A DNA stretch of 36,726 bases, from contig JAUWUU010000004.1 of NCBI GenBank assembly GCA_030617765.1, positions 1 to 36,726 of the forward strand, read 5' to 3'. The notes below the pieces were generated by a model, which did not search any database, had not been told where the DNA came from, and saw only the letters and a list, made by a program, of their open reading frames with translations. The stretch's first letter is position 1, and each line of letters opens with the position of its first letter. This document shows, one piece after another, positions 1 to 36,726 of the stretch. Origin of the DNA: Flavobacteriia bacterium. Lineage in GTDB: Bacteria > Bacteroidota > Bacteroidia > Flavobacteriales > Flavobacteriaceae. The translations under genes and the position numbers were made by a program.

Positions 1-189
1 ACGTTTACTCTGTTTTACGGTTTCATCATTATCTGTAAAAGAATCAATATGTCTATGCAAAATAATCCCTAACTGAATTTCTTCTGAATATTTTTTATAG
101 GAACTTCCTTTTACAGCATCTGCCATAAAATTTCCAAGCTGTATATTTTTATTATTTTCTGATAAATAAATATGTGCTAAATAATTCAT
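1..189 (-). CDS. Acyl carrier protein phosphodiesterase-like (DUF479/AcpH family), N-terminal fragment cut by window edge
   Basis: Not in ORF track. Reverse complement from ATG at 189 reads [63 protein letters not shown], open to the edge; NYLAH / GNFxAD / LHRxIDxFTD pattern resembles AcpH. Confidence 0.8.
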
Positions 190-265
190 TTGGTTAAAGT
201 ATAAAAAAATAAAGGATATTGTTGATTTTCTTTATTACTTTGTATCAAAGTCTAAAATATTTGAA

Positions 266-1507
266 ATGAAAGCTACTAAAATTACAAATCCATCAATAAA
301 ATCAATCCAATTAGAAAATAAATACGGTGCTCATAACTATCATCCGCTTCCTGTAGTTTTAAACAAAGGTAAAGGTGTTTTTGTTTGGGATGTTGAAGGT
401 AAAAAATATTATGATTTTTTATCGGCTTATTCTGCTGTGAATCAAGGTCATTGTCATCCTAAGATTATCAATTCATTAAAAGATCAAGCGGAGACTTTAA
501 CGCTAACTTCTCGAGCATTTTACAATGACAAATTGGGTGAATACGAAAAATTTATAACTAGCTTTTTTGGATTTGACAAAGTTCTCCCCATGAATACCGG
601 AGCCGAAGCTGTAGAAACTGCTATAAAATTATGTAGAAAATATGCCTATGAAAAGAAAGGTATTGCTCAAGAGCAAGCACAAATTATAGTTTGTGAAAAT
701 AACTTTCATGGAAGGACAACTACTATTATTTCATTCTCAAACGATGAAGATGCACGTAAAAACTTCGGACCTTATACTCCGGGATTTATCAAAATACCTT
801 ACGACGATATTGATGCATTAAAAAGTGCAATAAAAAATACAAAAAATGTAGTAGGCTTTTTAGTTGAGCCCATACAAGGAGAAGCTGGTGTATACGTCCC
901 TCAAGAAGGTTATTTACAAAAAGCCAAAGAAATTTGCAAACAAAATGAAGTGCTGTTTATTGCAGATGAAGTGCAAACCGGTATTGCCAGAACTGGAAAA
1001 TTATTGGCAGTAGATCATGAAAATGTAAAACCAGACATATTAATACTTGGAAAGGCACTTTCAGGAGGAGCATATCCTGTTTCGGCTGTATTAGCAAATG
1101 ATCATATTATGGAAGTCATCAAACCCGGACAACACGGCTCAACTTTTGGTGGAAACCCCTTAGCTGCAGCTGTTGCTATTGCTGCATTAGAAGTTGTTCA
1201 AGAAGAGAAATTAGCCGAAAATGCTGAAAAACTTGGTAAAGTTTTCCGAAAAGAATTAACCGAATTCTCCAAAAATAATGATCTGGTAAAACTTGTAAGA
1301 GGAAAAGGTTTGTTGAATGCTATTGTAATAAATGATAGTGAAGATAGTTCTACAGCCTGGGATATTTGTATCAAATTAAGAGACAATGGTTTACTGGCAA
1401 AACCTACGCATGGTAATATTATTCGCTTCGCCCCACCTTTGGTGATAACTGAAATTCAATTAAATGATTGTATCTCAATCATTAAAAAAACATTTTTAGA
1501 ATTTTAA
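266..1507 (+). CDS. rocD: Ornithine--oxo-acid aminotransferase (class III PLP aminotransferase)
   Basis: 413 aa; [76 protein letters not shown]. Confidence 0.95.
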
Positions 1508-1548
1508 ATAAATAACCCCGAAAGCAATACTTTCGGGGTTATTTATTT
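1506..1548. terminator. Strong intrinsic terminator, probably bidirectional (rocD / fnr-like gene)
   Basis: 19-bp perfect stem AAATAAATAACCCCGAAAG / CTTTCGGGGTTATTTATTT with 5-nt loop CAATA, between convergent genes. Confidence 0.93.
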
Positions 1549-1592
1549 TAATGAATTTTTTACTTTTTACTTTCAACTTTCTACTTTAAACT

Positions 1593-2282
1593 CTAATACC
1601 CTTCAGTTAGATGTTGTAATTTAACTTTATCTTCTAACTTGATCCTTTTTCCTGTTAAAGTAATATAACCTTCTTTTTTAAATTCGGAAAGTAAACGTAT
1701 CGTAGATTCTGTTGCAGTTCCAATTGCATTTGCAATTTCTTCACGTGTTAAAGTAACGGCAATAAAACCTTCTGAGTCAATACCAAATATCCTTTCAAAA
1801 AACAACAATGATTCCGCCAATCGTTCTCTAACATTTTTCTGAGCCATGTTTGCTATAGAAGAATTTGCTTCATCTAAATCTTCCGCTAAAGATTTTGTTA
1901 TTTCCAATGAAAATTCAGAATTCTTTTTAAAAAGATCTAAGATATCTTGTTTTGGAATAAAACAAACATCCATTTCTTCTAAAGCTGTGACCGTTAAATG
2001 AGCAACCGAGTTACTGAGTAATGATCTATGTCCAACTAATTCTCCTTTACTAATAAACCTCACTATTTGTTCCTTCCCGTTTGGTGCTAATTTGGTTAAT
2101 TTACACTTTCCATTACGCAAACAGTAAACACCTTTTAGTGATGATCCTTCACTAAAAATAACTTCTCCTCTTTTTATATGTAAAGGTTTTTTATGCTTAG
2201 ATATATTTACCATCTCTTCTGATGGTATAACACTTAAAGAATTAATTTCTCTTATTAAACACTTCTCACAATTTAATGTCAT
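1593..2282 (-). CDS. Crp/Fnr family transcriptional regulator
   Basis: cNMP-binding-like beta-roll and C-terminal HTH (REEIANAIGTATESTIRLLSEFKKEGYI). Start preferred at MTLNCEKC (2282) over the listed 2309. Confidence 0.88.
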   Translation of the reverse strand: MTLNCEKCLIREINSLSVIPSEEMVNISKHKKPLHIKRGEVIFSEGSSLKGVYCLRNGKCKLTKLAPNGKEQIVRFISKGELVGHRSLLSNSVAHLTVTALEEMDVCFIPKQDILDLFKKNSEFSLEITKSLAEDLDEANSSIANMAQKNVRERLAESLLFFERIFGIDSEGFIAVTLTREEIANAIGTATESTIRLLSEFKKEGYITLTGKRIKLEDKVKLQHLTEGY

Positions 2283-2314
2283 ATAAAATATTTTGTGGTA
2301 AAAATACATAAAAT

Positions 2315-2328
2315 ATGATATTTATCAT
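2315..2328. promoter_or_regulatory. FNR/CRP-like operator candidate ATGAT-ATTT-ATCAT
   Basis: Perfect 5-4-5 half-site palindrome in the divergent intergenic region between the Fnr-like gene and ccoI. Confidence 0.6.
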
Positions 2329-2385
2329 TTTTTTATCTAAATAATTTAATTGAAATTTGACCCTTGTCTAAATCTATCAAAATAA

Positions 2386-4761
2386 ATGTCAAAGGAAACA
2401 TGTTACCATTGTGGAGCAGATTGCAATAACACTAAAGTTGTTTTTAATGACAAACCTTTTTGTTGCAATGGCTGTAAAACTGTTTATGAAATATTAAACC
2501 AAAATGAACTTAGCTGTTATTATGATCTTGATCAAACTCCGGGTACGATTCCTACTGAAATTAAAGGAAAATTTGATTATCTAGACAATGATGAAATTGC
2601 TGAGAAGTTAATTGAATTTAATGATGGAACTACATCGGTTGTATCATTTTTTATTCCAAGCATTCATTGTAGTTCTTGTATTTGGGTATTAGAAAATTTA
2701 GACCGTTTAAATAAAGGTGTAAAAAATTCTTTGGTTAACTTTCCAAAGAAAGAAGCAAGGATCAGCTTTAAAAGTGAAGAGATATCCTTAAAAGAAGTTG
2801 TTGAATTAATGACTTCAATTGGCTATGAACCCAATATAAGCATGGAAGATGCTGATTCATCAAAATCTAAGATCAACCGCACATTAATTTACCAGGTTGC
2901 CATAGCCGGATTTGCGTTTGGTAATATTATGCTTTTATCATTTCCGGAGTATTTTGAACTGGATGAATTTTGGTTAAATCAATACAAACCATTTTTTAGA
3001 TTTTTAATGTTTGCACTGTCTATTCCGGTAGTCCTCTATTCTGCAAGAGATTATTTTATTTCGGCATATAAAGGTTTAAAACACGGAATATTAAATATTG
3101 ATGTCCCCATTTCTTTAGGAATTCTGGTATTATTTACTAGAAGTACTTATGAAATTATTTCTCAAACAGGTTCAGGATATTTTGACAGCTTAACCGGTTT
3201 GATTTTCTTTTTATTATTGGGAAAAGTTTTTCAGCAAAAAACATACAGTTTTTTATCATTTGAACGCGATTATAAATCCTATTTCCCAATAGCAATTACA
3301 AAGATCAATAAAGACAATACCCAAACTACCATACCGGTTCATAAAATTGAACAAGGTGATAGGTTACTGGTCAGAAATGAAGAAATTATTCCGGTTGACG
3401 GAATTCTTATTAACGGTAATGCTCTCTTAGATTATAGTTTTGTTACCGGAGAATCTATGCCTGTTATAAAAAAATCGGGTGATAAGATCTTTGCAGGAGG
3501 AAAACAAACTAAAGGTGCAATTGAGATTGAAGTTTTACAATCGGTCACGAAAAGTTATTTAACACAACTTTGGAGTAATGACATCTTTACAAAGAATCAA
3601 GAAATAAATATTAAAAATATCACTGATACAATTAGCAAATATTTTACAATCATAATACTAGTCATTGCTTTTCTTGCCGGAGCTTATTGGTTCTTTGTTG
3701 ATAAACATATTGCTTTCCAGGTTGTTTCAGCCGTTTTAATTATTGCTTGCCCTTGTGCTTTGGCATTATCAGCTCCTTTTGCACTTGGTAACATGTTAAG
3801 GATCTTTGGTAAAAATAAATTTTATCTTAAAAATACTAATGTTATTGAAGACATTTCAAAAATTAACACTTTAGTTTTTGATAAAACAGGAACCATAACA
3901 ACCAATATAAGCTCCGATATTCATTATGAAGGTGAGGATATAACAAATGATGAAATTAAAAGTATCAAGTCTGTATTGCGCTCTTCTAACCATCCTTTAA
4001 GTAGAATGTTATTTGATTATTTACCCGATACTGAAACTGAAGAAGTTGAAAATTTTCAAGAAATCCTGGGAAAAGGCATCCAGGGAAAAGTTAATAATAT
4101 ATCTATAAAACTGGGTTCTGCTGATTTTGTGGAAACGCAAAGTGAAAAACATTTAAATACTTTTATTTATATAAGTATGGATGGCTTGTTAAAAGGAAAA
4201 TACATTTTTAATAATGCTTATAGAAAAGGCTTAAAAAGTACGATTAAAGAATTGGCATCACATTTTAAACTAGCAATCCTATCTGGTGATAATGCCGGTG
4301 AAAAACAAAATTTGAAGAAAATATTACCTCAAAATTCTCAAATTCTTTTCAATCAAAAACCTGAAGATAAATTAAAATATATCAAAGGTCTACAAAATGA
4401 CAAAGAACATGTTATGATGTTAGGTGACGGTTTAAATGATGCAGGAGCTTTGGCTCAAAGTAATGTGGGTATTGCAATTTCAGAGAATATCAATGTGTTT
4501 TCTCCTGCATGTGATGGTATTTTAGATGCGCGTGAATTTGAAAATCTTCCAAAGTTTATTGATCTTTCAAAAAAAGCTATCTTTATCATAAAAATTAGTT
4601 TTGTGCTCTCCTTCTTATACAACCTGATTGGTATGTATTTTGCCGTTACCGGAAAACTATCTCCAATTATTGCAGCAGTACTTATGCCAATAAGCTCAAT
4701 TTCTGTAGTAATTTTTGTCACATTGAGCACTAATTATATTTCAAAAAAATTATTATATTAG
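2386..4761 (+). CDS. ccoI: Heavy-metal translocating P-type ATPase, cbb3 oxidase copper delivery (CcoI/FixI-like)
   Basis: N-terminal CYHCGADC...CCNGCKTVYEIL metal-binding region, CxxC (HCSSC), CPC in ACPCALALSAP, DKTGTIT, GDGLNDAGAL; next to ccoS/ccoNO. Confidence 0.92.
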   Translation: MSKETCYHCGADCNNTKVVFNDKPFCCNGCKTVYEILNQNELSCYYDLDQTPGTIPTEIKGKFDYLDNDEIAEKLIEFNDGTTSVVSFFIPSIHCSSCIWVLENLDRLNKGVKNSLVNFPKKEARISFKSEEISLKEVVELMTSIGYEPNISMEDADSSKSKINRTLIYQVAIAGFAFGNIMLLSFPEYFELDEFWLNQYKPFFRFLMFALSIPVVLYSARDYFISAYKGLKHGILNIDVPISLGILVLFTRSTYEIISQTGSGYFDSLTGLIFFLLLGKVFQQKTYSFLSFERDYKSYFPIAITKINKDNTQTTIPVHKIEQGDRLLVRNEEIIPVDGILINGNALLDYSFVTGESMPVIKKSGDKIFAGGKQTKGAIEIEVLQSVTKSYLTQLWSNDIFTKNQEINIKNITDTISKYFTIIILVIAFLAGAYWFFVDKHIAFQVVSAVLIIACPCALALSAPFALGNMLRIFGKNKFYLKNTNVIEDISKINTLVFDKTGTITTNISSDIHYEGEDITNDEIKSIKSVLRSSNHPLSRMLFDYLPDTETEEVENFQEILGKGIQGKVNNISIKLGSADFVETQSEKHLNTFIYISMDGLLKGKYIFNNAYRKGLKSTIKELASHFKLAILSGDNAGEKQNLKKILPQNSQILFNQKPEDKLKYIKGLQNDKEHVMMLGDGLNDAGALAQSNVGIAISENINVFSPACDGILDAREFENLPKFIDLSKKAIFIIKISFVLSFLYNLIGMYFAVTGKLSPIIAAVLMPISSISVVIFVTLSTNYISKKLLY

Positions 4762-4800
4762 CATTTGTTAAATTATTGTTAATATATTTTTAATAAATTT

Positions 4801-4814
4801 ATGACAAATATCAT
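4801..4814. promoter_or_regulatory. FNR/CRP-like operator candidate ATGAC-AAAT-ATCAT
   Basis: Same architecture as 2315-2328; 51 bp upstream of ccoS and about 37 bp upstream of the G of a TTAATTTG -7-like element (4837-4844). Confidence 0.55.
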
Positions 4815-4865
4815 ACACTTTTTTTAATATTTTAACTTAATTTGATCTAACTAAAAAAATTAAAA

Positions 4866-5057
4866 ATGAATATAATCTACATGACCATTATTATAAGTCT
4901 TATAATAGGTGGTTTTTTTTTAGTTTTATTCATATTTTTAGTAAAAAAAGGTCAATATGACGATGTTTATACACCTTCAGTCCGTATGCTGTTTGACGAT
5001 GAAATCGTTGAAAAGAAGACTGAAAAAATTAATGAGAACAAACCAATTAATAATTAA
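4866..5057 (+). CDS. ccoS: cbb3-type cytochrome oxidase assembly protein CcoS
   Basis: 63 aa, single TM helix, then YDDVYTPSVRMLFDDE; between ccoI and ccoNO. Confidence 0.92.
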   Translation: MNIIYMTIIISLIIGGFFLVLFIFLVKKGQYDDVYTPSVRMLFDDEIVEKKTEKINENKPINN

Positions 5058-5070
5058 CTAACTTAATTTT

Positions 5071-7221
5071 ATGGAAAAAGAACGATTTTATTACGACGAC
5101 AAGATTGTAAAAATGTTTTTTATAGCAACAATTGTATGGGGAATTGTTGGTATGTCTGTTGGACTTATGGTAGCCTTTCTTTTCAATTTTCCAAATTACA
5201 TGGAAGGAATCTCATGGTTGAGTTTTGGACGATTACGTCCTTTACACACCAATTCTGCAATTTTTGCATTTGTAGGAAATGGATTTTTTGTAGGAATGTA
5301 TTATTCCATGCAGCGTTTACTAAAAACAAGAATGTATAGTGACTTCTTAAGTAGGTTACATTTTTGGGGATGGCAATTAATTATTGTTGCTGCTGCAATA
5401 ACATTACCTTTAGGCTATACATCTTCAAAAGAATATGCCGAACTAGAATGGCCAATTGATATTGCAATTACTTTAATTTGGGTTGTTATGGGTATCAATA
5501 TGATTGGTACACTGATAAAACGTCGTCAACGTCATATTTATGTTGCAATCTGGTTTTACATTTCAACTTTTGTAACCATTGCTGTGCTTCATATCTTTAA
5601 TAATTTAGAATTACCTGTATCTGCTTTTAAAAGTTATTCAGTTTATGCAGGTGTTCAAGATGCCTTGGTACAATGGTGGTACGGACATAATGCTGTAGCA
5701 TTTTTCTTAACCACACCAATGCTTGGTTTAATGTATTATTTTGTACCAAAAGCTGCAAATAGACCGGTTTATTCTTATCGATTATCAATTATTCACTTCT
5801 GGTCATTGATATTTCTTTATATATGGGCAGGACCCCACCATCTTTTATATACCGCTTTACCTGAATGGTCACAAAATTTAGGAACAGTATTTTCAGTAAT
5901 GTTAATTTTCCCATCTTGGGGAGGTATGATCAACGGTTTGTTAACGCTACGTGGTGCATGGGATAAAGTTAGGGAAGATCCTATTTTAAAATTCTTTGTT
6001 GTTGCTATTACCGGTTATGGTATGTCAACTTTTGAAGGCCCGATGTTAGCTTTTAAAAATTTAAATGCTATTGGTCATTATACTGACTGGATCGTTGCAC
6101 ATGTTCATATTGGAACATTAGCCTGGAACGGGTTTATTATATCTGGTATGTTATATTGGTTGGCAAAAAAACTTTATAAAACTGAACTGTATTCCACTAA
6201 ATTAGCCAATACTCATTTTTGGATAGGTACACTTGGTATATTATTTTATGCATTACCTCTTTATGTAGCGGGCTTTACACAAGCATCTATGTGGAAACAA
6301 TTTAATCCAGATGGCACTTTAGTTTATGGAAACTTCTTAGAAACAGTTACTCAAGTTTTACCAATGTATGCCATGCGTGCTTTTGGAGGTTCTTTATATA
6401 TAACAGGATTTATTTTATTGGCATACAATATTGTAAAAACTGCCAAAGCAGGAAGTCCGGTTGAAGATGAATTGGCAGAAGCTGCTCCACTTAAGAAAAT
6501 TTCTCCATCGAGAGTTGAAGGTGAAAAATGGCATTCATGGTTAGAAAGACGCACAGTTTTATTTACTATTTGGGCAACAGTAGCCATTCTTATTGGTGGT
6601 GCTGTAGAAATTATACCATTAATTGTAATAAAATCCAATGTGCCTACAATAACTTCAGTTAAACCATATACACCACTTGAGTTAGAGGGTAGAGATATTT
6701 ACATCCGGGAAGGTTGTAACAACTGTCACTCTCAAATGATTCGACCATTCCGTTCAGAGGTTGAACGCTATGGAGAATATTCAAAAGTAGGTGAATTTGT
6801 TTACGATCATCCTTTCTTATGGGGTTCTCGTAGAACAGGTCCAGATTTACATCGAATTGGTGGTAAATATAATGACAACTGGCATTTTAATCATATGCTA
6901 GATCCTAGATTAACATCTCCCGGTTCTATCATGCCTCAATATCCATGGTTACTTAAAGATGATTTAGACATTTCTAATACTGTTAACAAATTAAGTGCTA
7001 TGGTGACATTAGGAGTGCCTTATACACAACATGAATTAGATAAAGCTGTGTATTTGTTAAAAAATCAAGCAGCTGAAATTGAAAAGAATTTAGGTCAAGA
7101 TCCTGAATTTGTTAAGAATTACGGAGATGCCAACATGAAAGACAAAGAAATTGTTGCATTGATTGCATATTTACAAAGATTAGGAACAGATATAAAAGCT
7201 GGAGAGACAGCTCAAAATTAA
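5071..7221 (+). CDS. ccoNO: Fused cytochrome c oxidase cbb3-type subunits I/II (CcoN-CcoO)
   Basis: 716 aa; N-terminal CcoN (RPLHTNSAIFAFVGNGFF, WWYGHNAVAFFLT, DWIVAHVHIGTLAWNG) and C-terminal CcoO cytochrome c (EGCNNCHSQMIRPFRSEVERYGEYS...RRTGPDLHRIGGKY). Confidence 0.96.
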   Translation: MEKERFYYDDKIVKMFFIATIVWGIVGMSVGLMVAFLFNFPNYMEGISWLSFGRLRPLHTNSAIFAFVGNGFFVGMYYSMQRLLKTRMYSDFLSRLHFWGWQLIIVAAAITLPLGYTSSKEYAELEWPIDIAITLIWVVMGINMIGTLIKRRQRHIYVAIWFYISTFVTIAVLHIFNNLELPVSAFKSYSVYAGVQDALVQWWYGHNAVAFFLTTPMLGLMYYFVPKAANRPVYSYRLSIIHFWSLIFLYIWAGPHHLLYTALPEWSQNLGTVFSVMLIFPSWGGMINGLLTLRGAWDKVREDPILKFFVVAITGYGMSTFEGPMLAFKNLNAIGHYTDWIVAHVHIGTLAWNGFIISGMLYWLAKKLYKTELYSTKLANTHFWIGTLGILFYALPLYVAGFTQASMWKQFNPDGTLVYGNFLETVTQVLPMYAMRAFGGSLYITGFILLAYNIVKTAKAGSPVEDELAEAAPLKKISPSRVEGEKWHSWLERRTVLFTIWATVAILIGGAVEIIPLIVIKSNVPTITSVKPYTPLELEGRDIYIREGCNNCHSQMIRPFRSEVERYGEYSKVGEFVYDHPFLWGSRRTGPDLHRIGGKYNDNWHFNHMLDPRLTSPGSIMPQYPWLLKDDLDISNTVNKLSAMVTLGVPYTQHELDKAVYLLKNQAAEIEKNLGQDPEFVKNYGDANMKDKEIVALIAYLQRLGTDIKAGETAQN

Positions 7222-7224
7222 TTT

Positions 7225-7395
7225 ATGATACGATATATAAAACATACTTTTGATTTAATTTCGGGGGTTGAAATTTACCCCATCATTTCTTTATTAATAT
7301 TCTTTACTTTATTTATATTGGTACTTTTATATGTTTTTAAAATTCCTAAGAAAAATATTGAAGAGATGAGTAATTTACCTTTAGATAACGAATAA
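7225..7395 (+). CDS. ccoQ: CcoQ/FixQ-like small membrane subunit of cbb3 oxidase
   Basis: Below the ORF-track size cutoff. Translates to MIRYIKHTFDLISGVEIYPIISLLIFFTLFILVLLYVFKIPKKNIEEMSNLPLDNE (56 aa), one TM helix, between ccoNO and ccoP. Confidence 0.85.
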   Translation: MIRYIKHTFDLISGVEIYPIISLLIFFTLFILVLLYVFKIPKKNIEEMSNLPLDNE

Positions 7396-7405
7396 AAAAG
7401 AACTC

Positions 7406-8044
7406 ATGAACGATAAAAAACAACAATCCGGCTGGGAAAAATTCATACAATCAATGACCAAAGCCAATGAACTTGGCAAGGAAGAAGATATAATGATGGA
7501 CCATGATTATGATGGGATCAAAGAATTAGATAATGTTCTACCACCTTGGTGGACTGCAGGTTTTATTATAACGATAATTATTTCAGTATTTTATTATACA
7601 CAAGTATTTTTTAACAGCGAACATTATCTGCAAGAAAATGAATATAATAATGAAGTAGCTCAAGCTCAAGAAGAAATTGAAGCTTATAAATTAGCTAACC
7701 CTGAATTATTTAAAACAGATGTATCATTATTAACAGATGATGCTAGTTTAGCAGAAGGGAAAAAAGTATTTGGCACCTATTGTGTTGCATGTCATATGGC
7801 AGATGGCGGAGGCGGTATTGGTCCAAACCTAACCGATGACAAATGGATATTAGGTGGTGGTATGGAAAAAATTTACCACACAGTATCAGAAGGTGGCCGT
7901 CCGGGAAAAGGTATGGTTGCCTGGAAAGCATCTCTAAGTGCTGAACAACGTCAACAAGTATCAAGTTATCTAATTACTCTTCAAGGTACAACGGCTGCAA
8001 ATCCAAAAGCACCTGAAGGAGATATTACTTGGAGTAAACAGTAA
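7406..8044 (+). CDS. ccoP: cbb3-type cytochrome c oxidase subunit III (CcoP), single heme c site
   Basis: N-terminal LDNVLPPWWTAGFIITIIISVFYYTQVFF and a single CVACH motif (GKKVFGTYCVACHMADGGGGIGPNLTD). Confidence 0.93.
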   Translation: MNDKKQQSGWEKFIQSMTKANELGKEEDIMMDHDYDGIKELDNVLPPWWTAGFIITIIISVFYYTQVFFNSEHYLQENEYNNEVAQAQEEIEAYKLANPELFKTDVSLLTDDASLAEGKKVFGTYCVACHMADGGGGIGPNLTDDKWILGGGMEKIYHTVSEGGRPGKGMVAWKASLSAEQRQQVSSYLITLQGTTAANPKAPEGDITWSKQ

Positions 8045-8103
8045 TTTACACCTCATTTCTTCGAAGTGTATTACTGTGTTTTTGATTTTTTTAGTTAGTA
8101 GTA

Positions 8104-8148
8104 GAAAAGGCTATTTTTGTTATTATTTAACAAGATAGCCTTTTCAAA
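8104..8148 (+). terminator. Intrinsic terminator between ccoP and ccoG
   Basis: GAAAAGGCTAT / ATAGCCTTTTC (11 bp) extended by inner TTGTTA / TAACAA. Confidence 0.7.
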
Positions 8149-8166
8149 GTTTTTAAATTTAATCTA

Positions 8167-9588
8167 ATGTCACTAATGTCACAGGAAAATGAAAGTTTTA
8201 GAGATTCAATTGGAACAATTGATGAAGAGGGTCACAGGAATTATATCCATCCAAAAAAACCAAAAGGTAAATTTACCAATTACCGTAATTTTGTAGGTTG
8301 GATCTTATTGGCCATTTTTATTGCCTCTCCATTTATTAAAATTAATGGAAATCAGTTTTTATTATTTAATGTTTTAGATCGTAAATTTAATATTTTCGGA
8401 CAACCATTTTGGCCTCAAGACTTTTATCTTTTAGTTCTCTCTTTGTTGGTAGGTGTTGTATTTATAATTTTATTTACCGTAATTTTTGGTAGAATTTTTT
8501 GTGGGTGGATTTGTCCGCAAACCATATTTATGGAACATGTATTTAGAAAAATTGAATATGCCATTGATGGTGATAGAGCCAAACAAATAAAATTATCAAA
8601 ACAATCCTGGAATGCTGAAAAAATATTTAAACGAACTTTAAAATGGGTAGTATTTTTTCTAGTATCATTCTTTTTTGCCAATATCTTTTTAGCTTATGTT
8701 ATTGGTAGTGATGTTTTAATAGAATATATTAAAGACGGGCCTTCAGAACATATGGGCTTACTTATAAACCTTATAATTTTTTCATTTACTTTTCTATTTA
8801 TTTTTGCCTGGTTTAGAGAGCAAGTATGTATTATTGCTTGCCCTTATGGCCGTTTACAAGGTGCTTTATTAGATAAGAAATCTATTGTGGTGGCCTATGA
8901 CTACGTAAGAGGAGAAAGCCAAACTGGCCGAAATAAATTACATAAAAATGAAGATCGAGCTGAGAAAGGCTATGGTGATTGTATTGATTGTAAACAGTGT
9001 GTTGTTGTTTGCCCAACAGGTATTGATATAAGAAATGGTACACAACTGGAATGTATCAACTGCACGGCTTGTATAGATGCTTGCGATGCAATAATGGATA
9101 AAACAGGATTTGATAAAGGATTAATCAGATATGCTTCTGAGAATAATATCGCCGAAGGTGAACAATTTAAATTTACACCAAGAATCATTAGCTATACAAT
9201 AGTTTTAGGAATTTTAATTACTGTTCTGGTTGCATTGTTGTTTTCAAGAAATGATGTTCAGGCTACTATACTGCGTTTACCCGGTCAGATGTATAGTACA
9301 AAAGGAGATACAATTCAAAATGTTTATACCATTAAAATGATTAATAAGACTAATGATACTTATGATAATCTTAATGTGAGATTACTTTCTCACAAAGGAA
9401 GTATCCAAATGATTGGAGGCAAAATTAATCTTCCAAAAATTGGTTTAGATGAAAAGACTTTGTTTGTTAATATCAATAAAAAAGATCTTTCCAAATCTAA
9501 AGAAAAAATAAAAATTGGTGTTTTTCAAAATGGTGAAATGATAGAAAGTTCAACAACTAACTTTCCTGCTCCAATCAAAATTAATTAG
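8167..9588 (+). CDS. ccoG: Cytochrome c oxidase accessory protein CcoG (FixG/RdxA-like 4Fe-4S protein)
   Basis: 473 aa; FCGWICPQTIFMEHVFRKIEYAIDGD, CIIACPYGRLQG, CIDCKQCVVVCPTGIDIRNGTQLECINCTACIDACD. Confidence 0.95.
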   Translation: MSLMSQENESFRDSIGTIDEEGHRNYIHPKKPKGKFTNYRNFVGWILLAIFIASPFIKINGNQFLLFNVLDRKFNIFGQPFWPQDFYLLVLSLLVGVVFIILFTVIFGRIFCGWICPQTIFMEHVFRKIEYAIDGDRAKQIKLSKQSWNAEKIFKRTLKWVVFFLVSFFFANIFLAYVIGSDVLIEYIKDGPSEHMGLLINLIIFSFTFLFIFAWFREQVCIIACPYGRLQGALLDKKSIVVAYDYVRGESQTGRNKLHKNEDRAEKGYGDCIDCKQCVVVCPTGIDIRNGTQLECINCTACIDACDAIMDKTGFDKGLIRYASENNIAEGEQFKFTPRIISYTIVLGILITVLVALLFSRNDVQATILRLPGQMYSTKGDTIQNVYTIKMINKTNDTYDNLNVRLLSHKGSIQMIGGKINLPKIGLDEKTLFVNINKKDLSKSKEKIKIGVFQNGEMIESSTTNFPAPIKIN

Positions 9589-9641
9589 GAAATCATACCA
9601 TTATTTGTATATTTAGAATCTTAACCTAAAACACAATTTAA

Positions 9642-10094
9642 ATGAAAATAAAATGGAATTGGGGTACAGGTATTGTAATTGCAATGTTGCTTTTTGTAAT
9701 ATTTATTTTACAGTTTGTTTATAGAGTCACATTTATAGATGAGTATAATCATCATTTAGTATCAGAAGATTATTACAAAGATGAATTGTATTATCAAAAA
9801 GAGATTGATAAATTAAATAATGCATCTAAACTAACTGAGAATGTTACCCTTAGAAATTTTGAAAATGGAATAGTGATTCATTTCCCGGAGGACAAAGATT
9901 TTGAAAAAATTAAAGGAACAATAGACTTTCAAAGACCATCAAATAGTAAAATTGATTTCAATAAAAATATTGAACTTAATGAACATAACTTTTATATTCC
10001 TGACAGTATACTTGCTTCCGGAAAATGGAATGTAAAAATTGATTGGCAATATAATGATGTAAATTATCTATTAAAAGAATCTTTATTCTACTAA
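9642..10094 (+). CDS. ccoH: FixH family protein (CcoH-like)
   Basis: 150 aa, N-terminal TM then YHHLVSEDYYKDELYYQKEIDKLNNA, C-terminal domain ending GKWNVKIDWQYNDVNYLLKESLF; located after ccoG. Confidence 0.85.
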   Translation: MKIKWNWGTGIVIAMLLFVIFILQFVYRVTFIDEYNHHLVSEDYYKDELYYQKEIDKLNNASKLTENVTLRNFENGIVIHFPEDKDFEKIKGTIDFQRPSNSKIDFNKNIELNEHNFYIPDSILASGKWNVKIDWQYNDVNYLLKESLFY

Positions 10095-10121
10095 ACAAAT
10101 ATCAATTTAAAAACATAAACT

Positions 10122-10832
10122 TTGTTATATACTGCATTAATTTTAGGTTTGGTTGGAAGCTTCCACTGTTTGGGTATGTGTGGTCCAATTGCCTTTGTAC
10201 TTCCTGTTGATCGTAAGAAAAAATCTAGAATGATCTTACAAATAGTGTTATATCATACAGGTAGATTACTAACTTATTCTATAATTGGGCTTTTATTTGG
10301 TCTCCTTGGTAAAGGTTTATACTTGGCTGGTTTTCAGCAAAGGTTATCAATATTAATTGGTATTATTATGATATTATCAGTAATAATACCTGCAAAAATT
10401 TTTAATCGCTATAGTTTTACAAGGCCGCTATATCATGTAATTGGTAAATTAAAACAAAAATTAGGATTATATTTAAGACAAACATCAAATAAAGCTTTAT
10501 TTCTAATTGGTTTCTTTAACGGATTTTTACCTTGTGGTTTGGTATATATGGCACTTATTGGTTCTATCGCAACAGGTGATTCATTAAGCGGAGCACTTTA
10601 TATGTTCGTTTTTGGTTTAGGAACTGTACCACTTATGAGCGGTGCAGTAATATTAGGTAATTTTGTAAGTCTAAAATTTAGAAATAAAATTCAAAAAGCA
10701 ATTCCTATCTTTGTAATAATAATTGGTTTATTATTCGTTTTACGTGGATTAGGACTAGGAATTCCTTATCTTTCACCTCCTGATACAAAATTAGATCTAA
10801 CAAATAAACCAACATCTTGTAATACATATTAA
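10122..10832 (+). CDS. Sulfite exporter TauE/SafE family protein (CcoI/copper-associated membrane protein)
   Basis: 236 aa polytopic; LGLVGSFHCLGMCGPIAFVLP and NGFLPCGLVYMALIGSIATG. TTG start. Confidence 0.85.
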   Translation: MLYTALILGLVGSFHCLGMCGPIAFVLPVDRKKKSRMILQIVLYHTGRLLTYSIIGLLFGLLGKGLYLAGFQQRLSILIGIIMILSVIIPAKIFNRYSFTRPLYHVIGKLKQKLGLYLRQTSNKALFLIGFFNGFLPCGLVYMALIGSIATGDSLSGALYMFVFGLGTVPLMSGAVILGNFVSLKFRNKIQKAIPIFVIIIGLLFVLRGLGLGIPYLSPPDTKLDLTNKPTSCNTY

Positions 10833-10841
10833 ATTATTATT

Positions 10842-11699
10842 ATGTTAAGTAACCCTCAATTAATAAATGAAGACTTTGTAAATGCTACCAGCAAAAAAGA
10901 ACTTTTAGAAATTATTCATAATAAGAATATCATTATTGATGATGTTTTGGAAACAGTAAATTATGAAAATGAAAAAAGACTCTTACAAATTGAGTTGGTC
11001 AAATTACAACAGTGGATCAAAAAATACAATAAACGCGTTGCTGTAATTTTTGAAGGTAGAGATGCTGCAGGTAAAGGTGGAAATATTAGAAGGTTTATGG
11101 AACACCTAAATCCTCGTTCTACTCGTTTGGTTGCATTATCAAAACCAACTGATGTTGAACAAGGTCAATGGTATTTCAGACGTTACATTCAACATTTACC
11201 AAACCCTGGTGAAATAGTTTTTTTTGATCGAAGTTGGTATAACAGAGCTGTTGTTGAACCTGTAATGGGGTTTTGTTCAGACCATCAATACAATCAGTTT
11301 ATGCTTCAATTACCAGAATTTGAGCATATGCTTTATGAAGATGGTGTGGTAATCATTAAATTCTGGTTATCAATTACCAAAGATGAACAGGCTAAAAGGT
11401 TTAATTCCAGAATAGATAACCCATTGAAAAGATGGAAATTTAGTGAAGTTGATAAAAAAGGTCAGGATCTGTGGAATGAATATACTAAATATAAAGAGCT
11501 TATGTTTAGCAAAACCCATACTAATTTTTGTCCTTGGATAATTGTTAAAACCAACGTAAAATACACAGCTAGACTAGAATGCATGCGTTATGTATTATCA
11601 CAATTTGATTATGAAGGAAAAGAAGATAAGTCAAATCATTTATTTTCTGATCCAAATGTAATTATGAAATATTACCGTTCTTTACACAAATACGATTAG
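10842..11699 (+). CDS. ppk2: Polyphosphate kinase 2 family protein
   Basis: VIFEGRDAAGKGGNIRRFMEHLNPR, FFDRSWYNRAVVEPVMGFC, LKRWKFSEVDKKGQDLWNEYTKYKE. Confidence 0.93.
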   Translation: MLSNPQLINEDFVNATSKKELLEIIHNKNIIIDDVLETVNYENEKRLLQIELVKLQQWIKKYNKRVAVIFEGRDAAGKGGNIRRFMEHLNPRSTRLVALSKPTDVEQGQWYFRRYIQHLPNPGEIVFFDRSWYNRAVVEPVMGFCSDHQYNQFMLQLPEFEHMLYEDGVVIIKFWLSITKDEQAKRFNSRIDNPLKRWKFSEVDKKGQDLWNEYTKYKELMFSKTHTNFCPWIIVKTNVKYTARLECMRYVLSQFDYEGKEDKSNHLFSDPNVIMKYYRSLHKYD

Positions 11700-11707
11700 T
11701 TTTTATT

Positions 11708-12502
11708 ATGGATACAACGTCAGAATACACACCCGGAGAAATTAAAAAACTCAATAATAAAAAAGCTATAGCCTCTTTATTATTAAATGATGAGCAGATA
11801 AATCCTCAAAAAGCTTTACGCTATTATGATTATATAAAAGTTTTAAAAAAATTACAGGTAGAGCTTATCAAACAACAAGAATGTATCATTGAAAACGGAC
11901 AACGCGTGATTGTGATCTTTGAAGGTAGAGATGCAGCAGGAAAAGGTGGTGCAATTCGTCGTATTACTGAAAGAATTAATCCACGTCATTTTAAAATAAT
12001 TGCTTTACCTAAACCTACAAAAGAAGAAAGAACACAATGGTATTTTCAAAGATATGTCAATAAATTACCCAAAGCTGGCGAAATTGTTTTTTTTGACAGA
12101 AGTTGGTATAACAGAGCAAATGTAGAACCTGTAATGGGCTTTTGTACTCAGGAAGAATATGAAATATTTATGAATCATGTAAATGATTTTGAGCGCATGA
12201 TCACTGAATCTGGAATTCAGTTGGTAAAGATCTATATGTCAATTTCTAAAAGCGAACAAGAAAAACGTTTTAAAGATATTAAAAACAATCCGCTTAAACA
12301 ATGGAAAATGACCGATGTGGATGAAAAAGCACAATCACTTTGGGACGACTATACTCATCATAAAACCAAAATGTTTGAAAATGCCAAAAAAGGAGGAAGA
12401 CCTTTTAAAGTGATTAAGGCAAATAGAAAACAAGAAGCCAGAGTTGACGTGATAAAACACTTACTTGAAAGTGTTGATTATAATAAAGAAAGAGTTGTTT
12501 AA
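11708..12502 (+). CDS. ppk2: Polyphosphate kinase 2 family protein (second tandem paralogue)
   Basis: VIFEGRDAAGKGGAIRRITERINPR, FFDRSWYNRANVEPVMGFC, LKQWKMTDVDEKAQSLWDDYTHHK. Confidence 0.93.
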   Translation: MDTTSEYTPGEIKKLNNKKAIASLLLNDEQINPQKALRYYDYIKVLKKLQVELIKQQECIIENGQRVIVIFEGRDAAGKGGAIRRITERINPRHFKIIALPKPTKEERTQWYFQRYVNKLPKAGEIVFFDRSWYNRANVEPVMGFCTQEEYEIFMNHVNDFERMITESGIQLVKIYMSISKSEQEKRFKDIKNNPLKQWKMTDVDEKAQSLWDDYTHHKTKMFENAKKGGRPFKVIKANRKQEARVDVIKHLLESVDYNKERVV

Positions 12503-13317
12503 CTTTTCTTTGTACTCCTATACATAAAGTAAAATCCTACAATTATCATAGGAATACTAAGTAATTGTCCTGTGTTGAGATCCCATGCTGCACGTTGATC
12601 TATTTGAGCTTCTTTAAAGAATTCAACTATAAAACGAACACTCCATACTAAAACCATAAAAAATCCAAATAAATATCCTAATTTTTCCTTTTTATCAGTT
12701 TTCCAGTAAACATACCACAATACAATAAAAGTAATCAGATAGCCAAAGGCTTCATATAATTGAGTAGGATGTCTGGGGAAATCTTCACCTAATTGTTGAA
12801 ATATAAATCCATAATCTGAATTTGTAGGTTTACCTATGATCTCAGAGTTTATTAAATTTCCAATTCTAACAAAAACACCACCAATTGCAGAAGGTAGTGC
12901 TATTCGATCCAAAATCCATAAAACAGGCTTTTGAAGAACTTTTTTACTGTAAAAAAACATGGAAATGATCACGGCAATTGCTGCTCCATGACTCGCCAAA
13001 CCCTGATAGCCGGTAAATTTAAATGGATCAAATTTAAAAGGCAATAATACTTCTAAAGGATGTTCGATCAAAAATTCAAAATCATAAAACAAAAAATGAC
13101 CTATCCTGGCTCCTATCAAAATTGAAAGTACCAGATAAATAAATAATGAATCTAATTTTTCAATAGGCACATTATCATTTTTATATACTTTTTTCATTAT
13201 TTGTAAACCCAAAAGAAAGGCTATAACAAACATTAAACTATAGTATCTAATTGAAAATGAACCAATACTGAAAATTTCAATATTCGGATTCCAGTTTATG
13301 CTTAGTAAGATCATCAT
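12499..13317 (-). CDS. lgt: Prolipoprotein diacylglyceryl transferase
   Basis: IRYYSLMFVIAFLLGLQIMKK, ASHGAAIAVI, RIGNLINSEIIGKPT, RHPTQLYEAFGYL, REF-like RFIVEFFKE. Confidence 0.95.
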   Translation of the reverse strand: MMILLSINWNPNIEIFSIGSFSIRYYSLMFVIAFLLGLQIMKKVYKNDNVPIEKLDSLFIYLVLSILIGARIGHFLFYDFEFLIEHPLEVLLPFKFDPFKFTGYQGLASHGAAIAVIISMFFYSKKVLQKPVLWILDRIALPSAIGGVFVRIGNLINSEIIGKPTNSDYGFIFQQLGEDFPRHPTQLYEAFGYLITFIVLWYVYWKTDKKEKLGYLFGFFMVLVWSVRFIVEFFKEAQIDQRAAWDLNTGQLLSIPMIIVGFYFMYRSTKKS

Positions 13318-13361
13318 AAATTTTTATGGTTGTAAATATAAGTTTAGAAAGCTAAATAACA

Positions 13362-13898
13362 TCAATTTCTAAGGGTTTTTTGAAATTTTTTAATTTCATT
13401 CTGTAATTCTTTAAATAATTCATCATTTATTATTTTACCTTTTTTAAAATTATCATTAAATAGCGGTAAAGAAAAACTACCAATAATGTTACCCCCATTG
13501 TAAGGAAATCGTTTTAAAGCAGTTTCTAAAACCGACTGACCTCCTCTTGCTCCTGGAGATGTACTCATCAAAAGCATAGGTTTATCTCTCCAAACTTTTC
13601 CGTTTATCCTCGATAACCAGTCAAAAACATTTTTAAATACTACTGTATAACTACCGTTATGTTCAGCCAGTGAAACTATAAATCCTTGAGCAATTTCAAA
13701 TTTATCATTTAACGCTATTAATTCTTCAGGTATTCCAATTTCACTTTCATAATCAACTGAATATATAGGTAGATCAATATTGCTTAGGTCAATAATTTCA
13801 GTTTTAACATCTTTAATAAAGCCTGCCGTATAAATTGCCAATTGCTTATTTATTGAATTCCTACTATTGCTCCCTCCTATTACTAATATTTTTTTCAT
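13362..13898 (-). CDS. NADPH-dependent FMN reductase family protein
   Basis: 178 aa; KILVIGGSNSRNSINKQLA, SLAEHNGSYTVVFKNVFDWLSR, LLMSTSPGARGGQSVLE. Confidence 0.88.
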   Translation of the reverse strand: MKKILVIGGSNSRNSINKQLAIYTAGFIKDVKTEIIDLSNIDLPIYSVDYESEIGIPEELIALNDKFEIAQGFIVSLAEHNGSYTVVFKNVFDWLSRINGKVWRDKPMLLMSTSPGARGGQSVLETALKRFPYNGGNIIGSFSLPLFNDNFKKGKIINDELFKELQNEIKKFQKTLRN

Positions 13899-14129
13899 CT
13901 GCTTATAATTATTGATCTATATCGGTCATACCCACTTTCCAGCTACGCAGGTGAAATATTTATCAATTCAATTCTTTATATGACCATATTTTTAGTTGTG
14001 AATGTTTCATTTAAATGCTTTATAAAAAACAATATTACAAATTTTAATTTTACCCCAATAAATTAGTAATTATATCATTCATAAATTTTATAGTATTTTG
14101 TATTTTAGCAATCATAAAATAACATTGGC

Positions 14130-15758
14130 ATGAATATCAACTTCAATAAAAACGAAGATCACAATAAATTGCTTTTATCAGAATTATCAAAAAAATTCAG
14201 AAGAGTTTCTTTGGGAGGCGGTAAAAGCCGGATCGAAAAATTGCACGAAAAAGGAAAAATGACTGCCCGTGAACGTATTGATTACCTATTAGATAAAAAT
14301 ACCGATAGTATTGAAATTGGAGCATTTGCTGGAGAGGACATGTATGAAGAACATGGAGGTTGCCCTTCGGGTGGTGTTGTTGTTAAAATTGGCTACATAT
14401 CTAAAAAACAATGTATTATAGTTGCTAATGATGCAACTGTTAAGGCAGGTGCTTGGTTTCCAATAACAGGGAAAAAGAATTTAAGAGCTCAAGAAATTGC
14501 TATAGAAAATAAGTTGCCTATTATCTATTTAGTAGATAGTGCAGGAGTTTATTTACCCATGCAAGATGAAATTTTTCCGGATAAAGAACATTTTGGCAGG
14601 ATATTCAGGAATAATGCGGTAATGAGCAGCGAAGGAATTACACAAATTGCTGCCGTTATGGGTAGTTGTGTTGCCGGTGGCGCCTATTTACCCATCATGA
14701 GTGATGAATCTATCATAGTTGATAAAACCGGAAGCATCTTTCTTGCCGGAAGTTATTTGGTGAAAGCTGCAATTGGTGAAGTTATTGATAATGAAACTCT
14801 TGGAGGCGCTATAACACATACAGAGATCTCTGGAGTTTGTGATTATAAAGCCCTTGATGATAAAGATGCGCTGAAAAAAATTAAAATACTTGTAGGTAAA
14901 ATAGGTGATTTTGAAAAAGCAGGCTTTAATCGTATCGACAGTAAAAAACCGAAAGAAGATCCGAAAGATATTTATGGAATTTTACCCGTTTCAAGGTCTG
15001 ATAAATACGACATGAAAGATATCATTAAACGAATTGTTGATGATTCTGAATTTGAAGAATACAAAGCCAATTTTGGAAAAACATTAATTTGTGCTTATGC
15101 TCGAATTGACGGATGGGCAGTTGGTATTGTTGCAAACCAAAGAAAGATAGTAAAAAATGCCAAAAAAGAAATGCAATTTGGTGGCGTAATTTATTCTGAT
15201 TCTGCTGATAAGGCAACGCGTTTTATTGCTAATTGTAACCAGAAAAAAATACCACTTGTGTTCTTACAAGATGTAACTGGTTTTATGGTAGGCAGCAAAG
15301 CTGAACACGGAGGGATTATAAAAGATGGCGCTAAAATGGTGAATGCCGTGAGTAATTCTGTTGTGCCAAAATTTACTGTTATTGTTGGTAACTCTTATGG
15401 AGCAGGAAACTACGCTATGTGCGGAAAAGCTTATGACCCCAGATTGATAGTTGCATGGCCAAGTGCTGAACTGGCTGTGATGAGTGGTAAATCTGCCGCA
15501 AAAGTTTTATTGCAAATTGAAAAAGCTTCTCTACTCAAACAAGGCAAAAAAATTACTACGAAAGATGAAGAAGAGCTCTACAATAAAATAAAATCACGTT
15601 ACGATCTTCAAACATCTCCGTATTATGCTGCCGCACGATTATGGACAGATAGTATTATTGATCCCCTAGAAACAAGAAAATGGGTCTCTATGGGTATTGA
15701 AGCTGCTAATAATGCTCCAATTGAAAAAAAATTCAATTTAGGAGTGATTCAGGTATAA
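14130..15758 (+). CDS. Acyl-CoA carboxylase beta subunit (carboxyltransferase; MCC-beta-like)
   Basis: 542 aa; KMTARERIDYLLD, GGCPSGGVVVKIG, DSAGVYLPMQDEIFPD, GSCVAGGAYLPIMSDE, GNSYGAGNYAMCGKAYDPR. Confidence 0.93.
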   Translation: MNINFNKNEDHNKLLLSELSKKFRRVSLGGGKSRIEKLHEKGKMTARERIDYLLDKNTDSIEIGAFAGEDMYEEHGGCPSGGVVVKIGYISKKQCIIVANDATVKAGAWFPITGKKNLRAQEIAIENKLPIIYLVDSAGVYLPMQDEIFPDKEHFGRIFRNNAVMSSEGITQIAAVMGSCVAGGAYLPIMSDESIIVDKTGSIFLAGSYLVKAAIGEVIDNETLGGAITHTEISGVCDYKALDDKDALKKIKILVGKIGDFEKAGFNRIDSKKPKEDPKDIYGILPVSRSDKYDMKDIIKRIVDDSEFEEYKANFGKTLICAYARIDGWAVGIVANQRKIVKNAKKEMQFGGVIYSDSADKATRFIANCNQKKIPLVFLQDVTGFMVGSKAEHGGIIKDGAKMVNAVSNSVVPKFTVIVGNSYGAGNYAMCGKAYDPRLIVAWPSAELAVMSGKSAAKVLLQIEKASLLKQGKKITTKDEEELYNKIKSRYDLQTSPYYAAARLWTDSIIDPLETRKWVSMGIEAANNAPIEKKFNLGVIQV

Positions 15759-15839
15759 AGGAATTTTAAGAATGAGTGATGGAGAGATAGAGAGAAAAAC
15801 AAAATATTATAATTAACAAACAAACGATTAATCATAATT

Positions 15840-16556
15840 ATGGGAAGAGCATTTGAATTTAGAAAAGCAAGAAAAATGAAGCGCTGGGGCGCCATGTCTA
15901 AAACATTTACTAAAATTGGAAAAGAAATATCAATGGCAGTAAAAGAAGGTGGACCTAACCCTGATACCAATGCAAGACTTAGAGCAGTTATTCAGAATGC
16001 AAAGGCTGCAAATATGCCAAAAGACAATGTAGAGCGCGCTATTAAAAAAGCTTCTGATAAAGACACAGCTGCCTATAAGGAAGTTCTTTTTGAAGGCTAT
16101 GCCCCTCACGGAATTGCAATTTTAGTTGAAACTGCAACCGATAATAATAATCGTACAGTTGCTAATGTCAGAGCTGCTTTTAATAAATGTGATGGTACTT
16201 TAGGCACTTCAGGTTCAGTAATCTTTATGTTTGATCATACTTGCAACTTCAGAGTAAAAACAGAAGATGTGAAAATGGATATGGAAGAATTTGAGTTAGA
16301 ATTGATAGATTTTGAAGTTGAAGAGGTTTTTGAAGATGAAGACGGAATTTTAGTATATGCCCCTTTTGAACAATTTGGAGCTATCCAAAGTTATCTGGAA
16401 AAAAATAATATCGAAATTCTATCTTCAGGTTTCGAAAGAATTCCAACTACAACAAAAAAAATAACCGAAGAAGAAATACTTGAAGTTGAAAAATTGTTAG
16501 AACGCCTTGAAGATGAAGATGATGTACAAAATGTATATCACTCAATGGAAATGTAG
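15840..16556 (+). CDS. yebC: YebC/PmpR family DNA-binding transcriptional regulator
   Basis: MGRAFEFRKARKMKRWGAMSKTFTKIGKEI, GGPNPDTNARLRAVIQNAKAANMPKDNVERAIKKA, YEGYAPHG-like region. Confidence 0.95.
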   Translation: MGRAFEFRKARKMKRWGAMSKTFTKIGKEISMAVKEGGPNPDTNARLRAVIQNAKAANMPKDNVERAIKKASDKDTAAYKEVLFEGYAPHGIAILVETATDNNNRTVANVRAAFNKCDGTLGTSGSVIFMFDHTCNFRVKTEDVKMDMEEFELELIDFEVEEVFEDEDGILVYAPFEQFGAIQSYLEKNNIEILSSGFERIPTTTKKITEEEILEVEKLLERLEDEDDVQNVYHSMEM

Positions 16557-16688
16557 ATTAATGATACTATTTGAAAATGTGTTGATTTGAAAATAAAATA
16601 TTTACAGATTTTTATTAATAAAATGCTTAAACAATTACACAAATATTTGATACTTTCCACTAAAAAACCAGTTACTAGATACGAGTAA

Positions 16689-17096
16689 ATGAACAAAAAA
16701 TACAATTTAAACCAAGTTTCTAATATTGCCAAAAAAGTAATTTCTTTGGCAAAATATAAAATTTTATTGTTTTATGGTAATATGGGTAGTGGTAAAACTA
16801 CACTGATCAAAGAAATTGTAAAACAATTAGATGTTGATGATATGGTTAGTTCTCCAACGTTTTCATTAGTAAACGAGTATCATTCCCGAAAAGGGGAAAT
16901 TATTTACCATTTTGATTTCTACAGAATTGATAATGAAGAGGAAGCTTATGATATGGGAATTGATGAATATTTATACAGCGGAAAACTGTGTTTGATAGAA
17001 TGGCCTGAAAAAGTAGAAAATTTACTACCTTTAGAGTCGGTTGTTATTCATTTAACCATTAACAACAACAATACCCGAACAATACAAATTAAATAA
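16689..17096 (+). CDS. tsaE: tRNA threonylcarbamoyladenosine biosynthesis ATPase TsaE
   Basis: LFYGNMGSGKTTLIKEIVKQL, SSPTFSLVNEYHSRKGEIIYHFDFYRI, CLIEWPEKVENLLP. Confidence 0.95.
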   Translation: MNKKYNLNQVSNIAKKVISLAKYKILLFYGNMGSGKTTLIKEIVKQLDVDDMVSSPTFSLVNEYHSRKGEIIYHFDFYRIDNEEEAYDMGIDEYLYSGKLCLIEWPEKVENLLPLESVVIHLTINNNNTRTIQIK

Positions 17097-17097
17097 A

Positions 17098-18297
17098 ATG
17101 GCACAACACATGTCACCTTTTAGCAAAGAAGAACTTTTACCAAAACCCGAAATGCTGGAAATTGGTAATAAAAAAGGTGAATTATTTATTGGCTTACCTA
17201 AAGAAACACATTATGAGGAAAAACGTATCTGCCTTACACCTAATGCTGTAGCTGCACTAACTACAAATGGTCATAGAATTGTAGTAGAATCAGGTGCGGG
17301 TGAAGGCACAAATTATACAGACAAACAATATTCTGAAGCCGGAGCCAAAATTTCTTATAATCCCGATGATGTTTTTGCCTGTAAAATAATTTTAAAAATT
17401 GAACCACCATCCCTCAAAGAAATCAAAATGATCAATCCTCAAAGCATTTTGTTTTCGGCAATGCAAATCAAAACTCAAACAAAAGAATACTTTGAAGCAT
17501 TGGCAAAAAAAAGAATTACAGCCATTGCATTTGATTATATTCAAGATACACACGGTATCTATCCCATCGTTAAATCATTAAGTGAAATTGCAGGTATTGC
17601 TTCTATACTAATCGCTTCTGAATTGATGAATAAAACCAGCCGAGGAAATGGTTTACTTTTGGGTAATATCAGTGGTGTTCCCCCAAGTAAAGTGGTTATT
17701 ATTGGTGCCGGTACAGTTGGCGAATTTGCTGCCCGTTCTGCAATGGGTCTGGGAACGAGTATCGAAATTTTTGACAATTCATTAACAAAATTACGCTATT
17801 TACAACACAAACTAGGATATCCAATCGCTACATCTACTATTCAACCTCAAACACTTTTAAAATCTCTAAGTACCTGCGATGTTGCAATAGGTGCCATGAG
17901 AGGTGAAACACGAACTCCTGTTGTTGTAACCGATGATATGGTTAAAAGTATGAAAGAAGGTGCTGTTATTGTTGATGTTAGCATCGATAATGGCGGGTGC
18001 TTTGAAACATCAGAAGTAACTTCACACAGTGATCCAACTTTTATCAAACACGGTGTAATTCATTATTGTGTTCCAAATATTCCGTCGAGGTATTCTAGAA
18101 CCGCCTCTGTTTCAATCAGTAATATCTTTACCCCCTATTTATTAAATTTTGGTGAAAAAGGTGGTTTGGAAAATGCCGCACGTTATGATAAAAGTTTACA
18201 AAAAGGGATGTACTTTTACCATGGGGTCTTAACCAATAAAACTATTTCTGACTGGTTTTATTTACCATATACTGATATTAATCTATTGATACTTTAA
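17098..18297 (+). CDS. ald: Alanine dehydrogenase
   Basis: 399 aa; LFIGLPKETHYEEKRICLTPNAV, GSAGEGTNY-like region, KVVIIGAGTVGEFAARSAMGLG, HYCVPNIPSRYSRTASVSISN. Confidence 0.9.
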   Translation: MAQHMSPFSKEELLPKPEMLEIGNKKGELFIGLPKETHYEEKRICLTPNAVAALTTNGHRIVVESGAGEGTNYTDKQYSEAGAKISYNPDDVFACKIILKIEPPSLKEIKMINPQSILFSAMQIKTQTKEYFEALAKKRITAIAFDYIQDTHGIYPIVKSLSEIAGIASILIASELMNKTSRGNGLLLGNISGVPPSKVVIIGAGTVGEFAARSAMGLGTSIEIFDNSLTKLRYLQHKLGYPIATSTIQPQTLLKSLSTCDVAIGAMRGETRTPVVVTDDMVKSMKEGAVIVDVSIDNGGCFETSEVTSHSDPTFIKHGVIHYCVPNIPSRYSRTASVSISNIFTPYLLNFGEKGGLENAARYDKSLQKGMYFYHGVLTNKTISDWFYLPYTDINLLIL

Positions 18298-18306
18298 AAT
18301 ACTGCT

Positions 18307-18681
18307 ATGAGTGACATGAAACGTCGTTTTACTCTTTATGGGTTTGGTTTTTTTATAGGAATACTTTTGGTGATCTTTTTCCTTGGCGGAAAAAATACGT
18401 CATGTAATTGGTTACCGAATGACAGAATGTTACAAATAATCAGAAGCAAACAGATCAATTATTCCACAGAAGCAACACAAGTTTTAAACACTAAAAAAGT
18501 TGATAGTGCTGATATCGCTCAAATATTAATAAGAGGAGAGATTGATTTTTCAAAAAGTAATGTAAAGAACAATCCCTGTAGGAAATATTTGATCAACGGA
18601 AATGACGAACAAAAAAATATTGCTTTAACTGTGCTGATCTGTGATTCAATTGCTACAATTCAAAAAATACTCATAGAATAA
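18307..18681 (+). CDS. Conserved hypothetical membrane-anchored protein (possibly DUF4258-like)
   Basis: 124 aa, N-terminal TM, then LPNDRMLQIIRSKQINYS...DIAQILIRGEIDFSKSN; 9 bp after ald. DUF assignment is from memory only. Confidence 0.6.
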   Translation: MSDMKRRFTLYGFGFFIGILLVIFFLGGKNTSCNWLPNDRMLQIIRSKQINYSTEATQVLNTKKVDSADIAQILIRGEIDFSKSNVKNNPCRKYLINGNDEQKNIALTVLICDSIATIQKILIE

Positions 18682-18691
18682 AAACTCTAAA

Positions 18692-19093
18692 TTATAAACT
18701 ACTAACCATCCATTGAATTCCATATTGATCGGTTAACATTCCAAATTTTCCACCCCAAAAAACGTCTTCAAAAGGCATAATCACAAATCCATTTTCACTT
18801 AAACCTGAAAAAATTGAGTTAGCAGTTTTATCATCTTCTGCAAAGTCTAAACTCAATGAAAAATTGTTTCCTTGTTTAACTCCCATATTATCAGAAGCCA
18901 TAATAACAAAATCTTTATTCACTAAAGAAACATGCATAATTTTATCTGCATGTTCAGGCTTATATGGCATATGACCTTCACTATCTGCAAATGTTCTGAA
19001 TCCACCTTGAAAATCTCCTCCCAATATTTCTTTATAAAAATTCATTGCTTCTCTACAATTACCTTTAAAGGCTAAATAAGAATTTAATTTCAT
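18692..19093 (-). CDS. VOC superfamily protein (PhnB-like/glyoxalase fold)
   Basis: 133 aa; LNSYLAFKGNCREAMNFYKEILGG, MHVSLVNKDFVIMASD, FWGGKFGMLTDQYGIQWMVS. Confidence 0.92.
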   Translation of the reverse strand: MKLNSYLAFKGNCREAMNFYKEILGGDFQGGFRTFADSEGHMPYKPEHADKIMHVSLVNKDFVIMASDNMGVKQGNNFSLSLDFAEDDKTANSIFSGLSENGFVIMPFEDVFWGGKFGMLTDQYGIQWMVSSL

Positions 19094-19143
19094 TTCTTTG
19101 ATTTTTAAAAGTTTGTCACTAAATTTAATGAAAATATTTTGAA

Positions 19144-19827
19144 ATGAAAAATTTAGTTGTCTTATCCGGAGCAGGTATTAGTGCTGAAAGTGGTATCAAA
19201 ACCTTTAGAGATGCCGGCGGTCTATGGGAAGGTCATGATGTAATGGAAGTAGCCTCACCTCAAGGCTGGAATGCAGATCCTGAAATGGTTTTAGAATTTT
19301 ACAACCAGCGAAGGAAACAATTATTAACTGTTAAACCCAATAAGGCACATGTTTTAGTAAGTGAACTTGAAAAAGATTACAATGTACAAGTCATAACTCA
19401 AAATGTTGATAATCTACACGAAAGAGGTGGTGCTACTGATGTTTTACATTTGCATGGCGAGCTTTTTAAAGTGAGGAGTACTAAATATGAAGATCTAATC
19501 TATAATTGGAAAAAAGATCTGATTATTGGTGATCTATGCGATGAGGGATATCAATTACGACCTCATATTGTATGGTTTGGTGAGGCAGTACCCATGCTTG
19601 GAAAAGCTATTGAAATAACGCAAAAAGCGGATATTTTCATCATCATAGGAACCTCTATGCAAGTTTATCCTGCCGCAAGTTTAATAGAATATACCAAACC
19701 AAATATTCCAATCTATTTTATTGACCCTAATCCTGCAACATCATTTTCGTACTCTAAAAATGTTACCGTTTTATCTGAAAAAGCCTCTATCGGAATGGAA
19801 AAATTAATGGAAATATTAGTGATTTAA
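19144..19827 (+). CDS. cobB: NAD-dependent protein deacylase, class III sirtuin
   Basis: LVVLSGAGISAESGIKTFRDAGGLWEGHD, ITQNVDNLHERGG, LHLHGELFK, RPHIVWFGEAVP, YNQRR with YxxR. Confidence 0.94.
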   Translation: MKNLVVLSGAGISAESGIKTFRDAGGLWEGHDVMEVASPQGWNADPEMVLEFYNQRRKQLLTVKPNKAHVLVSELEKDYNVQVITQNVDNLHERGGATDVLHLHGELFKVRSTKYEDLIYNWKKDLIIGDLCDEGYQLRPHIVWFGEAVPMLGKAIEITQKADIFIIIGTSMQVYPAASLIEYTKPNIPIYFIDPNPATSFSYSKNVTVLSEKASIGMEKLMEILVI

Positions 19828-20019
19828 AATTGATTATAAATATTTACACACAAGCTGAATCTATCGGTGTCATAATATTTATCTCGTGAGGGTTTTCAAT
19901 TGTATAATTCTTACGTTATGATATTCATCGGAAGCGTATCAAGTTTCACTAATATCTACTCTAAAAATAATTAAACCCTGAGTTATCAAATAGTAAACGT
20001 TTGCTTAAAATGATCAAGA

Positions 20020-20640
20020 TCATTCAACCTCAGCCACTCCCCAATAATTATAGCTGGCAAATTTCCAACCGGGAATATACATTTTTTTTATATCAATTAT
20101 TTTAAAACCATTTTCTCTGATTAAAGCAGGAATATCTCTATTTAGATTACAGCCTCCTCCTACACTTTTCCATATTGGATTAATCGTATTTTGAATGTTC
20201 TTTATACTTTTATCAGGTGCAATACCGTGTTCACAAAATAACAACTTACCACCAGGTTTTAAAACCCTTTTGAATTCATTCATTGCTTTTTTGATATTAT
20301 TAATAGTACATAAAGTGTAAGTAATTACAACAGTATCAAAAGAATCATCTGGAAGCGGAATTTCTTCGGCGAAAGCCTGAATAAATTTAAAATCAAAATT
20401 CAAATCCTTAAGATTGTACTGATTTAACTTCCAAATCTCTTCAGATGGATCAATTGCTGTTAAACATTTCACTTTTTTAGCATTATAAAAAGGTAAATTC
20501 AACCCGGAACCAATACCTATTTCAAGTATCTTACCCTTTGCTTGCGGTATAATTTTTATACGTTGCTTTTTACTTGATTTTTGGTCACAAGCCCAGTGAA
20601 CAACTTTGTGTAAAATATATTTTTGGTAAGGATTTGTCAT
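20020..20640 (-). CDS. Class I SAM-dependent methyltransferase
   Basis: GKILEIGIGSGLNLPFY, IDPSEEIW, FAEEIPLPDDSFDTVVITYTLCTI, EFKRVLKPGGKLLFCEHG. Confidence 0.9.
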   Translation of the reverse strand: MTNPYQKYILHKVVHWACDQKSSKKQRIKIIPQAKGKILEIGIGSGLNLPFYNAKKVKCLTAIDPSEEIWKLNQYNLKDLNFDFKFIQAFAEEIPLPDDSFDTVVITYTLCTINNIKKAMNEFKRVLKPGGKLLFCEHGIAPDKSIKNIQNTINPIWKSVGGGCNLNRDIPALIRENGFKIIDIKKMYIPGWKFASYNYWGVAEVE

Positions 20641-20785
20641 GTAAAAATTATTTGTAAAAATAATAAAAAATTCGTACTTTTATAAGACTTCAATCTCCAC
20701 ATCTATTTTCGATACATATAAATAATACTTATTTAAAAATAAATATTATCAATTATATTTATAGTGTAATTTTTACAAGTCAATG

Positions 20786-20793
20786 TAAATTTG
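20786..20793 (+). promoter_or_regulatory. Bacteroidota-type -7 element TAAATTTG upstream of Prx6-type gene
   Basis: Exact match to the TAnnTTTG consensus, 36 bp upstream of ATG 20830. Confidence 0.55.
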
Positions 20794-20829
20794 TAGAAAA
20801 TTTAAAAACAATCATTAAAATAATATATT

Positions 20830-21492
20830 ATGGAAACACAAGAAATAACAACTGCTCCAGCAATTATCCCAAGAATTGGAGATAAAGCACCCAATTTTAC
20901 TTCTAAGACAACGAAAGGAGACATTACTTTACACGATTATGCAAAAGATAAATGGATCGTTCTATTTTCGCATCCTGCAGATTTTACACCTGTTTGTACT
21001 ACAGAAATGAGTGGATTTGCTTTAAGAAAAGATGAATTTACTGCTTTTAATACTGAATTAGTAGGCTTAAGTATAGATAGTATTCATGCACATTTAGGTT
21101 GGGTAAATAATGTAAAAGAAAAAACCGGTGTTTATTTTGATTTTCCTATCATAGCTGATATTGATATGAAAGTATCAAAATTATATGGAATGTTACAACC
21201 TAACGAAAGCGAAACTGCTGCTGTAAGAGCGGTGTTTTTTATTGATCCTGAGAAAAAAATTAGATTGGTAATGTACTATCCACTAAATGTTGGAAGAAAT
21301 ATGGATGAAATCCTAAGAGCTTTAGAAGCGCTACAAACCTCTGATAAATATGATGTAGCAATGCCTTTAGATTGGAAAAAAGGTGACAAAGTTATTATAC
21401 CACCACCAAAAAATTTAGATGAAATGAATCAAAGATTAAATGATGATACTTGTGAAAGAACTGACTTTTATCTTTGTAAAAAAGAACTATAA
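20830..21492 (+). CDS. Peroxiredoxin, Prx6/1-Cys type
   Basis: FSHPADFTPVCTTEMSGFA, LVGLSIDSIHAHLGWVNNV, RAVFFIDPEKKIRLVMYYPLNVGRNMDEILR. Confidence 0.93.
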   Translation: METQEITTAPAIIPRIGDKAPNFTSKTTKGDITLHDYAKDKWIVLFSHPADFTPVCTTEMSGFALRKDEFTAFNTELVGLSIDSIHAHLGWVNNVKEKTGVYFDFPIIADIDMKVSKLYGMLQPNESETAAVRAVFFIDPEKKIRLVMYYPLNVGRNMDEILRALEALQTSDKYDVAMPLDWKKGDKVIIPPPKNLDEMNQRLNDDTCERTDFYLCKKEL

Positions 21493-21575
21493 TATAATTA
21501 AAAAAATAATAAGTAAAATCTATTCAAACATAAATATTAGGTATCGTTATTTATAAAATCAGTATTTATATTTAG

Positions 21576-21583
21576 TATTTTTG
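21576..21583 (+). promoter_or_regulatory. Bacteroidota-type -7 element TATTTTTG upstream of AhpC-type gene
   Basis: Exact TAnnTTTG match, 35 bp upstream of ATG 21619. Confidence 0.55.
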
Positions 21584-21618
21584 TTCAACATATAAATTAA
21601 TAAATAAAAAATAAAAAA

Positions 21619-22251
21619 ATGGCCGTATTAGTAGGTAAAAAAGCACCACAATTCTCAGCAACAGCAGTTGTTGATGGAGGAAAATTTGTAGAAGGATTTT
21701 CATTAGATCAATTTTTAGGAAAAAAACATGTCGTATTTTTCTTTTACCCAAAAGATTTTACATTTGTTTGTCCAACAGAATTACATGCATTTCAAGAAAA
21801 TCTTTCTGAATTTGAAAAAAGAAATACAGCAGTAGTTGCTTGTTCAACAGATACTGAACAATCTCACTGGGGTTGGTTACAAATGAGTAAAGCAGAAGGT
21901 GGTATTAAAGGCGTAACTTATCCAATCGTTGCAGATACCAATAAAACAATCGCAAAAAATTACGATGTTCTTGATGGTGATTTTTATTATGATGAAAATG
22001 ATCAATTACAAGCAGATGCACAATTGGTAGCATATCGTGGTTTATTTTTAATTGATAAAGATGGTATTGTTCGTCATCAAGTTGTTAATGATGATCCATT
22101 AGGTAGAAATATTGAAGAAGCTATAAGAATGGTTGATGCTTTACAATTTAACGAAAAACATGGTCAGGTATGTCCTGCAAACTGGAGTAAAGGAAAAGAT
22201 GCCTTAAGCGATACACATGAAGGTGTTGCTGATTATTTGGCAAATCATTAA
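21619..22251 (+). CDS. ahpC: Typical 2-Cys peroxiredoxin (AhpC/Prx1 family)
   Basis: FFYPKDFTFVCPTELHAFQ, STDTEQSHWGW, YRGLFLIDKDGIVRHQVVNDDPLGRN, VCPANWSKGKDAL. Confidence 0.94.
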   Translation: MAVLVGKKAPQFSATAVVDGGKFVEGFSLDQFLGKKHVVFFFYPKDFTFVCPTELHAFQENLSEFEKRNTAVVACSTDTEQSHWGWLQMSKAEGGIKGVTYPIVADTNKTIAKNYDVLDGDFYYDENDQLQADAQLVAYRGLFLIDKDGIVRHQVVNDDPLGRNIEEAIRMVDALQFNEKHGQVCPANWSKGKDALSDTHEGVADYLANH

Positions 22252-22310
22252 AAATTATAATTATTTAATAAAAGAAATTCTCTAAATTTTTTAGGAATTT
22301 TTATTTTACG

Positions 22311-22318
22311 TAAATTTG
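22311..22318 (+). promoter_or_regulatory. Bacteroidota-type -7 element TAAATTTG upstream of tpx
   Basis: Exact TAnnTTTG match, 33 bp upstream of ATG 22352; overlaps the ORF-track start at 22316. Confidence 0.55.
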
Positions 22319-22351
22319 AATATATTATTTAACTCTCAAAAATTAACAATT

Positions 22352-22852
22352 ATGGCAAAAATAACATTAAAAGGAAACCCTGTTAAAACAAGCGGTAAAT
22401 TACCAAAAGTTGGTAAAATGGCTCCAAATTTTACATTGGTAAAAAGTGACCTATCCAAAGGAAAACTAAAAGATTATAGAGGAAAGAAAGTATTACTAAA
22501 CATTACACCTAGTATTGATACAGGTGTTTGTCAGAATTCAGTAAGAAAATTTAACGAAGCAGCTGCAGGTTTAGAAAATACTGTGATCTTATATGTTTCT
22601 AAAGATCTACCATTTGCCCAAGCACGTTTTTGTGGTGCTGAAGGAATTGAAAACGTAATCACATTATCAGATTATATAAAAGGAAAATTTGGTAAGAGAT
22701 ACGGTGTTACTATTAAAACAGGTCCTATGAAAGGATTACTTTCAAGATCAGTTGTAGTTATTGATGAAGAAGGTAAAGTTGTTTATACCGAGCAAGTACC
22801 TGAAACTATTGATGAACCTAATTATGAAGCAGCATTAGAAGCTTTAAAATAA
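22352..22852 (+). CDS. tpx: Thiol peroxidase
   Basis: MAKITLKGNPVKTSGKLPKVGKMAPNF, TPSIDTGVCQNSVRKFN, LPFAQARFCGAEGIENV. Start moved from 22316 to 22352. Confidence 0.95.
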   Translation: MAKITLKGNPVKTSGKLPKVGKMAPNFTLVKSDLSKGKLKDYRGKKVLLNITPSIDTGVCQNSVRKFNEAAAGLENTVILYVSKDLPFAQARFCGAEGIENVITLSDYIKGKFGKRYGVTIKTGPMKGLLSRSVVVIDEEGKVVYTEQVPETIDEPNYEAALEALK

Positions 22853-22952
22853 TTAGTAGTTTTAAAAATCAATCAAACTGAAAAGATAAAACTAGATTTT
22901 TCCCTAATGGGAATTATTAATATCTTTTTAAATTCTGAATGATTAATACCAA

Positions 22953-23011
22953 TTAACGATTTTAGAATCTTGAAGTTTTATACTTCCTAAATCTAAAATC
23001 GTTAGTTTTTT
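22953..23011 (+). terminator. Intrinsic terminator after tpx
   Basis: TAACGATTTTAGA / TCTAAAATCGTTA stem with inner GAAG/CTTC, followed by TTTTTTG. Confidence 0.8.
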
Positions 23012-23100
23012 GTTTGATGTTTTTTGTAATTCATATCAAAAAATATTAATTTAAAGAACATCGCTACTAACTGAGCGATAGGTTTTTAAATAAAATAAAC

Positions 23101-23472
23101 ATGAAAAACCCCAATGATAGTTTTTTTATAACTCGTATTAAAAGCTTAAAATATGCGTTAAGGGGTGCTTATTTATTATTAAAGACTGAAGCCAGCATTC
23201 AGGTACAATTCTCATTTGCACTGATCGTAATTCTTGCTGGATTTTTACTTAACATTTCGGCTACTGAATGGATGTTTCAAATGTTGGCAATCGGTTTATT
23301 ATTAGTCTCCGAATCACTAAATACTGCTATTGAAAAATTATCCGACTTCATTCATCCTGACTATCATAAAAAAATTGGTTTTATAAAAGATATTTCGGCA
23401 GGTGCTTCAACCTTTGCAGCAATTATTGCTGTTATTATCGGGTTGATTATCTACTTACCAAAGATTTTTTGA
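23101..23472 (+). CDS. dgkA: Diacylglycerol kinase family protein (prokaryotic DgkA/undecaprenol kinase-like)
   Basis: RIKSLKYALRGAYLLLKTEASIQVQ, LLVSESLNTAIEKLSDFIHPDYHKKIGFIKDISAGA. Confidence 0.94.
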   Translation: MKNPNDSFFITRIKSLKYALRGAYLLLKTEASIQVQFSFALIVILAGFLLNISATEWMFQMLAIGLLLVSESLNTAIEKLSDFIHPDYHKKIGFIKDISAGASTFAAIIAVIIGLIIYLPKIF

Positions 23473-23626
23473 TTCTTAGAAATTTAACTAAATAAAACAG
23501 ATCCTGATTTTCATGTGATTAGCTTGCCTCTCAGGCAAAGGAAGGTTCAATAATCATCTTTGAATACGTTTCACAAACTTTTCAAAAATGAGTTTCACTA
23601 AAATTATTTATGTATTTTTGTTGCTT

Positions 23627-25993
23627 ATGGCGAAAAAGAAAAAAACCAGCGCTAAAACCAGGAGTGCAAAAAATAAAAACAATCGTTTCTCTGATTTTTT
23701 TAAGAGCAAACAAACACATCTCGTTTTTGGTGTTTTTATATTTACAACGGCCAATTTCTTATTGATCTCATTTTATTCTTTCTTTCATCATTGGAAAGAA
23801 GATCAAAGTCAGTTAAATGATTTTAACGATAAAACAATTCAAACCAATAATATACTGGGAAAAATTGGTGCCAGTTTAAGTGACTTCTTTATCTATGACG
23901 GTTTTGGAATTGCAACCTTTATTTTTCCAATCTTATTATTTCTTACCGGTTTATACATCATTTTGGATATTTCGGTAAAACAATTAAATAAATCATGGAT
24001 AAACGGAATATTGACAATGATATGGCTATCCTTAGGTTTTGCTTTTTTTAGTAATGAAAATCCTCTATTTGCCGGAAAAATTGGCTATGAGATCAATGAA
24101 TTCTTACAAATTTACATCGGTAAAACCGGAGTAATCATCATTCTTTTAATCACACTTTTATCATTTTTAATTTCAAAATTTAAGATCACACCTAATAAAA
24201 TTAAAAATGCCATTCCAAAAAAGAAGAAAAAATCTTTAAATTCTTCTGATGACCTTACTGATGATGGTTATATCAGTGAAACCATCCATGAAAATACCGA
24301 TAAAGAAATTGAATTTAACCTGGAAACAAATAAAAACGAATCAAAAAACTTAGCCAAAGTTGAGCCAGTTTTGAAAACTATAATACATGAAGATCCAATA
24401 ATTGATGTTGAAATTGAACTTGAAAAACCAATAACTGAAGAACAAACAGTTGAAAACCTATCTAATAAATTAGTAGAAGAATTTGGTGAATTTGACCCAA
24501 AATTGGAATTGGCAAATTATAAATTTCCTTCTTTAAACTTATTAAAAGATTATACTAATATTAATATCAATATTGATAAGTCGGAACTGGAAGACAATAA
24601 AAATAAAATTGTTGAAACCCTTAATCATTACAAAATTGCGATAGAAAGCATAAAAGCAACTATAGGACCAACAGTAACATTATATGAAATTGTTCCTAAA
24701 GCAGGGATTAGAATTTCAAAAATTAAAAATTTAGAAGATGATATAGCTTTATCTCTTGCCGCTTTAGGTATTAGGATCATTGCTCCAATTCCGGGAAAAG
24801 GGACAATCGGAATTGAGGTTCCCAATAAAAAACCGTCTGTAGTTTCAATGAAATCGGTTTTGTCTTCACAAAAATTTCAGACTTGTAAGATGGAATTACC
24901 CATAGCTTTGGGTAAAACAATTTCCAATGAAACTTATGTAGTTGACCTTGCTAAAATGCCTCATCTATTAATGGCAGGAGCAACTGGTCAGGGAAAATCG
25001 GTTGGTTTAAATGCTGTTCTGGCTTCATTATTATATAAAAAACATCCTGCCGAAGTTAAGTTTGTTCTGGTTGATCCTAAAAAAGTAGAATTAACACTTT
25101 ATAACAAAATTGAAAGACATTATTTAGCTAAATTACCCGATTCAGAAGAAGCTATTATCACCGATACCAAATTAGTGATCAATACTTTAAATTCTCTTAC
25201 TATTGAAATGGACAATCGCTATGATTTGTTAAAATTAGCTTTTGTTAGAAATATTAAAGAATACAATAATAAATTTAAAACGAGGAAATTAAATCCCGAA
25301 AACGGACATCGGTTTTTACCCTATATTGTTTTAGTAATTGATGAGTTTGCTGATCTGATCATGACAGCAGGTAAAGAAATTGAAACCCCTATTGCCAGAT
25401 TGGCGCAACTGGCTCGAGCTATCGGGATTCATTTAATTGTAGCAACACAAAGACCATCAGTTAATGTAATTACCGGTATTATAAAAGCAAATTTCCCTAC
25501 TAGGGTTGCTTTTAGGGTTACCTCAAAAATTGATTCAAGAACTATTCTGGATTTTCAAGGCGCCCATCAGTTAATTGGTAAAGGTGATATGCTTATTTCA
25601 ACCGGGAGCGAATTAACACGTTTACAATGTGCTTTTATTGATACTCCGGAAGTAGAAAGGTTAACCGATTTTATTGGATCACAAAGAGCCTATCCTGAGG
25701 CACATCTTTTACCTGAATATATTGGCGAAGAAAGTAGTTCAAATGCTGATGTAAATATTTCTGACAGAGATGAGCTTTTTTTAGAAGCTGCGGAATTAAT
25801 TGTTTTGGCACAGCAAGGTTCAGCATCTTTATTGCAACGAAAATTAAAACTGGGATACAACCGAGCCGGCAGAATAATTGATCAATTAGAAGCTGCAGGT
25901 ATTGTTGGACATTTTGAAGGAAGTAAAGCACGTCAGGTTCTAGTTCACGACAGTTTAGCTTTACAACAATTATTAGATGATGAAAAATTATAA
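23627..25993 (+). CDS. ftsK: DNA translocase FtsK/SpoIIIE
   Basis: N-terminal TM region; PHLLMAGATGQGKSVGLNAVLASLLYKKHP, VDPKKVELTLY, LPYIVLVIDEFADLIM, gamma domain LLQRKLKLGYNRAGRIIDQLEAAGIVG. Start preferred at MAKKKK. Confidence 0.96.
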   Translation: MAKKKKTSAKTRSAKNKNNRFSDFFKSKQTHLVFGVFIFTTANFLLISFYSFFHHWKEDQSQLNDFNDKTIQTNNILGKIGASLSDFFIYDGFGIATFIFPILLFLTGLYIILDISVKQLNKSWINGILTMIWLSLGFAFFSNENPLFAGKIGYEINEFLQIYIGKTGVIIILLITLLSFLISKFKITPNKIKNAIPKKKKKSLNSSDDLTDDGYISETIHENTDKEIEFNLETNKNESKNLAKVEPVLKTIIHEDPIIDVEIELEKPITEEQTVENLSNKLVEEFGEFDPKLELANYKFPSLNLLKDYTNININIDKSELEDNKNKIVETLNHYKIAIESIKATIGPTVTLYEIVPKAGIRISKIKNLEDDIALSLAALGIRIIAPIPGKGTIGIEVPNKKPSVVSMKSVLSSQKFQTCKMELPIALGKTISNETYVVDLAKMPHLLMAGATGQGKSVGLNAVLASLLYKKHPAEVKFVLVDPKKVELTLYNKIERHYLAKLPDSEEAIITDTKLVINTLNSLTIEMDNRYDLLKLAFVRNIKEYNNKFKTRKLNPENGHRFLPYIVLVIDEFADLIMTAGKEIETPIARLAQLARAIGIHLIVATQRPSVNVITGIIKANFPTRVAFRVTSKIDSRTILDFQGAHQLIGKGDMLISTGSELTRLQCAFIDTPEVERLTDFIGSQRAYPEAHLLPEYIGEESSSNADVNISDRDELFLEAAELIVLAQQGSASLLQRKLKLGYNRAGRIIDQLEAAGIVGHFEGSKARQVLVHDSLALQQLLDDEKL

Positions 25994-25997
25994 ACAG

Positions 25998-26642
25998 ATG
26001 AAACAAATTTTAAGCTTAACAATAACCTTATTTATTAGTATAATTACTTACTCTCAAAATGCAGATGATGCAAAAACACTACTTGATGAAGTTTCATCAA
26101 CTATGAATAATTATGACAATGTTTTTGTTGAATTTGATTATACTTTAGAAAACAAAGCTGCAGATGTAGAACAAAAAAATAAAGGTGATCTTACAATACA
26201 AGGGAATAAATATAATGTTAACTTTTTTGGAACAACACAGATCTATGACGGATCAAAAACTTATACTATTATTCCTGAAAATGAAGAAGTAAATGTTTCA
26301 ACAGAAAACTCAGATGATGAAAATACGTTAACACCTTCAAAATTTTATTCATTTTACAATAAAGGATACACTTACAGTTTAGCAAATCAAAAACAGATCA
26401 ATGGTAAACAGATTCAATTTGTAAAATTAATTCCGATTGACAGCAATTCTGATGTTGCAGATGTCCTAATTGGTGTTGAAACAAAATCAAAACACATTTA
26501 TCAAATTATTGAAACCGGTAATAACGAAACACAGACCATCCTTCTGGTCAAGAAATTTTTAATCAATCAAAATCTAAATGACAATTTGTTTATTTTTGAT
26601 ACTAAAAAATATGAAAGTTTAGGCTATATCATCAATGATTAA
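25998..26642 (+). CDS. LolA-like outer membrane lipoprotein carrier protein
   Basis: Signal peptide MKQILSLTITLFISIITYSQN; DAKTLLDEVSSTMNNYDNVFVEFDYTLEN, IYDGSKTYTIIPENEEVNVS. Confidence 0.85.
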   Translation: MKQILSLTITLFISIITYSQNADDAKTLLDEVSSTMNNYDNVFVEFDYTLENKAADVEQKNKGDLTIQGNKYNVNFFGTTQIYDGSKTYTIIPENEEVNVSTENSDDENTLTPSKFYSFYNKGYTYSLANQKQINGKQIQFVKLIPIDSNSDVADVLIGVETKSKHIYQIIETGNNETQTILLVKKFLINQNLNDNLFIFDTKKYESLGYIIND

Positions 26643-26680
26643 TAATTTAAATATTACTTTCTTCAATATAAAATCTTTTA

Positions 26681-28123
26681 ATGAAGATCTTAAATAAATA
26701 CATACTTAAAAGCTTTTTATCACCCTTTTTGGCCACTTTATTAATTATACTATTTGTATTAATAATGCAGGCTTTATGGCTACAATTTGACAAAATTGCC
26801 GGAAAAGGAATTAGCATAATCATTATTTTTAAGTTTTTGGGATACTTATCTTTAATGATGATCCCAACTGCTCTACCAATTGCAATATTACTCTCCTCAA
26901 TAATGACTTTAGGTGGTTTGGCTGAAAATTATGAATTGGCTGCAATAAAATCAGCAGGTATTTCTTTGCGAACTCTAATAAAACCTCTTATTGTATTAAT
27001 GCTAATTCTGAGTGCTTTTAATTATTTATTTTTGAATTATGCTTTTCCATACGCTTCGTTAAAATCACAAAATCTAATTTATAATATGAAAATGAAAGAA
27101 CCCGGTTTGGCTTTAGTTGCCGGCACTTTCAATACTGAAATACCGGGTTATAGTATTAAATTTGATGAAAAATTTGGAGAAGAAAAGAATTTTCTTAAAA
27201 ATGTATTGATCTATGAAATTCATGATAATCAAATAAACAATAAAGTTATTACAGCAAAAAAAGGAACAATTTTAAATGAAGAAGGCAGTAGATATTTAAC
27301 TTTAGTACTTGAAGACGGACATTACCATGAAGATATAATTAGTAAAAGAACAACCATTAATGAAAGAAAAAGAATGCGTTTTAACAAAGCGAAATTCAAA
27401 GAATATACCGTAAATATTGATATTTCAAAAATTGGCAATTTTGATCCAGATGAAGTAAAATACAAAACCGGAAAACATATGTTGAGTTTAAGTCAACTTA
27501 ATTTTTATGTTGATTCTTTGCTGCCACCATATGAAAGTTATATCAATAACAAAGCACATAGAAATTACGAAATACTAAGAGCAAAAAAATTATATGAAAA
27601 TGATACTATTCCTGAAACTGAATTAAGCACTGATATTCTAGATAATTTTTCAGATGATGATAAAGTTATGGTTTTGGATAATGCCCTAGAGCTAGCGCGA
27701 AATAATTTAAATAATATTCAAAGCTTTCAAAATATTGCCAAAGGGAAACAAAAAATAATAAATGCCTATAATACTGAGTACCACAAGCGTTTGGCACTAT
27801 CAATAGCTTGTCTTGTACTGTTTTTTATCGGTGCCCCTTTAGGCTCAATTATACGTAAAGGAGGTTTTGGTTTACCAATGATCATGGCAATATTTATTTT
27901 TGTTGTCTATTTTTTTATATCAACTTTTGGTGAAAAAATGGCTACTTCTAACACAATTTCTCCATTTTTTGGAGGTTGGTTGGCCACATTTATTTTATTG
28001 CCTTTTGGACTTCTATTAATGAAAAGAGCTGTCAATGATAAAGGAATTTTTAATGTTGACAAATTTCTACAACCAATTAGTAATTTCTTTAATAAACTTT
28101 TGAAAATAAAAAAATCATACTAA
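26681..28123 (+). CDS. lptG: LptF/LptG (YjgP/YjgQ) family permease
   Basis: KILNKYILKSFLSPFLATLLIILFVLIMQALW, LTALPIAILLSS-like TALPIAILLSSIMTLGGLAENYELAAIKSAGIS, FFIGAPLGSIIRKGGFGLPM. Confidence 0.92.
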   Translation: MKILNKYILKSFLSPFLATLLIILFVLIMQALWLQFDKIAGKGISIIIIFKFLGYLSLMMIPTALPIAILLSSIMTLGGLAENYELAAIKSAGISLRTLIKPLIVLMLILSAFNYLFLNYAFPYASLKSQNLIYNMKMKEPGLALVAGTFNTEIPGYSIKFDEKFGEEKNFLKNVLIYEIHDNQINNKVITAKKGTILNEEGSRYLTLVLEDGHYHEDIISKRTTINERKRMRFNKAKFKEYTVNIDISKIGNFDPDEVKYKTGKHMLSLSQLNFYVDSLLPPYESYINNKAHRNYEILRAKKLYENDTIPETELSTDILDNFSDDDKVMVLDNALELARNNLNNIQSFQNIAKGKQKIINAYNTEYHKRLALSIACLVLFFIGAPLGSIIRKGGFGLPMIMAIFIFVVYFFISTFGEKMATSNTISPFFGGWLATFILLPFGLLLMKRAVNDKGIFNVDKFLQPISNFFNKLLKIKKSY

Positions 28124-28165
28124 TATTTGAAACAATTATTAAAAGCAATTAAAATTACCTGATAA

Positions 28166-29302
28166 ATGGAAATTAAAAATAAAATTCAATTAGATTCTAT
28201 CGAAGAGGCTATTGAAGATATAAAAAAAGGAAAACTGATTATCGTTGTCGATGATGAAGATCGTGAAAATGAGGGAGATTTTGTTGCTGCTGCAGAAAGG
28301 GTTACACCCGAAATGATCAATTTTATGGCCACTCATGGCAGAGGTTTAATATGCGCTCCACTTACTGAAAAAAGATGTGACGAATTAAATTTAAATTTGA
28401 TGGTGGGCAAAAATACCGTACTCCATAATACACAATTTACAGTTTCAGTTGACTTGATAGGAAATGGGTGTACAACAGGTATTTCAGCTCAAGATAGAGC
28501 TAAAACTGTAAAAGCACTTACTTTTTCTGATACACAACCAGAAGATTTAGGAAGACCAGGACATGTTTTTCCATTGAGGGCAAAAACTGGTGGTGTTTTA
28601 CGTAGAACCGGCCATACAGAGGCTGTTATTGATCTGGCACGTTTAGCAGGTTTAAAGCCGGCAGGCTTACTTGTTGAAATTTTGAATGAAGATGGTACTA
28701 TGGCTCGCTTACCTCAATTGATCAAAGTAGCTAAAAAATTTAACCTAAAGATCGTTTCTATTGAAGATCTGGTTGCTTACCGTATGAATCACGACTCTTT
28801 GATCGAAAAGATTGAAGACTTTTCTTTGGAAACAAGATTTGGAAAATTTTGTTTAAGAGCCTATAAGCAAACAACCAACAATCAAATTCATATCGCATTA
28901 ACTAAAGGTAGTTGGAAACCTGATGATGAAGTTTTAGTAAGAGTAAATTCTACTTTGATCAATAATGACATCATCGGTACACTTACCAATAATGCTGATA
29001 GTAAATTGGACAAAATGTTCAAACGGATCAACAAAGAAGGTAAAGGAGCAATTGTTTTTATCAATCAAGAATTTCAATCCTATAATTTGATCAACCAATT
29101 AAAACAACTAAAAATTAACCAGCATAATGATCTATCCTATCCTGAAGTTGAAATGGATGAGAAAGATTTTGGTATTGGAGCACAAATATTACACGATCTA
29201 AAAATCAGTAAAATACGTCTGATCTCAAGTGAAAAACATTTCAAAAAACGTGTAGGAATGATAGGCTATGGTTTAGAAATTATTGATTGTGTATCTTACT
29301 AA
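28166..29302 (+). CDS. ribB: 3,4-dihydroxy-2-butanone 4-phosphate synthase with C-terminal GTP cyclohydrolase II-like domain
   Basis: GKLIIVVDDEDRENEGDFVAAAERV, HGRGLICAPL, TTGISAQDRA, DLGRPGHVFPLRAKTGGVLRRTGHTEAVIDLARLAG; C-terminal DFGIGAQIL. Confidence 0.94.
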   Translation: MEIKNKIQLDSIEEAIEDIKKGKLIIVVDDEDRENEGDFVAAAERVTPEMINFMATHGRGLICAPLTEKRCDELNLNLMVGKNTVLHNTQFTVSVDLIGNGCTTGISAQDRAKTVKALTFSDTQPEDLGRPGHVFPLRAKTGGVLRRTGHTEAVIDLARLAGLKPAGLLVEILNEDGTMARLPQLIKVAKKFNLKIVSIEDLVAYRMNHDSLIEKIEDFSLETRFGKFCLRAYKQTTNNQIHIALTKGSWKPDDEVLVRVNSTLINNDIIGTLTNNADSKLDKMFKRINKEGKGAIVFINQEFQSYNLINQLKQLKINQHNDLSYPEVEMDEKDFGIGAQILHDLKISKIRLISSEKHFKKRVGMIGYGLEIIDCVSY

Positions 29303-29340
29303 TATCAAAATATTACAATTTTTTATTTAATTTCGCTTGA

Positions 29341-30384
29341 ATGAATAAATTAAGAAAAATATTATACCCTCTTTCTATCCTTTACGGTGAAATAACCGAC
29401 ATGAGAAATAAGGCTTATGATAAAAACATATTACCCTCTTCTACTTTTGATCTACCTGTAATTGCAGTAGGCAATCTAAGTACTGGAGGTACTGGAAAAA
29501 CACCACAGGTAGAATACTTAATTCACCTCTTAAAGGATGATTATAAAGTTGCTGTATTAAGTAGAGGTTATAAACGTAAAAGCAAAGGGTTTCAAATTGC
29601 CGATAAAAAATCTACAGCTGTACAAATTGGAGATGAACCACTACAATATTATCGGAAATTTAAAAATATTATCGTTGCTGTTGATACTGACAGAGTTAAT
29701 GGTATCAATCAACTACAAAATCTAGAAACTCCACCAGAACTTATACTGTTGGATGATGCTTTTCAACATCGTAAAGTAAAAGCAGGTTTAAATGTTCTAC
29801 TTACTACATATGAAAAATTATATGTTGACGATTCAGTATTACCTTCAGGTGATCTACGTGAAAAAATTTCGGGTGCCAGTAGAGCGGAGATCATTATTGT
29901 AACAAAATGCAAAGAACAATTATCAGAACAAGAACAATTTAAAATTTCACAAAAATTAGAACCTGAATTGAATCAAACTGTTTTCTTTTCAGAGATCGTT
30001 TACGAAGACAAGATCAAATCGAAAAATAATGAGATAAAGTTTGATGAACTACACAACTTTGAAGTTATATTGGTGACAGGAATTGCAAGACCAGAGCCAC
30101 TAATAGATTATTTAAATGATCATAAAATAAAATATAAGCATCTTAAATTCGCTGATCATCATAATTTTACAAAAAATGAAATTGATAAAATTGAGCGTGA
30201 ATTTTCAAAAATATCAAATAATAAAAAGATAATACTTACAACTGAAAAAGATTTTGTCAGAACTTTTGAAGACATCAATAATAATGTATACTATATACCA
30301 ATTCTAACAAAATTTATTTCAAATGAAAAAGATTTTAATAAAATTATAATCAATTATGTACAACAAAATTCAAGAAACAGTTAA
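29341..30384 (+). CDS. lpxK: Tetraacyldisaccharide 4'-kinase
   Basis: LPVIAVGNLSTGGTGKTPQVEYLI, VLSRGYKRKSKGF, IGDEPLQY, LILLDDAFQHRKV, TTEKDFVR. Confidence 0.95.
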   Translation: MNKLRKILYPLSILYGEITDMRNKAYDKNILPSSTFDLPVIAVGNLSTGGTGKTPQVEYLIHLLKDDYKVAVLSRGYKRKSKGFQIADKKSTAVQIGDEPLQYYRKFKNIIVAVDTDRVNGINQLQNLETPPELILLDDAFQHRKVKAGLNVLLTTYEKLYVDDSVLPSGDLREKISGASRAEIIIVTKCKEQLSEQEQFKISQKLEPELNQTVFFSEIVYEDKIKSKNNEIKFDELHNFEVILVTGIARPEPLIDYLNDHKIKYKHLKFADHHNFTKNEIDKIEREFSKISNNKKIILTTEKDFVRTFEDINNNVYYIPILTKFISNEKDFNKIIINYVQQNSRNS

Positions 30385-31171
30385 ATTTTTAAAAGATAAA
30401 GGTATAAACTCACCAGATTTCGGTATAGTTTTAGGTACCGGTTTGGGAAGTTTGGTTTCTATCATCAATATCGAAATTGAAATACCTTATAGTGAAATTC
30501 CAAATTTTCCGGTTTCAACAGTTCAAGGACATTCAGGCAAACTAATTTATGGTGAATTAGGCAGAAAAAAAATATTGGCACTTCAGGGAAGGTTTCATTA
30601 TTATGAAGGTTGGTCAATGCAGCAAGCTACTTTTCCTATCAGAGTAATGAAATATCTGGGAATTGAAAATTTAATTGTTTCAAATGCTTCCGGCGGTGTG
30701 AATTCAAATTTTGAAGTAGGTGACATAATGCTGATCGATGATCATATCAATATGATGCCAGAGCATCCTTTAAGAGGTGAAAATGATGATAGGTTTGGCG
30801 ATCGGTTTGTTGATATGCATGAACCTTATGACCTAAAGATGCTGTCAAAAATGGAATTGATCGCTAAAAAGAATAATATCAAGGTTCACAAAGGGGTATA
30901 TTTAGCATTACAGGGGCCAACTTTTGAGACACCTGCTGAATACAGAATGGTCAGAATAATTGGTGCTGACGCCGTTGGAATGAGTACAGTACCTGAAGTT
31001 ATTGTGGCAAAACATATGAAAATGAAATGCCTTGGAATTTCTGTAATTACTGATCTAGGAACTGAAGGACATATAGAAGAGGTTTCACATAAAGCAGTAC
31101 AAAGTGCTGCAAAACTAGCCGAAAAAGGAGTTTGTAAACTGGTAGAACAATTTATTTTACTTCATCAATGA
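30356..31171 (+). CDS. punA: Purine nucleoside phosphorylase
   Basis: GIVLGTGLGSLV, VQGHSGKLIYG, LQGRFHYYEGWSMQQATFPIRVMK, NASGGVN, GPTFETPAEYRM, AVGMSTVPEVIVAKHM. Start overlaps the lpxK end. Confidence 0.95.
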   Translation: MYNKIQETVKFLKDKGINSPDFGIVLGTGLGSLVSIINIEIEIPYSEIPNFPVSTVQGHSGKLIYGELGRKKILALQGRFHYYEGWSMQQATFPIRVMKYLGIENLIVSNASGGVNSNFEVGDIMLIDDHINMMPEHPLRGENDDRFGDRFVDMHEPYDLKMLSKMELIAKKNNIKVHKGVYLALQGPTFETPAEYRMVRIIGADAVGMSTVPEVIVAKHMKMKCLGISVITDLGTEGHIEEVSHKAVQSAAKLAEKGVCKLVEQFILLHQ

Positions 31172-31183
31172 TTTCCTAAAATC

Positions 31184-31325
31184 GAAGACATCCGCAATTG
31201 CGGATGTCTTTTAACTTACTAACTCAAAATTAATTATAATGAAAACAAAATTAGTGGGGAATTTTGTATTTCATTACTTATATAGCAAATTCCGTGCCAT
31301 AATATTATAAATTACTTAATTTTTT
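31184..31325 (+). repeat. Intergenic tandem element, copy 1 (hairpin + conserved tail + ATG micro-ORF)
   Basis: GAAGACATCCGCAATTGCGGATGTCTTT then aacttactaactcaaaattaattataATGaaaacaaaatta; shared with copy 2. Confidence 0.88.
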
Positions 31326-31398
31326 TGAAAATTGTTTAGCCTTTTTTAGCTTGGTTGTTTTATTGATTTTAAAATAATAATTTATACTCTAAAAAATA

Positions 31399-31545
31399 GA
31401 AAACATCCGCAGTTGCGGATGTTTTCTTAAACTTACTAACTCAAAATTAATTATAATGAAAACAAAATTAATGAGAAATTCTGCTTTTCATTAATAATAT
31501 AGCAAATATCATGCCGACAAATTAAAATTGTATTAATTTTTTGTT
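31399..31545 (+). repeat. Intergenic tandem element, copy 2
   Basis: GAAAACATCCGCAGTTGCGGATGTTTTC then acttactaactcaaaattaattataATGaaaacaaaatta; offset 215-217 bp from copy 1. Confidence 0.88.
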
Positions 31546-31609
31546 AAAATTATTATATACTCATCATTTTAATCCGAGTTATAGCTAAGCTTTGCTCAAA
31601 CTCAGCTTA

Positions 31610-32476
31610 TTAGGTTAAATGCTTATGAGCTCGATAAGATGAACGCACTAAAGCACCACTTTCTACATGCCTAAAACCTAATTTCAGACCAATATCTTCA
31701 TACTTCTTAAATTGTTCAGGAGTAATAAATTCCTTAACAGGTAAATGTTTTTTTGATGGTTGTAAATATTGTCCAATCGTAATGATATTAACTTTTGCTT
31801 TTCTTAGATCGTGAAGTGTTTCTATTACTTCTTCTTCATTTTCTCCTAAACCAAGCATAATACCAGATTTAGTTCTCTTTTGACCACTTTCTTTGATATA
31901 CTGTAATACTTCTAGGCTTCGATCATATTTTGCCTGTATCCTTACCTCTCTGGTCAGTCTGCGTACTGTTTCTAAATTATGTGAAATAATCTCAGGAGCA
32001 ACATCAATAAGTCGGTCAATATTTCGATGAATTCCTCTAAAATCCGGTATTAGTGTTTCAAGTGTTGTGTTAGGATTCGTTCTTCGAATAGCTTTAACTG
32101 TTTCTGCCCAAATAATTGATCCGCCATCTTTAAGGTCATCTCTATCTACTGAAGTAATTACTGCGTGTTTAATTTTCATCAGCTGAATAGAACGGGCTAC
32201 TTTTTCAGGTTCATCCCATTCTACACTATCAGGTTTGCCGGTTTTAACACCACAAAATCCACATGAACGAGTGCATATATTACCTAATATCATAAAAGTT
32301 GCGGTACCTTCTCCCCAACATTCACCCATATTTGGACAACTACCACTTGTACAAATAGTATTAAGACCGTATTTATCAACGATACTTCTTAATTGCGTGT
32401 ACTTTTTTCCTACAGGAAGTTTTACACGTAGCCATTCAGGTTTTTTAAATGGTAAAATTACTGATTCTTCTGACAT
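31610..32476 (-). CDS. lipA: Lipoyl synthase
   Basis: CTSGSCPNMGECWGEGTATFMILGNICTRSCGFCGVKTGKP; DRDDLKDGG; LGLGENEEEVIETL. Confidence 0.96.
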   Translation of the reverse strand: MSEESVILPFKKPEWLRVKLPVGKKYTQLRSIVDKYGLNTICTSGSCPNMGECWGEGTATFMILGNICTRSCGFCGVKTGKPDSVEWDEPEKVARSIQLMKIKHAVITSVDRDDLKDGGSIIWAETVKAIRRTNPNTTLETLIPDFRGIHRNIDRLIDVAPEIISHNLETVRRLTREVRIQAKYDRSLEVLQYIKESGQKRTKSGIMLGLGENEEEVIETLHDLRKAKVNIITIGQYLQPSKKHLPVKEFITPEQFKKYEDIGLKLGFRHVESGALVRSSYRAHKHLT

Positions 32477-32591
32477 TATAATCCTAAATTTAAGTGGACA
32501 AAAATACTAATAAAAAAAGATTTATATTAAAAACAAAAAGTTAAAAATTAAACTTGATTTCACACACTAAAACATGATAAACTATAATTTC

Positions 32592-33821
32592 TTATAGATT
32601 CATCAAATACCAAATACTAAATCCAATTAAAAAAATGATTCCAAAATAACTCAATAATTTTAGACCTCTTGAAGGATGATATTCGATTGGCATATGCTTG
32701 CTTATTACCAATAAATAGTTAGTTATTGCATAAAAAGGTGCAGTTAAAAATGATAAAATTGTTGCAATTTTAATCATAAACTTCATATTTGATATAAAAA
32801 ATGAAAGGATCAAAATTGTACCGATGGCCAATAAAAAAATCCAAAATAAATAAAATTTATCTGAATCCTTATTGACAATTAAAGCAGTAGATTTTGCCAT
32901 TGCTCTAGGTGATGCATCCAGAGTTGTTAAAGTGGTACTAAACATAGTTGTAAAAGCTGCAATCGAAATAAAGATTGAAGCACCTACTCCCAAATTCTCT
33001 GTGTATAAATTTATGAGTTGTTGGGCAAATTTACCGGCGTTCCCGCTAAACTCTTCACCAGAATTAAACATCACCAAAGCACCTAAAGAAACAAAACAAA
33101 CACCTAAGAAAATAGTGGTAAAATAGCCAATATTAAAATCGAATAAAGAGTGTTTTTTATCATAAATCTTAGCATTCTCTTTCTTCTTTTCAACTGCCCA
33201 TAAAGAATGCCATACTGATACGTCAAGTGGCGCTGGCATCCAACCCAAAAATGCAATTAAAAACCCAATTTCTAAACTTCCCTTAGGTAAAACTTGTGCA
33301 AAGCTAATTTGAGAGCTTGTCTTGTATATCGCCATAAAGACAGCAATAACAGAGCTTAATGCCAATACTACAATAATAATTTTTATCAAATTATCCAATA
33401 CTTTATACTTTCCAATAAGTAATATCAATAAACTTAAAACAGTGATAATGATACTCCAAAGTAAAAGATTAGGTGATATTCCAAATAAATTTGATGCTAA
33501 ACCAGCAGTTACAATTGTTACTGCTGCCTGAATTGTAAACATGGTTAAAAAGGTCAGAAGAAAATACATTACCAATACTCCCTTACCTAATTTTGAATAA
33601 CCTTCAATCAGACTTTCACCTGTTGCTGAAGCATATCTTGGACCAAATTGAAAAAATGGGTATTTAAACAAATTAACCAAAAGTAGCGCCCAAAGTAAGC
33701 CAAAACCATAATCGGCTCCTGCTCTTGTCGATTGCACTAAATGCGAAACTCCAATTGCAGCACCTGCAAAAAGTAAACCCGGTCCCAAAGATCTAATAAA
33801 AGCTAATGGTTGGAAGCTCAT
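32592..33821 (-). CDS. Nramp family (or Nramp-related) divalent metal transporter with atypical site motifs
   Basis: FIRSLGPGLLFAGAAIGVSHLVQSTRAGADYGFGLLWALLLVNLFKYPFFQFGPRYASATGESLIEGY; WMPAPLDVSVWHSLWAVEKKK. Start preferred at MSFQPLAF (33821). Confidence 0.85.
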   Translation of the reverse strand: MSFQPLAFIRSLGPGLLFAGAAIGVSHLVQSTRAGADYGFGLLWALLLVNLFKYPFFQFGPRYASATGESLIEGYSKLGKGVLVMYFLLTFLTMFTIQAAVTIVTAGLASNLFGISPNLLLWSIIITVLSLLILLIGKYKVLDNLIKIIIVVLALSSVIAVFMAIYKTSSQISFAQVLPKGSLEIGFLIAFLGWMPAPLDVSVWHSLWAVEKKKENAKIYDKKHSLFDFNIGYFTTIFLGVCFVSLGALVMFNSGEEFSGNAGKFAQQLINLYTENLGVGASIFISIAAFTTMFSTTLTTLDASPRAMAKSTALIVNKDSDKFYLFWIFLLAIGTILILSFFISNMKFMIKIATILSFLTAPFYAITNYLLVISKHMPIEYHPSRGLKLLSYFGIIFLIGFSIWYLMNL

Positions 33822-33825
33822 AAAA

Positions 33826-34389
33826 CTATTTAAACTTATGATTTGCAATAATTTCTGATAATAATTTTCTGGCTCTCAATAATTTAACTTTAATATTAGT
33901 TAAGGGTTCATCAAGATGTTCGGCTATTTCCTTATAACTCAATTCATTAAAATATCGTAAGTTAATAACTTCTTGATAATGTGGCTTTAATTGTTTTATA
34001 TAAGCTTTTAATTGGGCTAAATTTTGTTCATTAATTAATTTATCTGCAGGAGATGGTTCTTCATCTGTAATTTTAAAAACTTCACTATTACTCTTGTGAA
34101 TTGATACCGTTTCTGTCCTTTTTCTTCGTAAATGATCTATAAAAATGTTAGATGAAATTGAAATAAGCCAGGTTTTAAACTGATATTTTTGATCATAGGT
34201 ATCAATCTTATCAAAAGCTTTTGCAAAAGTTTTAATAGTAATATCTTCAGCTTCATCTTCATCTTTACATTTACTCAACTGAAATCTATAAACATCTTTC
34301 CAATAAGTATTTAGTAAAGTTTTATAAGCTATTTGATCTCCTTCTTTAGCTTTATTGATATGTGAAATGATTTCAGAATTTTTGTCCAT
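33826..34389 (-). CDS. RNA polymerase sigma factor, ECF subfamily (sigma-70 family)
   Basis: DEAEDITIKTFAKAFDKIDTYDQKYQFKTWLISISSNIFIDHLRRKR; LKPHYQEVINLRYFNELSYKEIAEHLDEPLTNIKVKLLRARKLL. Confidence 0.95.
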   Translation of the reverse strand: MDKNSEIISHINKAKEGDQIAYKTLLNTYWKDVYRFQLSKCKDEDEAEDITIKTFAKAFDKIDTYDQKYQFKTWLISISSNIFIDHLRRKRTETVSIHKSNSEVFKITDEEPSPADKLINEQNLAQLKAYIKQLKPHYQEVINLRYFNELSYKEIAEHLDEPLTNIKVKLLRARKLLSEIIANHKFK

Positions 34390-34424
34390 CTAGCAATTTT
34401 ATAATTAAAATATTTATAAATTGA

Positions 34425-35537
34425 TTACCATTTCTTTGGATGTGAAATAATATTATTGATAAAGATACACAATTGTGAATAAATAATTCCAATTTCTAAT
34501 ACAGGTGCTAAAAAAATCAAATCTGTCTCATTCAACCTTTTAGCAGACTTATATATTGAAAGATACCAGAAAATAAAGCGAAAAATTATTAAAATAAGTG
34601 TGAACTGTATATTAATATTCATTAAAAGTAAAACAATTGCCAAAAACCAAAATAAAAATTGAGATATATAAAAAAGTCCAAGCAAAAATTGATGATTTTT
34701 TTTGTAACTACTCGCAGTTGTTATGTGCCTCCTTTTTTGATCAAACCATTCTTTAAAATTTGTTTTTGGGATCGAAATCGTAAAAGCATTTTTATTTGTG
34801 CAAATTGAAGTATTTATTTTTGTAGCTATCTGATTGATCAACAGATCATCATCACCCGATCTTATATGACTATGGCTATCAAAACCATTTACATTATCAA
34901 AATCATCTTTTGAATAAGCAATATTCCTACCAACTCCCATATATGGAATACCTAATTTGGCATATGAAAAATATTGAATTGCAGTCATTAAAGTTTCAAA
35001 TCTAATGAGCTTATTTATTAAAGATCTTTCTATTTTTTGATAAGCTCCATAACCCAAAACAACCGTTTTTTTATCGATAAAATTTGAACTCATGTCTCTA
35101 ACCCATTCTTTTGAAGAAGGTTTACAATCAGCATCCGTAAGTAAAACAAATTTATTTGATGCAGCATTAAGCCCTTTTCCTAAAGCAAATTTTTTACCAT
35201 TACTAATATCCTTAGATAATGATATTAACCTAATTTTTGAAATATTTGGAGCGTTTTTATATTTATTTTTAAAATCCTGCATTACTTGAAATGAAAGATC
35301 GGTTGAAGCATCATTTACAAGAATAATTTCAAACCCCGGATGATCTTGTTCAGCAATAAAAGGTAAATTGTTTTTTAGATTTACTTCTTCGTTCTTAGCG
35401 CAAATAATTACAGAAACTGGTGTATGATTCTCTAAATTGATAACTTTTGATTTTGAAAAAGAAAATCTACCAAAAATTAATAAATAATAAAAGATTTGAA
35501 TAATTACAACAACAAAAAAAGTAATAAAAAGAAACAT
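34425..35537 (-). CDS. Glycosyltransferase family 2 protein, membrane-associated
   Basis: VSVIICAKNEEVNLKNNLPFIAEQDHPGFEIILVNDASTDLS, LLTDADCKPSSKEW, C-terminal TM helices. Confidence 0.92.
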   Translation of the reverse strand: MFLFITFFVVVIIQIFYYLLIFGRFSFSKSKVINLENHTPVSVIICAKNEEVNLKNNLPFIAEQDHPGFEIILVNDASTDLSFQVMQDFKNKYKNAPNISKIRLISLSKDISNGKKFALGKGLNAASNKFVLLTDADCKPSSKEWVRDMSSNFIDKKTVVLGYGAYQKIERSLINKLIRFETLMTAIQYFSYAKLGIPYMGVGRNIAYSKDDFDNVNGFDSHSHIRSGDDDLLINQIATKINTSICTNKNAFTISIPKTNFKEWFDQKRRHITTASSYKKNHQFLLGLFYISQFLFWFLAIVLLLMNINIQFTLILIIFRFIFWYLSIYKSAKRLNETDLIFLAPVLEIGIIYSQLCIFINNIISHPKKW

Positions 35538-35543
35538 CTTATA

Positions 35544-35771
35544 TTAAGAAAGTTTCTTTATATGTATATGAGGAGTCGCATGTTGGACTTCGTCTTTATT
35601 ATGACAACTGCCTTCTCCTCCACAACCGCAAGATATACCTTTAGCTCTTAGTTTTGCATTACTACCCGAACAGGTACCTTCAAATTCTCCATCTTTTTTC
35701 CCCCAAATTTTTATTGCAATTCCGGCAAATGCAAAAGCAAGTAATACTATAGTAATTAAAAGAAGTTTCAT
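35544..35771 (-). CDS. NqrM-like small membrane protein, Cys-rich with His-containing tail
   Basis: 75 aa: single TM then IKIWGKKDGEFEGTCSGSNAKLRAKGISCGCGGEGSCHNKDEVQHATPHIHIKKLS; Cys layout resembles NqrM (Na+-NQR maturation). Confidence 0.6.
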   Translation of the reverse strand: MKLLLITIVLLAFAFAGIAIKIWGKKDGEFEGTCSGSNAKLRAKGISCGCGGEGSCHNKDEVQHATPHIHIKKLS

Positions 35772-35903
35772 CAGCTTAAAAATTTATGATACAAATTTAA
35801 TTATTTTATAAAATCTATTGGTTGATTTATATGATTATTTTAATAATTTTTTAGTCTTCGCATTTATAAAATTATATGATACTCATAAGCGTGAATAGCA
35901 AAA

Positions 35904-36677
35904 TTATAATTCATTAGATAAATTCTCTAAAAATAAATCTGTATCCTGTTTAAAGTAATCGAGTGTAAAACTTTTATCGGTTTTACATTTACTTTTTAAT
36001 AATTTAATATTGTCATTCCATTGATTACCATCAAAAAATTCCAAACCTTTAAAATCACGGATCTTGTACAACGATTTTTCACCGTAAGAAGTGCCTAAAT
36101 AGATATGTTTTAGATTATTTTTAGCTGCCCAGTCTATAACACTAAACATCATATACTTACCAAGAGAATATTCCTGAAAATTTAAATCAAAAAACGCGAA
36201 CCAATAATGTAGCATATCATTTTCTATGATTGCAATTACATAACCAACTTTTTTTTGATCCAATGAAAACTCAAAAATATGACTTATACTTTTGGATTTT
36301 AATATATAATTCAACCTTTCTTTACTAATATTTTCACTAAATCTTTTTGAAGCAAAATCTAAACAAAAGCTTTGAAAATCTTCATTTTGTATATCAAATT
36401 CATCTATAGTTTTTATGCTATAATTTGGCTTTTTGTCTTCAATTTTTCTAATGACTCTTCGGTTTTCAGAAGTTTCTTTAAAATTTTTTAAATCAACCCT
36501 AAGACTACGTGCCAAATAATAAGTTTCTTGCATTAGTTCAATATTATTTGAATAAGGCAAAAAACCTTTATTATAAATCTCAGGTAATTCACTTTGAGAT
36601 TCTTTTAAACAATAAATAGCATAGTTAAAAGTATAAGTACTGTAGTCAACAAAACTTTCTGATTTAAAAATTTTCAT
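35904..36677 (-). CDS. Arginyl-tRNA--protein transferase-like / GNAT-fold protein
   Basis: N-terminal NKGFLPYSNNIELMQETYYLARSLRVDLKNFKETSENRRVIRKI and C-terminal VGYVIAIIENDMLHYWFAFFDLNFQEYSLGKYMMFSVIDWAAKNNLKHIYLGTSYGEKSLYKIRDFKGLEFFDGNQW. Confidence 0.65.
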   Translation of the reverse strand: MKIFKSESFVDYSTYTFNYAIYCLKESQSELPEIYNKGFLPYSNNIELMQETYYLARSLRVDLKNFKETSENRRVIRKIEDKKPNYSIKTIDEFDIQNEDFQSFCLDFASKRFSENISKERLNYILKSKSISHIFEFSLDQKKVGYVIAIIENDMLHYWFAFFDLNFQEYSLGKYMMFSVIDWAAKNNLKHIYLGTSYGEKSLYKIRDFKGLEFFDGNQWNDNIKLLKSKCKTDKSFTLDYFKQDTDLFLENLSNEL

Positions 36678-36726
36678 GAAAATAAATATCCATAAATAAC
36701 CAGGATTTCATTTGACTACCAAAAAG

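Follow-up and report, generated by a model that had tools for sequence, protein, structure and literature searches.

The two tandem repeats between punA and lipA are small non-coding RNA genes on the minus strand, each with a predicted transcript of about 95 nt. They lie in a contig of a Flavobacteriia bacterium, of which a stretch of 36,726 nt (the window) was analysed. We propose, with a probability of about 0.7, that they specify a trans-acting sRNA under sigma-54 control, which would lower SusC/TonB-receptor translation under envelope or protein-folding stress. The family, its strand, its sigma-54 promoters, terminators and conserved hairpin, and its complementarity to susC starts, are supported by sequence comparison. 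This would be a new sRNA family with predicted outer-membrane protein targets, an unusual promoter class and the anatomy of an antisense mimic.

Two predicted RNA genes on the minus strand

The flanking genes punA (purine nucleoside phosphorylase, 30356-31171, plus strand) and lipA (lipoyl synthase, 31610-32476, minus strand) were identified as open reading frames with synteny in relatives. They are convergent, and lipA is the upstream same-strand neighbour of the sRNAs. In the direction of transcription each unit has a sigma-54 promoter, after which come a 5' hairpin whose loop is rich in C, the linker ATTAATTTTGAGTTAGTAAG of 20 nt and, as intrinsic terminator, a GC-rich hairpin with a T-run. 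In copy 1 the promoter TATGGCACGGAATTTGCT (31284-31301, minus strand; -24 GG, -12 GC) scored 33 of 34. The predicted transcript of ~95 nt covers 31178-31274, its start (~31273-31275) being placed from the promoter and its end set at the terminator. Its 5' hairpin UAAUGAAAUACAAAAUU[CCCCACU]AAUUUUGUUUUCAUUA (31237-31276) matched the covariance model of the family with 91.1 bits and is followed by the near-invariant linker or seed AUUAAUUUUGAGUUAGUAAG (31215-31234), which is complementary to susC start regions. The terminator hairpin found by stem search (31185-31210) is followed by CGAUUUU. Copy 2, also on the minus strand, displayed the same arrangement, with the promoter TCGGCATGATATTTGCT at 31501-31517 (31.2 of 34), a predicted transcript of ~95-100 nt at 31393-31491 placed in the same way, a 5' hairpin with the loop UUUCUCAUU at 31454-31493 (83.6 bits), a linker identical to that of copy 1 on inspection at 31432-31451, and a terminator hairpin from the stem search at 31399-31426, followed by UAUUUU. 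The terminator of copy 1 lies 13 nt beyond the punA stop and has T-runs on both strands; it may also end punA on the plus strand.

Much of what the earlier note described in this interval was recovered. Its two hairpins were found by inspection at 31184-31211 and 31399-31426, together with the compensatory changes from G31187:C31208 to A31402:T31423 and from G31184:T31211 to G31399:C31426. The period of 215-217 bp was reproduced by a repeat search (a 33-nt block 88% identical at a spacing of 215 and a 129-nt block 79% identical at 217), and the tail acttactaactcaaaattaattataatgaaaacaaaatta, described as invariant, is the same in copies 1 and 2. The unit of ~140 bp had been drawn too short, because the promoter lies at its far end on the minus strand; the functional part extends to ~31301 in copy 1 and ~31517 in copy 2. 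The order of hairpin and then tail was inverted, the hairpin being the minus-strand terminator at the 3' end of the RNA, and the tail with its ATG being the complement of the minus-strand 5' hairpin and linker. The suggestion of a duplicated regulatory RNA was right in kind but not in strand, order of parts or promoter, and an attenuator of lipA or punA was rejected together with the plus-strand reading by the strand, promoter and ORF tests. The terminator idea applies to the hairpin, which would end the sRNA and possibly punA in copy 1, but not to the unit as a terminator repeat only. As for the relic of a duplicated gene start, the plus strand is indeed similar to one of susC (ATAATGAAAACAAA(A/G)TTA..GTGG..AATTTTG), a likeness that follows from the minus-strand RNA being the antisense of such a start and therefore points to an antisense RNA instead of a relic.

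The minus-strand RNAs folded at z = -6.8 (copy 1) and z = -7.5 (copy 2) relative to dinucleotide shuffles. Together with the recurrence of the unit in dozens of genomes, this indicates that the repeat is not a chance structure.

Family members, promoters and conserved structure

Covariance model R1 was built from the 5' hairpin and linker only, which left promoter and terminator free as independent tests. BLAST with the interval detected homologous units in related genomes, again between punA and lipA and in 1-3 tandem copies, and a pattern scan of named genomes yielded 38 stretches. In these stretches, the window and two other loci, R1 identified at least 55 full-length copies from dozens of genomes, with a covarying 5' hairpin. 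The linker was almost unchanged across the family copies, a near-invariance to be read with the fact that the linker 20-mer was itself the pattern of the genome scan. Two carriers, Lutimonas halocynthiae and L. saemankumensis, are cultured species, and each has three tandem copies; the remaining ones are mostly uncultured Flavobacteriaceae. The majority of copies lie between lipA and punA with synteny kept, while a second locus adjoins tag and is also found in the present genome (contig C111). This third copy (G000:C111:6971-7037; L149:2972-3038) has a near-perfect sigma-54 site and is flanked by tag (DNA-3-methyladenine glycosylase I-like) and an SRPBCC-like gene, as in L230, L231 and L241. 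Some tag-locus copies contain an antisense frame MKTKFWGIL.., near the SusC signal peptide MKTKFSGIL.

Outside the Lutimonas group an exact search for the linker core yielded next to nothing (6 of 400 family genomes, 3 of 237 genera), and no strong covariance model match was found in the sampled Flavobacteriaceae outside that group. Weak model matches across Flavobacteriaceae (E > 0.001) represented susC starts, unrelated terminators or chance and were excluded from the family. Rfam 15 gave no family at the gathering score, only sub-threshold matches, and no earlier description of such an RNA in this lineage was found in the literature. Minimal versions with the linker and then a terminator, lacking the 5' hairpin, were observed at L259:3187-3237 and L235:733-784 (both from one genome, CSMAG_2938), L244:3905-3960 and L263:1928-1957. 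In the L259, L235 and L244 versions the linker immediately follows a TAnnTTTG box (TATCTTTG, TATATTTG). These versions look like FopS-style sRNAs of ~55-60 nt under sigmaA, and may represent an ancestral or a housekeeping form of the RNA.

In 41 of the 55 copies a sigma-54 site reached a score of 25 of 34 or more, in every case at a distance of 50-56 nt upstream of the anchor TTTTGAGTTA. After shuffling, the upstream regions contained on average 0.44 sites at any position and 0.04 at the fixed spacing, with a maximum of 1. The promoters have the form GG-N10-G, with GG, A and TTG invariant. When sites were ranked over a ~0.97 Mb sample of the genome plus the C111 stretch, the two best-scoring ones belonged to sRNA copies, copy 1 of the window being second-highest, and other top sites were located upstream of groES and a thioredoxin. 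Sigma-54 (SM4) promoters of F. psychrophilum precede groES, a thioredoxin-family gene, dnaK, lon, clpB, htpG and skp (PMC9723704). The present genome encodes rpoN on contig C50 (PF04552 match) and AAA+ activators on C35 and C11 (two good PF00158 matches), of which the C35 protein is of the response-regulator type on a reading of its sequence beyond the Pfam match. The gene order on C11 (L108:12520-19070) is miaB, sigma-54 activator, lptE-like, secG, groES and groEL, with a sigma-54 site before groES, the names beyond the Pfam matches being our assignment from the sequences. This order points to an activator that may run a folding/envelope regulon.

The 14 copies without a sigma-54 site often include the punA-proximal one in Lutimonas, and several of them contain a TAnnTTTG-like box near the position expected for sigmaA. 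Copies of this kind on the punA side of the array, often with a TAnnTTTG-like box, were seen at L236:2201, L246:5731, L257:4201, L249:1915, L250:5203, L254:392 and L262:5917. Arrays of the Lutimonas type may thus combine stress-driven and basal copies.

A terminator hairpin was detected in 53 of the 54 copies with enough sequence, with 41 distinct stems. Of the 16 pairs that form the 5' hairpin, 12 showed changes on both sides among 52 sequences; cells with such changes numbered 28, compared with 9.8 +/- 2.6 after shuffling, and pairing fell from 85% to 56-57% when the partners were shifted by one base, although the alignment was fitted to the model and the absolute covariation numbers lean towards it. 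G-U pairs occupied 100 cells of this hairpin and A-C pairs, which correspond to G-U on the opposite strand, 29. This excess is indicative of selection on a minus-strand RNA, but fitting the model to that strand itself favours G-U pairs, and the comparison is supporting evidence only; the strand argument is carried by promoter and terminator alone. A small A/U hairpin suggested in the linker by alignment folding showed zero covariation and was dropped.

Complementarity to susC starts and alternative explanations

Several of the weak model matches lay opposite SusC/RagA gene starts, for example ACTAACTCAAAATAGATAAGTATGAAGACAAAGTTTCGTGGAATTTTGACG (L074), and the linker was therefore compared with start regions. 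Against SusC-type starts in carrier genomes the mean duplex energy was -15.8 kcal/mol, compared with -9.3 +/- 0.84 for dinucleotide-shuffled linkers (z -7.8); these energies ignore accessibility, A/U-rich pairing easily produces false positives, and the 28 SusC targets are not independent, as the genes are partly related. Thirty SusC starts from eight genera without a model match gave a weak signal (mean -11.4, z -3.3), and the mean against all own starts was -10.05. Among 809 ORF starts in the ~0.97 Mb sample, the best duplex of the linker was with the only full-length susC of the genome; a likely H+-pyrophosphatase ranked second and a SusC-like receptor third. For a Lutimonas susC the predicted duplex reached -46 kcal/mol over -34 to +34, running through the 5' hairpin into the coding region. 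Several carrier susC starts paired poorly (-9 to -12). The C-rich loop alone was not enriched at gene starts in RNAduplex comparisons; it sits in a stable hairpin and must open to pair. In the genome, which is 90% complete, neither Hfq nor RRM_1 (PF00076; a Bacteroides control was detected) was found, and there is thus no known chaperone to name.

A sigma-54-dependent sRNA might instead have other main targets or another mode, such as titration of a protein through the linker or action on a wide class of leaders with a ACTAACTCAAA-type 5'UTR. A near-invariant linker would fit a protein site as well as a broad set of targets, other starts of high rank belong to non-receptors such as the rank 2 pyrophosphatase, and TTACTAACTCAAAATTAAT 5'UTRs also occur in other flavobacteria (L039). 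We consider this unlikely, since secreted proteins overall showed only a small shift (-10.6 vs -9.95, against -15.8 for SusC) and a protein site leaves the extended complementarity to the Lutimonas susC unexplained.

The remaining explanations dispense with a minus-strand RNA. That the unit lacks any RNA function and is the decayed remnant of a duplicated susC start is suggested by the susC-like leader, ATG and signal-peptide start on the plus strand (L074, L079, L093, L223), and the minus-strand gene may well have arisen by inverted duplication of a susC start. A functionless relic is nevertheless very improbable, because the open frame is not conserved whereas dozens of genomes retain the promoter spacing, the G-U-biased pairing of the hairpin and the terminator, and syntenic upkeep in 1-3 copies would be unexpected. 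The same plus-strand ATG opens 12-48 codons in many copies and could indicate genes for short peptides or leader peptides (MKTKLVGNF...). Lengths and frames vary, however, with the ATG absent in 9 of 55 copies and the others stopping at scattered points, and this 'start' lies directly behind the terminator hairpin, which leaves the peptide explanation with the slightest probability of all. Tandem copies, and window terminator hairpins with T-runs on both strands, would also fit a mobile or REP-like repeat serving as punA terminator. Few copies per genome at fixed loci, a linker core restricted to a few of 237 genera and a fixed-spacing promoter that such a repeat leaves unexplained make this highly doubtful as well.

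Proposed mechanism and related systems

For the sigma-54-controlled antisense sRNA we infer transcription, pairing in vivo, repression by that pairing and a stress signal as follows. Sigma-54 RNA polymerase with an enhancer-binding activator would transcribe ~95 nt, ending at the unit's own terminator. The RNA would display the C-rich loop and the near-invariant A/U-rich linker. Both are predicted to be antisense to the mRNAs of SusC/RagA-type TonB-dependent receptors, from the 5' leader across the start codon into the first codons. On susC mRNAs, pairing would mask the start codon together with the ribosome-binding region and so block translation initiation. Once folding or envelope stress is sensed, bulky outer-membrane transporters would no longer be made, and the several copies would provide dose. 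A stress role is likely because flavobacterial sigma-54 drives a chaperone and envelope-quality-control regulon.

Qrr, GlmY and CrcZ of Proteobacteria are sRNA genes driven by sigma-54 and an activator, and Qrr is multi-copy. The present family differs from them in phylum, targets and structure, and in its tandem array between punA and lipA. DonS-type RNAs of Bacteroides PULs are antisense to susC-type starts and are encoded opposite their target, whereas the present RNA is encoded away from it and would act in trans if the prediction holds. The nearest studied example is FopS of B. thetaiotaomicron, whose pairing at the start codon represses translation of susC (PMC11697453). Both are multi-copy paralogous intergenic sRNAs of Bacteroidota (here 1-3 tandem copies plus other loci). 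FopS pairs around susC-type start codons, with a proposed control of outer-membrane glycan transporters (PMC11697453), and a similar pairing is predicted for the present RNA. FopS RNAs are described as 65-70 nt long, with a 5' seed, sigmaABfr (TAnnTTTG) promoters and the RRM_1 protein RbpB as partner (PMC11697453); the RNA reported here is set apart from that description by its ~95 nt, extra 5' hairpin and sigma-54 promoters and by the lack of a detected RRM_1 protein. The nearest parallel in logic is offered by the sigmaE-dependent MicA/RybB-type sRNAs of enterobacteria, part of an alternative-sigma stress regulon that shuts off outer-membrane protein synthesis (PMC1804206). MicA and RybB use sigmaE and Hfq, while the present RNA has sigma-54 promoters, no Hfq found, an unrelated sequence and a much longer predicted pairing. 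Rfp36 of Flavobacterium psychrophilum OSU THCO2-90, a putative regulatory RNA with a mapped start site at 840245 and a predicted sigma-54 (SM4) promoter (PMC9723704), is alike in being a putative RNA with such a promoter, a comparison made by description only.

For the Bacteroidota more widely, we see an even chance that this family is an RNA arm of the sigma-54 envelope/folding-stress response, in which a multi-copy antisense mimic of susC starts would shut down SusC/TonB-receptor synthesis. Sigma-54 copies would serve under stress and one sigmaA-type Lutimonas copy would serve basal control, in convergence with sigmaE-MicA/RybB.

SusC-type receptors, through which marine Bacteroidota import algal polysaccharides, are major proteins of their outer membrane. 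No account was found in the literature of how their synthesis is cut under envelope stress in these bacteria. The family offers a defined RNA with its promoter class and predicted targets, as well as Lutimonas as a cultured test organism, and thereby makes it possible to test directly whether transporter synthesis is tied to the chaperone regulon of sigma-54. These results suggest that sRNA control of susC starts reaches beyond gut Bacteroides.
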